This document shows, piece by piece, positions 1 through 64,000 of a stretch of 64,000 bases of DNA. The stretch covers positions 2,666,001 to 2,730,000 of the forward strand of contig NZ_CP089588.1 of assembly GCF_021249345.1 (NCBI RefSeq). Direction: 5' to 3'. The notes beneath the pieces were generated by a model, which saw nothing but the letters and a program-made list of their open reading frames with translations, was not told the origin of the DNA and did no database searches. The position numbers were made by a program, and so were the translations under genes. Each line of letters begins with the position of its first letter. Within the stretch, counting starts at the first letter, position 1. This DNA is from Halobacterium wangiae (GTDB lineage: Archaea; Halobacteriota; Halobacteria; Halobacteriales; Halobacteriaceae).

Positions 1-435
1 GTTCCACTCGATCGTGTAGCGCCGACCCTCGGGTGTCTTCGAGAACTCCCGGAGTCCGTTGACGAGACACCGCTTCAGTTCGGACTTCCCGGTCGCCGTC
101 GGCCCCGCGAACCAGAGGATGGTCTCGGCCTTCCCGCGGCCAGCGGCGACCGCGCGGAGGTCGTCGACGAACGCGTTCAGCGTCGCCGTGTTCCCGAGGA
201 CGGCGTGCTCGCCGTCGTTGTGCGGGTCGTCGAAGAAGCGGTAGCGCTGCCGCTGTTCGCCCCCTTCGACGACGGGGCGGGTGCCCTCGGCCTCGATGGC
301 GGCGAGCACGTAGCGGCTGGCGTGGGCGGCGGCGAGCGGGTGCTCGAAGACGTGGTCGACGTACTCCTCGAGGGACATCGGGTCGTCGTAGGTGTCCCTG
401 AGTGCCCGGTTCGCCCGGTCGACGTAGTCGGTCAC
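1..435 (-). CDS. PrkA-family serine protein kinase, second copy (partial, N-terminal 145 residues)
   Basis: The gene runs off the low-coordinate edge, so only the N-terminus is visible. The start is a GTG whose first bases lie inside the TGA stop of the next gene upstream (GTGA, 4-base overlap), which points to translational coupling. A Walker A motif, GPTATGKS, sits at residues 111-118, followed by SELKR. The preceding gene has GPVGSGKS in the corresponding place and is a full-length PrkA, so this is most likely a second PrkA-type kinase with an AAA-like N-terminal domain and a C-terminal kinase domain beyond the window. From memory, haloarchaea often carry two prkA genes in tandem followed by a YeaH-like gene. 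The kinase half is not visible here. Confidence 0.75.
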   Translation of the reverse strand, partial: MTDYVDRANRALRDTYDDPMSLEEYVDHVFEHPLAAAHASRYVLAAIEAEGTRPVVEGGEQRQRYRFFDDPHNDGEHAVLGNTATLNAFVDDLRAVAAGRGKAETILWFAGPTATGKSELKRCLVNGLREFSKTPEGRRYTIEWN

Positions 436-2489
436 GACTCTAGTTCCGCCTTGGCGACCTCGGCGCCCGCGAACTCCAGCACTTCGCGCGCACCGGCCTC
501 CGAGTAGCCGCGGTCGACGAGTGCGGCCACCCAGTCGTTGCCGTCGCCGTCGTCGTCGAACTCCGCGTTCGAGACGAGCGCCGAGAAGTTGATGTTGTGT
601 TTCTTGTCCTCCCAGAGCTTGCGCTCGAGTGCGCGGCGCAGGCGGTCGTTGTCCTGCGGGTCGAACGGCTCGCCCTCGCGGGCGCGGCGGCTGACCCAGT
701 TCGAGACCTCCTGGCGGAAGTCGTCCTTGCGGTCCTCGGGGACGCCGAGTTGCTCCTCGACGGCCCGCAGGAACGTCTCGTCGGGCTCCTGCTCGCGGCC
801 CGTGAGTTCGTCGGCGACGGTGTCGTCGTCGATGTACGCCATCACGTGGTCCATGTACTTCTCGCCCTGGCGCTGGATCTCGTCCAGGTCGTAGGCGAGT
901 GCGTGGCGCACGTCCTCGATGGCGCGCTCGCGGTACTCCTCGCGGACGAGTTCGAGGAGGCGCTGGTAGTCCTCGACGACCTCCTCCGGGATGGAGCCGT
1001 GCTGGCCGACGTTGTCCTCCAGGCGGTTGAAGACGGTGAGTGGCGAGAGGAACCCGCGCTCGCGGTCCATCGACTGCATGATGGCCGCCGCTATCTCGTC
1101 GCCGACGAACCGCGGGCTGACGCCTTTCATGCCCTCGCGCTCGCTGGAGTCGGCGGCCTCCTCGCGGAGCTTCTCGGGGTCGACGTCGTCGACCTCGTCG
1201 AGTTCGCCGTTGTACGCCTTCGCCTTCTCGAGGAGGCCCACCCTGTCGTTGTCGGGCTCCTTGACGCGGGTGAGCACGCCGAACAGCCCCGCCATGTCGA
1301 GGGTGTGGGGTTCGACGTGGATGTCGGGCACGTCGGCGTTCGACAGGAGTTTGTCGTAGATGAGCGCCTCCTCCTCGTACTCGAGGACGTACGGGAAGTC
1401 GACGCGCTTCGTGCGGTCGTTGAACGCCTCCATCTTTTCGTCGGCGCGCTTGTCCCGGTACTCGGGCATGTTCGTTCGGCCGACGATGACCTGGTCGATG
1501 TCGATGCGGGGGTTGTTCTTCGGCTTGATCGTCTGCTCCTGTGTGGCGTGCAGGAAGTCGTAGAGGAACTCCCGCTGTAGTTTGAGCAGTTCCTCCCCGG
1601 AGAAGATGCCCCGGTTGGCGTTACAGAACGCGCCCGCGTAGTCGAACGCTCGCGGGTCGCTCTCGCCGTACACCGCGAGCTTCGAGTAGTTCACGTCGCC
1701 GGTCAGCTCGGTCTCGTCCTGGTTCTTCTTGTCCTTGGGCTCGAAGGTCTCGATGCAGTCCCTGCGGTTCTCGCTGGCGACGAGCCTCACCACCTCGACG
1801 TGGTTGTCGAGGACGGCCTCCAGGTCGTCGTCGTAGTGGGCCAGCAGTTCGTCCATGTAGAACTCGCTGGCCGGGTCGAGGGCCTGCTCGTTGCGCAGCG
1901 AGTACGGTGCGTCGAGGCGCTCGTTGAGGTCCTCAATGATCTGCTGGCGCTGTTCGTTCGGGAGCAACACCAGCGGGTCCTGGTGCATCGGGGAGGTGAC
2001 GGTGTCGTCGTTGGGGTCCTGGTCGTCGATGACCGAGCAGAGGTTCGTCCACCGGAAGGTGTACAGCCGTCCCTCCTCCTTGGCGGTGTAGTCCTCGTAG
2101 TAGCGTCGCACCTGGCGGTCGACGTCGGACTTCCCGGAGCCGACGGGACCGAGCAGGAGGATGATGCGTTTCTCCGGACCGAGGCCGCGAGCGCCGCTCT
2201 TGACCTTGTTGACGAACTCGTGGATGGACTCGTGGACTTCGCGCCCGAAGAAGGTGTTCGCACCCTCGCCGAGTGGGTCCTCGGATGCCAGTTTGTACTC
2301 GACGACCCCGTCCTCCGTGTTCGAGCCGTAGTAGTCGAACATGTCTGCTAGCCGCTGGTGGGCGTTCCGCGCGATGGAGGGGTCGTCGTACAGGGTCTCC
2401 AGATACCAGTCGTAGCTCCGGGCGTCGCGGAGGTCCGACGGGACTGATTCCTTGTACTGTTCGCTGAGGCGTTCGAGGGTTTCCGTCAT
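432..2489 (-). CDS. prkA: PrkA-family serine protein kinase
   Basis: A 685-residue protein, close to the usual length of PrkA/YeaG kinases. The P-loop GPVGSGKS is at residues 114-121, preceded by the hydrophobic strand IILLL. An AAA-like N-terminal domain is followed by a long acidic C-terminal region that in this family holds the PrkA kinase domain. PrkA proteins are cytoplasmic serine kinases linked to stress and nutrient responses in bacteria; the archaeal substrate is not known to me. The ATG at 2489 starts the conserved N-terminus. The stop overlaps the GTG start of a second PrkA-like gene by four bases, so the pair is probably one transcript. A TATA-like element lies about 126 bases upstream. 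Confidence 0.9.
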   Translation of the reverse strand: MTETLERLSEQYKESVPSDLRDARSYDWYLETLYDDPSIARNAHQRLADMFDYYGSNTEDGVVEYKLASEDPLGEGANTFFGREVHESIHEFVNKVKSGARGLGPEKRIILLLGPVGSGKSDVDRQVRRYYEDYTAKEEGRLYTFRWTNLCSVIDDQDPNDDTVTSPMHQDPLVLLPNEQRQQIIEDLNERLDAPYSLRNEQALDPASEFYMDELLAHYDDDLEAVLDNHVEVVRLVASENRRDCIETFEPKDKKNQDETELTGDVNYSKLAVYGESDPRAFDYAGAFCNANRGIFSGEELLKLQREFLYDFLHATQEQTIKPKNNPRIDIDQVIVGRTNMPEYRDKRADEKMEAFNDRTKRVDFPYVLEYEEEALIYDKLLSNADVPDIHVEPHTLDMAGLFGVLTRVKEPDNDRVGLLEKAKAYNGELDEVDDVDPEKLREEAADSSEREGMKGVSPRFVGDEIAAAIMQSMDRERGFLSPLTVFNRLEDNVGQHGSIPEEVVEDYQRLLELVREEYRERAIEDVRHALAYDLDEIQRQGEKYMDHVMAYIDDDTVADELTGREQEPDETFLRAVEEQLGVPEDRKDDFRQEVSNWVSRRAREGEPFDPQDNDRLRRALERKLWEDKKHNINFSALVSNAEFDDDGDGNDWVAALVDRGYSEAGAREVLEFAGAEVAKAELES

Positions 2490-2614
2490 GTTGGGTGTGG
2501 GTGTGACCTGATGTCGTTACCCGGGGGTGCTACCAAGTCGTCTCGTACGGGGCGACAGGACGGGCGACCGCCGGGCGTAACACCGGCACTACTATTGTAT
2601 TGGGGTATGCTAAC

Positions 2615-2621
2615 GTATAAG
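2615..2621 (-). promoter_or_regulatory. Possible TATA element for the prkA pair
   Basis: On the minus strand CTTATAC lies in a locally AT-rich patch (about 2590-2625) of an otherwise GC-rich gap. Transcription would begin near 2590, giving a leader of about 100 bases before the prkA ATG. No stronger TATA-like element is visible closer to the gene. Confidence 0.35.
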
Positions 2622-2649
2622 CATGTCGCGGGGTGTCACACTCCTGTTC

Positions 2650-2690
2650 ACGTCGCCGGACGGCCGTCCGGTGGGAGACTCCGGCGACGT
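2650..2690. repeat. Nested inverted repeats in the gap upstream of prkA
   Basis: The ten-base arm ACGTCGCCGG (2650-2659) is perfectly complementary to CCGGCGACGT (2681-2690). A separate perfect 16-base palindrome, CCGGACGGCCGTCCGG, occupies 2656-2671 and shares four bases with the first arm, so the two hairpins exclude each other. The element lies between prkA and the next minus-strand gene; it could be a terminator, an operator, or an RNA switch for either side. No T-run follows it. Confidence 0.6.
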
Positions 2691-2772
2691 GTCCTCGGTC
2701 ACCTCACCACGGGGTTCGTGGGGGCGTTAACGGTCGAGCGATGGTATGTAGTCGAGGTAAACCTCGCGGCGG

Positions 2773-3048
2773 CTATATGGTGTCGTCGGGGTCGTAGTTC
2801 GCGGCCGTCTCGCTGGCGGCGCTCGCGTACCGCTCGACCTCGGCCGGGTCGGTGACCGCACCGAGTTTCGCCGGTTCGACGTCGATGGCCGCCTTCGTGG
2901 GTCTCTCGTCGTCGAAACTCGTGAGCGCGCGCTCCTTCCGGAGGTACCGCTCGCCGTCCGTCGTCGCGTATTCGAGGATGATGAGGTTCTGCTCGTCGTC
3001 GGAGTACGTTCGCTCCGCCAGCCAGACGCGCACCGTCCCGTCGCTCAT
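2773..3048 (-). CDS. Small conserved haloarchaeal protein, function unknown
   Basis: A 91-residue acidic protein. I start it at the second ATG (MSDGTVRVWL) because the preceding seven residues (MEDERVG) look like upstream sequence and the second start resembles small haloarchaeal proteins I know. It has a beta-rich N-terminal half (VRVWLAERTY, LIILEYATTD) and no membrane segment or metal-binding motif. It is probably cytoplasmic. It lies alone between prkA and a divergent regulator. No function can be assigned. Confidence 0.65.
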   Translation of the reverse strand: MSDGTVRVWLAERTYSDDEQNLIILEYATTDGERYLRKERALTSFDDERPTKAAIDVEPAKLGAVTDPAEVERYASAASETAANYDPDDTI

Positions 3049-3131
3049 ACCCACCCGTTCGTCCTCCACGGGGAAATATCCGGTCGCTCGCCGTCAGAAC
3101 CCTTTTCCCGGCCTGCAGTCTAGGCCCGTCG

Positions 3132-3509
3132 ATGGCAGACTCACTGGCCGCCCAGCTAGAGCGGGACCTCGCCTGTGAGAACCTCCTCGGCTGCCTCCAC
3201 GGTCTCTCGGACCTCGACCGCGAGTGTTTCCAGGCGCTCGTCGAGAGCGACGACCCGCTGACTGTCGACGAACTCACCGACAGCGTCGACCGCGAGCGTT
3301 CGACGGCCTACCGGTCGGTCCACCGCCTCGTCGACGCCGGCGTCGTCCGCAAGCGCCAGCGTAACTCCGAGGCAGGGGGGTACTACCACGTCTACCGTCC
3401 CGCGGACCCCGACGTGGTCGCCGACGACATGCAGCGCCGCCTCAACGACTGGTACGCGAAGATGAGCGGCCTGATCGGGGAGTTCCGCACCGAGTACGGC
3501 GAGGAGTGA
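3132..3509 (+). CDS. TrmB-like winged-helix transcriptional regulator
   Basis: A 125-residue protein with a predicted winged-helix domain at about residues 25-85: a first helix (CFQALVES), a recognition part (ERSTAYRSVHRLVDAGVV), and a wing ending in YYHVYRP. A C-terminal helix (residues 95-120) may dimerise. The order is typical of short TrmB-type regulators without a sugar-binding domain. It is followed 79 bases later by another small winged-helix gene on the same strand. No target is visible. Confidence 0.75.
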   Translation: MADSLAAQLERDLACENLLGCLHGLSDLDRECFQALVESDDPLTVDELTDSVDRERSTAYRSVHRLVDAGVVRKRQRNSEAGGYYHVYRPADPDVVADDMQRRLNDWYAKMSGLIGEFRTEYGEE

Positions 3510-3588
3510 CGACTCGGCGCCCGCGGGGGCGCTGGCCGCGTCTGTCTGGACAGTAGTGTTATGTGGTAGCGTGACCCACGATACTGCC

Positions 3589-3843
3589 ATGAACGGCGCA
3601 TCGTCCCGCCAGCCAACGTGGAGTCGCCCCGCCGACCGCGACATCATCGAGTTCCTTGCCGAGGTTGGCGCCGAGTACCCGGCCATCGTCGCCAACCGCA
3701 TCGGCATGCACGCGCCCTACGTCGAGACTCGCTGCGAGGAGCTCACCGAACGCGGGCTCCTCGAAGCGGTCTCCGGCGAGGTGGTCTACCGACTCACCGA
3801 CGCTGGCGAGCGCGCCTGCGAGAGCGGCGTCCTGCCGGAGTGA
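3589..3843 (+). CDS. Small winged-helix DNA-binding protein (PhiH1-repressor-like)
   Basis: An 84-residue protein starting at the ATG before NGASSRQPTW. The body is one winged helix: IIEFLAEVG, then IVANRIGMHAPYVETRCEELTERGLLEAV, then a wing VVYRLTDAGERA. This layout is common in short haloarchaeal repressors related to the phage phiH1 repressor. An upstream in-frame start would add 11 residues without domain content. It lies 35 bases before the GAF-domain gene, so it may control or be co-transcribed with it. Confidence 0.75.
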   Translation: MNGASSRQPTWSRPADRDIIEFLAEVGAEYPAIVANRIGMHAPYVETRCEELTERGLLEAVSGEVVYRLTDAGERACESGVLPE

Positions 3844-3878
3844 ACGACACTTTACGTTCCCACCCCAAACACCGACCC

Positions 3879-4595
3879 ATGAACCACGAGTCCTACCTCC
3901 GCGCCGTGGGGTTACCGGAGTTCGCGGACGTGCCGTCGGACTCGCCCAAGCGCGGCGCGTCGCTGGTCGCCCGGCCCCCGCACGCCACCGTCACGGCCGA
4001 CACGGTCGAAGAGCGCTACGTCTACCCCGTCCCGGAACTCGGACCGGACGGGGCCTGCGGCGTCGGCCTCGCCGACGACCCGTACAACCTCGCGCCCGTC
4101 TGCGGACTGGAGTACGACCGCGAGCGACTGCGCGACCACCCGAACACCGCACGACTCGTCGCCCTCCAGGACACCGTCGACCGTCTAGCCGAGGAGACTG
4201 AGGCGGACTGGCTCGGCGTCTACCGACGCGCCACGAACGCCGACGGCGAGGACGTGCTCGTCAAGGAGGCGTACGTCGGCGACCCCTCGCGCGCGGAGTT
4301 CCCGCTCACGGAGTCGTTCGCCGAGCGTTCGAACAACTCGACGGTCGGCCTGACCGGCGAGGCGGTGCTCGTCGACGACGTCGCCGACTACGACGGCCCG
4401 TACTACGAGTGCGACGACAGCGTCCGCAGCGAGTTCTGCTGTCCCATCCTCGCCGGCGAGGACGTCGTCGGCATCGTCGACGCCGAAGCACACGAACCCG
4501 ACTTCTTCACCGAACAGCGCGTGCTCACCATCGCGGGCACCTGCGCCGGACTCGCGGATTCGGACCTCCTCACGCCGCCGCGCGTCGAGGCCTGA
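3879..4595 (+). CDS. GAF-domain protein, possible free-methionine-(R)-sulfoxide reductase type
   Basis: A 238-residue protein. The N-terminal 100 residues are acidic with no clear domain. A GAF domain follows from about residue 103, including WLGVYRR, GLTGEAVLVDDVADYDGPYYECDDSVRSE... FCCPIL and VVGIVDAEA. The cysteine before DDSVRSE and the CC pair just after it sit about where the catalytic and resolving cysteines lie in fRMsr enzymes, which reduce free methionine-R-sulfoxide. A regulatory GAF sensor is the alternative. It probably forms a unit with the winged-helix gene 35 bases upstream. Confidence 0.7.
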   Translation: MNHESYLRAVGLPEFADVPSDSPKRGASLVARPPHATVTADTVEERYVYPVPELGPDGACGVGLADDPYNLAPVCGLEYDRERLRDHPNTARLVALQDTVDRLAEETEADWLGVYRRATNADGEDVLVKEAYVGDPSRAEFPLTESFAERSNNSTVGLTGEAVLVDDVADYDGPYYECDDSVRSEFCCPILAGEDVVGIVDAEAHEPDFFTEQRVLTIAGTCAGLADSDLLTPPRVEA

Positions 4596-4732
4596 GCCGA
4601 CTGGCCTCCGCAGTTCTGACGAGAGCGACGGGACACGTCCTCGGGCAGGCGACGCGCGCTACCCGAAACCAGAGACGGCGGTCCGAACCATGGCCGTCCC
4701 GTCGCTCGCCAGCGACCGAGACTGCCACGAGA

Positions 4733-4767
4733 TTTAATACAGGTGAGTTCGTTCGTGAAAAACGAAC
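4733..4767 (+). promoter_or_regulatory. PadR-gene promoter with inverted-repeat operator
   Basis: TTTAAT at 4733-4738 is placed to start transcription near 4760-4765. Exactly there lies a perfect inverted repeat, GTTCGTT (4747-4753) and AACGAAC (4761-4767), seven-base spacer, ending two bases before the ATG of the PadR-family gene. The placement between TATA box and start codon fits an autorepressor operator on a nearly leaderless transcript. Confidence 0.6.
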
Positions 4768-4768
4768 C

Positions 4769-5074
4769 ATGGACGACCTCACCGGCTTCCAGCGCGACCT
4801 CCTCGTCGTCGCCGCGGGCCTCGAGGAACCGAACGGCCTCGACATCAAGAGCGAACTGGAACAGTACTACACCTCCGAGATCAACCACGGACGCCTCTAC
4901 CCGAACCTCAATACGCTCGTCGAGAAGGGACTCGTCGAGAAGGGCCAGAAAGACGAGCGGACGAACCAGTACGTCGTCACGGACCGCGGGGAGCGAGAAC
5001 TCCGCGCCCGCCGGGACTGGGAGCAGGACTACGTCGAGGCCGCCGAGGGCGAAGAGACGCTCGTCGCGGACTGA
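4769..5074 (+). CDS. PadR-family transcriptional regulator
   Basis: A 101-residue protein consisting of a PadR winged helix: FQRDLLVVAAGLEE, then GLDIKSELEQYY, INHGRLYPNLNTLVEKGLVEKG, a wing NQYVVTDRGER, and a short C-terminal helix. PadR proteins dimerise through that last helix and usually repress a nearby gene or themselves. The chosen ATG lies 31 bases after TTTAAT and directly behind a seven-base inverted repeat, suggesting autoregulation. The next gene starts 60 bases downstream with its own TATA-like element. Confidence 0.85.
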   Translation: MDDLTGFQRDLLVVAAGLEEPNGLDIKSELEQYYTSEINHGRLYPNLNTLVEKGLVEKGQKDERTNQYVVTDRGERELRARRDWEQDYVEAAEGEETLVAD

Positions 5075-5134
5075 CTGTTCCCTTCGCAGGCGCCGGACGG
5101 AAGATTAACCACACTCCTCTCCCAACGAGGGAAT

Positions 5135-5554
5135 ATGACCGCCGACTCCCTCGCCCGCTACATCCGTTCGCTGGACGTCGGCACGCTCCGCACCATCGTG
5201 CGCTACGACGGTGACGACTACGAAGTCGACTTCAAATCAGCTGCAATCGAGGCGGAGTACACCGACGACGAGTTCGAGGAGGTGGCGAAGAACTTCGTGC
5301 TGAAAGGGTTCGACGACGGCCACGAACAGCCCGAGTTCGCCCGCTTCGGCCACCTCGACGCGACGGTGCGGTGGTTCCAGCAGGTGGTCGTCTGCCAGAT
5401 TCCCTTCGACGACTGGTCGGGCATCTTCGTCTCCTTCGACCGGGAGAGCATCAGCGACACCGGCCACCTCATCGACGATATTCTCGCGTTCGTCGACGAG
5501 GAGGTCCACGAGGAGTTCGAGTCGGAGGACGTCGCCGACCAGTTCAATCAGTAG
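5135..5554 (+). CDS. Haloarchaeal hypothetical protein, paralogue of the gene at 13892-14260
   Basis: A 139-residue acidic soluble protein. Core features are LRTIVRYDGDDYEVDF near the N-terminus, a helix around DDEFEEVAKNF, and LDATVRWFQQVVVCQIP in the second half. The protein at 13892-14260 has the same order (LRIVGYHGG, VDEIADDLLL, MRATVRLFDQGFVVHVP), so the two are paralogues. I know such proteins only as a haloarchaeal family of unknown function. ATTAA at 5104-5108 suggests a nearly leaderless transcript. The last seven bases overlap the end of the convergent ATPase gene. Confidence 0.75.
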   Translation: MTADSLARYIRSLDVGTLRTIVRYDGDDYEVDFKSAAIEAEYTDDEFEEVAKNFVLKGFDDGHEQPEFARFGHLDATVRWFQQVVVCQIPFDDWSGIFVSFDRESISDTGHLIDDILAFVDEEVHEEFESEDVADQFNQ

Positions 5555-6189
5555 GGGACCCACGCGGTGCGGCCCTGGCCGAGACCCACCACGCGGAGTT
5601 CTGTCCCGTCGTCCGTCGCTCGCGTCTGAATCAGCCCGTCGTACAGCGGCGCGAGCACGTCGAAGGCCTCCCTGCTGCTGGTGTCCAGCACGCCGAACCC
5701 GAGCCAGTCGAGGCGCTCGACGTGGCCGGCGAACACGTGGAGGAACCGGTAGACGCGTCGCGTGTCCGCGTACATCAGCATCGTCGAGATCGTGGAGACG
5801 TTCATCCGGGCCTGCTCGCAGTTCGACTCGAGCGCCTGGAAGATGCCACCGAGGCGGATGCCGATGTCCGTGATGTCGCCGGGCGACCCGACGTACTTCA
5901 CGAGGTCCTGGTCGCGTGTCGACTCCCCGCGCTGGCGCGTGACACAGTCGACGATGCCGCCACGGTTCTGCTTGACCGCCGTCCAGACGTTCGGCGCGCG
6001 CTTGCGGATCGACTTCGTGCTGTCCCGGGTGCCGACCACGATGCCGCCCTCGCCGCGCTCGCAGCCGCCGTCGAGGACTTCGAGCGCCAGCTCGCGTTTC
6101 CCCGTCAGTGGAGGACCGGCGACGAGCAGGTTCGTCCCCGCGGCTATCTCGTCGACGGGGAGGTGGTCGGCGACGTCGTACCCAGCCAT
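5548..6189 (-). CDS. RecA/KaiC-fold ATPase-like protein, haloarchaeal
   Basis: A 213-residue protein with Walker A GPPLTGKR at residues 25-32 after NLLVAG, then strands GGIVVGTRD, GGIVDCVTRQR and RLDWLGFGVLDTS in the order of a RecA/KaiC fold. ISTMLMYADTRRVYRFLHVFAGHV resembles the corresponding helix of KaiC-like proteins. Walker B is weak. Such stand-alone copies are common in haloarchaea, sometimes near signalling genes. Function is unknown; it could be a signalling ATPase or a remnant of a larger KaiC-type protein. Its stop overlaps the convergent neighbour by seven bases. Confidence 0.7.
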   Translation of the reverse strand: MAGYDVADHLPVDEIAAGTNLLVAGPPLTGKRELALEVLDGGCERGEGGIVVGTRDSTKSIRKRAPNVWTAVKQNRGGIVDCVTRQRGESTRDQDLVKYVGSPGDITDIGIRLGGIFQALESNCEQARMNVSTISTMLMYADTRRVYRFLHVFAGHVERLDWLGFGVLDTSSREAFDVLAPLYDGLIQTRATDDGTELRVVGLGQGRTAWVPY

Positions 6190-6245
6190 TAGCTACCCAA
6201 CGTAGCTCGCGGCCCGCGTAAAGTGTTTGTTGCTCTCGACGGACA

Positions 6246-7184
6246 TTACTGCGCCGCGCGCAGTTCCTCGATCAGTCCGCGGGCGGCCTTCCGGACGGAC
6301 TCGTCGGATGACAGCGACGGCTCCCAGCCGAGCGCCGAGAGCTTCTCGATGGAGAGTCGCATCTTCGGCACGTCGCCGGTCCACCCGCGGTCGCCGCCCG
6401 TGTACTCGTAGTCGGGGTCCAGTCCCATCTCGTCGGCGACGATGTCCGCGATGGTGTTGACGGACGTGGTCGTTCGCGTGCCGAGGTTGTAGACGTTGAG
6501 GTCGTCGTCGGCGTGCTCGACCACGTGGACCATCGCGTCGACGCAGTCCTCGACGTGGAGGTAGGACTTCTCCTGGCGGCCGTTCCCGAGGATGGTGAGC
6601 GTCTCCGGGTCCGCGAGCAGTTTCTCGATGAAGTCGGGGACGACGTTACCGCGCTGCTTCGGGCCGACGATGTTCGCGAAGCGGTACATCCACGACTGGA
6701 TGCCGTAGGAGTGGGCGTACGTGGAGACGAGGCCCTCGTCGGCGAGTTTGCTGGCGCCGTAGATGGAGATTGGTTCGAGCGGCGCGTAGTCCTCGGGGGT
6801 CGGCATCGGCGCTTCCCCGTACACCGTCGAGGAGGAGGTGAACGCGAGTTTGTCGACGCCCACCTCGTCCATGCGTTCGAGGACGTTGTACGTCATCTCG
6901 CCGTTCTCCTCGAACAGTACGCGGGGTTCGCCGTAGTTCGTGTCCGTGTACGCCGCGAAGTGGAAGACGATGTCCACGTCTCCGGTGATGACCTCGGCGA
7001 CGTCCTCGGCGTCGCACATGTCCGCTTCGACGAACTCGACGCCGTCGGGCACGCGTTCCCGGGTGCCCTTCGAGAGGTTGTCGACCGCGAGCACGTCGTT
7101 GTCCGCCGCGAGTTCCGCGGCGAGGTGGGAGCCGACGAGGCCCGCCGCGCCGGTGACGACGACGCGCTGCTCGGAGAGTTGCAT
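6246..7184 (-). CDS. NAD-dependent epimerase/dehydratase (UDP-glucose 4-epimerase type)
   Basis: A 312-residue extended short-chain dehydrogenase. The NAD-binding motif TGAAGLVG is at residues 11-18, and the acidic end of the second strand is VDNLSKG. The catalytic triad is represented by the SSST stretch (117-120), Tyr142 and Lys146 in YGASK. The length and the C-terminal sugar-binding half (VVPDFIEKLL, YLHVEDCVDAM, SLGWEPS-like end) match GalE-type sugar-nucleotide epimerases, which supply sugars for S-layer glycosylation or exopolysaccharide. The exact substrate cannot be read from sequence. It stands alone between two minus-strand genes. Confidence 0.85.
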   Translation of the reverse strand: MQLSEQRVVVTGAAGLVGSHLAAELAADNDVLAVDNLSKGTRERVPDGVEFVEADMCDAEDVAEVITGDVDIVFHFAAYTDTNYGEPRVLFEENGEMTYNVLERMDEVGVDKLAFTSSSTVYGEAPMPTPEDYAPLEPISIYGASKLADEGLVSTYAHSYGIQSWMYRFANIVGPKQRGNVVPDFIEKLLADPETLTILGNGRQEKSYLHVEDCVDAMVHVVEHADDDLNVYNLGTRTTTSVNTIADIVADEMGLDPDYEYTGGDRGWTGDVPKMRLSIEKLSALGWEPSLSSDESVRKAARGLIEELRAAQ

Positions 7185-7232
7185 ACAGATGCGTCCACTG
7201 CGCTCGACAAGTGTTTTCCGATGCTCGCCGTC

Positions 7233-8120
7233 TCAGAGGCTCACGCGCTGGGCGCTCCACTCCCAGAGCCGCTCGGCGAGCGCGTCGTCGCTCGCCTCCG
7301 GGGACGGCTCGACGGGCGCGCAGTCCCGGAAGTACGCGCCGTTCTCGCCGTCCTCGCGGTCGGTCGCGGCGAGGAACGTCGGCGTCACCGCGGCCGACGA
7401 CGGCGTGTCGACGCGGCCGAACGTCAACGACCGCGGGACTGCCGAGAGCACGAGCATCACCGCTCGCACGGGCAGCGGGGCGTTCCGCCAGATGCCGGTC
7501 GCTGGCACGAACCCCGGGTGACAGGAGACGGAGGTCAGGTCGTCGGTCCGCCGTGCGAGTTCCCGGGCGAACAGTACGTTCGCGAGTTTCGAGCGGGCGT
7601 AGGCGTCGAGGCCCTCGTAGGCGTCGACGGCGGTCAGTTCCTCGAAGTCGAGGGACGCGCGACGGTGGACCTCAGAGGAGACGGTGACGATGCGGCCCCC
7701 GGAGGCCAGGACGTCGCGGAGCCGGTTCGTCAGCAGGAACGGCGCGAGGTGGTTGGCGTGGAACGTCCGCTCGACCCCCAGGTCGGTCAGCCGCCCCTCG
7801 TCGAAGTGCGCTCCGGCGTTGTTCACCAGCACGTCCAGTTCGTCGACGCGGTCGCGGACGCGCTCTGCGAGGGTCTCGACCTGGTCGAGGTCGGTGTACT
7901 CCGCAAGAAAGAACGAGGCGTCCGCGCCCAGTCCGCGGAGGTCGCTGGCCACGCGCTCGCCGCGGTCGGCGTTCCGCCCGTGGACGTGTACGTCCGCTCC
8001 GAGTCGCCCGAGCGCGAGCGCGACCTCGCGACCCACGCCGCCCGTCGCGCCGGTCACGAGCGCCGTCGCTCCCTCGAGGTCGCGGTGCTGTACGCTCGCG
8101 CCGACTTCCGGTCGCACCAT
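7233..8120 (-). CDS. Short-chain dehydrogenase/reductase (retinol-dehydrogenase-like)
   Basis: A 295-residue classical SDR. TGATGGVG at residues 23-30 binds the dinucleotide; HGRN at 47-50 suggests NADP; NNAG is at 100-103. The catalytic Ser149, Tyr174 and Lys178 (YARSK) are present. The long C-terminus with GFVPATGIWRN resembles the human retinol-dehydrogenase-like SDRs. I chose the ATG at 8120, not the in-frame ATG at 8147, because TTTTTA lies at 8147-8152, exactly where a TATA box for a leaderless transcript from 8120 would be. The substrate is unknown. Confidence 0.85.
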   Translation of the reverse strand: MVRPEVGASVQHRDLEGATALVTGATGGVGREVALALGRLGADVHVHGRNADRGERVASDLRGLGADASFFLAEYTDLDQVETLAERVRDRVDELDVLVNNAGAHFDEGRLTDLGVERTFHANHLAPFLLTNRLRDVLASGGRIVTVSSEVHRRASLDFEELTAVDAYEGLDAYARSKLANVLFARELARRTDDLTSVSCHPGFVPATGIWRNAPLPVRAVMLVLSAVPRSLTFGRVDTPSSAAVTPTFLAATDREDGENGAYFRDCAPVEPSPEASDDALAERLWEWSAQRVSL

Positions 8121-8146
8121 GTCGCCGGCTTCGGACGCCACCGGCA

Positions 8147-8152
8147 TAAAAA
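8147..8152 (-). promoter_or_regulatory. TATA element of the SDR gene
   Basis: TTTTTA on the minus strand, 27 bases before the ATG at 8120. It overlaps an earlier in-frame ATG (8147) and argues that this earlier ATG is not used. Confidence 0.5.
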
Positions 8153-8161
8153 CCGCTCCGC

Positions 8162-9340
8162 TCAGAACCCGAAGATGGGGACGTAGCGGAACGTCAGGAA
8201 CGCGCCGACGGTCCCGACGAGGGGAACGAGATTCTGCATCAGGATGACCCGCGCCGTCGTCCCCGGGTCGAAGAGGTCTCCCGCGCTCGGGATGTCCTCG
8301 GGCTCCTCCTCGCCGATCGCGGGCACCTCGTCGCGGTCCTCGTCCGCCGCGAGGCCGCCCACGCTCACGGGCACGTCCTCCTCGCCGCGGACCACGTCCG
8401 GCACCGACACCGGTCGGGTGGCCCGCCCCCAGCCGAGACCGACGATGCTCATCGTCGCGATGACGACGAAGCTCGCCGGGATACCGATCGCCGACAGGAA
8501 GATGACGAGCGTCGCGCTCACCGTCGCGACCACGATGGCCGCCGTCAGCGGGAGTTCGGTGATGTCGCTGCCCATCGTCTCCAGCGTCCGGCGCGCGATA
8601 GTGAACGCGCCGATACCGACCGCGAGACAGCCCAGCAGGATGGCCGGGTTCATCTCGATGACGTCGCTGCCGACGAGCGGCGCGATGGCGTTGGCGATGT
8701 TGCTCGTCCCGGAGCTGAACGCCATCAGGCAGCCGATGGCGATGACCGTTACCACGCCGAACAGCTCCTTCCGGTTGGTCGACTCCTCCGGCGTGGGGAC
8801 CGGCACCGCGCCGGACCGGTCGAGTTCGACCAGCGCCCCGTCGCTGCGCTCCATCGCGATGATGCGGTGGAGGCGCGCGTAGAAGTACCGGCCGATGATG
8901 AGCGACACCCAGAAGCCGATGACGGGGGCGACGATCCACCACGTCGCGATCTCGCCCATCACGGCCCAGTTGAGTTCGTTGCGGGCGAACCCGAGGCCGG
9001 CGATGGCGCCGACCGCGGTCATCGACGTGGACGCGGGGACGCCGAAGACGTTACCGACGAACAGCGCGAGGCCGATGAAGAACAGCACGCCGATGCTGGC
9101 CTCCAGCGTGAAGATGCTCGGGTCGTAGACGAGCTCGCGGCCGAGGGTGTCCACGACGCGACGGCCGAGGGTCCACGCCCCGACGAAGAAGAACGCGGTC
9201 ATCAGCGCCGCTGCCGACGACTTCGAGAGCGCGTCCGCGCCGACTGCCGGCCCGAACGCAGGCCCGGTCGTCGACCCGCCGACGTTGAACCCGACGAACA
9301 TCGCCACCAGGATTCCGACGAGGAGGAGGACGCCGATCAC
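8162..9340 (-). CDS. PiT-family inorganic phosphate permease
   Basis: A 392-residue membrane protein with about ten predicted helices. The two inverted PiT signatures are visible: GFNVGGSTTGPAFGPAVG near the N-terminus and SSGTSNIANAIAPLVGS in the second half, both variants of the GANDVANA loop that binds phosphate. A soluble acidic loop (VRGEEDVPVSVGG and following residues) precedes the last helix. The GTG start at 9340 is preceded by GGAGGTG and directly by the first helix. The gene upstream on the same strand encodes the tetrapeptide-repeat membrane protein, 67 bases away, so the two are probably co-transcribed. No PhoU-like partner is adjacent. Confidence 0.88.
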   Translation of the reverse strand: MIGVLLLVGILVAMFVGFNVGGSTTGPAFGPAVGADALSKSSAAALMTAFFFVGAWTLGRRVVDTLGRELVYDPSIFTLEASIGVLFFIGLALFVGNVFGVPASTSMTAVGAIAGLGFARNELNWAVMGEIATWWIVAPVIGFWVSLIIGRYFYARLHRIIAMERSDGALVELDRSGAVPVPTPEESTNRKELFGVVTVIAIGCLMAFSSGTSNIANAIAPLVGSDVIEMNPAILLGCLAVGIGAFTIARRTLETMGSDITELPLTAAIVVATVSATLVIFLSAIGIPASFVVIATMSIVGLGWGRATRPVSVPDVVRGEEDVPVSVGGLAADEDRDEVPAIGEEEPEDIPSAGDLFDPGTTARVILMQNLVPLVGTVGAFLTFRYVPIFGF

Positions 9341-9407
9341 GCCACCACCTCCGAGACGTCGGTCTCGGTGGTCTGCCGGCTCACTGCCGGCCGCACGCCG
9401 TTCCGGA

Positions 9408-10163
9408 TCACGGTGACGCCTCGTCTTCGTCGTCCGCTTCGCCGCTCGCTTCCCCTTCCTGTTCCTCCAGTTGCTTCTCGACAGTTTCGTCGACCTTCTC
9501 CTCGACAGTTTCGTCGACCTTCTCCTCGACGGTCTCTTCCACCGTCTCTTCGACCGTCTCACCCACCGTCTCCTCGACGGTTTCCTCGACAGTTTCGCTG
9601 ACTTTCTCTTCGACGGTTTCACCGACTTTCTCCTCGACCGTCTCGCCGACCTTCTCTTCGACGGTCTTGTCGACGGTCTCCTCGACGGTTTCGCTGACCG
9701 TCTCTTCGACAGTTTCGCTGACCGTCTCTTCGACAGTTTCGCCGACCTTCTCCTCGACAGTTTCGCCGACCTTCTCCTCGACTGTCTTGTCGACGGTCTC
9801 CTCCACCGTCTCCTCGACGGTTTCGCTGACAGTCTCCTCGACAGTTTCACCGACCGTCTTCTCGACGGTTTCGCCGACAGTCTCCTCGACCGTCTCGCCG
9901 ACCGTCTGTTCGACTGTCTGTTCGACGGTCTCGCCGACCTTCTCGTCGACGGTCTCTTCGACGGTTTCGCCGACCACCTGGGTCATCCACTGCGGGTCGA
10001 AGCGCGCCATCTTCCAGCCGATGTGGAGGATGTACGACGCCAGCACGCCGAAGCCGAACGCGAGTCCGGTCTCCGTACCGACGACGAGAATCAGACCGAC
10101 CGACACGAAGATGAGAACTCCGTACGCGAGGTCGGTGAGACTGTCGACGCGACGTGGGTTCAC
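9408..10163 (-). CDS. Membrane-anchored tetrapeptide-repeat protein (41 tandem repeats)
   Basis: A 251-residue protein. Residues 12-50 form two transmembrane helices with a short turn. Residues 66-229 are 41 uninterrupted four-residue units of the pattern (E/K/Q)(T/K)V(E/G/S/D), and residues 230-251 form an acidic tail. The GTG at 10163 is chosen because GGAGG lies eight bases before it; a start further upstream would add about 40 Cys- and His-rich residues that do not look haloarchaeal. A continuous charged helix with a valine every fourth residue is likely, coating the membrane or forming a bundle. The position directly upstream of the PiT permease suggests a helper role for phosphate uptake, but this is inference. 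I recognise no family. Confidence 0.8.
   Translation of the reverse strand: MNPRRVDSLTDLAYGVLIFVSVGLILVVGTETGLAFGFGVLASYILHIGWKMARFDPQWMTQVVGETVEETVDEKVGETVEQTVEQTVGETVEETVGETVEKTVGETVEETVSETVEETVEETVDKTVEEKVGETVEEKVGETVEETVSETVEETVSETVEETVDKTVEEKVGETVEEKVGETVEEKVSETVEETVEETVGETVEETVEETVEEKVDETVEEKVDETVEKQLEEQEGEASGEADDEDEASP
9477..9968 (-). repeat. 12-base tandem repeat tract (41 units) inside the tetrapeptide gene
   Basis: The coding repeat is 492 bases, exactly 41 units of 12 bases, each a variant of GAGACCGTCGAG-like codons. Unit sequences differ mainly at synonymous and at the first and fourth residue positions, so the tract is old enough to have diverged yet keeps perfect register. It also keeps antisense frames open, which creates spurious reading frames. 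Confidence 0.95.
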
Positions 10164-10352
10164 GGGTGGTTCCTCCGTTCTACAGTGTTGACCGCCGGAT
10201 TGGTCTCTCTGGCGGTGGGAGTGCTCGCAAGCAAGATACTTGTAGTTGTGGGCGCAGTCCTGATATCGGTTCCGGTGTGAGCAGTCCACCGGTAGCCGTC
10301 CTCGCGGTCTCTATCCGAAACGCGTACCCCGACGGGGTGACTCCGTGGCGAT

Positions 10353-10889
10353 ATGCAGGGCGAACAAGCGGTCACGGTGCTCAGGTACGGCCACCGGCCG
10401 GGCCGCGACGACCGCATGACCACCCACGTCGGCCTCACGGCCCGAGCACTCGGCGCCGACCGCGTCGTCCTCCCGGGCAACGCCGGCCAGTCCGAGGAGA
10501 CGGTCGCGGACATCACCGACCGGTTCGGCGGCCCCTTCGACGTCGAACTCACCGACGAACTCGACGCCACCATCCGCAACTGGACGGGGTCGGTCGTCCA
10601 CCTCACGATGTACGGCGAACCCGTCCAGGACGTCGAGAGCGAGATCCGCGACGCTCACCGGAGCGACCCGCTGCTCGTCGTCGTCGGTGGCGAGAAGGTC
10701 CCCTTCGACGTGTACGAGCACGCCGACTGGAACGTCGGTGTCACGAACCAGCCACACTCGGAGGTGGCCGGCCTCGCGGTGTTCCTCGACCGGCTCTTCG
10801 ACGGGCGGGAACTCGAACGGACCTACGAGGACGCCGACCGACGCGTGATCCCCCAGGCCTGCGGGAAGCGCGTCGAGGACCTCGATTAG
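10353..10889 (+). CDS. trm56: tRNA (cytidine(56)-2'-O)-methyltransferase
   Basis: A 178-residue SPOUT-class methyltransferase. The N-terminus VTVLRYGHRPGRDDRMTTHV followed by GLTARALGADRVVLPG is characteristic of archaeal Trm56, which methylates the ribose of C56 in the T-loop of tRNAs. Further family features are SVVHLTMYGEP, LLVVVGGEKVPFDVY and NVGVTNQPHSEVAGLAVFLDR, which form the knotted S-adenosylmethionine site. Length matches the family. It is cytoplasmic and acts alone or as a dimer. It is divergent from the tetrapeptide-repeat gene, and the shared gap contains no strong TATA element. Confidence 0.95.
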   Translation: MQGEQAVTVLRYGHRPGRDDRMTTHVGLTARALGADRVVLPGNAGQSEETVADITDRFGGPFDVELTDELDATIRNWTGSVVHLTMYGEPVQDVESEIRDAHRSDPLLVVVGGEKVPFDVYEHADWNVGVTNQPHSEVAGLAVFLDRLFDGRELERTYEDADRRVIPQACGKRVEDLD

Positions 10890-11044
10890 CGCCGCGCGGG
10901 TAGCAGCGTCGACCCCGCGCCCGGAACGCCGTCTTCGAGGCCTCCACGAACTCGTCTCGCGGAGCGACGCCCACACCTCGCTCGTGGGCGGTGCGTAACA
11001 CCGGTGGTCGCTCCGTAGAACCGCCGCGTACACTCTTCCGGGCG

Positions 11045-11089
11045 CAGTCCAGTGGCGCTCCACACTGGACTGGAGTGACAAGACTTAAT
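11045..11089 (+). promoter_or_regulatory. tfe promoter with perfect 10-base inverted repeat
   Basis: CAGTCCAGTG (11045-11054) and CACTGGACTG (11063-11072) form a perfect inverted repeat with an eight-base loop. It ends 12 bases before TTAAT at 11085-11089, the probable TATA box for tfe, whose ATG is at 11115. The repeat covers the upstream promoter region where a regulator could bind. It could instead be the terminator hairpin of trm56, but it lies 156 bases past that gene's stop and has no T-run. Confidence 0.55.
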
Positions 11090-11114
11090 GGCGGCGCGAA
11101 CCCCGTTTCATGCA

Positions 11115-11633
11115 ATGGCTTTTGAGGACCTGCTGGACGAGCCCGTGGTGCAGAAGTACCTCCACGAGCTGGTCGGCCCGAAGGGGATGCCCGTGGCCGC
11201 GGCGCCCCCGGACGGCGAAGTGACCGACGAGGAGTTGGCCGAGCGACTCGGCCTGGAGCTGAACGACGTGCGGCGCGCGCTGTTCATCCTCTACGAGAAC
11301 GACCTGGCGACGTACCGACGGGTGCGCGACGAGGACTCCGGCTGGCTCACCTACCTCTGGACGTTCGAGTACGAGAACGTCCCGGAGAACCTCCGCGAGG
11401 AGATGGACCGCCTGCTGGGCGCGCTCGTCGAACGCCGCGAGTACGAGCTACAGAACGAGTTCTACCTCTGTGAGGTCTGTTCGATCCGCTTCGAGTTCGG
11501 CGAGGCGATGGACCTCGGCTTCGAGTGTCCCGAGTGCGGGTCGCCCGTCGAGGCGATGGAGAACACGCACCTCGTCGACGCGATGGACGAACGCATCGAG
11601 AACCTCCGCTCGGAACTCGGCGTGAAGGCCTGA
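11115..11633 (+). CDS. tfe: Transcription initiation factor TFE (TFIIE-alpha homologue)
   Basis: A 172-residue protein with an extended winged helix at residues 1-90 (LAERLGLELNDVRRALFILYENDLA) and a zinc ribbon with Cys119, Cys122, Cys138 and Cys141, ending in a helix. TFE helps the RNA polymerase clamp open the promoter together with TBP and TFB. The ATG at 11115 (MAFEDLLDEP) is chosen over one nine codons upstream because the upstream ATG overlaps the TATA element. The next gene's ATG overlaps this TGA stop, so tfe leads a three-gene operon. Confidence 0.95.
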   Translation: MAFEDLLDEPVVQKYLHELVGPKGMPVAAAPPDGEVTDEELAERLGLELNDVRRALFILYENDLATYRRVRDEDSGWLTYLWTFEYENVPENLREEMDRLLGALVERREYELQNEFYLCEVCSIRFEFGEAMDLGFECPECGSPVEAMENTHLVDAMDERIENLRSELGVKA

Positions 11634-12298
11634 TGGTCGTCCTCGCAACGAAGCTGTACGTCGAGGGCGACGCACGCGAACGAGCGATGGACGGCCTCCG
11701 CTCGCTCGTCCAGAACGACGTCGGGGACCTCGACGTGGATGTCGACCTCGGCGTGCGTCACGACGACTTCCCGACGGTCACCCTCGACGGCCCCGACGAG
11801 GTGGCCGCGCGCAACGTCCTCGTCGAGACGTGGGGCGAGATCACCGACGAGTTCGAGGCCGGCGAGACGTACGTCGGCACGCTCGAATCCTGGGACGACG
11901 AGGGCTTCGTCCTCGACGCGGGCCAGGAGATCCGCATCCCCACCGGGGAGATCGGACTCGGCCCGGGCGCGCCCGCCCAGATACGGGAACGCTTCGGCCT
12001 CGTCCAGCACGTCCCGCTCCGGTTCACGTACGGTGAGCCGTCGTCGCTCGCGGAGGCCGAACACGACCGCCTCTTCGAGTGGACGCGTGGCACCGGCCGG
12101 TTGAACGTCAACAGCGCGACCCGCGGCGAGGTGCGCGCGACCGTCAACCGCGCAGGCCACGCCCGCGACATAGTCACCGTCGAACGACTCGGGCTGCTCG
12201 AACAGAGCGTCGTCTGCAAGGAGGGAACGGACCCACCGGGGCTGCTCGCCGCGGTCGGCGAACACCTGCGTTCGGAACTGCTCTGCGTCGTTCCATGA
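11633..12298 (+). CDS. DUF2110-family protein
   Basis: A 221-residue cytoplasmic protein starting at the ATG that shares its A with the TGA stop of tfe. In archaea DUF2110 proteins are commonly encoded next to tfe. Visible parts are an N-terminal alpha/beta segment (VVLATKLYVEGDARERAMDG), a central beta-rich S1-like section (ETYVGTLESWDDEGFVLDAG) and a C-terminal section with GRLNVNSATRGEVRATVNRAG, resembling a helix-hairpin-helix region. These suggest nucleic-acid binding. Its biochemical role is unknown; tight coupling suggests a task in transcription or RNA metabolism. Confidence 0.85.
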   Translation: MVVLATKLYVEGDARERAMDGLRSLVQNDVGDLDVDVDLGVRHDDFPTVTLDGPDEVAARNVLVETWGEITDEFEAGETYVGTLESWDDEGFVLDAGQEIRIPTGEIGLGPGAPAQIRERFGLVQHVPLRFTYGEPSSLAEAEHDRLFEWTRGTGRLNVNSATRGEVRATVNRAGHARDIVTVERLGLLEQSVVCKEGTDPPGLLAAVGEHLRSELLCVVP

Positions 12299-13002
12299 GG
12301 CGACTGCTGGCGGCCGTCGGACTCGCCGTCCTCGTCTTCGGCGCCGGCTGTCTCGGCGGACCGCCGGCCCCAAGCGACGAGGACCTCTCCCAGGAGGCCG
12401 AGTACGACTGGGACCGGGACGTCAACGTCACCATCACCGTGAACAACGGCCAGTACCGGATGGTCGCGGACGTCGACGAGAGCGAGGTACGACTCTCCCA
12501 GCAGGGCGGGTTCGGCGGCCGGAACCCGGTGTACGTCTCCGCGGTGCAGTTCCAGTACGCGAACGGCACCGTGGTCGGCGCCGACGCGATCGACGTCTCG
12601 ACCCGGGACTCCCGGACAGTCGTCGAGTTCCCCGCGGCCAACGGGACGTTCGCGTACACGGGTAACGCCGGCGACCGGTCGCTGACCGTGCCCGTCATCG
12701 CCGAGGGGTCCCACGAACTCGTGCTCCCGCCGGGGATGCGCGTGTCCTTCCCGGTGTTCGGCGTCGTCGAACCGGCCGGCTACGAGAAGACCATCGAGGA
12801 CGACCGCGTCCACGTCCACTGGGAGTCCCTGGACGGCGGCACCGTCAACTCGAAGTTCTACCTCCAGCAGGACCTGCTGCTGTTCGGCGGCGTCGTCGGC
12901 GTGCTCGCCGCGGTCGCCGTGGCTGGCGTCGTCTACTACCGCATCCGCATCCGTCGCCTCGAGGACGAACGCGAGCAGAGCGGTCTCGAGTTGGACGAGT
13001 AG
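12295..13002 (+). CDS. Membrane-anchored lipoprotein of the tfe operon (DUF5803-like)
   Basis: A 235-residue protein whose ATG overlaps the previous TGA (ATGA). The N-terminus is a lipoprotein signal with lipobox VFGAGC (Cys19), the middle is an extracytoplasmic beta-rich domain with several NGT/NVT glycosylation sequons, and a C-terminal helix (LLLFGGVVGVLAAVAVAGVV) is followed by a basic, then acidic cytoplasmic tail. It would be anchored at both ends. The third position in the tfe operon is typical of haloarchaea as I remember it. Function unknown. Confidence 0.8.
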   Translation: MRRLLAAVGLAVLVFGAGCLGGPPAPSDEDLSQEAEYDWDRDVNVTITVNNGQYRMVADVDESEVRLSQQGGFGGRNPVYVSAVQFQYANGTVVGADAIDVSTRDSRTVVEFPAANGTFAYTGNAGDRSLTVPVIAEGSHELVLPPGMRVSFPVFGVVEPAGYEKTIEDDRVHVHWESLDGGTVNSKFYLQQDLLLFGGVVGVLAAVAVAGVVYYRIRIRRLEDEREQSGLELDE

Positions 13003-13009
13003 AGTCGGC

Positions 13010-13014
13010 TTTTT
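13010..13014 (+). promoter_or_regulatory. T-run serving as terminator and/or TATA-like element
   Basis: Five T residues, eight bases after the stop of the tfe operon and 26 bases before the ATG at 13040. The position fits both an archaeal T-run terminator for the operon and the TATA position of the next gene; the sequence cannot separate the two. Confidence 0.35.
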
Positions 13015-13039
13015 CCGCTGGGGGTGCGTACGCCGAGCC

Positions 13040-13723
13040 ATGCAGGTGGCGCTGATCACCGTCGGTGACGAACTCCTCGCGGGTGACACGGAGAACACGA
13101 ACGCGACGTGGCTCGCGACGCGACTGACGGAACGCGGTGCGAGCGTCGAACGAGTCGTCGTCGTCCCCGACGATGTGGACGCCATCAGTACGGAGGTCTC
13201 GCGGCTCGCGGCGACCTACGACGCCGTCCTCGTCACCGGCGGCGTCGGCCCGACCCACGACGACGTGACGATGGACGCAGTGGCCGCCGCGTTCGACCGG
13301 GAACTCGCCGAACACCCGGACGCCATCGCCTACTTCGAGGACCACGGCAGCTACGAGTACGCCGACCTCACCGAGGGCACGACGCACCTCCCGGCCGGCG
13401 CGCGACTGCTGGAGAACTCGGTTGGCGTCGCGCCGGGGGCCGTCGTCGAGAACGTCTACGTCCTGCCGGGCGTCCCCGTCGAGATGCAGGCGATGTTCGA
13501 CGCCGTCGCCGAGGAGTTCAGCGGCCCGGGAACCCACGTCGAGTTCGTCACCGTGGACGCGCCGGAGAGTTCGCTGCTCTCGGCGGTCCAGGACCTGCGC
13601 GACCGCTACGACGTCACCGTCGGGAGCTATCCGGGTGACGAGGTGCGGGTGAAGATTCAGCACGAGGACCCCGACATCGCCCACGAGGCGGCGACGTGGT
13701 TCGAGGACCGCGTTCAGCGGTAG
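13040..13723 (+). CDS. Molybdopterin-binding / CinA-N-terminal-like protein
   Basis: A 227-residue MoaB/MogA-fold protein. The N-terminus MQVALITVGDELLAGDTENTN and the motif VLVTGGVGPTHDDVTMDAVAAAF are the family hallmarks, and GVAPGAVVENVYVLPGVPVEM corresponds to the CinA extension. It lacks the C-terminal deamidase half of bacterial CinA. Such proteins bind molybdopterin or act on pyridine-nucleotide damage products; which applies is not readable from sequence. The last ten bases overlap the end of a small convergent gene. Confidence 0.85.
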   Translation: MQVALITVGDELLAGDTENTNATWLATRLTERGASVERVVVVPDDVDAISTEVSRLAATYDAVLVTGGVGPTHDDVTMDAVAAAFDRELAEHPDAIAYFEDHGSYEYADLTEGTTHLPAGARLLENSVGVAPGAVVENVYVLPGVPVEMQAMFDAVAEEFSGPGTHVEFVTVDAPESSLLSAVQDLRDRYDVTVGSYPGDEVRVKIQHEDPDIAHEAATWFEDRVQR

Positions 13724-13833
13724 ATGTAGGCCGCCCACACGACCGCCAGCAGCAGGCCGACGATGGTGACCGCCCAGCCGACCTCGTTTATCGGTAACAC
13801 CGTCTCCTCCGCAGCACTCAGCAGCGTGTACAT
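13714..13833 (-). CDS. Small single-pass membrane protein (39 residues)
   Basis: MYTLLSAAEETVLPINEVGW is followed by one hydrophobic helix (AVTIVGLLLAVVWAAYIY) and ends in Arg. TTAA at 13860-13863 lies 27 bases before the ATG, giving a leaderless transcript, which supports this start over an upstream in-frame start lacking a hydrophobic segment. I remember similar tiny haloarchaeal proteins but no function. The gene overlaps the convergent CinA-like gene by ten bases. Confidence 0.6.
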   Translation of the reverse strand: MYTLLSAAEETVLPINEVGWAVTIVGLLLAVVWAAYIYR

Positions 13834-13891
13834 ACCCCTGGATTCCCGGGGGCCCGCCCTTAACGTTTCGCTCGCGTCTGGGCGGCCAGCG

Positions 13892-14260
13892 TCACGCCTC
13901 GACCCGGCGGACGAGTTCGACAAGCTCCCGGCCCCGCACGTCCGCGTCGTCGTCCACCGAGACGAGACAGCCGTCGCGCTGGCCCAGCGGCACGTGGACG
14001 ACGAAGCCCTGGTCGAACAGTCGGACTGTCGCCCGCATGTCGCCGAGTTCGTACAGCGTCTCCTGTCGCTCGTTGGCGACGACGTTCAACAGCAGGTCGT
14101 CCGCGATCTCGTCGACGACGTCCGTCTCGTACGTCCCCTGCAGGTCCTCCCGCACGTAGTCGACCGTCCACGAGTTGCCCCCGTGGTAGCCGACGATGCG
14201 TAGACTGTCGTCGACATGCTCGTGGAGCGAGTCCACGAGTGAGCTCCGTGCCTCTGTCAT
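13892..14260 (-). CDS. Haloarchaeal hypothetical protein, paralogue of the gene at 5135-5554
   Basis: A 122-residue acidic soluble protein. LRIVGYHGGNSWTVDYV, VDEIADDLLLNVV and MRATVRLFDQGFVVHVPLGQ match, in order, segments of the 139-residue protein at 5135-5554. It lacks that protein's last 15 or so residues. No catalytic or metal motif is visible. It is divergent from the NAD-kinase-like gene and followed by the 39-residue membrane protein on the same strand. Confidence 0.75.
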   Translation of the reverse strand: MTEARSSLVDSLHEHVDDSLRIVGYHGGNSWTVDYVREDLQGTYETDVVDEIADDLLLNVVANERQETLYELGDMRATVRLFDQGFVVHVPLGQRDGCLVSVDDDADVRGRELVELVRRVEA

Positions 14261-14345
14261 CGTCTACACCGTCCCACGGAGTTCACATCATCGTTGGGGA
14301 GTCGGAACCACGCGCCTTTTCGTGCGGGCGCGCCCAACGTCGGCT

Positions 14346-15416
14346 ATGCGAACTGTGGGCGTCGTCGTGAACCCGATCGCGGGGATGGGCGGTCGCGTCG
14401 GCCTGAAAGGGACCGACGGGAAGGTCGCTGAGGCCCGCGAGCGGGGCGCGGAGCCACGGGCCCCCGACCGCGCGCGGGAGGCGCTGGCGGTTCTCTACGA
14501 GCGCGCGCCCGACACAGAACTGCTCGCGTACGGTGGCGAGATGGGCGAGCACGCGGCCCGTGAAGCAGGCTTCGACCCCGTGGTTGTCGGTCAGGCGAGC
14601 GAGGAGGAGACGACGGCCGCGGACACCTGGGCAGCGGTACGGGAGTACGTCGGACGTGGCGCCGACCTGATTCTGTTCGTCGGTGGCGACGGCACTGCGA
14701 CTGACGTCGCCGAGGCGCTCGCCGAACTCGACGCGGCGGCGGTGCCGGTGCTGGGCGTCCCCGCTGGCGTGAAGGTGTACTCGTCGGTGTTCGCGGTGAC
14801 GCCGGCGGCCGCCGGTCGGGTCGCGGCGACGTTCGACTCGACGGAGCGCCGGGAGGTCAGCGACATCGACGAGGACGCCTACCGCGGCGGCGAGGTCCGA
14901 ACGCGCCTCACTGGCGTCGTCGAGGTGCCGGTGGCCGAGGACCTCCAGTCCGCCAAGCAGGTCCACTCCGGGAGCACCGCCGCACTCGCGGAGGGGGCCG
15001 CGGCCGACGTCAGACCGGGTGTCACGTACGTTCTGGGTCCGGGCGGGACCGTCGGCACCATCGCCGACGAACTCGGCGTCGACGGGTCGCCCCTCGGCGT
15101 GGACGTCTACCGGGACGGCGAACTCGTCGTCCGGGACGGCAGCGAACGGGAGCTCCTGGACGCGCTTGGCGAGGAGAACGTCGTCTTCGTCTCGCCCATC
15201 GGCGGTCAGGGGTTCGTCTTCGGGCGCGGCAACCACCAGATCTCGCCCGCCGTCATCCGACGGAGCGAGGTGCGCGTCGTGGCCTCACCCCGGAAACTCG
15301 ACGAGACGGGCGTGCTCCGCGTGGACACCGGCGACGACGAGGTGGACGAGTCGCTGCGTGGCTGGACGAAGGTGAGAACTGGTCGCTTCGAGGAACGGAT
15401 GGTGAAGGTCGTCTAG
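14346..15416 (+). CDS. ATP-NAD/AcoX-like kinase family protein
   Basis: A 356-residue protein. The N-terminus VGVVVNPIAGMGGRVGLKGTDG and the motif LILFVGGDGTATDVAEAL (GGDG) are those of the NAD-kinase/diacylglycerol-kinase superfamily, and the length and C-terminal half (TYVLGPGGTVGTIADELGVDGSPLGVDV, VVFVSPIGGQGFVFGRGN) match AcoX-type proteins. The physiological substrate of this archaeal group is uncertain; NAD or another small metabolite is possible. The start follows an 85-base divergent gap. Its TAG stop shares the palindrome CTAG with the stop of the convergent small gene. Confidence 0.85.
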   Translation: MRTVGVVVNPIAGMGGRVGLKGTDGKVAEARERGAEPRAPDRAREALAVLYERAPDTELLAYGGEMGEHAAREAGFDPVVVGQASEEETTAADTWAAVREYVGRGADLILFVGGDGTATDVAEALAELDAAAVPVLGVPAGVKVYSSVFAVTPAAAGRVAATFDSTERREVSDIDEDAYRGGEVRTRLTGVVEVPVAEDLQSAKQVHSGSTAALAEGAAADVRPGVTYVLGPGGTVGTIADELGVDGSPLGVDVYRDGELVVRDGSERELLDALGEENVVFVSPIGGQGFVFGRGNHQISPAVIRRSEVRVVASPRKLDETGVLRVDTGDDEVDESLRGWTKVRTGRFEERMVKVV

Positions 15417-15589
15417 GCGTCCTCGTCGCTCTTCATCGACTGGAGGCGGTCGATGAGTTCGTCGCTGTCGGCACCTGAGTCGAAGTTCACGTCGCCGTCG
15501 TGGTCGTTCTCGCGGGTAACTGTGGCGTCTTCGTCGATCTCCGTGTCCTGGCTCCCCTGCTCGGACTCGTCGTAGCTACCAAAACCCAT
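15413..15589 (-). CDS. Small acidic haloarchaeal protein (58 residues, DUF5786-like)
   Basis: The reading frame begins MGFGSYDESEQGSQDTEIDE and ends DELIDRLQSMKSDEDA. It is extremely acidic with a short amphipathic C-terminal helix. The MGFGSYDESEQ start is one I associate with a conserved haloarchaeal family of about 55-60 residues. No function is known to me. The stop codon lies within CTAG at 15413-15416, which also contains the stop of the convergent kinase gene. Confidence 0.75.
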   Translation of the reverse strand: MGFGSYDESEQGSQDTEIDEDATVTRENDHDGDVNFDSGADSDELIDRLQSMKSDEDA

Positions 15590-15714
15590 ACAGATAGTCC
15601 AATGGACTCCGCACGAATAAGGGTCCCGACGGTACCGCCGCTCCGCGCAGCCACCTTAAGGTCAATATAGGTTCGGGAGGTAAGACTAAGGTCGTTCCAG
15701 TCGTCGGTCCCGGT

Positions 15715-16743
15715 ATGGAGACCCGGAAAGTCCAGCGACTCGGTCCGTCGACGCTCGCGATGACGTTGCCGGCGGAGTGGGCGCGCAAGCAGAACGTCGA
15801 GAAGGGCGACGAGGTGACCGTCCGCGAGAGCGGGAAGGGGTCGCTCACCGTCACGCCCGAGTCCGCCCACGGCGAGGAGACGGAGGCCACCATCCACGCG
15901 GAGAACTTCGACGCCGGCGCCGTCGAGCGCGCCATCGTCGGCCAGTACGTCCTCGGCCGTCGCATCATCCACGTCGAGAGCGAGGACGCCCTCGAGTCCG
16001 AACACATCAACGCGGTGTACAAGGCCGAGACCCAGTTGATGGGACTCGGCGTCGTCGAGGAGACCCCTACCCGGATCACCATCCGGTGTTCGGTCGACCC
16101 GGAGGACTTCGACCTCGACAACCTCCTCGAGCGACTGGAGAACACGGGCTCGACGATGCGCGGCGAGGCCGTGAAGGCGCTCGCCCACGGCAGCCCGGAC
16201 CTCGCCCAGCGCGCGCTCAACCGCGAGCGCCAGGCGAACAAGATATTCGTCCTCCTGCTCCGGCTCATCTTCACCGCCTACCAGAACCCGAGTCTCGCGC
16301 GCGCCGTCGGCCTCGACGACGGCTTCCCGCTCATCGGCTACCGCTCCGTGGCGAAGAACCTCGAACTCGTCGCGGACAACGCCGAGGACATCGCGGAGAC
16401 AGTGCTCGAGACGGAGGGCAACACGCTCGACGTCGACCAGCAGACGATGCGGCGCATCCGCGAGTTCACCGACCAGGTCGACGAGATCACCGCGGAGGCC
16501 GTCGACGCCGTGGTCACGCGGGACTACGACGCGACCGTCGAAGTCCGAAAGCTGTTCGCGGAGATCGGCGACCGCGAAGGCGACATCCTCGCCGACCTCC
16601 CCGAGATGGACAACGCGGACCTCCTCGAAGTCCGTGAGGTGCTGGTGAGTCTCCAGCAGTCCGCGCAGTACTCGATGCGGAACGCCGAGATCGCGGCGAA
16701 CCTGGGGCTGAACGAGCAGTCCAGCCACACCACAATCAGCTAG
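15715..16743 (+). CDS. SpoVT/AbrB-PhoU fusion regulator
   Basis: A 342-residue protein. Residues 1-50 form an AbrB-type DNA-binding fold (VQRLGPSTLAMTLPAEWARKQNVEKGDEVTV). Two PhoU-type helical bundles follow, roughly 120-230 and 235-330, with the second containing IREFTDQVDEITAEAVDAVV. Proteins of this design are common in haloarchaea and are thought to link phosphate status to transcription. No transporter is adjacent here; the nearest PiT gene is 6 kb away. The upstream gap has AATATA (15664-15669) and a TAAGGTC direct repeat at 15657 and 15687. Its stop overlaps the end of the convergent gene by eight bases. Confidence 0.88.
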   Translation: METRKVQRLGPSTLAMTLPAEWARKQNVEKGDEVTVRESGKGSLTVTPESAHGEETEATIHAENFDAGAVERAIVGQYVLGRRIIHVESEDALESEHINAVYKAETQLMGLGVVEETPTRITIRCSVDPEDFDLDNLLERLENTGSTMRGEAVKALAHGSPDLAQRALNRERQANKIFVLLLRLIFTAYQNPSLARAVGLDDGFPLIGYRSVAKNLELVADNAEDIAETVLETEGNTLDVDQQTMRRIREFTDQVDEITAEAVDAVVTRDYDATVEVRKLFAEIGDREGDILADLPEMDNADLLEVREVLVSLQQSAQYSMRNAEIAANLGLNEQSSHTTIS

Positions 16744-17098
16744 TTTTCTCCGCCTCCAGTGGGTTCCTCGACGACAGCGTACACGGGAACGACGGGTGCT
16801 CGGCGAAGTGCCGCACGAGCATGTGTCGTCGGGACCCCGTGACGCCCGCGCTCGACAGCGCGTCGGCGTCGAAGGTGGGTGGTAATCGTTCGAACAGTCG
16901 CCGGACTTCCGCGAAACTGTCGAAGACCGTGGAGTTGCCCGTGGAGTCGGCGCCGCGGCGCTCGACGACGTACGTGCCGTCTTCGCGGTGCTCACAGGCA
17001 GTGCGGAAGAACTCCTCGCGGCGCGTCAGTGCGTCACCGACGGCGTCGCGCAGTTCGGCGGCGTGCTCGCGGGAGAGCGCGAGTTCCTCGCCGTCCAC
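16736..17098 (-). CDS. Haloarchaeal hypothetical protein with uncertain start
   Basis: At least 120 residues from a GTG at 17098. The conserved-looking core includes LALSREHAAELRDAVGDALTRREEFFRTA, YVVERRGADSTG, FERLPPTF and RRHMLVRHFAEHPSFPC. I remember similar proteins in haloarchaea without a function. The same frame stays open and codon-like for about 25 codons upstream (IEFSDCEQSIAAEPDGGDIRV) but has no ATG, GTG or TTG before the stop of the preceding gene, so the true start may be non-canonical (a CTG lies at 17167) or the GTG is correct and the upstream part is non-coding. It lies directly behind the LEA-14 gene. Confidence 0.65.
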   Translation of the reverse strand: MDGEELALSREHAAELRDAVGDALTRREEFFRTACEHREDGTYVVERRGADSTGNSTVFDSFAEVRRLFERLPPTFDADALSSAGVTGSRRHMLVRHFAEHPSFPCTLSSRNPLEAEKTS

Positions 17099-17224
17099 GG
17101 TGACGCGGATGTCGCCGCCGTCTGGCTCGGCGGCGATGGACTGTTCACAATCCGAGAACTCGATCAGGAGCCTGGGTACTCCGCTGCATACCCGATGGAA
17201 GCGACTCCGACCGTAAAAAGATGT

Positions 17225-18397
17225 CTACTGCGTGGTGGTCGGTGACACGACACTCGAGGTGGCGAACAGCGGGTCCAGCGCGAGGATGCCGTCGTCCTCT
17301 GTAGTCGTCGTGTTCTCTTCCGTCGTTGTCGTCGTACTCGTGCTCGTCGTCGTAGTCGTCGTGGACTGTTCGTCGCTGGTCGTCGTGGTGGTCGTGTCCT
17401 CGGTGCTGTTCGAGTCGTCCGTGTCATCGGACGCGGTGTCGCCCTTCGTGCCGAAGAAGTCCGTCTCGATGGTCTCCGTGTGGGTCAGTTCGTCGAGCTC
17501 CGCGCGGAACGTCTCGTCCGTGCCCGGCGGCTCGATCTCCGCGTAGAAGTCGATGCGGAGCTCCGTCGTCTGGTCGTTCTCGACGTGGCTCACCCACCAG
17601 TCGTCGAGTTGCTCGTTGTCGATGACGGTCCGCGTCTCCACGACGCGGTAGGTCTTCCCCGGGATGGTCTCGGTCTCCTCGGTCTCACCGGACCCCATCT
17701 GCACGTCGTTCATCGTGATGTCGTAGCCGACGTTCGAGATGGCGACCGGCGTCGCCTTCGGGTTGTAGACGCCGAACTCGATGCGGATGGGCGTCTCGCT
17801 GTCGGTGACGGTGCCCCACGAGGCGTTCGTCTGGCGGATGACCACCACCGGGTCGTCGACGAGGGCCATGTTCGAGTTCACCGGGCGGTCCTCGCTGGAG
17901 TTGAACTCGCCGACGAGGTCCGTGTCGATGGACTCGGTCGCCGGCTGGAACGTCGCCGACCGGCCGAGTGTTCCGGACTTCACGTTCGCGGAGACGGCGA
18001 GGTCCGTGTGTTCGCCGTTCCGGATGTGACTCGTCCACCAGGCGGGGATGCGCTCGTTCTGGAGGTACGTCGTCAGGTTCACCGTCGAGTTGCCGGTGCC
18101 GATACCGACGCCCCGCTTGGTCCCCTGGGCCATCGCGACGTCGTTCATCGTCACCGTGTAGTTCACGTCCATGTTACCCAGCCGGACTCCGACCGGGTTC
18201 GGGTTGTGCACCACGAGGTCCGTCTCGATGGCGGTGTCCGTCTCGTTGACGTCCCCGAACCGGTTGTCGATGCGCTCGACGCTCGGGACGCCGACGACGC
18301 CAGCGAGGAAGGCGCCGCCGACGGTCAGTCCGAGACCGAACACCACAGTCGCGACTATCCGTAGTTTGCTGCCGAACAGCAACGCTCGCGCGTCCAT
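17225..18397 (-). CDS. LEA-14-type surface protein with two WHy domains and Thr-rich tail
   Basis: A 390-residue protein. An N-terminal membrane helix (IVATVVFGLGLTVGGAFLAGV) is followed by two repeated water-stress/hypersensitive-response domains, about residues 40-165 and 185-320. The repeats are recognisable by VHNPNPVGVRLGNMDVNYTVTMNDV and VYNPKATPVAISNVGYDITMNDV. A Thr-rich stretch (TTTTTTSDEQSTTTTTT and similar) follows, then a mildly hydrophobic end. LEA-14 proteins are linked to desiccation and stress; this one would be extracytoplasmic and probably glycosylated on its tail. The ATG at 18397 begins MDARALLFGSK. Confidence 0.85.
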   Translation of the reverse strand: MDARALLFGSKLRIVATVVFGLGLTVGGAFLAGVVGVPSVERIDNRFGDVNETDTAIETDLVVHNPNPVGVRLGNMDVNYTVTMNDVAMAQGTKRGVGIGTGNSTVNLTTYLQNERIPAWWTSHIRNGEHTDLAVSANVKSGTLGRSATFQPATESIDTDLVGEFNSSEDRPVNSNMALVDDPVVVIRQTNASWGTVTDSETPIRIEFGVYNPKATPVAISNVGYDITMNDVQMGSGETEETETIPGKTYRVVETRTVIDNEQLDDWWVSHVENDQTTELRIDFYAEIEPPGTDETFRAELDELTHTETIETDFFGTKGDTASDDTDDSNSTEDTTTTTTSDEQSTTTTTTSTSTTTTTEENTTTTEDDGILALDPLFATSSVVSPTTTQ

Positions 18398-18490
18398 GCT
18401 CGACCACGTGCACCGGGGCGGTGAAAACCTGTTGGCCGACGGTTGTCGCGAGTAGAACGAGTTAAGGGACGCCCGGCGCAATCACCGCCC

Positions 18491-18676
18491 ATGACGACTG
18501 GGTCCGCTCAGGAGACAGACATGGGCGTCGGCATCGGCCTCGTGTTCGGCCTGTTGGCCGCCGCTGCCGCCATCTACACGTTCGTCGCGCCAGGACAGTT
18601 CGAATCGGCACTCGGCTTCGGCGCCGCGGTGGCGCTCGCCTCGCTGTGCGTCGCCGCCATCCACGCCTGGGGGTGA
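18491..18676 (+). CDS. Small two-helix membrane protein (61 residues)
   Basis: The protein begins MTTGSAQETDMGVGIGL and has two hydrophobic segments, roughly residues 12-31 and 40-58, separated by a short FVAPGQFES turn. It looks like a haloarchaeal small membrane protein of unknown function. It is divergent from the LEA-14 gene and followed 45 bases later by a winged-helix-like gene. Confidence 0.7.
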   Translation: MTTGSAQETDMGVGIGLVFGLLAAAAAIYTFVAPGQFESALGFGAAVALASLCVAAIHAWG

Positions 18677-18721
18677 CCGAAGCGGAAACCGTTAAACCCA
18701 ATCGGGTCTAACTTTCCTCCA

Positions 18722-18949
18722 ATGAGCGACGACTACACCGACGAGGAACGCCGCATCCTCGACTACCTCCGGGAGAGCGTCGAGAAGGGTGAGCGCTACT
18801 TCCGCTCGAAGAACATCGCGGACCACCTCGGCCTCTCCTCGAAACAGGTCGGTGTGCGGCTGTCGGAACTCGACGAGAAGTCCGAGGACGTCGACATCGA
18901 GAAGTGGAGCCGGTCGCGGTCGACGACGTGGCGCGTCGAACCCGCCTGA
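18722..18949 (+). CDS. Small winged-helix-like haloarchaeal protein
   Basis: A 75-residue protein with one HTH-type fold: ERRILDYLRESVEKGERYFRSK, then NIADHLGLSSKQVGVRLSEL, then a wing TTWRVEPA. It is conserved in haloarchaea as I remember it, possibly a DNA-binding regulator or a structural relative. GTTAAACCC lies about 30 bases before the ATG. No target can be read. Confidence 0.7.
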   Translation: MSDDYTDEERRILDYLRESVEKGERYFRSKNIADHLGLSSKQVGVRLSELDEKSEDVDIEKWSRSRSTTWRVEPA

Positions 18950-18995
18950 ACCCCGTAATCGGCGGCTTTTTGCGGGCGGCAGTCGAAGTGCAGCT

Positions 18996-19409
18996 ATGAC
19001 AGTTCGGGTCGAACGGACGTTCGATTTGTCGGCGAGTCCCGAGGACGTGTGGGCGTTCATCTCGGACCCGGAGAAACGTGCGAGCGTGATCAGCGTCGTC
19101 GACAGCTACGAGCGCGAGGGGGACACGACGACGTGGCACGTGAGGCTCCCGATTCCCGTCGTCAAGAGCACGATCCCCGTCGAGACCCGCGACGTCGAGA
19201 CCGAGGCCCCGCGGTACGTGCGGTTCGTCGGGAAGTCCCGCATCTTCAACGTCACCGGCGAACACGAGATCGAGGACCGCGAGGGCGGGTCCCGGCTCGT
19301 CAACCGGTTCGTCGTGGACGGGAAGGTGCCGGGCGTCGAACCGTTCTTCAAGCGCAACCTCGACGACGAACTCGACGACCTCCGGATCGCCCTCGAGGCG
19401 GAGGGCTGA
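18996..19409 (+). CDS. SRPBCC (START-like) domain protein, CoxG type
   Basis: A 137-residue soluble protein starting MTVRVERTFDLSASPEDVWAF, which with the following ISDPEKRASVI is typical of the first strand and helix of an SRPBCC ligand-binding fold. The end (PFFKRNLDDELDDLRIALEA) forms the long C-terminal helix. CTTTTTGC lies about 30 bases upstream. The ligand is unknown. The ATG of the nitrilase follows one base after its stop, so the two are co-transcribed. Confidence 0.8.
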   Translation: MTVRVERTFDLSASPEDVWAFISDPEKRASVISVVDSYEREGDTTTWHVRLPIPVVKSTIPVETRDVETEAPRYVRFVGKSRIFNVTGEHEIEDREGGSRLVNRFVVDGKVPGVEPFFKRNLDDELDDLRIALEAEG

Positions 19410-19410
19410 G

Positions 19411-20208
19411 ATGCGACTGGCACTCGCCCAGCTCCACGTCGAACCCGCGGCCGTCGACGCGAACGTCGAGCGCGCGGTGGACGCCGTCTACGAGGCGGCC
19501 GGCGAGGGCGCGGACCTCGTCTGCCTGCCGGAGCTGTTCAACGTCGGCTTCTTCGCGTTCGACAGCTACGAGCGCCGGTCGGAGTCTCTCGACGGTGAGA
19601 CGCTGAAGACGGTCCGCGACGCCGCCGTGGAGGCCGGCGTCGCCGTCCTCGCAGGGTCGATCGTCGAGGACCTCTCGGCGACGGCTGCCGGCCCCGCCGA
19701 GGAGGGGCTGGCGAACACCAGTGTGCTGTTCGACGCCGACGGCGAGCGCCGCCTCGTCTACCGGAAACACCACCTGTTCGGCTACGAGTCCGCGGAGGCG
19801 AAACTGCTCACGCCGGGCGAGGACCTCCAGACGGCGGACCTCCTCGGGTTCACGGTGGGCGTCACGACCTGCTACGACCTCCGGTTTCCGGAGCTCTACC
19901 GCGAACTCGTCGACGACGGCGTCGACCTCGTGCTGGTGCCGTCGGCGTGGCCGTACCCTCGCGTCGAGCACTGGCAGTTGCTCCCGAAGGCCCGCGCCGT
20001 CGAGAACCTGGCGTACGTCGCCGCGGTAAACGGGAGCGGCGACTTCGCGGACGCCAGCCTCGTGGGGCGCTCGACGGTGTACGACCCGTGGGGGACGACG
20101 CTGGCGAGCACGGACGACGACCCGGACATCGTCTACGCGGACGTCGATCCGGAGCGTCCCGCGTCGGTCCGCGAGGAGTTCCCGGCGCTCCGCGACCGCC
20201 GCTGCTGA
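19411..20208 (+). CDS. Carbon-nitrogen hydrolase (nitrilase superfamily)
   Basis: A 265-residue amidohydrolase of the nitrilase superfamily. The catalytic triad is visible: Glu41 (LPELF), Lys119 (YRKHHLF) and Cys154 (TTCYDLRFPE). The fold elements VLVPSAWPY and AYVAAVNGSG agree. Such enzymes cleave amides or carbamoyl compounds, for example omega-amidase or deaminated-glutathione amidase; the exact substrate is not visible. It is coupled to the SRPBCC gene upstream. Confidence 0.9.
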   Translation: MRLALAQLHVEPAAVDANVERAVDAVYEAAGEGADLVCLPELFNVGFFAFDSYERRSESLDGETLKTVRDAAVEAGVAVLAGSIVEDLSATAAGPAEEGLANTSVLFDADGERRLVYRKHHLFGYESAEAKLLTPGEDLQTADLLGFTVGVTTCYDLRFPELYRELVDDGVDLVLVPSAWPYPRVEHWQLLPKARAVENLAYVAAVNGSGDFADASLVGRSTVYDPWGTTLASTDDDPDIVYADVDPERPASVREEFPALRDRRC

Positions 20209-20239
20209 CGTCGGGGGCAGTCCGGCCGCGATACGTGAA

Positions 20240-20245
20240 TTTAAG
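20240..20245 (+). promoter_or_regulatory. TATA element upstream of the structured region
   Basis: TTTAAG in an otherwise GC-rich gap, 32 bases after the nitrilase stop. Start of transcription is expected near 20267, which coincides with the first base of a hairpin (20269). No reading frame begins there. Confidence 0.5.
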
Positions 20246-20266
20246 TGTGGTCGCGCCCAATCACCG

Positions 20267-20456
20267 CGTGCCGGTTGACGACGCTTTTCTCGTCGCACCC
20301 GGCAAGAAGAAAACTCCGCGCTCGCGTCCACGTCCGCCCGCCACCGTGGCCGCGCTCCGGGACCCGCGGCCACACTCCGTCCACCTCTCGTCGTCTCTGC
20401 CTCCCAGTGACGCCGCTGTCAGTACTCCTTCCTGCGTAGCTCTGGCGCTGTCACTG
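20267..20456 (+). ncRNA. Candidate structured non-coding RNA, unknown family
   Basis: The 276-base gap between two convergent genes contains three inverted repeats in series: TGCCGG/CCGGCA (20269-20304, with an inner CGACG/CGTCG pairing), GTGGCCGCG/CGCGGCCAC (20346-20373, perfect nine base pairs, ten-base loop), and CAGTGAC/GTCACTG (20405-20456, with further pairing inside). A TATA-like element sits 26 bases before the first. No conserved reading frame is present, and I recognise no tRNA, RNase P, SRP or C/D box pattern. The strand is inferred from the TATA element. Confidence 0.35.
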
Positions 20457-20484
20457 ACGCTCGACGCTCGGGGGAAACCGACGG

Positions 20485-21366
20485 TCAGGGGAGCGAGACG
20501 AGTGTGACGCCGCCGACCACGAGCGCGGCCGCGAGGAGGCGCGTGCGGAACCGGGGTTCGTCCAGCAGCACCCCGCCGAGCACCACCGCGACGACGGCCT
20601 GCGTGTTCACGAGCGGGGACGCGATGCTCGCGGAGAGCGTCTGGAACGCGACCGCCGTGAGGTGCTGCGCGCCGGCGACGAGTACGCCGACACCCACCCA
20701 CTTCCGCAGGTCACCACGAGGACTCCCCCTGGGCCACGCCCGGAGGGCGAACGGCACCATCGTGGCGGCCACCGTCGTCAACAGCACCGGGACGTACACC
20801 TGAGGTGGCACCGCGAGTTCCTGCATCAGCAGGCGTTTGCTCACGTCCACGAGACCGAAGATGGCCGCGCTCGCGACCGCGAGGCGGGCCGCTGGCGTGG
20901 TTACCGCGCGCCGGAACGGGTCGAGGAGCGCTCCCGACTGGTAGTTCGCCACGTAGATGGCGACGGTGAGGACGACGACGCCGCCGACCTGGAGCGGCGT
21001 CATGTGTTCGTCCAGCAGGAGTATCTCCAGCGGGAGGACGAAGACGGGGACGATCTTGCTGATGGGCGCGACGTAGGAGACGTCGCCGAGTTTGAGCGCC
21101 CGGAAGAACGCGAGCACCGCGAACCCCGTCGCGACTGACGACCCGACGAGGAGCGTGAAGGTCGCCGGGTCGAACTCTCCCAGGGGCGCGGCCGGCATCG
21201 TCGCCCACCCGAACGGCGTGTACCACGCCAGCCCCGCGAGGTTCGCCAACAGCACGAACGTCGGCGCGGGGTAGCGCTCGAAGTAGCGCTTCGCTGCGAA
21301 GAGGTAGACGCCGAAGAGGAGCGCGGCCGACACGGCGAGGAGGAGACCAGTCTGCACACCTCGCAC
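20485..21366 (-). CDS. EamA/DMT-family transporter
   Basis: A protein of about 293 residues with ten predicted membrane helices in two homologous halves, each an EamA domain: the first begins LLLAVSAALLFGVYLFAAKRYF, the second LAVASAAIFGLVDVSKRLL. FRALKLGDVSYVAPISKIVP is a typical motif of the first half. DMT transporters move metabolites, often as exporters; the substrate is not readable. The start is uncertain: a TTG at 21384, GTG at 21366 (with GGTGG four bases before it) and GTG at 21357 are all in frame. It lies 31 bases behind the ROK gene and may be co-transcribed. Confidence 0.8.
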   Translation of the reverse strand: MRGVQTGLLLAVSAALLFGVYLFAAKRYFERYPAPTFVLLANLAGLAWYTPFGWATMPAAPLGEFDPATFTLLVGSSVATGFAVLAFFRALKLGDVSYVAPISKIVPVFVLPLEILLLDEHMTPLQVGGVVVLTVAIYVANYQSGALLDPFRRAVTTPAARLAVASAAIFGLVDVSKRLLMQELAVPPQVYVPVLLTTVAATMVPFALRAWPRGSPRGDLRKWVGVGVLVAGAQHLTAVAFQTLSASIASPLVNTQAVVAVVLGGVLLDEPRFRTRLLAAALVVGGVTLVSLP

Positions 21367-21397
21367 GTGTCCACCGGGCCACAAGAGTGAGTCGATG

Positions 21398-22357
21398 TCA
21401 GTCGCCGGCTCTCACTGCGCGAACCGCCGCCAGAACGGCGCCAGTGACGACGACGTCGTCGCCGAACTCGGTCAGGTGGATCGCAGGCGCGTCGACCATC
21501 AGGTGGTCGCCCACCCGTTCACGGATCGGCTCGACCACGTCGTCGGGGTTGTTGAGCGCGACGCTCCCGCCGACGGCGACCCGGTCGGGTGCGTACGCGT
21601 GGACGAGGTTCGCGACGCCGAGCGCGTTCCACCGACCGACGCGGTCGACGACCTCCGTCGCCAGTGGGTCCTCGCCGGCAGCGTCGAAGACGGCGGCCGC
21701 CGACAGTTCCTCCCGCGTCGTCGGCAGCGCCGTCTCGAAACCCTCCTCGTCGCGCAGTTCGAGCGCGTAGGCGGGGATGTTCTCGCCGCTCGCGAACGCC
21801 TCCCAGTGGCCGGTGCCGCCACAGCCACAGCGGCGCTGGCTGTCGGGGTCGAGGGTGAAGTGTCCCACCTCGGCCGCGTTGCCGCCGCGGCCGCGGAGCA
21901 ACTGGTCGTCGACGACCACGCCGGCGCCCACGCCGCTGGACAGTGTGAGATAGACCACGTTGGCGTCGTCACCGCCCTCGCGGTGCTCAGCTACGGCCCC
22001 CGCGACGGCGTCGTTCAGCATCGCGACGGACGTGTCCCCGGGGAAGTGGCCGGCGACCGTCTCGCGGAGCGGAACGTTCCGCAGGTCCGCGTCTAGGTTC
22101 GGCGTCTCCGCGACGACGCCCGCGTCGGCGTTGAGTGGGCCGAACGAGGCGATACCGACGCCGGCGACCTCCCCGGGAGCGACGCCGCTCACCGCGAACG
22201 TCTCCTCGACGACCGCGTCGATGCCGGCAGTGAACGCGTCGGCAGTCGGGCCCTGCGCGGTCGGTCGCGAGACGTGAGCGACACGCTCTAGTTCGGGAGT
22301 CGTGACGAGACAGCGGGTCGTCGTCGCTCCGACGTCGACACCGAAGTAGTAGGTCAT
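21398..22357 (-). CDS. ROK-family sugar kinase or regulator
   Basis: A 319-residue protein with the ATP-binding phosphate motif FGVDVGATTTRCL near the N-terminus, the ROK signature region VYLTLSSGVGAGVVVDDQLLRGRGGNAAEVGHF, and the zinc site RRCGCGGTGHWEAF. There is no N-terminal helix-turn-helix, so a kinase such as glucokinase is more likely than a repressor. The ROK cysteine site normally ends in GC; here it is GTGH, a divergence seen in many archaeal members. The EamA transporter follows. Confidence 0.85.
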   Translation of the reverse strand: MTYYFGVDVGATTTRCLVTTPELERVAHVSRPTAQGPTADAFTAGIDAVVEETFAVSGVAPGEVAGVGIASFGPLNADAGVVAETPNLDADLRNVPLRETVAGHFPGDTSVAMLNDAVAGAVAEHREGGDDANVVYLTLSSGVGAGVVVDDQLLRGRGGNAAEVGHFTLDPDSQRRCGCGGTGHWEAFASGENIPAYALELRDEEGFETALPTTREELSAAAVFDAAGEDPLATEVVDRVGRWNALGVANLVHAYAPDRVAVGGSVALNNPDDVVEPIRERVGDHLMVDAPAIHLTEFGDDVVVTGAVLAAVRAVRAGD

Positions 22358-22416
22358 CAGTGCAGTTGGTCGGGTGCGGTTGGTCGGGCGGAGTCCCGCC
22401 CGGAGCGGATTCCGCG

Positions 22417-23931
22417 TTAGTCGTCCTGCATCTTGATGTCCGCGCTGAGCCCCTGGGCCATCTCGATGTCCTTGGAGTTGTTCAGCGTCCACGCGGTGCG
22501 CTCGGTGACGGCCTCGATGACCTCGCGGGCGCTCGGGTAGCCGTTACCGGACTTCTTCACGCCGCCGAACGGCAGCTGGACCTCCGCGCCGATGCACGGG
22601 AGGTTGCCGTACGCGAGGCCGACCTCCGCGTTGTCGCGGTAGTAGTTGATCTGGCGGTAGTCCTCGCTGATGACCGCGCCGGCGAGGCCGTACGGCGTGT
22701 CGTTGTGGATCTCGACGGCGCGCTCGATGTCACCGGAGTACTCGATGAGCGCGACGTGCGGGCCGAACACTTCCTCCTTGATGGAGCGGAGGTCCGGGGA
22801 GTAGTCGACCTCGTAGACGAACGGGCCGACCCAGTTGCCGTCCTCGTGGCCGGCGGGGATCTCGTCCTCGTCGAACTCCGTCCGGTCGACGAGCACGTTC
22901 TTGGCCTCCTCGCGGGCGAGCTCGTTGTACTTGCTGATCTTCTCGACGTGGCCCGGCTCGATTGCGGGACCCATGAACGTCCCCTCGTCGAGCGGGTCGC
23001 CGACGGCGATCTTCTCGGCGATCTCGACGTAGCGCTCCTTGAACTCGTCGTAGACGTCCTCGTGGACGATGAGGCGCTCGCTGGAGACACAGCGCTGCCC
23101 GGTCGTCTTGAACGAGGACATCACGGCGGAGTGGACGGCGATGTCGAGGTCCGCGTTCTCCGTGACGACGATGCCGTTCTTCCCGCCCATCTCGCAGGCG
23201 GCGAGCTTGCCGGGTTGTTCGGCGACCTTCTGGGCGACCTCCTGGCCGACCTCCGCGGAGCCCGTGAACAGCACGGTGTCCACGCGGTCGTCGTCGACGA
23301 TGGCCGCACCGGCGTCGCCGAAGCCCTGTACCATGTTGAACACGCCGTCCGGGATGCCGGCGTCCTCGAACATCTCGGCGATGATCTGTCCGCACCACGG
23401 CGTCTGCTCGGCGGGCTTCCAGACGACCGTGTTCCCCTCGACGAGCGCGACGGCCATGTGCCAGAACGGGATGGCGACCGGGAAGTTCCACGGCGTGATA
23501 CAGCCGACGACGCCGCGGGGTTTGCGGCGCATGTAGGCGTCTTTGCTCGGGATCTCGGAGGGTACCACGTCACCGGACGGGTGGCGGGCGTCGCCCGCGG
23601 CCCACTCGACCATGTGCCACGCCTCGGCGACGTCGGCCTTCCCCTCGCTGATCTCCTTGCCGCACTCCTTGGTCACCACTTCGCCGAGTTCCTGGTGTCG
23701 GTCCTTGAGTTCCTGGTAGATGTCCCAGAGGTACTCGGCGCGGTTGATGCGCGAGAGCGACTGCCACTCCTCCTCGACTGCGTCCGCGGCTGCCGCGGCG
23801 TCTGCGACGTCCTCGGGTGTCCCCTGGTGGAACTCGCCGAGCGTCTCGCCGTTGGCTGGGTTGGTGCTCACGAAGGTCTCGTCGCCGTGACCCTCCACCC
23901 ACTCGCCGTCTATGTAGTGTTGGTACGTCAT
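22417..23931 (-). CDS. Aldehyde dehydrogenase, NAD(P)-dependent
   Basis: A 504-residue class-3-fold aldehyde dehydrogenase. Asn149 (TPWNF), Lys172, Glu247 (CEMGGKNG) and the nucleophile Cys281 (GQRCVSSER) are all present, as is FTGS at 222-225. Length is normal for the soluble tetrameric family. The substrate could be a semialdehyde or a sugar-derived aldehyde; the sequence does not decide. An AT-rich TATA-like stretch lies about 27-35 bases before the ATG. No metabolic partner is adjacent besides the ROK and EamA genes. Confidence 0.92.
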   Translation of the reverse strand: MTYQHYIDGEWVEGHGDETFVSTNPANGETLGEFHQGTPEDVADAAAAADAVEEEWQSLSRINRAEYLWDIYQELKDRHQELGEVVTKECGKEISEGKADVAEAWHMVEWAAGDARHPSGDVVPSEIPSKDAYMRRKPRGVVGCITPWNFPVAIPFWHMAVALVEGNTVVWKPAEQTPWCGQIIAEMFEDAGIPDGVFNMVQGFGDAGAAIVDDDRVDTVLFTGSAEVGQEVAQKVAEQPGKLAACEMGGKNGIVVTENADLDIAVHSAVMSSFKTTGQRCVSSERLIVHEDVYDEFKERYVEIAEKIAVGDPLDEGTFMGPAIEPGHVEKISKYNELAREEAKNVLVDRTEFDEDEIPAGHEDGNWVGPFVYEVDYSPDLRSIKEEVFGPHVALIEYSGDIERAVEIHNDTPYGLAGAVISEDYRQINYYRDNAEVGLAYGNLPCIGAEVQLPFGGVKKSGNGYPSAREVIEAVTERTAWTLNNSKDIEMAQGLSADIKMQDD

Positions 23932-24118
23932 CGACTGAAGGTGGGGGTGGCACGGTGAAAAAGATACACCTTCTATGGACGGTGTCCGTCCAACTCCGTT
24001 CGCCGATCGGTCCCGGCGGTCGGGGGCGGTCCACTCGACTGTGGCGTTGGAACTTCGGACGACGCCGCGCTCGAGTGGGGCCGACGGTTGTGTCGACCCC
24101 TCTCACGTACTGACCGTC

Positions 24119-25126
24119 CTATGGTCCCGCTTCGGTCGTGGTGGTGTTCGACTCTGCCGTGGTAGTGGTGGTGGTGGTGCCCGGCTCTGTCGTTGTAGTG
24201 GCGGTAGTGTTCGACTCAGTCGTGGTGGTGCCCGGCTCTGTCGTGGTCTCTGTCGTGGTGGTCGTGGTGTTCGACTCTGTCGTAGTAGTGGTGGTGGTGG
24301 TGTCTGATCCGTCCGTTTCGTTCGACTCCGAGGGAAGCTGGATCGTCTTGCTGGCGTCCTCGGCGGGGATCACTTCGAACGGCGTGTCCGCCGGTGCGTC
24401 GTCGGGGTTCAAGTACCCCGCCGCGATGGCAGAGTAGGCCGTTCCGCCCTCGAGTGAGACGTCGGCCGTGGTGACGACTTCACCGTCGTTGTCCTCGGAC
24501 GCAGCGCGGATCTCGACGGTGTAGTCGCCCTCGGGGACGGTCATGTACTCCGAGGCGTTCTGGTAGCTGACGTTCTCGGCGAGCACGACGCTCCCGTTGT
24601 CCGTCGTGACGTCGACGGCGGGCGCGTCGGGCGAGAGGTGCACGACGCGGAGCGCCGACTCGTCGTCTGCCGGCGTGATGGCGGTGTCGTTGTAGAGGAC
24701 GGGCTCGAAGCTCGTCTCCGCGTCCTCACTGATCTCGCCGCTGGCAGCCACGGTCGTCACCGAACCCGGATCGAGCGTGACCTCGCCATCGAACACCACG
24801 GTGTCCGGGTCGTCGGCCGCGGCGATGGTGACGTTGTACGTACCCGACTCGAGCGTGAGGTAGTCGCTGACGTTACCGAACGACACGTCAGACAGGACGG
24901 TCTCGTTGTCGACCGAGACGTCTACCGCTGGCGCATCGGGTGCGGCGTGGACGACGCGGAGGTACGCACTGTTCTGTTCGTCGTCTGTCTCTTGAGTACT
25001 CGATTGCCCGGTCTGCGCGACGGCTCCGATCGCCATCGTGCCTCCGATCAGTGCAACCGAGAGCAGTACGGCGATCAGCTTCTTGGATGTTAGTTCTGAC
25101 AGCACACCTATCGATTCGGACGACAC
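24119..25126 (-). CDS. Secreted/surface protein with two DUF4397 domains and Thr-rich tail
   Basis: A protein of about 335 residues. A signal segment (KKLIAVLLSVALIGGTMAIGAVA) precedes two DUF4397 domains marked by AYLRVVHAAPDAPAVDVSVD and ALRVVHLSPDAPAVDVTTD. The C-terminal 65 residues are a low-complexity tail of TTTTT, ESNTT and EPG units with many N-x-T sequons, likely a glycosylated stalk. The start is uncertain: GTG at 25126 and GTG at 25105 are both possible. DUF4397 proteins are extracellular and of unknown role; they are numerous in haloarchaea. Confidence 0.82.
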   Translation of the reverse strand: MSSESIGVLSELTSKKLIAVLLSVALIGGTMAIGAVAQTGQSSTQETDDEQNSAYLRVVHAAPDAPAVDVSVDNETVLSDVSFGNVSDYLTLESGTYNVTIAAADDPDTVVFDGEVTLDPGSVTTVAASGEISEDAETSFEPVLYNDTAITPADDESALRVVHLSPDAPAVDVTTDNGSVVLAENVSYQNASEYMTVPEGDYTVEIRAASEDNDGEVVTTADVSLEGGTAYSAIAAGYLNPDDAPADTPFEVIPAEDASKTIQLPSESNETDGSDTTTTTTTTESNTTTTTTETTTEPGTTTTESNTTATTTTEPGTTTTTTTAESNTTTTEAGP

Positions 25127-25454
25127 GCTCTTTGTTATCTGTAACCAGTCGAGAGAAACGCAGGGCAAAATCTGGCATCCCGAGAACGTGTCCGAGTAGT
25201 GGCGTTCGACACGGCTGACTGTCCGAGGGCTACTCGCAGGCGTGCTCGGTAACCCGAGCGAACCGCTTCACTCGAGGGGTTCGGCCCGTTTCGAGCCGCC
25301 GAGTTGAACCGCCCGACACGACTGGCCTACGGTCGAGTAACACCAGCGTACGGCCCGGAGTTCTCGTGAACGACAGGAGTACGGTCGAGTTGCCTGCGAG
25401 TGCACGCTACCGTCTGATGCGTCTCCGCCGGAGTGGGGGCGCGCCCGCGGCCAC
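25127..25454. other. Gap without recognised gene
   Basis: About 330 bases between the DUF4397 gene and the kinase gene. I see no coding frame with haloarchaeal codon use, no tRNA and no clear hairpin. An 11-base direct repeat, TACGGTCGAGT, occurs at 25327-25337 and 25379-25389. The part next to 25126 presumably holds the DUF4397 promoter. Confidence 0.5.
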
Positions 25455-26303
25455 TCAGCGCGTCGCGTTCTCGTCCGCCGACGCGGCCTTCTCGATCTCC
25501 CCGGCCAGCGCCTCCGCGTCGAACGCGTGGTCGGGACGGATCTGGACGAACGAGAGGAAGTCCTGGGCTCGCAGCAGTGCGTCGGCGGTGCCCTCGACGT
25601 CGCCGGCGTCCCCGACCGTGTAGTTGTCCAGCGCGACGTTCACGACCGTGCGGGCGCCGATGATCGGTTCGAGCGACGCGAGCGCCGACGCGAGGTCGTA
25701 CGCCCGGGCGTTCGCGATGCCGTCCGCGGCGACGTTCGTCGCGTCGATGAAGTACAGTTCGTCGCCGGAGACCAGGACGTTCTCGCCGCGGAGGTCGCCG
25801 TGGGCGACGTCGTTGTTGTGCATCAGCGCCAGTGCCTCGAAGAGGTCCGCCGCGTACCGCTCGACGTCCTCGGGCGGGAGCCGGTCGAGGGGCGTGAACT
25901 CGGGGATGTACTCCAGGACGAGGACGCCGAGGCCGTCGACCTCGAACGCCTCGAGGGGTCTCGGCGCGTTCAACCCGAGGCCGCGGAGCTTCCTGGTGGC
26001 GACGAGTTCGTGTTCCGCCATCTCCACCGGGCCGTCGAACGGTTCGAAGAACCCCTCCCGACCGCTGGAGAACGCCCCGAGGTTCCGGGCGCCGGTGAAC
26101 AGCGCGTGGACGAGCGCGTTCTGCCCCGAGACGACCTTCACGAACCACTGGTCGTTCATCACGCAGGGCGTCGAGAGCCAGTTGTCCGCGTCGAGGAACG
26201 ACACCCGGACCGTCGGCTCGTCGTAACGGTCGGCCATCTCCCTGGCGACCGCCTCCAGCGAGTCCCACGGGACGGTACCCCTGACGAACCGGCGGATGCT
26301 CAC
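25455..26303 (-). CDS. RIO/BUD32-like protein kinase, haloarchaeal
   Basis: A 282-residue kinase-fold protein starting at a GTG 22 bases after TTTATC. Lys56 (WFVKVV) is the ATP-binding lysine, Glu99 region (EMAEHEL) the helix-C glutamate, HGDLRGEN (168-175) the catalytic loop with Asp170 and Asn175, and FIDATN (Asp187) replaces the DFG motif. The compact fold without substrate lobe insertions is of the RIO/BUD32 type. It is probably an active cytoplasmic kinase or small-molecule phosphotransferase; the target is unknown. Divergently transcribed from the acyl-CoA dehydrogenase. Confidence 0.8.
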   Translation of the reverse strand: MSIRRFVRGTVPWDSLEAVAREMADRYDEPTVRVSFLDADNWLSTPCVMNDQWFVKVVSGQNALVHALFTGARNLGAFSSGREGFFEPFDGPVEMAEHELVATRKLRGLGLNAPRPLEAFEVDGLGVLVLEYIPEFTPLDRLPPEDVERYAADLFEALALMHNNDVAHGDLRGENVLVSGDELYFIDATNVAADGIANARAYDLASALASLEPIIGARTVVNVALDNYTVGDAGDVEGTADALLRAQDFLSFVQIRPDHAFDAEALAGEIEKAASADENATR

Positions 26304-26324
26304 AGTCGAGAAACGCACCGGTCG

Positions 26325-26410
26325 GATAAATGTCCGGCGGCAGTCCGGACGCCCTCCCCGATGGGGTCCCGGGACCCCCAAATCCGACTCGCGGTTCCGG
26401 TGTGTTTATG
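26325..26410. promoter_or_regulatory. Divergent promoters of the kinase and acyl-CoA dehydrogenase genes
   Basis: TTTATC on the minus strand (26325-26330) lies 22 bases before the kinase GTG; TTTATG on the plus strand (26405-26410) lies 24 bases before the dehydrogenase ATG. Both imply leaderless or nearly leaderless transcripts. Confidence 0.6.
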
Positions 26411-26433
26411 CGGTCGGTGGCAAATTTTGAGAC

Positions 26434-27624
26434 ATGAACTTCGACCTTCCCGACGAGCACCGGATGATCCGGGACACCGTTCGGGAGTTCTGCCAGGAGG
26501 AGATCGAACCGATCGCGTGGGACATCGAGGAGGAACACCGCTTCCCCGAGGAGGTGTTCGACGAACTCGCCGCCCTCGACATGATGGGCGTCCCCGTCAG
26601 CGAGGAGTACGGCGGTCTCGGCGGCGACCAGCTGATGTACGCGCTGGTCACCGAGGAGCTCGGTCGGGTCTCGGGCTCCATCGGCCTCTCGTACGCCGCC
26701 CACATCTCGCTGGCCTCCAAGCCCATCGAACTGTTCGGCACCGAGGAGCAGAAAGAGCAGTGGCTCCGCCCGCTCGCGGAGGGCGAGTACCTCGGGTCGT
26801 GGGCGCTCACCGAACCCGGCAGCGGGAGCGACGCCAGCGACATGGACACCACTGCCGAGAAACGAGAGGCACAGGGCGCCTTGGAGCGGAGCGGCGTCGC
26901 CGCGGAGAAGGACGGCGACGAGTACGTCCTCAACGGCACGAAGCAGTTCATCACGAACGCCTCCGTCGCGGGCAGCGTGCTCGTGAAGGCCGTCACGGAA
27001 TCCGGCGCGGGCTACGACGGCATCTCGACGTTCATCGTCGACCCGCGCAACGACGACGGCTTCGAGGTCACCACGGAGTGGGACAAGATGGGGCTGAACG
27101 CCTCCCCGACCTGCGAGATACAGCTCTCGGACTGCCGCCTCCCGGAGGACCGACTCCTCGGCGAGGAGGGCGAGGGCTGGGACCAGACGAAGAAGACCCT
27201 CGACGGCGGCCGCATCTCGATCGCCGCGCTCTCGACGGGACTCGCCCAGGGCGCGTTCACCGCCGCGAGGGAGTACGCCGTCGAACGCGAGCAGTTTGGC
27301 CAGCCGATCTCGAAGTTCGACGCCATCCGGAACAAGCTCGTGGACATGCACCGCAAGACCGAGCGCGCCCGCTTGCTGACCCACAAGGCAGCGGCCCGCT
27401 ACGACGCCGGCCAGTCCGTCACGCAGGAGTCTGCACTCGCGAAACTCGACGCCAGCGAGGCCGCCCGCGAGGTCGCCGAGGACGCCGTCCAGACGCTCGG
27501 CGGCTACGGCTACACCACTGACTTCGCCCCCCAGCGGTTCTTCCGCGACGCGAAGCTCATGGAGATCGGCGAGGGCACCAGCGAGATCCAGCACCTCGTC
27601 CTCGGTCGCGAACTGGGGCTGTAA
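26434..27624 (+). CDS. Acyl-CoA dehydrogenase
   Basis: A 396-residue FAD enzyme. N-terminal helical domain, central beta domain with LGSWALTEPGSGSDASD (FAD contact) and YVLNGTKQFITNA, and C-terminal helices ending FFRDAKLMEIGEGTSEIQ, where Glu380 (EGT) is the catalytic base as in short- and medium-chain dehydrogenases. A hydrophilic insert after SDMD (TTAEKREAQGALERSGVAA) lengthens the central loop slightly. It catalyses the first step of acyl-CoA beta-oxidation, passing electrons to ETF. No other beta-oxidation gene is adjacent. Confidence 0.93.
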   Translation: MNFDLPDEHRMIRDTVREFCQEEIEPIAWDIEEEHRFPEEVFDELAALDMMGVPVSEEYGGLGGDQLMYALVTEELGRVSGSIGLSYAAHISLASKPIELFGTEEQKEQWLRPLAEGEYLGSWALTEPGSGSDASDMDTTAEKREAQGALERSGVAAEKDGDEYVLNGTKQFITNASVAGSVLVKAVTESGAGYDGISTFIVDPRNDDGFEVTTEWDKMGLNASPTCEIQLSDCRLPEDRLLGEEGEGWDQTKKTLDGGRISIAALSTGLAQGAFTAAREYAVEREQFGQPISKFDAIRNKLVDMHRKTERARLLTHKAAARYDAGQSVTQESALAKLDASEAAREVAEDAVQTLGGYGYTTDFAPQRFFRDAKLMEIGEGTSEIQHLVLGRELGL

Positions 27625-27734
27625 CGCCAGTCGCTCCGACTCCTCGGCGGTTCCAGCTCGGAGCACTCGGCCGCCGTACCCGCTGGTAGACGGGTTGTCG
27701 TGCGGTGAAAAAGCGGGGGCAGGTGAGCGCTCGT

Positions 27735-28028
27735 TCAGGCGATGCGACCGGGAGACTCCGGCTCCACGTCGACCGGTTCCGTCTCGGTCTCGGTCTTCTC
27801 GCGTCTGAAGGTGTTCAGCCCGATGAGCTGGTTCATGGGGCACTTCTGGGTCAGGCCGGTGATGGTCAGGATCGCGCCGACGACGACGCTCGCGGCGAAC
27901 GCGATGGGTCCGAGGACGATCGCCCCGAGCAACTCGGCCGCCGCAACGACTAGGAGTGCCGGGCCGACGATCAGCCTGAGGAGGCGGTCGACGCCGCCCA
28001 CGTTCTTGGTCGACGGGTATAGTTTCAT
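27735..28028 (-). CDS. DUF2892-family membrane protein
   Basis: A 97-residue protein. KLYPSTKNVGGVDRLLRLIVGPALL leads into two hydrophobic helices, and CPMNQLIGLNTF with its cysteine precedes a charged tail: the DUF2892 pattern, seen alone or fused to rhodanese domains (YgaP). The stand-alone form may serve in sulfur or cytochrome metabolism, but this is not established. TTTATT at 28057-28062 on the minus strand supports the ATG at 28028. Confidence 0.85.
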   Translation of the reverse strand: MKLYPSTKNVGGVDRLLRLIVGPALLVVAAAELLGAIVLGPIAFAASVVVGAILTITGLTQKCPMNQLIGLNTFRREKTETETEPVDVEPESPGRIA

Positions 28029-28153
28029 AATCCACCTAGTGTAGGCGCTCTGAGGGAATAAACTAGTAGACCCAGATAGTGGCCAGAAACCTGTGCTGTC
28101 CCGGTTCGTTCCCTGATCGAATCTGCCTCCCCAGGTCCCGGGCGACGACCGCT

Positions 28154-28582
28154 CTAGCCGCGCTGTTCGAGGATGCGGTCGACGATGGTGCCCGTGGAGA
28201 GCAGTTCACCCTCGTACTGCTGTTCACGGGGTGACGCCCGCCGGACTTCGCAGTCCACCCCACGCTCGGCGAGCTCGGCTTCGATAGCGTCGGCGTCGTG
28301 GTGCTGGTCGTAGCCCAGTGCGATGACCGCGGGCTCGATCTCCTCGATGGGTGCGAAGATGTCCGTCGGGTGGCCGACGCGGGCGTGGTCGACGGCGTCG
28401 AGGGCGGCGACGACGTCCCGGCGCTGGCGGTTCGGGAGGATCGGCGGGTCCTTGTGCGTGACGTTCTCCCGGCGGGCGACGATGACGTGGAGTTCGTCGC
28501 CCATCGCCGCGGCGTCCTCGAGGTAGTGGACGTGGCCCGGGTGGATCAGGTCGAACGTCCCCTGTGCGACGACGCGTCTCAT
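28154..28582 (-). CDS. ribL: FAD synthase, archaeal RibL type
   Basis: A 142-residue nucleotidyltransferase. [18 protein letters not shown] holds the HxGH motif (His14-Pro-Gly-His17), followed by [31 protein letters not shown] and the C-terminal [10 protein letters not shown] motif (variant of ISSTxIR). Archaeal RibL adenylates FMN to FAD in the cytoplasm, in air-sensitive fashion in methanogens. Its ATG overlaps the stop of the JAMM gene (ATGA), so the two genes are translationally coupled. Confidence 0.9.
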
Positions 28583-29061
28583 TCGAGTTCCTCGTCGATA
28601 TCTTCCTGGGTGAAGTCGAAGAACGATTCGGGGTCGGGGAGGTCGACGTCGAGGACGTCGAGGCTGCGGGGTTCGCCCTCGTGGTCGAACGCGCGCCAGC
28701 AGTTGCGACCGTACGGCGCGCCGAGGATAACGTGGACCTCGCCCTTGCCGAACATCGCGCGGTCGGCGTCCGATGGCGCGAGCACGCCGTTCGGGTGGGA
28801 GTGGACGCTCCCGACGGTGCGCATGTCGTTGGGCACCTGACTCGAGTTGAACGTCGCGCTCACGGGGTTGGTCTTCGTCCCCGGCACCATCATCACGTCC
28901 GTGACGACGTAGCCGTCCTCGTCGACGTCGAGCTCCGCGGCCGGCGTCGCGCGTAGCAGCCCGAGGTACTCGTCGGGGTGGGAGTCCTCGGCGGCCTCCA
29001 TCGCGAACTCCAGGGTGTCCCCGGCGATGCCGAGCACGGACGGGCGCCCACCGAACAACAT
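28579..29061 (-). CDS. JAMM/MPN-domain metalloprotease
   Basis: A 160-residue protein with the complete JAMM zinc site: Glu31 (EYLGLL) and His87-Ser-His89-Pro ... Ser97-Asp-Ala-Asp100. The family removes ubiquitin-like SAMP proteins from targets or from sulfur-carrier conjugates in haloarchaea (HvJAMM1/2); whether this one does is inference. The frame extends upstream without homology; ATG 29061 ([12 protein letters not shown]) is the natural start. It leads the two-gene unit with ribL. Confidence 0.88.
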
Positions 29062-29128
29062 TGTGCGACGGTGGGTGCCCGCGACTGTTGAGGCTTCCGG
29101 AACGCCGCCCGTGCGCACCTGTAAAGAG

Positions 29129-29135
29129 TTAAAAA
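29129..29135. promoter_or_regulatory. Bidirectional TATA element between the JAMM and RecJ-like genes
   Basis: TTAAAAA on the plus strand, 26-32 bases before the ATG at 29161; the same bases read TTTTTAA on the minus strand and could serve the JAMM gene with a leader of about 40 bases. Confidence 0.5.
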
Positions 29136-29160
29136 CGCAGACGCCGAACCTGCTCCCAAG

Positions 29161-31053
29161 ATGAACGACGTTACTCCCGACGACGGGGCCGACGGCCCGG
29201 TCGTCGTCCGTCTCCACTCTTCTTGTACGGCCCAGGAGGTATCAACTGGCGAGTACTACCACGCGACTGTCAACGGCGTCGTCGACTACGGCATCTTCGT
29301 GGACATCTCCGAGCACGTCTCCGGGCTCGTCCACGAGTCCACGTTCGACGGCGGCGAGTCCTTCGACGTCGGCGACGAGATCGTCGTCCACCTCACCGAA
29401 GTCCGCGAGAACGGCGACCTGAGCTTCGAACTCGCCGACCTGGACGACTACGAGACCGTCGAGCGCGCGCACAGCTACGAGCGCACCGCCGCCGCCATCG
29501 TCGGCCAGCGCGTCGGCGACACCGTCCACGTCGAGGGCGAAGTCGTCCAGATCAAGCAGACCGGCGGCCCGACCATCTTCCGCGTTCGCGACGACACCAG
29601 TGCGGTCCCGTGTACGGCCTTCGAGGAGGCCGGCGTCCGCGCCCACCCCGACGTCGAGGTCGGCGACATCGTTCACGTGAAGGGCGACGTCGAGGAGCGC
29701 GAGGGAACCTACCAGATCGAGGTCGGCGAACTCGACGTGCTCACCGACGAGGACGCCACCGACATCGCGCGTCGCCTCGACGCGGCGCTCGCAGACCAGG
29801 CCGAACCCGTCGACGTCGACCCGCTCGTCGACTGGCCGGCGCTCGAACAGCTGCTCCCGGACCTCCGCGACGTCGCCCGCACCCTCCGCCGGGCCGTCCT
29901 CGAGGGGCGTCCCATCCGGATGCGCCACCACGCCGACGGCGACGGGATGTGCGCCAGCGTCCCCGTCCAGTACGCGCTCACGAAGTTCATCGAGGACGCC
30001 CACCAGGACGACGACGCACCCCGCCACCTCCTCCGACGCCTCCCGTCGAAGGCGCCGTACTACGAGATGGAGGACGCCACCCGCGACCTCAACTTCGCAC
30101 TGGAGGACCGCGCGCGCCACGGCCAGAAGCTCCCGCTCCTGCTGATGCTCGACAACGGTAGCACGGCCGAGGACACGCCCGCGTACAAGACCCTCGACCA
30201 CTACGACATCCCCATCGTCGTCGTCGACCACCACCACCCCGACCCGGAGGCCGTCGACCCGCTCGTCGACGAGCACGTCAACCCGTACCTCCACGGCGAG
30301 GACTACCGCATCACGACGGGGATGCTCTGCGTCGAACTCGCCCGGATGCTCTACCCCGGCCTCACCGACGAACTCGAACACGTCCCCGCGGTCGCCGGAC
30401 TCTCGGACCGCTCGAAGGCGCGGGCGATGACGGACTACCTCGAACTCGCTCGCGAGGCGGGCTACGACGAGACGTTCCTCCAGCAGATCAGCGAAGCCCT
30501 CGACTACGAGGCGTACATGCTGCGCTACGACCCCGGTACGGACCTCATCAACGACGTGTTGAACGTGGGCGGTGACGAGGAACGACACCGCGACCTGGTG
30601 CCGTTCCTCGCGGAGCGCGCCGACGAGGACGTCGACGAGCAACTCGACGCCGCGATGCCCCACGTCGAGCACGAACGCGTCGCGAACGGCGCGAACCTCT
30701 ACCGCATCGACGTGGAGAACCACGCCCACCGGTTCACGTACCCCGCGCCCGGCAAGACGACGGGCGAGATCCACGACCGGAAGGTCGAGGAGACGGGCGA
30801 ACCCGTCATCACCATCGGCTACGGGCCGGACTTCGCGGTGCTGCGCTCGGACGGCGTGCGCCTCGACATCCCGGTGATGGTCGAGGAACTGAACGAGGAA
30901 CTGCCCGGCGCCGGCGTCTCCGGCGGCGGTCACCTCGTCGTCGGCTCCATCCGCTTCGTCCCCGGGATGCGCGAGGCGGTCCTCGACGCGCTCATCGAGA
31001 AGATGGCCGAGGCCGAACTCGACGAGGAACTCCGCAGCGCGCCGACGCGGTAA
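29161..31053 (+). CDS. RecJ-like DHH phosphoesterase with S1 and OB domains
   Basis: A 630-residue protein. An S1-type RNA-binding domain lies at about residues 30-95 (YHATVNGVVDYGIFVDISEH), an OB-fold at about 113-195, and a DHH phosphoesterase core from about 250. The metal ligands are in HHADGDGM (256-263) and VVVDHHHPD (354-361), followed by a DHHA1-type region with ...GAGVSGGGHLVVGSIRF. The domain order is that of archaeal RecJ-like nucleases active on single-stranded DNA or RNA. A second, degenerate RecJ-like protein is encoded at 36147-37211. The transcript is probably leaderless. Confidence 0.9.
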   Translation: MNDVTPDDGADGPVVVRLHSSCTAQEVSTGEYYHATVNGVVDYGIFVDISEHVSGLVHESTFDGGESFDVGDEIVVHLTEVRENGDLSFELADLDDYETVERAHSYERTAAAIVGQRVGDTVHVEGEVVQIKQTGGPTIFRVRDDTSAVPCTAFEEAGVRAHPDVEVGDIVHVKGDVEEREGTYQIEVGELDVLTDEDATDIARRLDAALADQAEPVDVDPLVDWPALEQLLPDLRDVARTLRRAVLEGRPIRMRHHADGDGMCASVPVQYALTKFIEDAHQDDDAPRHLLRRLPSKAPYYEMEDATRDLNFALEDRARHGQKLPLLLMLDNGSTAEDTPAYKTLDHYDIPIVVVDHHHPDPEAVDPLVDEHVNPYLHGEDYRITTGMLCVELARMLYPGLTDELEHVPAVAGLSDRSKARAMTDYLELAREAGYDETFLQQISEALDYEAYMLRYDPGTDLINDVLNVGGDEERHRDLVPFLAERADEDVDEQLDAAMPHVEHERVANGANLYRIDVENHAHRFTYPAPGKTTGEIHDRKVEETGEPVITIGYGPDFAVLRSDGVRLDIPVMVEELNEELPGAGVSGGGHLVVGSIRFVPGMREAVLDALIEKMAEAELDEELRSAPTR

Positions 31054-32598
31054 CTACCCGCCGTCACCCTCGAAGCTGATTCTCCGCGCGCAGTAGCCGG
31101 CGAGCAGCGCCGCTCCCGCGACCACACTCCCGAGTCCGACCGGGAGTCGCCAGGCGCCACCCCGCCAGTCCGCGCGGAACGCCCGTTCGTAGCGCCGGGC
31201 GACGCGTTCGTCGCGGACGACGACGTTCACCTCGCGGTTCTCGGAGACGGCGTGGTCGTTCCAGTTCAGACTCCCCACGAGGACGCGTTCGCCGTCGACG
31301 ACGGCGCCCTTGGCGTGGACCTTCTCGAAGCGCGAACGCGGTTCGACGAGGCGAGCGCGCAGGTCGAGGTTCTCGCGGTCGGCGACCCGTTCGAGTCGCC
31401 GGGTGACGTTGCGGTTCTCCTCGCGGTTGTACCACGCGCCCGAGAGCAGCACCCGGACGCGGACGCCCCGCCGGGCGGCGTCGACCGTCCAGTTCAGGAA
31501 CTCGCTGTCCGGGTCGACGCGCACCTGCTCGACGAGCAGCGACTCCTCGGCCGACGCGAGCAGTTCGCGGACGCCCCGCCGGGCGTTGTCGGGCGCGAGC
31601 AGGACGCGCACGCTGTCGGCTCGCGTGCGAACCTCGTCGAACCTGGTGGGGTAGGCCGCCGTGGCGGGGTCGCCTTCGACGAGCGTGACGTTCGGCCGGA
31701 CTTCCTTCCAGGGTTTCGCGTCCGCCCAGGCCGCGTCGGCGCGGAACACGGTGGCGAGGTGGGTGGCCACGCGGTCGTCGCGGAGCGTCACGCCCCACCT
31801 ACGGCTGCCGTGTCCGCCCGTCCCCGTGGGCTTCCAGTTCTCCGAGAGAACGACCGCCCGGTCGTCGACGACCGCGTACTTCGGGTGGTGGAAGCTGTAC
31901 CGCGCGCGCTCGCCGTCGAGGACGCGAACCTCGACGTCCGCTGTGCCGAGCGCGTCGAGACGCGTCGCCTGAGTGGCTGGCATCCCGCCCACTGGTCCGC
32001 CCTCGACGAGCACGCGAACGTCGACGCCACGCTCGGCTGCGTCGACGAGGGCTGTGGTGACGCGCTCGGAGGTGTGCGTGTAACCGGCGAGGTAGAGCCG
32101 CGAGTCCGCGCTCTCGAGGACGGCCTGTGGCGGCCCCGGTGCGTCCGGTAGTACGAACCCGGAGACGGCGACGTTCTCTACTGTGAGCGGCTGGAAGTCG
32201 GTCGCACCCAGCGGCGTCCACTCTCCGGCCGCCCAGCGCTCGGCCTCCGGAGCGGCCGGGTAGGTCACCGCGTCGACGATCTGTCCTCCGGCCTGGAGCT
32301 CCACACGCTCGCCACCGTTCGACAGCGAGAGCGCCCCCTCCAGACCGACGACGGGGAGGTCAGTCCGGTTCCTCGCCACCGCGGGGTCGGTGGAGAGTGC
32401 GACCGTGCCGGACAGCGTCCGGTTCGGTAGTGCCGCGGTGGTCTCGCCGTCGTCGAGGGCCCACCCGGTCGTGTCGGTCTCGTCGGGGAAGCGGACGGCG
32501 ACGAACTCGCCGGCGTCGCCGCTCGTGGCGGGGTTGGGGGCGACGGCAGTGAGGGTGGCCGACGCGAGTAGCGCGGCGACTGCGACGCGGACGAGCAC
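31054..32598 (-). CDS. Membrane-anchored phospholipase-D-like protein
   Basis: A 514-residue protein beginning at a GTG with a signal segment (VRVAVAALLASATLTAVA) and ending with a membrane helix (LPVGLGSVVAGAALLAGY). Residues 25-115 resemble a lamin-tail-like beta sandwich (GEFVAVRFPDETDTTGWALDD). Two HKD motifs follow: His238-Pro-Lys240-x4-Asp245 and, near residue 440, VHAKGAVVDGERVLVGS. Both are intact, so it could be an active phosphodiesterase or phosphatidyltransferase on the outside of the cell. It abuts the RecJ-like gene end to end with no gap. Confidence 0.85.
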   Translation of the reverse strand: MLVRVAVAALLASATLTAVAPNPATSGDAGEFVAVRFPDETDTTGWALDDGETTAALPNRTLSGTVALSTDPAVARNRTDLPVVGLEGALSLSNGGERVELQAGGQIVDAVTYPAAPEAERWAAGEWTPLGATDFQPLTVENVAVSGFVLPDAPGPPQAVLESADSRLYLAGYTHTSERVTTALVDAAERGVDVRVLVEGGPVGGMPATQATRLDALGTADVEVRVLDGERARYSFHHPKYAVVDDRAVVLSENWKPTGTGGHGSRRWGVTLRDDRVATHLATVFRADAAWADAKPWKEVRPNVTLVEGDPATAAYPTRFDEVRTRADSVRVLLAPDNARRGVRELLASAEESLLVEQVRVDPDSEFLNWTVDAARRGVRVRVLLSGAWYNREENRNVTRRLERVADRENLDLRARLVEPRSRFEKVHAKGAVVDGERVLVGSLNWNDHAVSENREVNVVVRDERVARRYERAFRADWRGGAWRLPVGLGSVVAGAALLAGYCARRISFEGDGG

Positions 32599-32673
32599 GG
32601 CGGGAGGTGGTCCCGGCTTCGTACTTGAACGTTCGCGTCGCTGGGGGCGAGAGATCCGAGAGGAGAGGGCGGG

Positions 32674-33972
32674 CTACGCGGTGCGTGCCGCGCCAGCGTC
32701 GAGTGCGTCGCCGGCCTTCCGGGCCTCCTGCTGGACGATGTACGAGCGGTCGTCAGTGTACTCCGCGGCGACGTCGAGGGCGTCCTCGGTGCCGATCTGG
32801 ACGAGCGCCCACGCGGCGGACGTCCGGACGCTGTCGGAGTCGTCGTCGTCGAGCACGTCCGCGAGCGGCTCGATGGCTCGCGTGTCACCGATGAGGCCCA
32901 GCGAGCGGGCGGCTTGGCTGCGTACGCCCTCGTCGTCGGCGACGAGCTGGTCGGCGACGTCCTGGGTGACCTCCTCGCTACCGATCTCGCCGAGCGCCTT
33001 GATAGCGGTCGTCTGGAGTTTGCGGTTGCTGTCGGAGTCGACGTAGTCGATCACGTGTTCGACGCCGTCCTCGCTGCCGATCTTGCCGATGATCTCGATG
33101 GCGCGCAGGTCGCGGCGCGCGGCGAGCTGTCCGACCTCGTCGAGGGCCTCCACGCTGCCGATGTGGAGGAGTGCGTCCATGCAGTACTCCTCCATGAAGT
33201 CGGTGTCGCCCATGTGGTCGAGGACGAGCAGGATCATCTCGACGTTCCCGCGCTTCTTCCACTCCTTGAGCGCGCTCAGCTCCGGGGGGAAGTCCTTGTG
33301 CTTCTGGTTGATGACGTCGTAGTAGCCCTCGTACTGGAGCTTCTGTCGGACGGAGAGGTCGTCCCACTCCTGGGCGTCCTCGACGCCCTCGGTGAGGCCG
33401 TCGGTGGCTCCCACCAGCGCCGCGATGGTCTCCGCGTCGGTGTCCGGGTGCAGGTCGGCGCTCTCGACGGCCGTGACGACCTGGTCGAGGTCGTCGGCGA
33501 GTGCGTCCGGGTCGGCGGTGTCGCCGCCGGTGAACGTCTCGCCGAGCACGTCGGCGGCCTCGTCGAGGAACGCGTTCACGGTGGCCTGCAGGTCCTTTTC
33601 GCCCTGTTCGGTCCAGCGCGTCTCGCGCATCGTAGACTGGGCCTCCTCGACGTCCGAGACGGCGTCCTCGGCGTACGGACCGCGCTGTGCGTCGAGGTCG
33701 TCGCGGAGTGCCGAGAGCCGCGTCTCGAGGGACTCCTGTGGGTCCTCCTCGTCTTCGTCGTCCGGTTCCGGCAGGTCCGTCGCCTCGAGGTCGCTCTCGA
33801 CTTCGTCGAGTTCCGCCTCGACCTCGTCGAGTTCGGCCTCGGTCTCGGCCGCTTCGAGGTCGGTCTCGGCGCCGTCGAGACGCGTCTCCAGCGTCTCCAC
33901 GTCGACGTCCGCGACCTCCTCGTCGGGCGTCTCCCCGGGCGTCTCGTCGGGTTCCTCGTCCCCGTCGCTCAT
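32674..33972 (-). CDS. HEAT-repeat protein with acidic coiled-coil N-terminus
   Basis: A 432-residue protein from ATG 33972 (MSDGDEEPDETPG). Residues 20-80 are an extremely acidic coiled coil (LETRLDGAETDLEAAETEAELDE and following). Residues 225-430 contain HEAT/PBS-lyase-like repeats, for example LQTTAIKALGEIGSEEVTQ, VRSQAARSLGLIGDTRAIEP and VRTSAAWALVQIGTEDAL. It is a soluble scaffold of unknown partner. I would not infer phycobilisome function from the repeat name. Confidence 0.85.
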   Translation of the reverse strand: MSDGDEEPDETPGETPDEEVADVDVETLETRLDGAETDLEAAETEAELDEVEAELDEVESDLEATDLPEPDDEDEEDPQESLETRLSALRDDLDAQRGPYAEDAVSDVEEAQSTMRETRWTEQGEKDLQATVNAFLDEAADVLGETFTGGDTADPDALADDLDQVVTAVESADLHPDTDAETIAALVGATDGLTEGVEDAQEWDDLSVRQKLQYEGYYDVINQKHKDFPPELSALKEWKKRGNVEMILLVLDHMGDTDFMEEYCMDALLHIGSVEALDEVGQLAARRDLRAIEIIGKIGSEDGVEHVIDYVDSDSNRKLQTTAIKALGEIGSEEVTQDVADQLVADDEGVRSQAARSLGLIGDTRAIEPLADVLDDDDSDSVRTSAAWALVQIGTEDALDVAAEYTDDRSYIVQQEARKAGDALDAGAARTA

Positions 33973-33995
33973 ACTAACGCGTTCCGCCAGCGCGC

Positions 33996-34685
33996 CTATG
34001 AGCGTTTCCCTTCGGCCCGCCAGTAGAACCGCGGTGCGAGGAGGAGGTAGGCCAGCGCCCACGCCAGCAACGCCCGGGGGAACGACCGCGAGAGCGCCAG
34101 CGGCGCGAGTAGCGCGGCCGCCTGGACCACGCCCATCGCCAGCGCGTCGCGAGGGTACAGGTCCGGGTAGGTTATCGTCGTCACCATCAGCACGGTGAGG
34201 ACCCCGGTGGCAGCGACGACCACCAGCGGGTCGGAGACGCCGGCGAGGACGCCCGCCGCGAGCAGTGTCGCCGCGAGCGTCGTCGGCACGCCCTCGGTGT
34301 GCGCGTTCCCGGTGTCGTAGGCCGTGTACATCCCGAGACGGACCACGCCGGCGGCGACGAACAGTGCGCAGATGCCGACCGCGAGCAGCGCCCGGGGCGC
34401 CGCGAACCCCCAGGTGTCGCCGACTCGTGCCGCCACGATGAACGCCGGCGCGACGCCGAACGACGCCACGTCGGCGAGCGAGTCGAGGTGTTCCCCGGCC
34501 GGCGTCGACCCGTACCGCCGCGCGAGCAGGCCGTCGAGGCCGTCCGCGATGGCCGCGAGCAGCACCAGTCGCGCCGCGAGTTCCACGTCGACGGTCGCCG
34601 CGACGACCGCCACGAAGCCGAGCGCCGCGTTCGCCGACGTGACGGCGTCCGCGACGCCCAACCGGCCGACGAACCGGGGGTGCAT
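33996..34685 (-). CDS. pssA: CDP-alcohol phosphatidyltransferase, archaetidylserine synthase type
   Basis: A 229-residue protein with about seven membrane helices. The CDP-alcohol motif is DGLLARRYGSTPAGEHLDSL followed by AD, giving the conserved DG..AR...G...D...D pattern that binds the metal and CDP-lipid. The DSLADVASFGVAPAF part is typical of the serine-transferring subtype. In haloarchaea this enzyme makes archaetidylserine and is linked to lipid anchoring of archaeosortase substrates. The HEAT gene follows 23 bases later. Confidence 0.85.
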   Translation of the reverse strand: MHPRFVGRLGVADAVTSANAALGFVAVVAATVDVELAARLVLLAAIADGLDGLLARRYGSTPAGEHLDSLADVASFGVAPAFIVAARVGDTWGFAAPRALLAVGICALFVAAGVVRLGMYTAYDTGNAHTEGVPTTLAATLLAAGVLAGVSDPLVVVAATGVLTVLMVTTITYPDLYPRDALAMGVVQAAALLAPLALSRSFPRALLAWALAYLLLAPRFYWRAEGKRS

Positions 34686-34792
34686 GATTCGCTCATGACG
34701 ACAGGCGTCCTTACGTGTTTACATCCGCGCGCCGCCCGAGGCCCCCGACTCGGACCGCGTCGCCTATATGGGTCACGTCCCGACTGTCGAGC

Positions 34793-35242
34793 ATGCAACG
34801 CCGGGCGTTTCTCGCCGCCGGTGCGGGCCTCGCGACCACGGCGCTCGCCGGCTGTATCGGTCCCACACTGGGGTCCTCGGACTACGACATCGGCATGCAG
34901 TCGAACGCGTTCGTCCCGGACCCCCGCGTCGAGGGCGTGGACCCGCCGACGTTCGAAGCCGCCGTCGGCGAGACGGTCGTCTGGGCGAACAGCGGGTCGC
35001 GCAACCACACGGTGACCGGCTACGACGACGGCATCCCGGAGGGCGCGGACTACTTCGCCTCCGGCGGGTTCGAGGACGAGACCACCGCTCGCTCGGCGTG
35101 GGAGAACAGCGTCGACGGCGGCGGCATCGTCCGCCCCGGCGAGACGTACGAACACACGTTCGAGGTGCCGGGCGACTACTACTACGTCTGTATCCCCCAC
35201 GAGGACGCAGGGATGATCGGAAAAGTCGTCGTCAGCGAGTAG
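34793..35242 (+). CDS. Halocyanin-like blue copper protein (Tat lipoprotein)
   Basis: A 149-residue protein. MQRRAFLAAGAGLATTALAG followed by Cys is a Tat signal with a lipobox. The plastocyanin-type fold has the copper ligands in RNHTVTGYDD (His), YYVCIPHEDAGMIG (Cys, His, Met). It is a membrane-anchored electron carrier on the cell surface. TATATG at 34765-34770 fits a leaderless transcript from 34793. It is divergent from pssA. Confidence 0.92.
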   Translation: MQRRAFLAAGAGLATTALAGCIGPTLGSSDYDIGMQSNAFVPDPRVEGVDPPTFEAAVGETVVWANSGSRNHTVTGYDDGIPEGADYFASGGFEDETTARSAWENSVDGGGIVRPGETYEHTFEVPGDYYYVCIPHEDAGMIGKVVVSE

Positions 35243-35266
35243 TACGCGTCGGTCGAAGCCCGGCGG

Positions 35267-35899
35267 TCAGGCTTCCGCTTCGTCTTCGTCGACGTCGACC
35301 GCGGTCTCCTCCTCCTCGTACACTTCCTCGGGGTGGGCTTCCAGCGTGGCCTTCTGGACCTCGACCCGGCGGAGCGGGTAGATGGTGTTCGCCTCGCCGT
35401 AGATGGCCGAGGAGAGTCGACCCTCGATGACGGAGTCGATGAGCGCCTCGAACGTGCGCTCCTCGCCGGCCTCCTCCACGAGGTCGATCATCGTGCGGCG
35501 GATGGCCTTCTGCTGGCTCTGGTCGGCCTGCTTGGTCGTGTAGGCGACCGGCTGGACCTTCACGCGGTAGTCGTCGGTCGTGAGGACCGTGATGGTCGCC
35601 TCGATCTTCGACGAGCCGCGGCGCACGAGACTGCGCTTGTAGTCCCGCGTGAGTTCGTGCTTGACAAACTCCGTCGACGCGGTGTCGCTGCCGACGTCGC
35701 TCACCTGAAAGGTGAGCTTGACGTTGTTCTCGCCGCCGTCGGCGAGTTCGCTCATCGTCGTCTCGATGGTTCGGTCGTAGACCTGTTCTGGCTCCTCTGC
35801 GGGGGTCTCGCCGAGCTCCTGCCGGTCGAACTCCTCCGGCGCGAGCACGGTGTACCACCGCTTCTCCTGGTTCTGCTTGGATACGGAACGTTCGCTCAT
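35267..35899 (-). CDS. rps3ae: 30S ribosomal protein S3Ae (eS1)
   Basis: A 210-residue protein. KRWYTVLAPEEFDRQELGET at the N-terminus, and KQNQEKRW before it, together with RRVEVQKATLEAHPEEVYEE at the end, are standard S3Ae features. It belongs to the small subunit near the mRNA exit. It is the last gene of the operon rps15, recJ-like, pcc1, rps3ae; its ATG overlaps the TGA of pcc1 (ATGA). Confidence 0.95.
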   Translation of the reverse strand: MSERSVSKQNQEKRWYTVLAPEEFDRQELGETPAEEPEQVYDRTIETTMSELADGGENNVKLTFQVSDVGSDTASTEFVKHELTRDYKRSLVRRGSSKIEATITVLTTDDYRVKVQPVAYTTKQADQSQQKAIRRTMIDLVEEAGEERTFEALIDSVIEGRLSSAIYGEANTIYPLRRVEVQKATLEAHPEEVYEEEETAVDVDEDEAEA

Positions 35900-36150
35900 G
35901 ATTGGGTTGTGGTGTGTCGTTCGGCGTGCTGTGCAACTTCGGTGGCCACCGTGACGTTGACGACGTAGTCGTCGAGGGTCGAGGCGAGGCCGGCGGTGTC
36001 GTCGCGCTCGATGCGCGTGACGACCGTGCCGTCGTCCGCACCGTCGCGCTCGACGCGCGTCTCCATCTCGGTGGTGTTGTCCGGGCGGACCGAGCGCGCG
36101 ACGACCTCTGGGTCCGCGACGTCGGTGCGGACGGTCGCCGTGCGCGTCAT
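35896..36150 (-). CDS. pcc1: KEOPS complex subunit Pcc1
   Basis: An 84-residue protein: TATVRTDVADPEVVARSVRPDN, then TEMETRVERDG, then a C-terminal helix LASTLDDYVVNVTVATEVAQ. This is the Pcc1 fold, the dimerising subunit of KEOPS, which makes N6-threonylcarbamoyladenosine at position 37 of ANN-decoding tRNAs. It overlaps both operon neighbours by four bases. Confidence 0.92.
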   Translation of the reverse strand: MTRTATVRTDVADPEVVARSVRPDNTTEMETRVERDGADDGTVVTRIERDDTAGLASTLDDYVVNVTVATEVAQHAERHTTTQS

Positions 36151-37211
36151 AGGTCACCCCGGACGGTCTCTACGAGGTCGGACTCGTCTTCGACGCGGGC
36201 GACGGCGAGGGACGGCGAACCGACGCCGTCCGGTAGCACGTCGCGTGCGTCTGCGTCGGTCGTGGCGAGCGCTGCGGTGCCGTCTCCCACGACGAGCGCC
36301 GCGGGTTCGGCCGAGCGGTAGTCGCGGACGAGACGTGCGACGGTCGGGTGCGCCGTCTCGGCGTTCGCGACGACGACACCCCTGTGTCTCGCGGGGTCGG
36401 CGGCGCGAACTGCCGCGTGTGCGTCCGCTGCGTGCGAGCGCCACGCGTCGAGCGCGGGCGGGCCGTCGACGCTACCGAGTGCGAGAGCGACCCCCAGTCC
36501 GGGGGCGTCCCACGCCAGCGCACCGAGCACGTCGGCGTACCCCTCGACCGTCTCGAAGGGGCCGTCCGGCGTCTCGTGCGGGCGGAGCGCGTCGCTCACG
36601 CGTTCTGCCGCGCGGGCCTCTCTGCCGTCGGTCGCGTCGAGCGCGACCACGGACGCGAGCCTGCGCCGCGCGTCGTCGTCGAGTTCCGCCGGGAGGGCGA
36701 GTTCGGCGAGCGTCGCGCCCGCCGCCTGCTCGTCTCCCGAGAACGACGCGTGGAGTCGGGTCGTGTGCGCCAGTCCCGCCGCGAGGTCCGCGGTCGGGAC
36801 GCCGACGCCGGGTCGCCGACTCAGGTCGGCAGCTTCGCGCACGTCGCTGGACGGCTCACCGTCGTCGGCGAGCGCGCCCGCGAACGCCAGTACCGGACTC
36901 GGCGACGCGCCGAGTTCCCGGGCCGCGTCGAAGGCCTGGTTCGAGGCGTCCGCCGCGAACGCCGCGTCCGCGGCCGGTGTCTCGACGCCGACGGTGACGT
37001 GGGTCGCATCGGCGACGTCCGGAGCCGGAGCCGTTCGAGCCACGCGCACCTGGTAGGGCACGTCGCGCTCGTCGCAGGCCCCCGCCAGCGTGGCGGCGGC
37101 CGCGAGGCTCCCGCCGGTCGGCGCGGCCGTCACGCGGACGAACTCCGCGTCGGCCAGCGCCGAGACGGCGTCGGGCTCCGTCGTCGCTGTACTGCGTCCC
37201 GTCGTCGCCAT
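36147..37211 (-). CDS. RecJ-like DHH-family protein, degenerate
   Basis: A 354-residue protein at the place where archaea often carry a RecJ-type gene between rps15 and pcc1. It shows an alanine-rich alpha/beta fold (FVRVTAAPTGGSLAAAATLAG, PYQVRVARTAP, ATHVTVGVET) and a C-terminal DHHA1-like part (HRGVVVANAETAHPTVARLV). The expected DHH and DxD metal motifs are absent, so nuclease activity is doubtful; a replisome scaffold role (GINS-associated GAN relative) is possible. The ATG abuts the rps15 stop directly. Confidence 0.8.
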   Translation of the reverse strand: MATTGRSTATTEPDAVSALADAEFVRVTAAPTGGSLAAAATLAGACDERDVPYQVRVARTAPAPDVADATHVTVGVETPAADAAFAADASNQAFDAARELGASPSPVLAFAGALADDGEPSSDVREAADLSRRPGVGVPTADLAAGLAHTTRLHASFSGDEQAAGATLAELALPAELDDDARRRLASVVALDATDGREARAAERVSDALRPHETPDGPFETVEGYADVLGALAWDAPGLGVALALGSVDGPPALDAWRSHAADAHAAVRAADPARHRGVVVANAETAHPTVARLVRDYRSAEPAALVVGDGTAALATTDADARDVLPDGVGSPSLAVARVEDESDLVETVRGDL

Positions 37212-37676
37212 CTACTCGAGTAGTTCCTTCGCGTTCTCGTGCGAGTACTTGAAGTCCGCGTCGAGTTCGTCGCCCCGGTAGTAGTCGACCAGGCGACGGA
37301 TCTTCGACTGGGTGTTCTGGAGTGCGCGCTTGTTCTGGTGGTCCTGTCCGTTCTCCTCGACGTGCTCGAAGAGACGGACGGACTTCTCCAGGAGGTTCCG
37401 GAGGTCCTCGGGGATCTCGGGGTCCGCGTCATTCTCCTCGAGGATCTCGGTGACCTTCTTCCCGGTCGCCAGCTTCACGTCCGGGACTGGCGTCCCCTGG
37501 ACGCCCTCGTCGCGCAGCTTCAGGCCGATCTGCGAGGGGTCGTGCCCCTGCTCGGCCAGTTCCACGACGCGGTCCTCGACCGCGTCCTCGTCTACGTCGC
37601 TCCACTCCGGCGGTTCGTCTGCCGTCGGGCGGTCCGAACCGGAGGACCCGCGACGGCGTGTGTGCATTCGTGCCAT
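37212..37676 (-). CDS. rps15: 30S ribosomal protein S15 (uS15)
   Basis: A 154-residue protein with the archaeal N-terminal extension (MARMHTRRRGSSGSDRP), LAEQGHDPSQIGLKLRDEGVQG, and the S15 core ending in KRALQNTQSKIRRLVDYYRG. It binds 16S rRNA early in 30S assembly. It heads the four-gene operon. An alternative ATG lies three codons downstream. The 5' region contains two hairpins that may serve in regulation. Confidence 0.95.
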   Translation of the reverse strand: MARMHTRRRGSSGSDRPTADEPPEWSDVDEDAVEDRVVELAEQGHDPSQIGLKLRDEGVQGTPVPDVKLATGKKVTEILEENDADPEIPEDLRNLLEKSVRLFEHVEENGQDHQNKRALQNTQSKIRRLVDYYRGDELDADFKYSHENAKELLE

Positions 37677-37707
37677 TGTTCGGATTGGAACTACACGAAA
37701 CGCTGGC

Positions 37708-37780
37708 GGCACCTGACGGTGCCACGACACTACCGCAGTCCCAAGCCGCTCCGGACGCGTGGCGGAAAACGGTGCCACGC
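37708..37780 (-). promoter_or_regulatory. Two hairpins in the probable rps15 leader
   Basis: GGCACC/GGTGCC (37708-37723, four-base loop) and GCGTGGC/GCCACGC (37757-37780, ten-base loop) lie 32-104 bases upstream of the rps15 ATG. Both arms share the 11-base direct repeat ACGGTGCCACG (37716 and 37769). A TATA-like CTTTAC lies near 37845-37852, so they would be in the leader if that is the promoter. Confidence 0.35.
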
Positions 37781-37946
37781 ACCCGGCGAGCGGCGAGTCG
37801 GATCTACGGCCGTGTGGTTCCCTATCGTCAGCAAAACGCCCGGGCACGTAAAGGGTTTCCATCTCTGTGCTGCCCTCGACACCCCCCGCTTGCGGTCGAA
37901 TCGCGGGGTTTATCAGGAACCCCGGGCAACGTGGAGATGCGTTCGA

Positions 37947-38018
37947 GGGCTCGTAGATCAGTGGTAGATCATCCCCCTGGCACGGGGAAGGCCTCGGGTT
38001 CAAATCCCGACGAGTCCA
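37947..38018 (+). tRNA. tRNA-Ala (anticodon GGC)
   Basis: A 72-base cloverleaf: acceptor GGGCTCG/CGAGTCC with the G3:U70 pair that identifies alanine tRNAs, D arm GATC/GATC, anticodon stem TCCCC/GGGGA with loop CTGGCAC (anticodon GGC), five-base variable loop, T arm TCGGG/CCCGA with loop TTCAAAT, discriminator A. CCA is not separately encoded. TTTATC at 37909-37914 is the likely promoter. No intron. Confidence 0.97.
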
Positions 38019-38078
38019 CTCGACTTTCTTCGCGCCCCTCCGCTCACTCAGTCGATAGACCCGTCGACCCTCGCAAAC

Positions 38079-38105
38079 TCGGGTTTCCTCGGTCCCGACG
38101 AGTCC
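38079..38105 (+). repeat. Decayed copy of the tRNA-Ala 3' end
   Basis: CTCGGGTT (38079-38086) and TCCCGACGAGTCC (38093-38105) match the T arm and acceptor arm of the tRNA (the second is identical over 13 bases to 38005-38017), with a few altered bases between. A tRNA 3' end copy 88 bases downstream is the usual footprint of integration at a tRNA gene, here old or imprecise. Confidence 0.6.
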
Positions 38106-38124
38106 GCGCCTGTTCTCGAATACG

Positions 38125-38144
38125 AAGCGACAGCGCTGTCGCTT
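38125..38144. repeat. Perfect 20-base palindrome between tRNA-Ala and the pilin gene
   Basis: AAGCGACAGCGCTGTCGCTT reads identically on both strands. It lies 20 bases past the decayed tRNA copy and 55 bases past the stop of the convergent pilin gene. It may be a bidirectional terminator or a protein-binding site; no T-run follows. Confidence 0.7.
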
Positions 38145-38199
38145 TGCGTCGATTCTGCACTGTGCGTCCGAAGAAAACGCAAAAAGCGGAACTAGACTG

Positions 38200-38640
38200 C
38201 TACGACGTGCTGTTGAGCGTGACTTCCTCCTGGGTGATGACGGTCTCTGTACCGTCTTCACCGACAGCTCTGACGATCACGTTCGTTGTCACGTCGTCCT
38301 CACCGGTCACCGGAGAAACGGTAACCGAGTCCCCAACATTATCGAGAACTCCGAACGTGGTGCCGTTTACTTCGGCCAAAGAATTGCTAGCAGTGACGTT
38401 CAGTTTGACTGCGTTACCTTCGCTAATCCACGTGACGGTGGCGTTGCCGTCGTTGCTGTTCTGACTGACGTCGGCGCCAGCGTTGACGTTGTTGCTCACC
38501 TGATCGGGGAACCCGAGCACGAAGGTGGCAATAACGGCTGCCAGAATCACTGTGATGGCGACCATCAGGATGACCCCGATGACCGGCGATACGCCGCGGT
38601 CGTCCTCGTCCGGAACGTCGAATAAGCTGATCTTTTTCAT
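38200..38640 (-). CDS. Type IV pilin / archaellin-N-terminal-domain protein
   Basis: A 146-residue prepilin. The leader [16 protein letters not shown] is followed by the class-III pilin core [20 protein letters not shown], and cleavage by the prepilin peptidase is expected after DRG. The mature domain is beta-rich with sequons NAT, NVT, NGT and NST. This pattern is the haloarchaeal pilin type (PilA-like). A TATA-like ATTATGG lies about 65 bases before the ATG. The gene stands alone, 1.1 kb from the pilus machinery locus. Confidence 0.9.
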
Positions 38641-39157
38641 TGGTCTGTGACACGCCGACCGTGTGGTCGGTTCGTGCGTAACACCCCTCTATGAGGTTGG
38701 AACCATAATACTACCGCTCCCAACAACCGAGAAACAAACCATTGGCTGACGCGTGTCTGACGGATTTCAGTCAGAACGAGTCACGGGGTGAGCGCGACTC
38801 GCCATGAAGATCAGCCTATTCGAGCTGACACCCCGGTGAAACCGAGGTGTTCACACGATTCACGGACCTCTTGTTAAAACATTCCGACTAGTCACAATTA
38901 TCGAGATAGTGCGCGTCGAGCGCTCCCGAGAGAGATACCGGGCCGTGTCGTCCGGTTCGCCGAACCACCCGGAGCGACGCACTACGGGAGACGAATCCGG
39001 GAGCGACCGGTCGGCACTCCCGACGGCCGAAGAAGGAACGGTTTACATTCCGCTGGCCAGTACGGCCGCCAGTGACTCCCCGTTCGACACGACTACTCGG
39101 AGTTCGCAGACGGAGTGAACGTCGGCCGCTGTCGGGGCCGGTAGCCGGCCCCCAGTG
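38641..39157. other. 516-base gap with low GC and small hairpins
   Basis: The part 38700-38900 is clearly richer in A/T than its surroundings. It contains the pilin promoter, TCTGAC/GTCAGA (38757-38776), and ACACC/GGTGT with inner CGG/CCG (38828-38850). A weak short reading frame (38909-39118) lies in the right half. No tRNA or known RNA is recognised. Confidence 0.5.
38909..39118 (+). CDS. Doubtful small reading frame
   Basis: A 69-residue frame from a GTG, reading VRVERSRERYRAVSS and ending DTTTRSSQTE. Codon use is only moderately haloarchaeal and the protein is basic at the start and Ser/Thr-rich at the end, unlike its acidic neighbours. A TATA-like AATTAT lies only about ten bases upstream. 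I list it because nothing else explains this stretch. Confidence 0.2.
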   Translation: MRVERSRERYRAVSSGSPNHPERRTTGDESGSDRSALPTAEEGTVYIPLASTAASDSPFDTTTRSSQTE

Positions 39158-39682
39158 ATGTTCGCGACGATCGAAGCGCTCGTCGCGACGGCCAACGGGC
39201 CAGCTGGCCTCCTCTTCATCTTCGTCTACTCCGTCCTGGTCGCGTTCGTCCTCCCACTGCCCGGCGAACTGGTCCTGCTCCCGGCACCCCAGATGGAACT
39301 GGGCGTTCCGACCGCGCTCACCATCGGTGTCGTCGTACTCGTGAGTGCGGCCGGGAAGGCCGTCGGCAGCCTCGCGGCGTTCCGGATCGGTCGCGGTGCG
39401 GTCAGTGCTGGTCCCTCACAGTGGTTCCTCCAGCGGTTCGCGCCCAAGTCCGGCGCTCCCCGGGGTAGCGGACCGGTGCTGTCGTTCGTCCGCAGGTACG
39501 AGTACGTCGGCCTGGCGGTGCTGCTGTCGATTCCACTGATGCCCGACACGGTCGTCATCTACGCCTTCTCCGTCCTCAACACCGACGACGAACGGCGACT
39601 GGTTATCGCGGCCTTCGTCGGGACGGTCGGTCGACTCCTGGTGACGCTGGCGGTAGTCACCGGCGCCCTCGCGGTGATCTGA
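39158..39682 (+). CDS. DedA/VTT-family membrane protein
   Basis: A 174-residue protein with four or five hydrophobic segments. VFVYSV-type helix followed by FVLPLPGELVLLPAPQMELG and AAGKAVGSLAAFRIGRGAV, then YVGLAVLLSIPLMPDTVVIYAF, is a short version of the DedA (VTT) fold. DedA proteins act as lipid scramblases or carriers. A GTG one codon upstream is equally possible. It is not clearly linked to its neighbours. Confidence 0.75.
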   Translation: MFATIEALVATANGPAGLLFIFVYSVLVAFVLPLPGELVLLPAPQMELGVPTALTIGVVVLVSAAGKAVGSLAAFRIGRGAVSAGPSQWFLQRFAPKSGAPRGSGPVLSFVRRYEYVGLAVLLSIPLMPDTVVIYAFSVLNTDDERRLVIAAFVGTVGRLLVTLAVVTGALAVI

Positions 39683-39787
39683 GCGACGCTGGCGGGGTTC
39701 GCCGGGCGAGGTCGTCCAGGGGAGCCTGGTTCGTTGGTGACACGTTGCCCGTCAGGTTGATGCGTGGTTGCTGTGAAGGGGTGTGGC

Positions 39788-41110
39788 ATGGACGCGCGCG
39801 GCCAGTCGGAGACCATCGGTCTGGTGCTGTTGCTCGCCATCACGGTGGCGAGCGTCGGCGTCGTCGTGACGGTGGCTGGCAGCGCACTCGACAGTGCGGA
39901 ACACTCCTCGTCCGTCCAGCGCGCCGAGCAGTCGCTGAGCCTCTTCGACGCCCGGGGCGCGCTCGTCGCGCTGGGCCAGACCGACGGCCAGACGGTGTCG
40001 CTGTCCGGTTCGGCGGGCGGGAGCTACGACGTGCGCCCGGACTCCGGGCACATCACGGTGATACGACAGGACAGTGACGGCGACCAGGTCGGCGACCCGA
40101 TCCTGGACACGTCGCTTGGCGCCATCGTCTACGAGAACGGCGACGCGGAGGTCGCCTACCAGGGCGGGGGCGTCTGGCGCTCGCAGGGCGCGGGGTCGCG
40201 GATGGTGTCCCCGCCCGAGTTCAACTACCAGGACGCTACGCTGACGCTGCCCCTAGTCCGGGTGACCGGCGGGGAGTCCTCCGTCTCCGGGAGGCCGACG
40301 GCGCGGGTGACGCCCAACGATGTGGACGTCTCGAAGTTCCCGACGGAGACCCTCTCGAACCCGCTGTCGAACGGTACGGTGATCGTGACCGTCCAGAGCG
40401 ACTACTACCGCGGGTGGGCGGCGTTCTTCGAGGACCGGAGCACCGGGAACGTGACCGTCGACGAGGCGAACCAGACCGTCGAACTGGAACTGATCGCGCG
40501 CGGGACCGGCGGTGGGTTCTCGCTCCAGGAGACGCCAGTGAAACTCCGCGGTCTCGGCGACGACGAACCGATCGACTCGCTGTCGTTCACACTGGAACCG
40601 AACAAGGAATCCAGTTTCAACGACCTCGACTGGTCGCTGGTCGCGGACGACGGTGGCTCCGAGCGCTTCGAGGTGAACGTCGCCGGCGCGAACCCCTGCA
40701 AGGGCAAGGAGTCGGAGGTGACCCTCACGTACACGAACGGCGGGACGACCCACGAGTGGCGCAACGACACCGCGTTCACGGCGGACGGCTCGACGTACTC
40801 GTACTCCTGTGACGGCGACACGCCGACGCTCCACCTCGACCTGACCGGGCCGACGAACGTCACCTACCAGGACGCCTCGTCGCCGCTGTCGAACAACTCC
40901 ACGGGGTACCTCGTGAACCACTACCTCTCGGAGCTCGGGCCGAACGTCGACCTCGAAACCGAGTCGAAGGGGAACAACAACGCTCCCGGGAACTCCGAGA
41001 GCGTGGACCTGGACGCCTCGACGGGAAACGTGGAGTACTCGTCGTCCAGTTCGCGCGTGGTGACGTTCCTGCACGTCACCGAGAACGCCATCAACGTGAC
41101 GCTCAGTTGA
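39788..41110 (+). CDS. Pilus-locus surface protein with pilin-like N-terminus
   Basis: A 440-residue protein. MDARGQSETIGLVLLLAITV is a pilin-type start: charged residues, RGQSE, then a hydrophobic helix to about residue 35. A large extracellular domain follows, rich in N-x-S/T sequons, with two cysteines around CKGKESEVTLTYTNGG. It is convergent with the pilus operon, overlapping its last gene by eight bases, and such proteins are commonly found at this place in haloarchaeal pilus loci as I remember them. It may be a minor pilin or adhesin. Confidence 0.8.
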   Translation: MDARGQSETIGLVLLLAITVASVGVVVTVAGSALDSAEHSSSVQRAEQSLSLFDARGALVALGQTDGQTVSLSGSAGGSYDVRPDSGHITVIRQDSDGDQVGDPILDTSLGAIVYENGDAEVAYQGGGVWRSQGAGSRMVSPPEFNYQDATLTLPLVRVTGGESSVSGRPTARVTPNDVDVSKFPTETLSNPLSNGTVIVTVQSDYYRGWAAFFEDRSTGNVTVDEANQTVELELIARGTGGGFSLQETPVKLRGLGDDEPIDSLSFTLEPNKESSFNDLDWSLVADDGGSERFEVNVAGANPCKGKESEVTLTYTNGGTTHEWRNDTAFTADGSTYSYSCDGDTPTLHLDLTGPTNVTYQDASSPLSNNSTGYLVNHYLSELGPNVDLETESKGNNNAPGNSESVDLDASTGNVEYSSSSSRVVTFLHVTENAINVTLS

Positions 41111-41828
41111 ACGCGGCGTCCACGACGACTGCCTGGACGTAGACGTCGTCGGCGTCCAGCGGGCAGCGCACCTCGTCGACGAAGCCGTCAGCCGGACCGT
41201 CGCACTCGGCGTCGAGTTCGTCCTCGAGGTAGCGCTCCCACGCCGCGGCCCGCGGCGAGGTGACGACGAGGTCCGCGTCGACGTCCTCGAACGTCCGGAC
41301 CTCCCGGTCCGCAACCGTCGTCCGGACGAGCAGGCGGCGGGTGTTGTCCGTACTGACGTCGCTACTCGCCGCGCGCGTGACGACGTACGGGACGAACGTC
41401 CGGTTCCCGGTGGCGAACCGCGGTTCGTCGAACAGTACCGCGCGGTCGCCATACTGTCGGAACAGCGCGCCGTTCGAGTAGACGAGTTCGCTGCCGTCGT
41501 CCGCGTGGTAGACGAGTGGCCGCACTGTCGTCGCGTAGTAGTCACTGCCCGCCGTGACGTTGAACGTGACGGGGTCGCCGAACTGGAGGGCGCCGTCGGA
41601 GAGCATGATCTCCGTGGTTCGACTCGGTGCGCCGCGGACAGCGAGGTCCTCGACGTTCGCGTCGAGCACGTCGAAGGCCCGTTCCGTGTTGGCGAACTGC
41701 TGGGCGTCGCGGGCGCCCGTCAGCGCGTCGAAGCCCCCGACGTAGGCGACGGCGACGGTGGAGACGACGATGCCGAAGACGAGCACGAAGCCGAGCGTGT
41801 CGCTCACCCCGCGACTCCGTTCAGACAC
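41103..41828 (-). CDS. Pilin-like protein of the pilus operon (241 residues)
   Basis: The N-terminus SERSRGVSDTLGFVLVFGIV is a pilin-type leader and helix, followed by an extracellular domain with ADDGSELVYSNGALFRQYGDRAVLF. Two cysteines are visible (DAECDG, VRCPLD). The GTG start lies inside the previous gene (eight-base overlap). It is the last gene of the pilus operon. It is probably a minor pilin of the surface filament. Function not established. Confidence 0.8.
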   Translation of the reverse strand: MSERSRGVSDTLGFVLVFGIVVSTVAVAYVGGFDALTGARDAQQFANTERAFDVLDANVEDLAVRGAPSRTTEIMLSDGALQFGDPVTFNVTAGSDYYATTVRPLVYHADDGSELVYSNGALFRQYGDRAVLFDEPRFATGNRTFVPYVVTRAASSDVSTDNTRRLLVRTTVADREVRTFEDVDADLVVTSPRAAAWERYLEDELDAECDGPADGFVDEVRCPLDADDVYVQAVVVDAAFN

Positions 41829-42267
41829 GCTCCACCTCCAGGGCGTCCGCGTCGGCGTCGTAGACGAACGCGAACCGGCCGTCCGAGTAGGTGGCCGCCG
41901 GGACGTGCGTCTCGCTGTCGTAGGGGACGCTCACCCGCACGCTGGGTCGCTCGGAGACGAGGACGACGTGGTCGTTCCCGCTCTCGTTGACCCGCACGTC
42001 GTAGGTCGTACCGGCGACGCGTTCGGGGACGTCGACGACGTAACGGACTGACCCGCCGTCGCTCGCACGCGCGAGCCGGTCGGTCGCCGAGAGGTCGGCC
42101 GCGACGCGCTCGCCGACGACCTCCAGTTCCGTCTCGACGGCCGCCCGGCGCTGGTCGTCGACGAGCGTCCCCGCCGACAGCATCAGCGTGGTGACGAGGA
42201 TGGCGGCGACGCCGAGGTTCAACACGTACCCCAGCGCCGTGGAGACCCCGCGGCTCACATCCGCCAC
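41821..42267 (-). CDS. Pilin-like protein of the pilus operon (148 residues)
   Basis: The N-terminus SRGVSTALGYVLNLGVAAIL is followed by a short extracellular domain (VRYVVDVPERVAGTTYDVRVN). The start is either GTG 42267 (MADVSRGV) or GTG 42258, which overlaps the previous TGA by four bases. The layout equals that of its neighbours: charged leader, RGVS, helix, beta domain. Probably a minor pilin. Confidence 0.8.
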   Translation of the reverse strand: MADVSRGVSTALGYVLNLGVAAILVTTLMLSAGTLVDDQRRAAVETELEVVGERVAADLSATDRLARASDGGSVRYVVDVPERVAGTTYDVRVNESGNDHVVLVSERPSVRVSVPYDSETHVPAATYSDGRFAFVYDADADALEVERV

Positions 42268-42824
42268 ACGACCACCTCCACCTCGACGACGCCGTACGTC
42301 GGCCCCGGGTCGTCGGGACCGAAGTACGACGCGTTCTCCAGCGTCGGCCCGCCGTCGGTACCCGTGACGCGCTGGTCGTCGTAGAGCGTCACTAGTCGTG
42401 TGGCGGCGACCGCGTCGGCGCTCGGCTGGCCGTTGTAGACGACGCGCCGCAACTCGCGGTCCCCGTCGGCGTCCACGTAGTAGGCATTGAGGTTGTACGC
42501 GACCGCACGTTCCCCGAACGTCGCACCGAGCGCGTCACCGAACGTCGTGTTCGGCGTGCTCCCGAGGTAGTAGCCGCGACGGCTGGCGTTCCAGAACGCG
42601 GCGCTCGACTCGTTCCAGTAGCGCAGCGTCGTCGACAGCGACCCGTCCGCGCTCGCCGTCTCCAGCAGCCCCGCGGCCGCCTGCTCGTGCTGAGTCTCGA
42701 TGTGCTGGCTCGCGGTGCTCGCGGTGAGGGGGGTGACAGCGGTCGCCTGGAGAGTGAACGCCACCGCCACGACGACGACGAGCGCGGCGGCGACCCCCTC
42801 CAGCGTGTGTGCCTGTCCCCGCAT
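42255..42824 (-). CDS. Pilin-like protein of the pilus operon (189 residues)
   Basis: MRGQAHTLEGVAAALVVVVA is the leader and helix, continuing to about residue 30, then an extracellular domain with NATF/NTTF/NESS sequons and EVEVVVWRM at the end. The ATG is one base behind the stop of the previous gene. One of four pilin-like genes in series after pilC. Function inferred from context and N-terminus only. Confidence 0.8.
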   Translation of the reverse strand: MRGQAHTLEGVAAALVVVVAVAFTLQATAVTPLTASTASQHIETQHEQAAAGLLETASADGSLSTTLRYWNESSAAFWNASRRGYYLGSTPNTTFGDALGATFGERAVAYNLNAYYVDADGDRELRRVVYNGQPSADAVAATRLVTLYDDQRVTGTDGGPTLENASYFGPDDPGPTYGVVEVEVVVWRM

Positions 42825-42825
42825 G

Positions 42826-43263
42826 CTACCACACCCGCACCACGAGTTCGTGGCGTTGACCGTCGAGCGAGACGGAGCGCCACGCGACGGTGACGTCCGC
42901 AGTACTCGGCACCGGACTGCCGGCGGTCGCGGGGTCGCCGTCAACGGTCGCGACGCCGCTGTCGGTTTTCAGTGTCACGTTCACGGACCGGAACTCGGGG
43001 ACGGAGAGGCGGTCGGCGAGGTCGGTCTCGTCGCCGAAGAACGACGCCACGCGCTCGCTGTCGAGGACGAACGGCGCGTCGGCGTCGGCGAGTCGGTCCG
43101 AGGCGAGGCCGTCCGCGAGGCGGTTGGCAGTGACGGGGTCGCCGACGCCCGTCCCCGTGAACGGCGTGATGATACCGGGGACGAACGCGAACGCGAACGC
43201 CACGGTGACGAGGAAGATGCTGACGCCCGCGGCGAAATCCATGGTGGTCTGTGCGCGAGTCAT
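42826..43263 (-). CDS. Pilin-like protein of the pilus operon (145 residues)
   Basis: MTRAQTTMDFAAGVSIFLVT begins a hydrophobic helix to about residue 33 (with a proline at the end, FVPG), followed by an extracellular domain ending VSLDGQRHELVVRVW. The leader resembles the RAQTTxDF start I associate with this position in haloarchaeal pilus loci. It starts one base after pilC. Confidence 0.8.
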   Translation of the reverse strand: MTRAQTTMDFAAGVSIFLVTVAFAFAFVPGIITPFTGTGVGDPVTANRLADGLASDRLADADAPFVLDSERVASFFGDETDLADRLSVPEFRSVNVTLKTDSGVATVDGDPATAGSPVPSTADVTVAWRSVSLDGQRHELVVRVW

Positions 43264-43264
43264 G

Positions 43265-45277
43265 TTACGTGAACGCGAACGCGATCAGCGCGATGGTCGG
43301 CAGCACCACCGCGAACTTCACGCCCGAGAGCAGGTCGGCGTCCCGGATGTAGCCCGCGATGAACCCCGAGATGATCCCCTGCATCGTCACGGCGTGGAAG
43401 AACATCACGCCGAGCAGTTCGGTGTCGATGTTCCCGCCAAAGCTCATGTCGGCGTTCGCGCCGGCGCCGCCCGCCGTGGACGTCGAGAGCCCCGCCATCG
43501 TGCCGAGGAACTTCACCTTCAGGATGATCATCACGGCGAGCAGCGTGAGGTAGGTCATCACGATGATGACGACCTGCATGCGGGCCCGCGAGCGCCGCTC
43601 GCGCTCGATGTCGTCCTGGTTCTCACTGGCCTGGGCGGCCGTCGAGAGCACCGCCGTGATCTGACTGGAGGCCTCCTGGGCCTTCGAGATGAGCTTCACC
43701 GTCCGCGCCAGCCGCGGGATGTGGTACTTGTTGTTGAACTCGACGAGGGCCTGGCGCAGGTTCGTGCCGTAGTTCACCTTCGCGTACATCACCTCGAACT
43801 CCTCGCCGAGTTTCCCGGCCGTCGTGTCCGACACCATGCTGATGGACTCCAGCAGGGTCATCCCGGTGTCGTTGGCCGACGCGAGCTTCCGGAGGTTGTC
43901 CGAGAGCTTGTTCGTGATGCGGCGCCGCGAGCGCACGTTCCACTCCCGGAAGAACGCGAGCGGCGTTCCCACGACGTACAGCGGCAGGTAGACGTAGAGG
44001 AACGTCCCCCATATCGGGGCCTCGACCATCCCGTCGATGGTCGTCGGTGCGACGTCGCCGACCACCGCCGCCACGACGAACACCACCATCACGGGCACGG
44101 TGAACGCCAGCGTGAACAGCGGATTGTCCCGGAAGAACGCCGCGGGGTGGCGGAGGAGCTGTTTGGTCTCGTAGTTCCCCTCGCGGCTCTTCACGCGGTC
44201 GAAGATAGCGAAGTCGCCGACGAAGCGCTCGACGAGGCCGAGGTTCACCAGCCCGGGCTCCTTCCGGCCGTCGTCGCCGTCGTCGAGTTCGAGGTAGCCG
44301 TCGCCGATCTCGTCCTGTTTCACCGTCGAGACGAGCACGAGGAAGCCGAGGCCGACGATGGGCACGAGCAGGTAGACGGTGGCGTACAGCAGTCGCATCT
44401 GGGCCTGCCCGAGCATGCTCATGATGACGAGGATGATGATGAGCAACAGCGGGAACAGCGACAGCGTCATGTACATCTCGCCGAACAGCTCCAGGGTCTC
44501 CAGGGTGAGCTCCTGTTGCTGTTTGGCGGTGCGCATGTGCTTGTCCTTCTTGTCCGAGAGGAACTCCGTCATGTCCCCCCCGGAGTTGATGATGGAGAGC
44601 ATGTCCGTGAGGAACTGGCTGAGTTCGTCGCTCGGCGTCTCCATCGCACGATTCCGCACCGCCGTCCGGTAGTCCGTGTCGAAGTACTCGGTCTCCTGGA
44701 CGATGCTCCGGAACTCCATGGCCACCTCGCCGTACGTGTCGTCGGCCTTCGCCATCGCCTCCAGGATCTCGAGCTGGTTCATCCCGCCGATGGAGAGCGC
44801 GTACATGAACGAGATGGAGTCTGCGAGCAGCATGTTGATCTCCCGCTCGCGGGAACTCGACCGCATGTAGGGGAGCGCGACGAGCGTCCCGAACCCCACC
44901 GTGAACCCCATGAAGCCGAAGACGAGGCCGGTGGCGACGACGAGTGCGGGGATCTTGATGGCCTGGACGACGGCCAGCAGCGTCTCGTTGGGGACGGGCA
45001 GGCCGATGATGGACTGCGTCCCGATGAACCCCATGTAGAACAGCACGTAGCCGAGCGCGAGGCCGAGCAGCCACAGCAACACGCCGACGAGCACGCCGAC
45101 GCCGATGGCCCGCGAGACGAACAGCTCCGCGGGGTCGTCCATGCGCGCCTCCGCGAGTTTCGTCTCCACGTCCGCGACGAAGTCGCTCTGCTCGTCGAAC
45201 GCCCACCGGTAGAGGGGGTAGAACGCGTCGGCGAGCGCGTCCGCCCCCTCGCCGAACGTCCGCGACCCCGTGCTCAT
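43265..45277 (-). CDS. pilC: Pilus assembly membrane protein PilC (TadC/T2SS-F type)
   Basis: A 670-residue protein with two T2SS-F domains, each with a cytoplasmic helical bundle and membrane helices. The first cytoplasmic part contains QLEILEAMAKADDTYGEVAM, the second LLESISMVSDTTAGKLGEEF; the helices cluster at about 55-150, 270-330, 385-430 and 560-670. It anchors the ATPase PilB in the membrane. Its ATG overlaps the TGA of pilB (ATGA). Confidence 0.92.
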   Translation of the reverse strand: MSTGSRTFGEGADALADAFYPLYRWAFDEQSDFVADVETKLAEARMDDPAELFVSRAIGVGVLVGVLLWLLGLALGYVLFYMGFIGTQSIIGLPVPNETLLAVVQAIKIPALVVATGLVFGFMGFTVGFGTLVALPYMRSSSREREINMLLADSISFMYALSIGGMNQLEILEAMAKADDTYGEVAMEFRSIVQETEYFDTDYRTAVRNRAMETPSDELSQFLTDMLSIINSGGDMTEFLSDKKDKHMRTAKQQQELTLETLELFGEMYMTLSLFPLLLIIILVIMSMLGQAQMRLLYATVYLLVPIVGLGFLVLVSTVKQDEIGDGYLELDDGDDGRKEPGLVNLGLVERFVGDFAIFDRVKSREGNYETKQLLRHPAAFFRDNPLFTLAFTVPVMVVFVVAAVVGDVAPTTIDGMVEAPIWGTFLYVYLPLYVVGTPLAFFREWNVRSRRRITNKLSDNLRKLASANDTGMTLLESISMVSDTTAGKLGEEFEVMYAKVNYGTNLRQALVEFNNKYHIPRLARTVKLISKAQEASSQITAVLSTAAQASENQDDIERERRSRARMQVVIIVMTYLTLLAVMIILKVKFLGTMAGLSTSTAGGAGANADMSFGGNIDTELLGVMFFHAVTMQGIISGFIAGYIRDADLLSGVKFAVVLPTIALIAFAFT

Positions 45278-48200
45278 TCGGTATCGGCCTCCCCGTCCAA
45301 CCCGTCGCCGGACGCCGACTGCGAATCCTCACCCACCGGGGCGTCGCTCGCTCCCTCCGGGGGGTCGGTCTGCGTGCCGCCGTCGGCGACCTCGTCGCCC
45401 GCGTCCACGTCGTCGTCCGCCCTCGCGCTCGCGGGTTCGAACTCGCCGAAGCCGTCGTCGGCGTCGCCGGCGACGCGCTCGATGGCCGCTTCGAGGGCGT
45501 CCGCGTCGAGGCCGCGCCGTTCCGCGACGACGTCCTCGTCGGCGGCGTCCGGGGAGAGCGCTGCCGCCAGCGAGTCCGGCGTCACGCCCTCGTACTCCGT
45601 GAGGACGCCGCCCTCCTCGCGGGCTGCCTCGAGGATGGCTTCGGTCTCCTCGAAGACCTGCTCGGAGGGGTCGGGGCGTGGCACCATCTCCTCCTTGTCG
45701 GGGTCGACGTCGATGATGACACTCTCCATCCCGCGGAGGTCCTCCAGGGCCTCCTGGAGGCGGTCGTTGGCGACCAGCGCGAGGATGGTCTCCGGGTCGT
45801 TGATGTACGCCTGTGCTGTCGCCGCGACCTGTGCGTACTCGTTGAGTCCCTCCTGGATGAGGTACGCGAGCAGCACGCGGCGCTCCTGCAGTTCCGCCTG
45901 GAGCTCCTGGTTGGTCCAGCCGCGGTCGAACTTGATCTCGTCGAGCGTCGAGGAGTCCGCGGTCTGCCGGAAGGAGTCGTCCTCGGGCTCCCACTGGAAC
46001 ACGTCGTTGACGTTGATCTCGTCGTTCTCCGGGTCGTAGCGGTTGATCTCCGTGATGGAGCGGTTCCGGCGCACCTTCTGGCCGCGCACCCGCGTCTCCG
46101 TCTGCACGGAGACGAGGTCGAGGGCGGTGAACAGCGTCTTCGAGACGTTGATTGGTTCGGTGGTGAACCGCTTGAGCACCTCGCCGACGTTGTCCGCGTG
46201 GAACGTGGTGTACGTGGTGTGGCCGGTGCTCATCACCTGGAACAGCGTCCGCCCCTCCTCGCCGCGCACCTCGCCCATCACGATGTAGTCGGGGCGCTGG
46301 CGGAGCGCGGCCTCCAGCAGGTCGAACTCGTCGATGTCGCCCGTCTCGTCCTCGCCGAAACTCGGCCTGGTGACGCTCGCGATCCAGTTGCGCTGCGGGA
46401 GTTCGACCTCCCGGGTGTCCTCGATGGAGACGATCTTCGAGTTGCTCGGGATGAACAGCGAGACGGCGTTCAGGCTGGTCGTCTTCCCGGAGGCCGTACC
46501 GCCGGCGAAGACGACGCTCTTGTGGTTCTCGATGGCGAGCCAGAGGAACGCCATCTCGTCGAGGCTGAACGTCTGCCAGTTGATGAGGTCGACCGGCGTG
46601 AACGGGACGTCCTTGAACTGGCGGATGGTGTAGTTCGTGCCGTGGTCGCTGACCTCCTTGCCGAGGGTCAACTGGGCGCGCGACCCGTCCGGGAGCGTCG
46701 CGTCGACCTGCGGCTGGCGTTTCGAGATGCCCTTCCCGGAGCGCTGGGCGAGTTTCACGACGAAGTTGTCGAGGTCCTCCTGGCCGTGGTGGACGTTCGT
46801 GATGAGGTTCTCGTAGTCCGTGTGGTAGACGAAGACGGGCGAGTTGTACCCGTCGCAGGAGACGTCCTCGACGTTGATGTCGTGTTTGATGCCGTCGATG
46901 CGCTCGTAGCCGATGAAGTTGCGCTTGAGGACGTACAGCAGCGTCTCCACCTGGTACTGGGTGAGCGTGTCCGCGTCCTCCTCGAGGACCGCTGGCTCGG
47001 GCCGCGCCTGGATCCCGTCGATCTGGTCGGATTCGAGCGCGTCGGGGGCGTCGCGCCGCCCGAGTGCGACGAGCAGGCGGTCGACCAGCGACTGCTCGAT
47101 GCCCGGCGGCCCCTCGTAGAGGTCGTAGCGGTCGAGCAGCTTCCGGGTCTCGCGCTCGATGACCGACCGGCGCTGGGTCTCGTCGCCCGCCGCCATCACG
47201 CCCTCGCTGGCGTACTTGATGGCGGTCCGGAGCTTGTCCGTAAGGAACGACTGGAGGTCGGTCTCGATGGGGTTGCGGTACGGTTCGACGAGGTAGTACT
47301 TCTTCTCGTTCTCGCGGTCGGAGTGGAAGACGACGACGAACGCGTAGGGCTTGTTCACCCAGTAGCGCTCCACCTCGCTGAAGTGGGTCTTCTTCTCCAT
47401 CGACACCGCCTTCTCGAGGTCGTAGCGGTTCGCCATCGTGGTCTGGCCCTCGACCGTCGAGAAGAACGCGTCCTCGTCGACGTCCTCGCGGACGTTGACG
47501 GTGCGCTCGTCCTCCAGGTCGAGCATCTCGTCGGCGGCGTCGTCCTTCACGGAGAGCCAGTGGGCGGTGTTCGCCGGGTCGAAGCCGAGGTACTCGACCG
47601 GGTCGAAGCGCACGATGTCGCCGTCGTCGTCGCGGGGCCGAGTCCAGTCGTTCTCGCCGACGTAGTAGTACTCGCGCTTGAAGTGCTCCCACATCCACTC
47701 CTCGGAGTTCACGGGGGTCGTCTCGGGGTCGGTGAACTCGTCGAAGAACTCGTGGAGGTTCGTCGCGCGACGGGCTGCCGTGCCGACGACCGTGTCCCTC
47801 GCTTCGGGCGCGAACCCGAGGTCGTCGGTCGGGTCGGCGTCCACGCGCTTCCAGTTCGGGCGCGGCGGGTCCGCGCCGAACTCCTCGAACGTCGGGTACG
47901 GCGGTTCGACCCGGTCCTCCGGGTCTTCGGGGTTCTCGGGGTCCTCTGCGTCGGACTCGGCGACCGCGAGTTCGTGTCTGACGCGCTCGCGGCGCTCCTC
48001 GACCCGGTGGGCGGCCGCCGAGTGACCGTACTCCTTGAGGTAGTCCACCCAGGAGTAGTCGCCGACCGTCGCGCCGCCCTCGCCGACGAGTCGCTCGACC
48101 GCGGGGTCGAGGTCGGTGTTCAGCGCCGTGTCGCGTCCCGTCCCCGGGACGCGTTCGACGGCGGGTTCGAGTTCGTCGAGGCTACGGCGGTCCGGGTCGG

Positions 48201-48429
48201 GTTCGTCGAACAGGTCCGCTGCGGCCGCACCGTCGGCCGTCGACTCGTCCGCCGGTTCCGCTTCTCCGATCGTGACGTCGTCGGCGTCGCCGGACGGTGG
48301 GTCCGCGCTCCCGCCGGGCCGCCCGGAGTCGCTGTCGCGTCCGTCGGTCGGGTCCGTTGGCTCCTCGCTGCCGTCGCCACCCTCGGCGCCGTCAGGACCC
48401 CCGTCGCCCTCGGCGTCGTCCCCTGCCAT
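45274..48429 (-). CDS. pilB: Pilus assembly ATPase PilB (GspE/TadA type)
   Basis: A 1051-residue secretion ATPase, larger than the usual 550-700 residues because of a highly acidic N-terminal extension of about 250 residues and an acidic C-terminal tail after about residue 900. Walker A (VVFAGGTASGKTTSLNAV) lies near residue 645; the Asp box VSIEDTREVELP and Walker B region (RPDYIVMGEVRGEE) follow at about 670-720. It powers assembly of the type IV pilus. It leads the operon with pilC and four pilin-like genes. Confidence 0.93.
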   Translation of the reverse strand: MAGDDAEGDGGPDGAEGGDGSEEPTDPTDGRDSDSGRPGGSADPPSGDADDVTIGEAEPADESTADGAAAADLFDEPDPDRRSLDELEPAVERVPGTGRDTALNTDLDPAVERLVGEGGATVGDYSWVDYLKEYGHSAAAHRVEERRERVRHELAVAESDAEDPENPEDPEDRVEPPYPTFEEFGADPPRPNWKRVDADPTDDLGFAPEARDTVVGTAARRATNLHEFFDEFTDPETTPVNSEEWMWEHFKREYYYVGENDWTRPRDDDGDIVRFDPVEYLGFDPANTAHWLSVKDDAADEMLDLEDERTVNVREDVDEDAFFSTVEGQTTMANRYDLEKAVSMEKKTHFSEVERYWVNKPYAFVVVFHSDRENEKKYYLVEPYRNPIETDLQSFLTDKLRTAIKYASEGVMAAGDETQRRSVIERETRKLLDRYDLYEGPPGIEQSLVDRLLVALGRRDAPDALESDQIDGIQARPEPAVLEEDADTLTQYQVETLLYVLKRNFIGYERIDGIKHDINVEDVSCDGYNSPVFVYHTDYENLITNVHHGQEDLDNFVVKLAQRSGKGISKRQPQVDATLPDGSRAQLTLGKEVSDHGTNYTIRQFKDVPFTPVDLINWQTFSLDEMAFLWLAIENHKSVVFAGGTASGKTTSLNAVSLFIPSNSKIVSIEDTREVELPQRNWIASVTRPSFGEDETGDIDEFDLLEAALRQRPDYIVMGEVRGEEGRTLFQVMSTGHTTYTTFHADNVGEVLKRFTTEPINVSKTLFTALDLVSVQTETRVRGQKVRRNRSITEINRYDPENDEINVNDVFQWEPEDDSFRQTADSSTLDEIKFDRGWTNQELQAELQERRVLLAYLIQEGLNEYAQVAATAQAYINDPETILALVANDRLQEALEDLRGMESVIIDVDPDKEEMVPRPDPSEQVFEETEAILEAAREEGGVLTEYEGVTPDSLAAALSPDAADEDVVAERRGLDADALEAAIERVAGDADDGFGEFEPASARADDDVDAGDEVADGGTQTDPPEGASDAPVGEDSQSASGDGLDGEADTE

Positions 48430-48498
48430 TGGCGGGTCCTGGCCCCCCAGCGTGAAAAACCCTTGTGCCCGACTACCATACTGTTGAAGGCACGACAG

Positions 48499-49740
48499 TT
48501 ACTCGTAGCGGAGCGCGTCGATGGGGTCGGTCCGGGCGGCGTCCCACGCCGGGTACAGCCCCGCGACGGCGCCGACGAGGAGGCCGACGGCGACGGCGAT
48601 GCCAGCCCACTCGACGGGGAACGTCAACGGGAGGTCGACGTACCGAGTCGCCACGTAGCCACCGACGATGCCGAGGACGGTGCCGGCGACGGCGCCCACG
48701 ACCCCCAGTACCACCGCCTCCACGAGGAACAGCTGGAGGATGTCGCGGTTCTGCGCGCCGATGGCCTTCATGATCCCGATCTCGCGGGTCCGCTCGGTGA
48801 CGCTGACGAGCATGATGTTCGCGATGCCGATGGAGCCGACGACGAGCGAGATGACCGCGATGCCCGTGACGAACGCCGTGAACGTGTTCAGGAGCTCCTG
48901 GATCTGGTCGACGAGGTCCTGGGGCGTCTGCACGGAGAACGCGTAGCTGTCCGGTTTCAGTTCCCTCGCGTCGGAGTTGGACTCGAGGTACGTCAGCACG
49001 CGCCCCTCGACGTCCTCGACGGCGGAGAACTCGGTAGCGACGACCGTCATCGTGGGGTAGGCCCGCTGTTCGACGCCCTGGCTCGGGCTCTCCAGGCGGT
49101 TCTCGTAGAATGGGTCGATGGGCACGTACACCTCCGGGAACGACGTGTCCCCGAACGGGCCGCCCTCGGTGTCGAGGACGCCGACGAGCGTGGCGTTCAC
49201 GCGGGTCCCGTCGGGTCGGAGCACGACGACGCGCTCCCCGATGGAGACGTTACCCTCGAACAGTGCGAGCGCGGGGCTGTTGACGACGACCTCGCGAGCG
49301 CCGGGCTCGAACGCCTCGCCCGCGACGAACCCGGCGTCGGTTCGGTAGTCGAAGAACGTGGGCGTGCTCGCCGTGAGCTGGTTGTACCCGATCGTCTGGT
49401 TGTCGACGACGAGTCCAGACACCGGCACCGTCCCGGTGGGAATCACGTCGGTCACCCCCGTTAGATTCCGGATCTCGGCGACGTCGTGGTTCGTGAACAC
49501 GGCCTGTTGCGGGCCGGAGGGGCCCGGAGAGGCCTCGGCTGGCCCGCTCGTGACCGTCATCGACGGCGTCTGTCGACCGGTCACCTGGTCGAGGACGTCC
49601 GCCTGCAGGCTCGCACCGAGCGTGACGAACGTGATGACGGCGGCCACGCCGATCGCCACGCCCAGCGTCGTCAGCAGCGACCGGAGCCGGTGGCCGCGGA
49701 TGGCACGCAGGCTCATCCGCAGGCTCTCGACGGGGTTCAC
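48499..49740 (-). CDS. MacB/FtsX-type ABC transporter permease
   Basis: A 413-residue protein: one N-terminal helix ([22 protein letters not shown]), a large extracytoplasmic MacB-type domain (about 40-270), and three C-terminal helices containing [21 protein letters not shown] and [24 protein letters not shown]. The family exports peptides, antibiotics or lipoproteins, or works as a mechanotransmission unit. Its ATG overlaps the TGA of the ATPase gene. Confidence 0.92.
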
Positions 49741-50465
49741 GGGCCACCACCAGCGTGCGGACGGCGGGGCTCGGCCACCCGCTCCTCGCGTTCGACCTCG
49801 CCGTCGAGCAGGTGGACGATGCGGTCGGCGTGCTCGGCGATGTGGCGTTCGTGGGTCACCAGCAGCACCGTGTTCCCCTCCGCGTGGAGGGCCGCGAACA
49901 GCTCCATGATCTTCCGGCCGGTCTCCGTGTCGAGGTTCCCCGTCGGCTCGTCGGCGAGCAACAGCGCGGGGTCGTTGGCGAGCGCGCGAGCGATGGCGAC
50001 ACGCTGGCGCTGCCCACCGGAGAGCTCGTTCGGCCGGTGGTCCGCGCGGTCCCCGAGGCCGACGCGCTCGAGCAGTTCGCGGGCGCGCTGGTCGCGCTCG
50101 GACCCGGGGACACCCTGGAACACCATCGGGAGCGCGACGTTCTCGGCCGCCGTGAGCCGCGGCATCAGGTTGAACGTCTGGAAGACGAAGCCGATCTCCC
50201 GGCCGCGGAGTCGGGTCCGCTCGCGTTCGGAGAGCGCGGTGACGTCCTGTCCGTCCACGTCGACGCGTCCCTCCGTCGGCGTGTCGAGGCAGCCGACCAG
50301 GTTCATCAGCGTGCTCTTCCCGGAGCCGCTCGGCCCCATCACGGTCGTGTACGACCCCCGCGGCAGCGACAGCGAGACGCCGCCGAGCGCGTGGACCGCC
50401 TGCTCGCCGAGGTGGTAGGTCTTCCAGACTCCGTCGAGTTCCACGGCGCGTGAGGCGTCGCTCAT
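49737..50465 (-). CDS. MacB/LolD-type ABC transporter ATP-binding protein
   Basis: A 242-residue ATPase with Walker [10 protein letters not shown], signature [15 protein letters not shown], Walker [13 protein letters not shown] and the switch histidine in LLVTHE. The CLDTPTEG loop identifies the LolD/MacB subfamily. Encoded just before its permease with a four-base overlap. The substrate is unknown. Confidence 0.95.
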
Positions 50466-50588
50466 CGTCGCCCCCGCTGGACGAGCGGGTGGGTGCCGGT
50501 CATGTACGAACGAACGTGCGCCAGCGACGTAACCGTGCTGGGAGGGGGGTTCGAGAGTCGGGCTGCCGACCGGGTGCGGCGCCGACGG

Positions 50589-51155
50589 CTACCGGTACTC
50601 CGCGACGACCTCGACCGCCCCGTCCTCGACCTCGATGTCGACGAGTGCGGACACGTCGTGGGGCGAGTCGGCCATCGCGCTCTCCGAGCCGACCTTCCGG
50701 ATGACGACGACCACGTCCGCGACCTCCGCACCGACGTCGTCGAGCGCGTCGGTGAGCGCACGCAGCGTGCCGCCGGTCGACAGCAGGTCGTCGAGGACGA
50801 GCACGCGGTCGCCCGCCTCGACGTCGTTGAGGTACATCTCGCCCTCGGAGTAGCCGGTCTCCTGGTGGAGAGACACCTCGCCGGGGAGGCCGTACTCGCG
50901 CTTTCGCACGACCGTCAACGGGATGTCGGTCTGGAGGCTGACCGCCGTCGAGATGTGGATCCCCATCGCTTCGGGGGTGACGATCTTGTCCATGTCCCCC
51001 AGTTCGGCGACCCGGGTCACGCCGACCACGACCTCGCGGAGCAGCGCCGGTTCCAGCATCGGCACGCCGTTGCTGATGGGGAGGACGACGTACTCGTAGC
51101 CGCCGTCCTTCTCGATGACCGGCGCGTCCTCGAAGGAGTCGCGGAGTCGCTCCAT
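50589..51155 (-). CDS. hpt: Hypoxanthine/guanine phosphoribosyltransferase, haloarchaeal type
   Basis: A 188-residue PRTase. The PRPP-binding motif [20 protein letters not shown] and the flexible-loop region [20 protein letters not shown] are typical. The N-terminal hood ([18 protein letters not shown]) is the archaeal HPT/APT-like arrangement. It salvages purine bases with PRPP. A regulatory role (GfcR-like) is unlikely because no DNA-binding domain is present. Confidence 0.85.
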
Positions 51156-51203
51156 ACTCCACGTTCGAGGACTGCGACTAAACAGTAGTGGCTCGGGACC
51201 CAG

Positions 51204-51980
51204 CTACCGCGTCTCCGTCCGGACGCCCCCTCGGACCGCGTTCACCACCGCACCGAGCAGCACCACGATGCTGGCGAAGTAGAGCCAGGTGACGAACAGG
51301 AGGACCGCGCCGATGACGCCGTACGCCGCGTAGCGACCGGCGTTCGACGCGTAGATCCGGAACCCGATTTGGAGGATCACCCACCCGACCGCGGCGACGA
51401 ACGCGCCAGGGACCACCTCCCCCACCGACACCTCGACCGGCGGGAGTACGTAGTAGATCGGCAGGAGGGCGACAGCCAGCACGACAACCAGCAGGAGCGA
51501 CCCGAGTACGTTGACGTACGGGAGTTCCAGCGAGAGGACCGAGAGCACGACGCCGACGGCGACGACGAGAGCGACGGCGAGCGCGATACCGACCACGACG
51601 ACCAGCGCGTCCTTGACCTGGTCGAGTATCGACGACTGGACGTCGTCGGCGTACAGTTCGTCGAACGCCTGGTCGAGGCCCCGGAACAGTTTCAGGGCGC
51701 TCCACGTCAGCGTGACCAGCCCGACGACGGACGCCGCCCCGCGACCGGCCGTGGTCGTGAGCGCCTCCGTCACGACGTCCTGCCCGGACGAGGACAGTTG
51801 CTGGCTGAGCATGTCCGAGACCTGGTTGGCCAGCGACTCTCCCCCGACGACCGACGCCAACACGACCGCGAGCAACAGCAGCGGGATCACCGACACGAAC
51901 GCGTAGTAGGCGATCCCCGCCGCCATGAACGTGAGGTTGCGGTCGCGTGCGAGTGCGACGACCGACCCGATAGTCGACAT
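51204..51980 (-). CDS. YihY/BrkB-family membrane protein
   Basis: A 258-residue protein with six predicted membrane helices. NLTFMAAGIAYYAFVSVIPLLLL at the start and TWLYFASIVVLLGAVVNAV at the end are family marks; the cytoplasmic helix region TWSALKLFRGLDQAFDELY lies between. The family was once called ribonuclease BN but is now regarded as a transporter-like group of unknown substrate. The ATG at 51980 is chosen; a longer frame adds a basic stretch with no homology. Confidence 0.85.
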   Translation of the reverse strand: MSTIGSVVALARDRNLTFMAAGIAYYAFVSVIPLLLLAVVLASVVGGESLANQVSDMLSQQLSSSGQDVVTEALTTTAGRGAASVVGLVTLTWSALKLFRGLDQAFDELYADDVQSSILDQVKDALVVVVGIALAVALVVAVGVVLSVLSLELPYVNVLGSLLLVVVLAVALLPIYYVLPPVEVSVGEVVPGAFVAAVGWVILQIGFRIYASNAGRYAAYGVIGAVLLFVTWLYFASIVVLLGAVVNAVRGGVRTETR

Positions 51981-52124
51981 ATATTCGCTACGACGTCCAC
52001 TCGGTTGAATCCGGCGGCAGTGCAAGGTAGAGTCGCTCTACTGCCCAGATGGGGTCTCCTGGTTGCCCGTTGTCGACCAGCCGACGGGTCGCGCATCGAA
52101 CGCTCCTCGGCGGAAGCCAGCCGC

Positions 52125-53183
52125 TCAGAGCGTCACCGACTCGAAGCCGAAGAACGCCGTCTCGTACCCCTCGTGGCGGGACACCTGCGGCGGCGCCTGC
52201 ATCCCAACCGTCACCTCGTCGTCCTCGGCGAGCGACGGGACGGCCGCGCCGTAGTGGAAGCCGAGTTCCGGGTCGAGGGTCGCCGCCAGTGTGCCCTCGT
52301 AGCGCGTCTCGCCATCACGAGCGACCTCGGCGACGAGCGTCGCCGCGGGGAGCGGGAACCGGTTGTACTGCGTGCGCAGCGACGCGACGAGGTAGGACTC
52401 GTCGTCGCTCGTCGCGAACTGGCCGCGCCGGTCGGCGCTGCCGACGGCGAGTTCCGCGCCCTCCGTCGCGCCGGTCCCCCGGAGTGCCACCGGGAACGAG
52501 TCCGCGGCGGGTACTCGCCCGGCCTCCACGGCCTCCATCTCCATCGGGTCGACGGCGCCCTCGCTCCCCTCGCGGTTTGCCGGGATGTCCTCGTAGGGGA
52601 GTTCGTTCAGCGCGTCGCGTTCGAACGTGAACGAGAAGGCTAACTGTATCGGGCCGTCGGGGGTCTCGACGTCCTCCGTCCGGCGAGTGCCGCCTGGCGC
52701 GACCCGCACCGTCGCCTCGTACTCACCTTCCGGGCCGAGGCCGACGTTGTCGCCGTAGTGGACCCCCATCTGCTGGGAGAGCATCTGCCAGGGGGCCAGT
52801 GAACTGGTCTCGCCGTCCGGGCCGGTGAGGGTTATCTCGGGGCTCGTCGTGGGGAGCGCCACGCCCGCCTCGGCGTCCCACACGGACGCCATCAGGTGGA
52901 CGTCGTCGCCGTCCTCGACGTCCACGCGTTCGGTGCTCTCGCCGTTCACCAGCCAGAACCGGTGGGGGAACGTGTACGACAGCGCGCAGCGGTAGCGGCC
53001 GTTCGCGATCATCCCCGCCATCTCCATCCCCTCCGTGTGCGAGGGGAGGTAGGGCGCGTCCGGCCGGTTCTCGGGGACCGGCGGCTCGCGACTCGCGCGC
53101 TCCGTCTCGAGGAAGCCAAGGCAACCGGCCGTCGCCGCGAGTCCCGTCGCGCCCGCCGCTGCGAGCACGTCGCGTCTACGCAT
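52125..53183 (-). CDS. P19-like iron-transport lipoprotein with two HYG domains
   Basis: About 352 residues from ATG 53183 (a GTG lies two codons upstream). The Tat signal with lipobox is RRRDVLAAAGATGLAATAGC. Two Ig-like beta domains each carry a P19 landmark: VHYGDNVGLGPEGEYEATVR and FHYGAAVPSLAEDDEVTVG. MEMAGMIANGRYRCALSYTF near the N-terminus could supply metal ligands (Met, Cys, His). P19/Tpd proteins bind iron or copper in the periplasm. Its ATG lies within the end of the DyP-like gene, so the two are co-expressed. Confidence 0.7.
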   Translation of the reverse strand: MRRRDVLAAAGATGLAATAGCLGFLETERASREPPVPENRPDAPYLPSHTEGMEMAGMIANGRYRCALSYTFPHRFWLVNGESTERVDVEDGDDVHLMASVWDAEAGVALPTTSPEITLTGPDGETSSLAPWQMLSQQMGVHYGDNVGLGPEGEYEATVRVAPGGTRRTEDVETPDGPIQLAFSFTFERDALNELPYEDIPANREGSEGAVDPMEMEAVEAGRVPAADSFPVALRGTGATEGAELAVGSADRRGQFATSDDESYLVASLRTQYNRFPLPAATLVAEVARDGETRYEGTLAATLDPELGFHYGAAVPSLAEDDEVTVGMQAPPQVSRHEGYETAFFGFESVTL

Positions 53184-54450
53184 CGTCACCCTCCGGGGTG
53201 GGGAGCGCGCGCGTCTCGCGCGGCGGTAGTAGGTAGTTCCCGCGGTGGGTGACCGAGAGGTACTGCCTGATGCCGTTGTTCGTGCGCCGTCCGACTGCCG
53301 ACTGTGCTGTGAGGTCTGTCGCGTTCATGGCGTCTCTCGTCTTCACGAACTCCGAGATCTCTCGCTGGAGGGCGAGGAAGTGCGTGCCCGCGCGGCCGAA
53401 GTCCGTCGAGTCGAAGTCCCGGCGGAGGATAAGGGGGCGGCCGTCCTTACGTACCGCCTGGAGTTTCTGACCGTGGCCGACGACGCCGCGCTGCTGGGCG
53501 TCCTCCAGGGGGTCGGCGCAGTCCTCGAGCTGTGGGCTGTCGCCGAGGTTCTCGCCGGTCCCCTCGACGGCGCCCGAGTCGGCGTGCGCCGGACAGAACA
53601 TCTTCGCGACGCGCTCCTCGCGGCCGTCCTGTTCGTACCACTGCTGGAGGTTCAGGTCGATGTGAGAGACGTGCTGCGTGGTGCCGCCCGCGAACGGCCC
53701 CGACTGGATGGTGACGCGGTCCTCGGTCGCCTGGCTCTTCTCGAAGTCGGACTTGAACCCCATGTACAGCGGGGCGTCCTCCGCGACCGGCTCCGAGTCC
53801 GGGACGCCGCCCGTGTCCTGGTGCTCGGCGGGGAGTCCCTCGCCGACGAACCCGGTGCGGCGCTCCGCCACCGAGAACGCGCCGGTCAGCGCGGCGTCGA
53901 CCGGGTCGTCGTTGAGTGCTTCGCGGTTCCCGCGCATCCCCTCCTCGGCTTCGAGGACGACCTGTGCGTGGTCGCTCGCGAGGTGGAGGATGGCGTCCGG
54001 GGTGTCGAACTCGGGGTCCTCGAGGTCCGAGAGCGCCCGGGGCTCCGGCAGGTCGACACCCGCCGGCGACCCGCCCAGCGACTCGAAGTACGCGGGCGAG
54101 TAGCCCAGCGTGAACAGCAACCCCTCGTTCGACCACTCGTATGCGCGCTCCAGCGAGCGGAGCGCGTCCTCGACGCGCTGGCGGTCGGCCTCGGTCGGTT
54201 CGGACCCGTCGTAGTTCAGGAGGAGGAGGACGTGGTGGCGGGGCGGCAGGACGTTGCCGGCGTCGTCGCGGGCAGCGTAGTCGTTCCAGGCGTGCTGGCG
54301 GGCGGGGAGCGACGCGGGGTCGTCCGTGCCTCCGGGGACAGACACCTCGTTCTCGCGCTCCACACAGGCCGCCAGTGCGCTCGCACCACCGATGGCGACC
54401 GCCGACTTGAGGAACGCGCGGCGCGGGATACCGCGCTCGTCGGAGTGCAT
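53176..54450 (-). CDS. DyP-fold Tat-exported protein, possibly EfeB-like
   Basis: A 424-residue protein. A Tat signal (IPRRAFLKSAVAIGGASALAAC) with a lipobox cysteine is followed by a two-module alpha/beta barrel. GFKSDF (231-236) stands where DyP peroxidases have GxxDG, His326 (VVGHGQ) where the proximal heme ligand is, followed by PLILRRDFDSTDFGRAGTHF, a typical DyP end. EfeB removes iron from heme; here the distal motif is altered, so activity is uncertain. It is co-transcribed with the P19-like gene, so a joint role in iron or heme handling is likely. Confidence 0.65.
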   Translation of the reverse strand: MHSDERGIPRRAFLKSAVAIGGASALAACVERENEVSVPGGTDDPASLPARQHAWNDYAARDDAGNVLPPRHHVLLLLNYDGSEPTEADRQRVEDALRSLERAYEWSNEGLLFTLGYSPAYFESLGGSPAGVDLPEPRALSDLEDPEFDTPDAILHLASDHAQVVLEAEEGMRGNREALNDDPVDAALTGAFSVAERRTGFVGEGLPAEHQDTGGVPDSEPVAEDAPLYMGFKSDFEKSQATEDRVTIQSGPFAGGTTQHVSHIDLNLQQWYEQDGREERVAKMFCPAHADSGAVEGTGENLGDSPQLEDCADPLEDAQQRGVVGHGQKLQAVRKDGRPLILRRDFDSTDFGRAGTHFLALQREISEFVKTRDAMNATDLTAQSAVGRRTNNGIRQYLSVTHRGNYLLPPRETRALPTPEGDDA

Positions 54451-54552
54451 GCCCGACCGTTACGGACGTGACTGAAAAGGGGTTCTGGTGCGGGCGTCGA
54501 ATTCGACGGGCGAACCAGAATCCGTTAAGGTGCCCGCTTGCTACGACAGACC

Positions 54553-55662
54553 ATGCAGACGATTCGGCGCGCCGCGCGCGCCACAGGGAGCGGCCTCGCG
54601 GCCAGCGCGGCCGTCGGCAGCGCGGCCGCCCACTCCGGCACCACCCACGCCGGAACGCCCCACTGGTTGCTGTTCGTACTGGTGTTGCTCGGTGGCGCCG
54701 TCACGGCGGGTGCCGTCGCCGCCTACCGCCGCCGCGTGGTCGGCGGGGCGACGAGCGCGATTGTCGCGCTCTCGGCGGCCGTCGTAGGCGCGTTCGGTCT
54801 CGTCGGCCTCGTCGAACTCCAGGTCGTCGCCGAGACGCCGCCGACGCTCACCGACGTCTACCCGACGCTGAGCCTCGTCGTCGGCGTCGCGATGGCCGTC
54901 GGCAGTCTCGTCGTCGGCCGCCTCCGGTGGCCACAGCGACCGCGGTACGCCGGTCTGGGCCTCCTGCTCGCGGCGTGGGTGGTCTACCCCGTGGCGATGC
55001 CCAACGGCGGCGTCTACAACCCGCTCGGCCACGTGCTCGTCGTCGGCGTCGTGCTCGCCGTCGGCTATGTGCTGTGGCGGGACGCACGGGCCGTCGTCCA
55101 GAGCCTCCGCCACGACCGCCGCCCGCTGGGCGCTGGACTTCTCGCCGGCCCGTTGTTCTCCGTGTTCTTCCTGTTCTCGGCGGGCACGCTCACGCTGAAT
55201 CCCGACTCGGGTGTCGGTGCCCCCACGGAATCGCTCGTGGTCTTCCTCCCCGTCTCGGACCCGCTGGTCGCGTGGCCCGCCGTCGAGTTCGTCTTCCCGT
55301 CGGTCCCGATGGCGGGCTACTTCTCCGTCGGTACCGTGCTCCTGCTCGCCCTGCTCGGCAGCCTCGTGTCGCTCAACGTCGGCGTGATGGTCCAGCAGTG
55401 GCGCGCCGGCACGGCGGACAGCTCCGGCACCTCGGCGCTCGGGATGGCCGCGACCACCGGCGCGACCGCGTGTTGCTGCTGCGCTCCGGCGTTCTACGGC
55501 GTCCTCTCGGTCGTCTTCGGCGCGGCGGCGACGCCCGCGTACTGGGCGTTCCTCGACCCCTCCTCGCCGGTCGGCGGCGTCTTCTTCGCGGCGAGCGTGG
55601 TGCTGTTACTCGGGAGCGTCGTTCGCGCTGTCGGCGGCGGCCGCGCGCAGTCACTCCAGTAG
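54553..55662 (+). CDS. Polytopic membrane protein with Cys4 cluster, function unknown
   Basis: A 369-residue protein with eight or nine membrane helices, starting MQTIRRAARATGSGLAASAA, a possible signal segment containing HSGTTHAGTPHW. Four consecutive cysteines (TACCCCAPAFYG) lie near residue 310 in or before a helix; with the two N-terminal histidines they could bind metal or undergo redox chemistry. TTAAGG at 54525-54530 suggests a leaderless transcript. It is divergent from the DyP/P19 pair. It is not FTR1-like (no REGLE motif seen). I recognise no family. Confidence 0.7.
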   Translation: MQTIRRAARATGSGLAASAAVGSAAAHSGTTHAGTPHWLLFVLVLLGGAVTAGAVAAYRRRVVGGATSAIVALSAAVVGAFGLVGLVELQVVAETPPTLTDVYPTLSLVVGVAMAVGSLVVGRLRWPQRPRYAGLGLLLAAWVVYPVAMPNGGVYNPLGHVLVVGVVLAVGYVLWRDARAVVQSLRHDRRPLGAGLLAGPLFSVFFLFSAGTLTLNPDSGVGAPTESLVVFLPVSDPLVAWPAVEFVFPSVPMAGYFSVGTVLLLALLGSLVSLNVGVMVQQWRAGTADSSGTSALGMAATTGATACCCCAPAFYGVLSVVFGAAATPAYWAFLDPSSPVGGVFFAASVVLLLGSVVRAVGGGRAQSLQ

Positions 55663-56160
55663 CCCGTCGACGAGACGCTCGAAGCGGTCGAAGAAGCGCT
55701 CCGGGACCGACGGCTCGACCGCGTCGAGCACACGGACGGTCTCCTCGGGCCGAGTCAGCGCGAGCGTCACGCGGTTGCGGGCGTCGCGACGCTTCTCCAC
55801 GACGCCACACTCCACGAGGTTCGAGACGTGGTGTTCGAGCGTGCTCCGGGCCACGCCGACACGTTCGGCGACGTCGCTCGGCGACGATGGGCCGGCGTCC
55901 AGAAGACAGAGGAGGACGTCGCGCGCGGTCTCGCGTCGGGCGAGCGCGAGCGCACCGCGGTCCCACTCGTCCGTCTCGGGCGGGAAGTAGTGGGTCCGGC
56001 CGTAGAACCCGTCGGCCGCGAGTGCGCCGTCCTCGCGGAGGCTGCGGACGTGGTGCTGGACCTGGCCTGGGGCGACGTCCAGTTCCCGGACGACCGCGTT
56101 GAAGTGGACGCCCGGGTTCGCGACGACGTGGTCGTGGATGCGCTCGCGGACGGCCGTCAC
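55651..56160 (-). CDS. Regulator with two winged-helix domains
   Basis: A 169-residue protein. The first domain (residues 5-60) reads HDHVVANPGVHFNAVVRELDVAPGQVQHHV, the second (75-130) DVLLCLLDAGPSSPSDVAERVGV and STLEHHVSNLVECGVVEKR. This double layout is common in haloarchaea. It overlaps the end of the convergent membrane gene by 12 bases and is coupled by four bases to the small membrane gene upstream. It might sense a membrane signal through that partner. Confidence 0.8.
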   Translation of the reverse strand: MTAVRERIHDHVVANPGVHFNAVVRELDVAPGQVQHHVRSLREDGALAADGFYGRTHYFPPETDEWDRGALALARRETARDVLLCLLDAGPSSPSDVAERVGVARSTLEHHVSNLVECGVVEKRRDARNRVTLALTRPEETVRVLDAVEPSVPERFFDRFERLVDGLLE

Positions 56161-56522
56161 CGCGACCCGCCTCCCGCGGAGACCTCCGCCGACCGCGCGT
56201 AGTAGACCGCCGCGACGACGAGCGCGGCCATCACCACGTCCAGCGAGTGCTCGACGAGGTGGTGGCGCTCGAGGGCGATCGCGCCCCCGATGCTCGCCGC
56301 GGCGACCCCGGTCCGGGCGAGGAGGGCGCCGAGCGCGAGCGCCACGAGCAGGTACGAGCGGGACCGTCGGCGCAGGAAGACGGCGAGCGCCGCGCCCGTG
56401 AGCACGGCGGCGGCGAGGCCGGCGACCGTGAGCGCCGCAACGAGCGGGAGGCTCAGGTCTGCCGTCTGGGCGTGCGCGACGGGAATCACGACCGTCTCTT
56501 GTGACCCGAGTGTGCTAAGCAC
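56157..56522 (-). CDS. Small three-helix membrane protein, partner of the regulator
   Basis: A 121-residue protein from a GTG at 56522 (start uncertain). Three hydrophobic helices at about residues 25-50, 57-78 and 88-108, separated by LRRRSRSYL and ERHHLVEH, the last with three His in a row of charged residues. The stop overlaps the ATG of the winged-helix regulator, a pairing seen repeatedly in haloarchaea as I remember it. Function unknown. Confidence 0.7.
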   Translation of the reverse strand: MLSTLGSQETVVIPVAHAQTADLSLPLVAALTVAGLAAAVLTGAALAVFLRRRSRSYLLVALALGALLARTGVAAASIGGAIALERHHLVEHSLDVVMAALVVAAVYYARSAEVSAGGGSR

Positions 56523-56538
56523 TCGGGTTCGGGGCGAG

Positions 56539-57756
56539 TCACTGACTGACCGACTGGCCGCGCATCGCCGCGAAGCCGCGGTCGAGGTCCGCGACGAGGT
56601 CGTCGACGTGTTCGATGCCGACGGACACCCGCACGAGCGAGTCGGTGATCCCCTGGGCCTCGCGTTCGGCCTTCGGGATCGGTTCGTGGGTCATCGCCGC
56701 CGGCAGTTCGGCGAGCGACTCGACGCCGCCGACGCTCACCGCGAGCGCGAACTCCTCGAGCGCCTCGAGGAACCGTTTCGCGTCCGCGAGGCCGCCGTCG
56801 AGTTCGAACGAGAGGATGCCGCCGTAGCCCGCGGTCTGCTCGCGGGCGAGGTCGTGTTGCGGGTGGCTCTCCAGGCCCGGGTAGTGGACCGCGTCGACGG
56901 CGTCGTGGGATTCGAGGTACTCCGCTATGGCGAGCGCGTTCGCCTCGTGGTCGCGCATCCGGGGCGCGAGGGTCTTCGTGCCGCGCAACACGAGGTACGA
57001 GTCGAACGGCGAGAGGACGTTACCGAGGCCGACCTGCTGGAGGAACGCCACGTCGTCGGCGAACGACTCGTCGTCGGTGACGAGCGCGCCGCCGACGGAG
57101 TCGCTGTGGCCGTTGAGGTACTTCGTCGTGGAGTGAGCGACGACGTCTGCGCCGAGGTCGAGGGGCGTCTGGAAGTAGGGACTAAGGAACGTGTTGTCGA
57201 CGCCGAGGCGCGCGCCGGCGTCGTGGGCGATGTCGGCGACGGCCTCGATGTCACAGAGCCGCAGCAACGGATTCGTTGGTGTCTCCACCCAGAGGAGCGT
57301 CGTCTCGGGCCGGACCGCGTCGGCGACGTTGTCGGGGTCGGTGGCGTCGACGAACGAGACGTCGACGCCGAGTCTGTCCCGGACCATCGTTTCGAGGAGT
57401 CGCCGGGTGCCGGCGTAGAGGTCGTCGAACGCGACGACGTGGTCGCCGGGTTCGACGGACGCGAGTACGGCAGTAGCGATGGCCGACGTGCCCGAGGCGA
57501 ACGCGAAGCCGTGGTCGCCGCCCTCCAGGGAGGCGAGGCGCTGTTCCAGCGCGTGACGTGTCGGATTGTTGAGTCGCGAGTAGAGGAACTGTCCCTCTGC
57601 GGGGTCGACCTCCTCGAGGCTGAGGTCCGTGTCCAGCTCCGGGAGCGCGAACGTCGACGCGAGGTGGATCGGGGAGACGACGTCGCCACGGAGCGTCGCT
57701 CCGGGGTCCTCACCGTGGCCGACTGCGCGAGTCTCGATGCGGGGACGGTCGTCCAT
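56539..57756 (-). CDS. Cystathionine gamma-synthase/lyase family PLP enzyme
   Basis: A 405-residue Cys/Met-metabolism enzyme. YSRLNNPT (59-66), Tyr114 (DDLYAGT), Asp187 (GVDNTF) and Lys212 (HSTTKYLNGHSD), which holds the cofactor, are all present. The family makes cystathionine or homocysteine or cleaves cystathionine; the sequence does not decide. The promoter gap contains an AT-rich inverted repeat. Cysteine residues are few, as usual. Confidence 0.9.
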   Translation of the reverse strand: MDDRPRIETRAVGHGEDPGATLRGDVVSPIHLASTFALPELDTDLSLEEVDPAEGQFLYSRLNNPTRHALEQRLASLEGGDHGFAFASGTSAIATAVLASVEPGDHVVAFDDLYAGTRRLLETMVRDRLGVDVSFVDATDPDNVADAVRPETTLLWVETPTNPLLRLCDIEAVADIAHDAGARLGVDNTFLSPYFQTPLDLGADVVAHSTTKYLNGHSDSVGGALVTDDESFADDVAFLQQVGLGNVLSPFDSYLVLRGTKTLAPRMRDHEANALAIAEYLESHDAVDAVHYPGLESHPQHDLAREQTAGYGGILSFELDGGLADAKRFLEALEEFALAVSVGGVESLAELPAAMTHEPIPKAEREAQGITDSLVRVSVGIEHVDDLVADLDRGFAAMRGQSVSQ

Positions 57757-57800
57757 ACAGGAGCGTCGGCTGATTCCCCCTAAGATGTTTCGGGTATGTG

Positions 57801-57826
57801 ATAATTTTTCGCCTTCGGAGAATTAT
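57801..57826. promoter_or_regulatory. AT-rich inverted repeat upstream of the cystathionine enzyme gene
   Basis: ATAATT (57801-57806) and AATTAT (57821-57826) flank a 14-base centre. The repeat lies 45-70 bases before the ATG at 57756, just upstream of a weak TATA-like CTTAGG (about 57782-57787). It is the most AT-rich spot in the region. It is probably an operator or an activator site. Confidence 0.45.
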
Positions 57827-57880
57827 TCGGGCTAATATCTCCGCCGTCGTGGGTCGGCCGATCGACCGAATCGGACAACG

Positions 57881-57886
57881 TTTATC
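57881..57886 (+). promoter_or_regulatory. TATA element of the CBS-domain gene
   Basis: TTTATC, 25 bases before the ATG at 57911, leaderless. Confidence 0.6.
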
Positions 57887-57910
57887 ACCCGTCCGGTATC
57901 ACGTTCGCAC

Positions 57911-58312
57911 ATGGACGATATTTTCGTCGGTCAGCTGATGTCGGACGACCTCCACACGGTGTCGAAGGACACGCTCGTCGCGGACGCCGCGGACCTGATG
58001 CTCGAACACGGCATCGGCTCGCTCATCGTCGTCGACGAGGACGACCACCTCGAGGGCATCCTCACCACCACCGACTTCGTCGACATCGTCGCGAAGAGCA
58101 AGCCGAAGGCCGAGACCACCGTCGAGCGCTACATGACCACGGACGTCATCACCACGAGCGTGCAGGACTCCATCCGCGACGTCGCCGACGCCATGGTCGA
58201 ACACGGCTTCCACCACATGCCCGTCGTCGACGACGACACCGTCATCGGCATCATCACCACCAAGGACCTCACCTCGTACATCTCCACGGTTCAGACGCCG
58301 AGTCCCGCCTAA
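57911..58312 (+). CDS. Protein with a CBS-domain pair
   Basis: A 133-residue protein consisting of two CBS domains: residues 7-60 (VGQLMSDDLHTVSKDTLVADAA, GIGSLIVVDEDDHLEGILTT) and 75-128 (MTTDVITTSVQDSIRDVADAM, MPVVDDDTVIGIITTKDLT). The pair binds adenine nucleotides in many proteins and acts as an energy sensor for a partner, which is not visible here. Confidence 0.93.
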   Translation: MDDIFVGQLMSDDLHTVSKDTLVADAADLMLEHGIGSLIVVDEDDHLEGILTTTDFVDIVAKSKPKAETTVERYMTTDVITTSVQDSIRDVADAMVEHGFHHMPVVDDDTVIGIITTKDLTSYISTVQTPSPA

Positions 58313-58372
58313 ACCGCTGCGAGTCGAGCAGCCCCTCTGTTCTTTCCAGGCCGCGTCAGGATCCAGGACCCT

Positions 58373-59679
58373 TCACGTCTCGCTGACTTCGTGGACCCAC
58401 TCGGCGACGTCCGCGACCACGTAGTCCGCGACGTTGCCGCCGAAGTAGAGGTACTCCATCGTTGTCGCAGGCGCCTTACCCTCCTGGAAGTAGTGACCGA
58501 TGCCCTCGTAGTGCTCGAAGCGGTCGTCGTCGGTCGACTCGGCGGCTCGCCAGTCCTCGATCTTCTCCCGGGCGGGTTTCACGAGTTCGGGCTGGAGCTC
58601 CTGGTCGACGCGCTCCGTCGTGGCGGCGAACAGCGGGACCGGTAGCTCGCTGGCGGTCCCGACGGGGTCCATCGAGACGAAACTCTCGTGCAACGTCGCT
58701 GGGTCGCCCAGCACGGTTCGTCCTCGTCGTAGTCACCGTTCGCGGCTCTCTCGAACTCCGCCCTCTGCTCTGCGTACATCTCCTGCTGGGCTTCGGTGAG
58801 TTCGCCGTCCGGCGCGATGCTGTACCGAACGTAGTCGAAGTCCACCTCGTCGAGACCAGTGTCCGCCGGCCCGTCGAGGCTCACGATGCCCGCGACGCCA
58901 CCGTGTCGCTCGGCGATGCTCGGCGCACACATCCCGCCCTGGCTGTGCCCCGCGACGAACACGCTGTCGGCGTCGACCTCCGGCGCGCTCGCGAGTTCGT
59001 CGACTGCGTGAACCGCGTCGTCGATGACGACGGTGTCGAGGTCGAACTCGTCGTGGGGAATCTCGTCCTCGTGGTCGAGGAGGCGCTTCTCGTAGCGGAG
59101 CACGGCGACGCCCCGCGATGCGAGCCCCCACGCGAAGTCCTTCAGAATCTTGCTCTCGCCGGCCGTCCCGTCGCGGTCGTGGATGCCCGCGCCGTGGACC
59201 AGCAGGACCCCCGGAACTGGCGTCTCGTCCGACGGGACCGTCAGCGTCCCGCCGAGCTCGACGTCGCCGGCGTCGACGGTCACCTCGCGCTCGCTGAACG
59301 CCGACCGGTCGGCGTACTCGGGTGGTGTGTACGCCGTCGGGAACGACACGTCAGATATCGCGCCGTCGTCGAACGACAGTTCCACTGGCTGACTACCCAG
59401 CGCGAACTGGAGGTCCACGGTCACGACGCCGTCCTCGACCGTCACGTCCTTGACGTCCCCGAACGCGCCGTACTGCGCGTACACCCCGTACCAGTACCGG
59501 CGGAACGCCGTCTCGGCGTCCTCGATGGGGACCCGCTGGAACTCCTCGGGGAACGACTCGACGACCGCGTTCTGTCCGTCCTCGGAGAGCAGTTCCGCAG
59601 CGTCCGCGAACGCCTCGTCGGTGAATCTGGCGACGAACTCGCGCGCCCGCTCGTCGAGAGCGTCGGTGGAGGAAGCCAT
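58373..59679 (-). pseudogene. Alpha/beta hydrolase with a one-base frameshift
   Basis: The first part (59679 to about 58715, 321 residues) has an N-terminal DUF3887-like domain (residues 10-110), LLVHGAGIHDRDG as oxyanion region and the nucleophile elbow GHSQGGM (Ser246). After YDEDEP the frame turns into an unrelated Arg-rich sequence, while the next frame, from a GTG at 58714, continues with LGDPATLHESFVSMDPVG, PVPLFAATTERVDQ and EGIGHYFQEG, which carries the expected catalytic His. One base seems lost in the CCG run near 58715. It is either a real pseudogene or a base-calling error. Joined length is about 434 residues. Confidence 0.8.
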
Positions 59680-59762
59680 AGTCGTGTCAGGATTCTCCGA
59701 ACGGGCAGAAATAGGTTGGTGGTCCCACAGGACGTGAATCGTCGTTATCAGAATTCGTCAAT

Positions 59763-59795
59763 CTCACCGTCTCACTACACGGGCGTGACGGGACT
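59763..59795. repeat. First extra copy of the tRNA-Arg 3' end with its flank
   Basis: 33 bases match 59950-59982 at 32 positions. The last 16 bases equal part of the tRNA acceptor and T arm; the first 17 lie outside the tRNA. It is followed by a hairpin GCGAACGC/GCGTTCGC (59798-59816). Confidence 0.85.
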
Positions 59796-59854
59796 GAGCG
59801 AACGCTTCGCGTTCGCGACGGTCGGCACGCCCGCGAACGAGCACTGCGAGTGAG

Positions 59855-59878
59855 CGGGCGTGACGGGACTCGAACCCG
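59855..59878 (-). repeat. Second extra copy of the tRNA-Arg 3' end
   Basis: 24 bases identical to 59967-59990, i.e. the last 24 bases of the tRNA including the acceptor arm, T stem and part of the loop. It is followed by GCGAGAC/GTCTCGC (59881-59905). Same orientation as the tRNA. Confidence 0.9.
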
Positions 59879-59966
59879 AGGCGAGACGAGCGCAGCGAGT
59901 CTCGCGTGCTTCGAGTCCGTCGTGCCGGTTCGCTCGACGGTTCGCTGCGCTCACCGTCTCACTATA

Positions 59967-60040
59967 CGGGCGTGACGGGACTCGAACCCGCGATCTAGAG
60001 GTTAGGAACCTCTCGCCGTAGTCCGCTTGGCCACACGCCC
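59967..60040 (-). tRNA. tRNA-Arg (anticodon CCT)
   Basis: A 74-base cloverleaf: acceptor GGGCGTG/CACGCCC, D stem GCC/GGC with an 11-base loop, anticodon stem AGAGG/CCTCT with loop TTCCTAA (anticodon CCT), variable AGATC, T arm GCGGG/CCCGT (one G-U pair) with loop TTCGAGT, discriminator G. CCA is not encoded. No intron. Its 3' end is repeated twice downstream. Confidence 0.97.
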
Positions 60041-60079
60041 TCGGCCGCACTGAGGGTGGGCCGTCGAAAAACCGTTACG

Positions 60080-60361
60080 TTACTTCTCGGAGTCGGTGTC
60101 CGTGCTGGTGTCCGTACTGGTGTCCGCGTCGACGGTCGACTCGGTGTCGGTGTCCGTCGTGTCGCCGCTCTCGCGCATCTCCTCGAGTTCGGTCTCGATC
60201 TCTTCGCGCCCCTTCTGGAACTCGCCGATGGCCTGCCCGCTGGATCGTGCGAGTTTCGGGATCTTGTTCGCGCCGAACAGGAGGACGGCGATGAGCAGGA
60301 GAACTGCCCACTCCATACCCCCCGGGAGTCCGCCGACGAACAGTGGTGTACTGGTGAACAT
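60080..60361 (-). CDS. tatA: Twin-arginine translocase subunit TatA
   Basis: A 93-residue protein: one membrane helix (MEWAVLLLIAVLLFGANKIP), then the amphipathic helix LARSSGQAIGEFQKGREEIE, then an acidic Asp/Thr tail with repeated TSTDTD. FGANKIPKLA is the family hinge. It forms the Tat pore with TatC (not in this window). The pathway is important here, since several proteins of this window have Tat signals. Confidence 0.92.
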   Translation of the reverse strand: MFTSTPLFVGGLPGGMEWAVLLLIAVLLFGANKIPKLARSSGQAIGEFQKGREEIETELEEMRESGDTTDTDTESTVDADTSTDTSTDTDSEK

Positions 60362-60551
60362 CGCTACTTGGTGGTAGCCTACTCTCGATTATAGGCTTTA
60401 TGCTCCTTTCAGGTTCGTGGTAACGGGTCGCTGCGTGCTGGGAACGGCGGTCTCGGGCGCCGTGCCGTCGTCTGGTCGAGAACCCCGTCAGCAACCCGAG
60501 CGCGAACCGAGATGCCTACGACTTTTTCCGTCGGCACACGAATAAACGTAC

Positions 60552-61364
60552 ATGAGCGACGCCACGCAGTCCGACTCCAGATACAGGTACGACCCGACGG
60601 CGGACCACGCGTTCCCCGACGAGCGGGTGAACCGCGTGCTGGAGTTCGTCGAAGACGACGAGGAAATTACCGCCTACCTGGAGGCACAGAACGTCAACCC
60701 CGTCATGCGGAAGGGGTACAACGACCACGGGACCAAGCACATCGAGATCGTGCGTAACCGCGCGCTGCGCCTCTACGACCTCCTGAAGCGCGGCGACGTC
60801 CGGTTCAACGGCGCGAGCGACCAGGGGCTCGACGAGGCCGACGAGGCGGTCATCGTCGCGCTCGCCGCGACCATCCACGACATCGGCCACGTCGTCCACC
60901 GCGACAGCCACGCCTACTACTCGATCCCGCTCGCGGCCGACCTCCTCGACCGCGTCCTCCCCGAGTTCTACGACGTCCCCGACGCGGTCCGGATGAAGTC
61001 CGAAATCCTCCACGCCATCCTCTGTCACCACACCGAGGAGGACCCGCTCACGACCGAAGCCGGTGTCATCCGCGTCGCCGACGGCCTCGACATGGAACAC
61101 GGTCGTTCCCGCCTCCCCTACGAGCGCGGCGGTCGCGGCATCAACACCATCTCGAGTCAGGCTATCGAGCGGGTCACGCTCGACGAGGGGACGGACGTCC
61201 CGGTCCTCGTGGAGATCGAGATGCGCAACGCCGCCGGCGTCTACCAGGTGGACAACCTCCTCAAGGAGAAACTCCACCGCTCTGGCATCGAGGACGACGT
61301 CCGCATCGTCGCGCTCAACACCGGCGGCGAGGACAACCAGCTCGTCGAGCGAATCGAGCTCTAG
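60552..61364 (+). CDS. HD-domain phosphohydrolase
   Basis: A 270-residue protein. The metal motif is HGTKHIEIV (first His), IHDIGHVVH (HD pair), and ILCHHTEED (further His), with GVIRVADGLDME at the end of the domain. A C-terminal beta section (VPVLVEIEMRNAAGVYQVDN) resembles HD proteins acting on nucleotides. Substrate unknown. A T-rich patch (60518-60527) is upstream, and ATTTCCCC-like terminator features follow the stop. Confidence 0.85.
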   Translation: MSDATQSDSRYRYDPTADHAFPDERVNRVLEFVEDDEEITAYLEAQNVNPVMRKGYNDHGTKHIEIVRNRALRLYDLLKRGDVRFNGASDQGLDEADEAVIVALAATIHDIGHVVHRDSHAYYSIPLAADLLDRVLPEFYDVPDAVRMKSEILHAILCHHTEEDPLTTEAGVIRVADGLDMEHGRSRLPYERGGRGINTISSQAIERVTLDEGTDVPVLVEIEMRNAAGVYQVDNLLKEKLHRSGIEDDVRIVALNTGGEDNQLVERIEL

Positions 61365-61372
61365 GCAGCCAC

Positions 61373-61407
61373 TTTTTCCAGCGGGAGCGCGCCACCGGTG
61401 CGCTCCC
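61373..61407. terminator. Terminator region behind the HD gene
   Basis: Five T residues (61373-61377) nine bases after the stop, then GGGAGCGC/GCGCTCCC (61383-61407) with a nine-base loop, then CAAAAACTT, which is a T-run on the opposite strand. This can end transcription from both sides. Confidence 0.6.
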
Positions 61408-61457
61408 TCGCAAAAACTTGGTGGAAAAGCACTCCTGCTTCGCTTCGCTTCGCGCTC

Positions 61458-61575
61458 ACGGCTACGCCGTTCGCGCATTCCGAGGCGCGTAGAGCCTCGC
61501 GTCGCTCAGTCGTCGGCCCGAGCGCTCACTGCGTTCGCGCTCGGCAAAACTCGGCTCCGCTTCGCTCCGCCGAGT
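61458..61575. repeat. Cluster of four short hairpins
   Basis: ACGGC/GCCGT (61458-61470), CGAGGC/GCCTCG (61481-61499), CCGAGCG/CGCTCGG (61518-61544) and ACTCGGC/GCCGAGT (61549-61575), all perfect. The text between is built of CGCTTCGCT-like words. Similar words and hairpins occur beside tRNA-Arg. It looks like a haloarchaeal intergenic repeat element; no gene. Confidence 0.65.
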
Positions 61576-61620
61576 ATGCTCATTTACCGCTGACCGCTAC
61601 AGCGACCGCCGACCGCACTG

Positions 61621-62712
61621 TTACTCCTCGAACCCGTCCTCGAAGATGAACGTCCCGTCGCGCTGGACGATCTCGCCGTCCACCTCGATGAAGGAGTCCT
61701 CGCTCATGTCGGTGATCATGTCGACGTGGATGGCCGAGTCGTTCTGCTCGCGGTCCTCTCCGACGTTCTCGTCGTAGGCGCTGCCGAGCGCGAGGTGGAC
61801 GGTGTCGCCCATCTTCTCGTCGAACAGCATGTTGTAGGTGAAGCGGTCGATGCCGCGGTTCATCCCGATGCCGAGTTCGCCGATTCGGCGAGCGCCGTCG
61901 TCTGTGTTCAGGATCTCCTCGAGGGCGTCCTCCTTCTGGCGGGCGGAGTACTCGACGACTTCGCCGTCCTCGAAGGTCAGGCGGGCGTCGAGGATCTCCT
62001 CGCCGCGCCACATCCGGGGCTTGTCGAAGCGGACGGTCCCCTCGACGCTGTCCGGCACGGGCGCGGTGAACGCCTCGCCGCCCGGCATGTTGTTGTCGTC
62101 GGCGTCGTTCTCGGCGATCATCCCGTCGACGGACATCGTGAGGTCCGTCTCCTCCCCGGAGACGATGCGCACCTCGCTGGCGTCGTCGAGGATCTCGACC
62201 ATCTGGGCCTGAAACTCGCGCTGGGCGTCCCAGTCGCGGTCGACGGCGCGGTAGACGAAGTCCTCGTAGGCTTCCGTGCTCATCCCCGCCTTCTGTGCGT
62301 CCCCCGGTGCCGGATACTGCGTGCCGACCCAGCGCGTCTCTTTGAGGGCCTCCTGGAGGTCCTTGTTCTCGCGGCGCGCCGCCGTCATGTTCTCCGGTGA
62401 GACGTCGCTCGTCTCCGCCAGATTCCGCGCACCGTTGATGCCGATGTAGGCGTCGGTCTCCTCCAGCATCGCCAGCGTGTGGTCCGAGCGGGTGTAGTCC
62501 TCGGGGTCCATCGCCCGGTCGAACGCCCTGCTCGCCCGGGAGTTCCGCCAGGCCAGCGTCGGTCGCGCGCCGATCTCGCCGAGTCGCTCGTAGACGGCGA
62601 CCACCAGGTCCTCGGCGACGGCCGGCGCGTTCACCCGCACCATGTCTCCCCGTTCGACCGCTGCACACTGGTCGACCAGGACCTCCGCGTGTCGACGGAT
62701 CCGTTCGTCCAT
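61621..62712 (-). CDS. M29-family aminopeptidase
   Basis: A 363-residue metallopeptidase of the thermophilic aminopeptidase family. Conserved parts: MPGGEAFTAPV (Glu ligand), GARRIGELGIGMN (Glu), DTVHLALGSAYDEN (His) and DSAIHVDMITDM (His, Asp). The N-terminal domain (DQCAAVERGDMVRVNAP) is typical. It removes N-terminal residues from peptides in the cytoplasm. The promoter is not obvious. Confidence 0.9.
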   Translation of the reverse strand: MDERIRRHAEVLVDQCAAVERGDMVRVNAPAVAEDLVVAVYERLGEIGARPTLAWRNSRASRAFDRAMDPEDYTRSDHTLAMLEETDAYIGINGARNLAETSDVSPENMTAARRENKDLQEALKETRWVGTQYPAPGDAQKAGMSTEAYEDFVYRAVDRDWDAQREFQAQMVEILDDASEVRIVSGEETDLTMSVDGMIAENDADDNNMPGGEAFTAPVPDSVEGTVRFDKPRMWRGEEILDARLTFEDGEVVEYSARQKEDALEEILNTDDGARRIGELGIGMNRGIDRFTYNMLFDEKMGDTVHLALGSAYDENVGEDREQNDSAIHVDMITDMSEDSFIEVDGEIVQRDGTFIFEDGFEE

Positions 62713-62781
62713 ACACGGTGCGCCAGTGCACCGACCAAAAGGGTGTGGTTTCCGGGTATCTCGACGCGTACCGCGACAGGA

Positions 62782-64000
62782 CTACTGTTCGCCCTGCCAC
62801 TCGAAGCCGTCCGCCCGGGTCTCCGTCGGCTCCCGTGTCGCTCCCGGGTCCGCGTCCAGTGAGGTGTCGCTGTCGACTTCGAAACTGTCCACGCGGTCGC
62901 GGAGGGCCTCGGCACGGTCCGACAACGAGCGTGCCTGCTCGGTCACCTCCGCGAGCGTGTTCGCCTGCTCCTCGGCGGCGTCCGCTGCGTTCTCGGCCGC
63001 CCCGGCCGTCTCCTCCCCGAGGGTCACCACGTCGTCGACGGCGCCGGCGACGTCCGCCACGGACGACGCCTGTTCGTCCATCGCTCGCGTGATCTCCTGC
63101 ACGCCGGTGTCTGCCTCCTCGACGCTCTCCACGATCGTCTCGAGAGTGTCGTGGGTCTCCTCGACGGTCTCGACGCCGTCGCCGACGCGCTCGCGGATGG
63201 ACCCCATCGCGGAGACGCTCTCGTCGGTCTGCTCGCGCACGTCGGTGACGAGTGCCTCGATGTCGCCCGCGGACTGCTTGGTCTCCTCGGCGAGTTGCTT
63301 CACTTCCTCGGCGACCACCGCGAAGCCGTCGCCCGCTTCGCCGGCGCGAGCGGCCTCGATGGACGCGTTCAGCGCGAGGATGTTCGTCTGCTCCGCGATG
63401 TCCGTGATGACGTCCACGATGGACTCGATGTCCGCCATCTGGGACTCCAGTTCTCGGACGGCGGCCGCGGTGCGCTCCGTCTCGGCCTCGATGTCCCGGA
63501 GTTCATCGACCGCGTCGGCCGCCGCGTCGCGCCCGTCGTCGCCGAGGTCCGCGGTGGTGCGCGACGTCTCGGCCACCTCGTCGGCCGACGCCGCCACCTC
63601 CTCGATGGTCGCGGACATGTCGTCTGTCTTCACGGCGACGGACTCCAGTTCGTCGCGCTGTTCGGCCGTCCGGTCACTGATGCGGTCGACGGACGACGCC
63701 ACGTCCTGGCCGACGTGCTCGACGGACTCGACGCGGGCGGACACCTCGTCGCTGGCGCCCGCCACCTCGTCGGCGAACGAGACGACGCCCGCGACGGTCT
63801 CCTCCATCGCCGCCGCCATCTCGTTGAACGACGCGGCCACGTCCGCCATCGCGTCCTGCTCGACTGACTCGTCGAGTCGCACCGTCAGGTCGCCGTCCGC
63901 GTACGCCGCCATCGACGCGGAGAACGACGCGGCCGTCTCCCGGAGTGCCTCTGCGCGGCGCTCGGACTCCTGTTTGGCCGCTTCCGCGCGCTCCGTGGCG
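62782..64000 (-). CDS. Methyl-accepting transducer protein, partial (C-terminal part)
   Basis: The gene enters from the high-coordinate edge; about 406 residues are visible. A HAMP-like segment ([20 protein letters not shown]) is followed by a long coiled coil and the highly conserved signalling hairpin ([20 protein letters not shown], then [20 protein letters not shown]). The helices contain Glu-rich methylation-type segments. The tail ends GFEWQGEQ. It is a halobacterial transducer (Htr) passing signals to CheA; the sensor part lies outside the window. Confidence 0.92.

Follow-up and report, generated by a model that had tools for sequence, protein, structure and literature searches.

The DUF485 (YjcH/ActP) and DUF4212 small subunits of sodium:solute symporters are two-helix accessory proteins encoded 5' of secondary transporters. 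The Pit accessory protein DUF47, a PhoU-like protein encoded together with bacterial pit genes, is soluble and has no transmembrane hairpin. Repeats of 11 amphipathic residues are found in apolipoproteins, synuclein and perilipins. Here we describe a haloarchaeal protein, encoded beside a permease gene of the PiT superfamily, which combines a two-helix membrane domain with a long tract of four-residue repeats. It lies in a stretch of 64,000 nucleotides of Halobacterium wangiae, hereafter the window. With a probability of about 0.5, we propose that this haloarchaea-specific hairpin protein serves one clade of PiT-superfamily oxyanion permeases as an accessory or clustering subunit.

The hairpin gene and its flanking sequence

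The open frame described by the earlier note is present at exactly that place, and the features around it are as follows.

10172..10176, minus strand: ribosome-binding site GGAGG, 5' of the GTG start, as read from the sequence
9408..10163, minus strand: hairpin/tetrad-repeat gene of 251 amino acids (open frame, homologues, dN < dS)
9975..10163, minus strand: N-terminal domain, residues 1-63, with two predicted transmembrane helices leading to a WKMARFDPxWMT end (homologue conservation and structure model)
9477..9980, minus strand: tetrad tract, 42 x (E/K/Q)(T/K)V(E/G/D/S), residues 62-229 (count of Val spacing)
9408..9476, minus strand: acidic C-terminal end, residues 230-251 plus stop codon, without the RVDRRPR cap
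9341..9407, minus strand: 67 intergenic bases separating the gene from the permease; GGAGGTGG precedes the permease start
8162..9340, minus strand: partner permease of the PiT superfamily (PF01384), with both signature aspartates missing, CysP-like

The start codon is GTG with a GGAGG just 5' of it, and a second GGAGG sits inside the gap, 5' of the permease start. A count confirmed the gap of 67 bases; in congeners it is 34-38 bases long or replaced by a start/stop overlap. The hairpin gene is a real and conserved gene. A noncoding frame, or one that merely results from the expansion of a 12-base DNA repeat, would agree with the long open frames on the opposite strand, which are common in GC-rich haloarchaea. 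Against it stand the conserved N-terminal domain with dN far below dS, the Val phase that is constant across genera, the saturated third positions within the repeats and the ribosome-binding site at the start, so that we rejected this reading, on codon statistics and N-terminal conservation, as having next to no chance of being right.

Elsewhere in the window, the minus strand encodes a protein with a long Thr-rich tail and two similar domains, probably secreted (24119-25168), a threonine-rich linker (17250-17450) and an acidic (E-L-D-E-V-E-A) coiled-coil-like stretch (33700-34000).

A conserved membrane hairpin specific to Halobacteria

We defined the family by the N-terminal 62 residues. One scan of GTDB species gave 12 loci, 11 of them convincing; the match in Desulfovibrionaceae (L012) was discarded as a chance match. 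Homologues of the hairpin occur in 34 of 59 relatives and in 99 of the 145 Halobacteria genomes that are at least 90% complete, covering 41 of 58 genera. A phylum-wide sample of 247 genomes contained 34 positives, all of the window's own order, and no sampled genome outside the class Halobacteria had a homologue. Across 22 homologues, 18 of 64 positions of the N-terminal domain are invariant, including D7, D11, Y14 and G15 and, after helix 2, W50-K51-M52, R54, D56-P57 and W59-M60-T61. Comparison of the N-terminal 62 codons with those of eight relatives gave dN of 0.01-0.26 and dS of 0.25-0.83; conservation is much stronger in the hairpin than in the tail.

The impression that the protein belongs to no described family was borne out: searches of Pfam, NCBIfam and PDB found no family or sequence relative covering the hairpin domain. 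The hairpin alone had nothing convincing in Pfam, the best match being VirB3 (E 0.02), below the cut-off. Pfam matches of the tail (CdrL_M, YpjP, EcsC, DUF445 and others) and the NCBIfam matches of the protein rest on the repeat tail and were rejected as effects of composition. On haloarchaeal plasmids the gene is annotated 'hypothetical protein', and our literature search turned up no report of this family, of such tetrad repeats or of a haloarchaeal PiT protein partnered in this way.

AlphaFold2 and hydropathy agree on the two membrane helices of the earlier note, modelled at residues 3-27 and 30-54 with pLDDT of about 75-80. The tail is modelled as helical with pLDDT of about 40-70 and an overall pTM of 0.24, and a short variant gave a similar shape at lower confidence (pTM range 0.24-0.25); these models are too weak overall to establish a fold of the tail. 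Given the N-terminal Arg and the Lys/Arg residues after helix 2, the positive-inside rule places both ends of the protein probably in the cytoplasm.

Pattern and helix geometry of the tetrad tract

Valine occupies each fourth position 42 consecutive times over residues 62-229, the QVVG at the start included. When the same residues were shuffled 2000 times, runs averaged 3.4 and were never longer than 9. The perfect four-residue period following two helices and the consensus (E/K/Q)(T/K)V(E/G/D/S) thus hold as first described, while the length, put at 164 residues or 41 units, is 168 residues or 42 units by our count. Adjacent tetrads alternate in an octad super-period of the ETVE-ETVG type, with a nucleotide identity between tetrads of 0.79 at lag 2 and 0.67 at lag 1. 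The third base of codons 2 and 4 is nearly random (entropy 1.8 of 2 bits) and the Val codon keeps GT-; the saturated third positions and the retained Val codon indicate a maintained amino-acid pattern rather than fresh DNA slippage. In the tail from residue 62 onwards, acidic residues outnumber basic ones 74 to 12. A search of the same genome for other tetrad-repeat proteins gave none that was convincing (best E 0.04).

Within the helical range, the hydrophobicity spectrum of the tract peaks only once, at 90 degrees per residue, where the amplitude is 1.96, compared to 0.07 at 102.9 and 0.05 at 98 degrees. The hydrophobic moment at 100 degrees is 1.68 over 11 residues and 0.14 over 36. The tract therefore lacks the canonical heptad or hendecad hydrophobic periodicity of coiled coils, in agreement with the earlier note. 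A peak at 90 degrees means that, on a standard α-helix of 3.6 residues per turn, the stripe of valines circles the helix once per 36 residues. Such a turn argues against a long-range standard heptad or hendecad coiled coil, and also against the earlier suggestion of wrapping on a membrane, in so far as the tract would lie there along a single lipid-facing side. The tract might coil into a very tight right-handed superhelix or make short local contacts; if fully helical, the tail would be ~250 Å long.

Variable length of the tail and the RVDRRPR cap

The longest run of tetrads, counted in 102 homologues as an uninterrupted V, I or M at each fourth residue, varies from 5 to 66 units. The window protein has 42 tetrads in this run and its closest relative (G001) has 54, within a range of 30 to 54 for the counted species of the same genus. 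Homologues adjoining the same permease go down to 5-7 tetrads, so the long tract is not essential. Counted from the membrane domain, the Val phase does not shift between homologues, running V64, V68, V72 and so on in their alignment. These runs of up to 66 units provide natural length variants for a period-4 helix outside the usual coiled-coil rules.

A segment RVDRRPRxDEVEE is conserved in 38 of the 102 homologues, including those of loci L143, L144, L154 and L166. This cap begins after residue 88 in several homologues and after residue 251 in the longest, a range over which the intervening tetrads behave as a spacer of free length. The cap is missing in the window protein and in its closest relative, and several congeners read VEAVEERYGDED at the cap position, which looks like a decayed RVDRRPR cap. 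Overall, the tetrad tract is a variable-length spacer, accompanied in those 38 homologues by the cap.

Identity and putative substrate of the partner permease

The neighbouring permease matches PF01384 with 155.6 bits (cut-off 33.7) and aligns with TmPiT (PDB 6l85) across both halves. The aspartate of the GANDVANA signature is missing from both: the N-terminal half reads GGSTTGPA, with Thr, and the C-terminal half TSNIANA, with Asn; these replacements are conserved across the permease clade. According to a review (PMC5840216), phosphate transport requires the signature aspartates, and the sulfate permease CysP has Gly and Asn in their place. The best NCBIfam model is likewise CysP (NF053884), at 172.6 bits, below the cut-off of 400. 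As both signature aspartates are replaced, with the change in the C-terminal half as in CysP, the designation 'phosphate' permease in the earlier note is unsupported, and we do not file the protein as a phosphate transporter. Its motifs fit sulfate or a related anion better than phosphate, and we read the partner as a CysP-like member of the PiT superfamily with sulfate or a related anion as putative substrate.

The genome has six PF01384 genes (L213-L218, of which L215 is the window permease), and none has the canonical motif. The lack of the GANDVANA aspartate in all six paralogues makes the automatic label 'inorganic phosphate transporter' doubtful in haloarchaea, and calls into question its routine use for a large set of haloarchaeal PiT-superfamily genes.

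Genetic linkage and co-occurrence of the hairpin gene and the permease

We placed 102 homologues and examined flanks of ~6 kb at 100 loci, where neighbouring genes were called by a simple script that missed the centre gene in four loci and possibly some short genes. In 35 of the 102, the permease gene follows directly downstream in the same orientation, no more than 400 bp away, with a gap of about -3 to 240 bp and several start/stop overlaps; in 24 it lies directly upstream and divergent within 400 bp; one further permease lies upstream on the same strand and five lie at greater distance. Altogether, 65 homologues have a family permease within 6 kb and 59 directly adjacent within 400 bp, compared to about 0.1 direct neighbours expected by chance, while 37 have none within 6 kb. 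The gene is thus genetically linked to the permease. The earlier note would have been refuted by homologues lacking a PiT neighbour in most genomes, which is not what the tabulation showed; to its question whether a PiT gene always follows, the answer is a strong but not universal link. For the 37 homologues with no permease nearby, no other constant partner was found, and outside the four g11 genomes described below their neighbours vary.

In a tree of 133 permeases, a single large clade holds the adjacent permeases, whether downstream or divergent, and is distinct from the second PiT-superfamily type found at some of these loci; the exceptions are L163 and L116, the latter in a neighbouring clade. 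Well-supported branches of this tree force at least three changes of the 'downstream' label and at least five of the 'divergent' label. The gene and the permease clade co-occur: the clade is present in 94 of 99 genomes with the hairpin gene versus 8 of 46 without (Fisher p 1.4e-21), and in 39 of 41 versus 4 of 17 genera (Fisher p 7e-8, genera tallied by hand), p-values that are overstated because species are not independent and the best-match threshold for the clade, 1e-143, was set after the data had been viewed. Within four genera of mixed presence (g32, g51, g26 and g49), the gene and the clade are present or absent together; g14 disagrees. The clade without the gene was seen in G038, G052, G070, G109, G137, G148, G162 and G167. 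Where the hairpin gene stands alone, a clade permease is usually encoded elsewhere in the genome, as in genus g11, and no hidden hairpin gene was found beside unlinked permeases in 40 loci.

Two genomes (G089 and G117) have two hairpin copies each, every copy adjoining its own permease and paired with its own permease clade; each gene and its permease have their nearest relatives largely at the same loci. Distances among hairpins and among permeases correlate with a Mantel r of 0.64, reached in 0 of 2000 permutations; both this correlation and the co-occurrence contain shared species history. The hairpin gene together with a PiT-superfamily gene is also carried by large plasmids of Halobaculum and Natrinema (NZ_CP081960.1, NZ_CP082248.1 and NZ_CP096020.1; loci L227-L229).

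Several recurrent neighbours were observed besides the permease. Next to the hairpin gene or the permease, a UspA-like gene is found repeatedly (cluster c1, 32 loci). Loci of family f8, such as L109, L127, L143, L144, L146, L147, L159 and L160, form a recurring cluster, often in the order of divergent permease, hairpin gene, convergent UspA-like gene and a PiT-superfamily gene of a second clade. At the four g11 loci L148, L156, L161 and L162, which have no linked permease, the hairpin gene is followed after 103-129 bp by a same-strand gene of an APC-family transporter. The Halobaculum plasmid record has a sensor kinase and nirK close to the hairpin gene.

Proposed role of the hairpin protein

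In the proposed model, the hairpin in the membrane would be the working domain, contacting the permease or further copies of itself. The tail would form a long, strongly acidic, mostly helical cytoplasmic stalk whose length is evolutionarily free, and in many homologues would also bear the RVDRRPRxDEVEE segment as a coiled-coil cap; in the window lineage the cap would have decayed and left the stalk alone. Oligomerisation of the subunit might then stabilise, gather or gate the permease. Contact, topology, oligomerisation and an effect on transport are what we infer. Of the earlier suggestion of a scaffold or regulator of phosphate uptake, the partnership with the permease is retained on adjacency and co-occurrence, and phosphate is given up with the lost Asp signature. 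A more specific version, in which a novel permease subunit in molar salt uses a length-variable, tight right-handed superhelical stalk of period 4 to cluster permeases in the membrane or to hold a cytosolic partner at a given distance, is improbable in our judgement; if true, the tetrad stalk would add to the known long repeats a structural class beyond the heptad and hendecad series.

The 37 homologues off the permease, with their unrelated neighbours, would suit a general membrane-organising or mechanical protein, such as a scaffold, a spacer or an envelope-associated filament, linked to the permease by shared regulation, e.g. in a salt or ion response. The very long and variable tail and the UspA-like genes that recur at the same loci point the same way. 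However, such a protein predicts neither the usual absence of the specific permease clade from genomes without the gene nor the matched pairing of paralogues, and we regard it as rather unlikely. The recurrent UspA-like gene, together with the conserved charged cap, could instead speak for a sensor or regulator of the permease, whose tail or cap binds, for example, the UspA-like neighbour while the hairpin relays the signal. Yet the cap is missing from the window protein and from most homologues, many of them permease-adjacent, and no ligand-binding or enzymatic domain was recognised in Pfam or NCBIfam, which leaves this reading with a low probability. Inherited synteny, by which an unrelated gene has simply stayed beside the permease, draws on a data set that stems in large part from related species; it is very improbable in view of the two orientations, the same pair on plasmids, the co-occurrence even when unlinked and the joint presence or absence within the four mixed genera. 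The reading as a permease subunit offers a testable function for a family that about two thirds of the near-complete Halobacteria genomes carry and whose members, where seen, are annotated 'hypothetical protein'.

Comparison with known systems

The repeat tail matches CdrL_M (PF24252) of CdrL (PMC7439475) with 34.4 bits against a Pfam cut-off of 27. The best stretch spans 22 of 77 model positions, and the protein has a membrane hairpin in place of the RHH and double zinc-ribbon domains of CdrL, so the match was put down to composition.

With DUF485 and DUF4212, the hairpin gene shares two encoded helices and a short gene immediately 5' of a transporter, often touching it. This placement is true for 35 of the 102 homologues and is an analogy, not membership; neither the whole protein nor 22 hairpin domains gave a Pfam match to either family at E up to 1. 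The hairpin gene differs from both in its PiT-superfamily partner, its tetrad tail and its sometimes divergent or unlinked position. Like DUF47, the hairpin protein is small and helical and its gene adjoins a PiT-superfamily permease, but it gave no Pfam match to DUF47 and has a membrane hairpin instead.

The partner permease resembles CysP of Bacillus subtilis (TC 2.A.20.4) in belonging to PF01384, in the loss of the signature aspartates and in the Asn of the C-terminal half, whereas the Asp of the N-terminal half is replaced by Gly in CysP and by Thr (GGSTTGPA) in the partner. Finally, the tetrad tract is long, regular, charged and compatible with a helix, as are heptad and hendecad coiled coils and 11-residue repeats. 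It differs from all of these in a period of exactly 4, by which its stripe circles the helix instead of keeping to one face.
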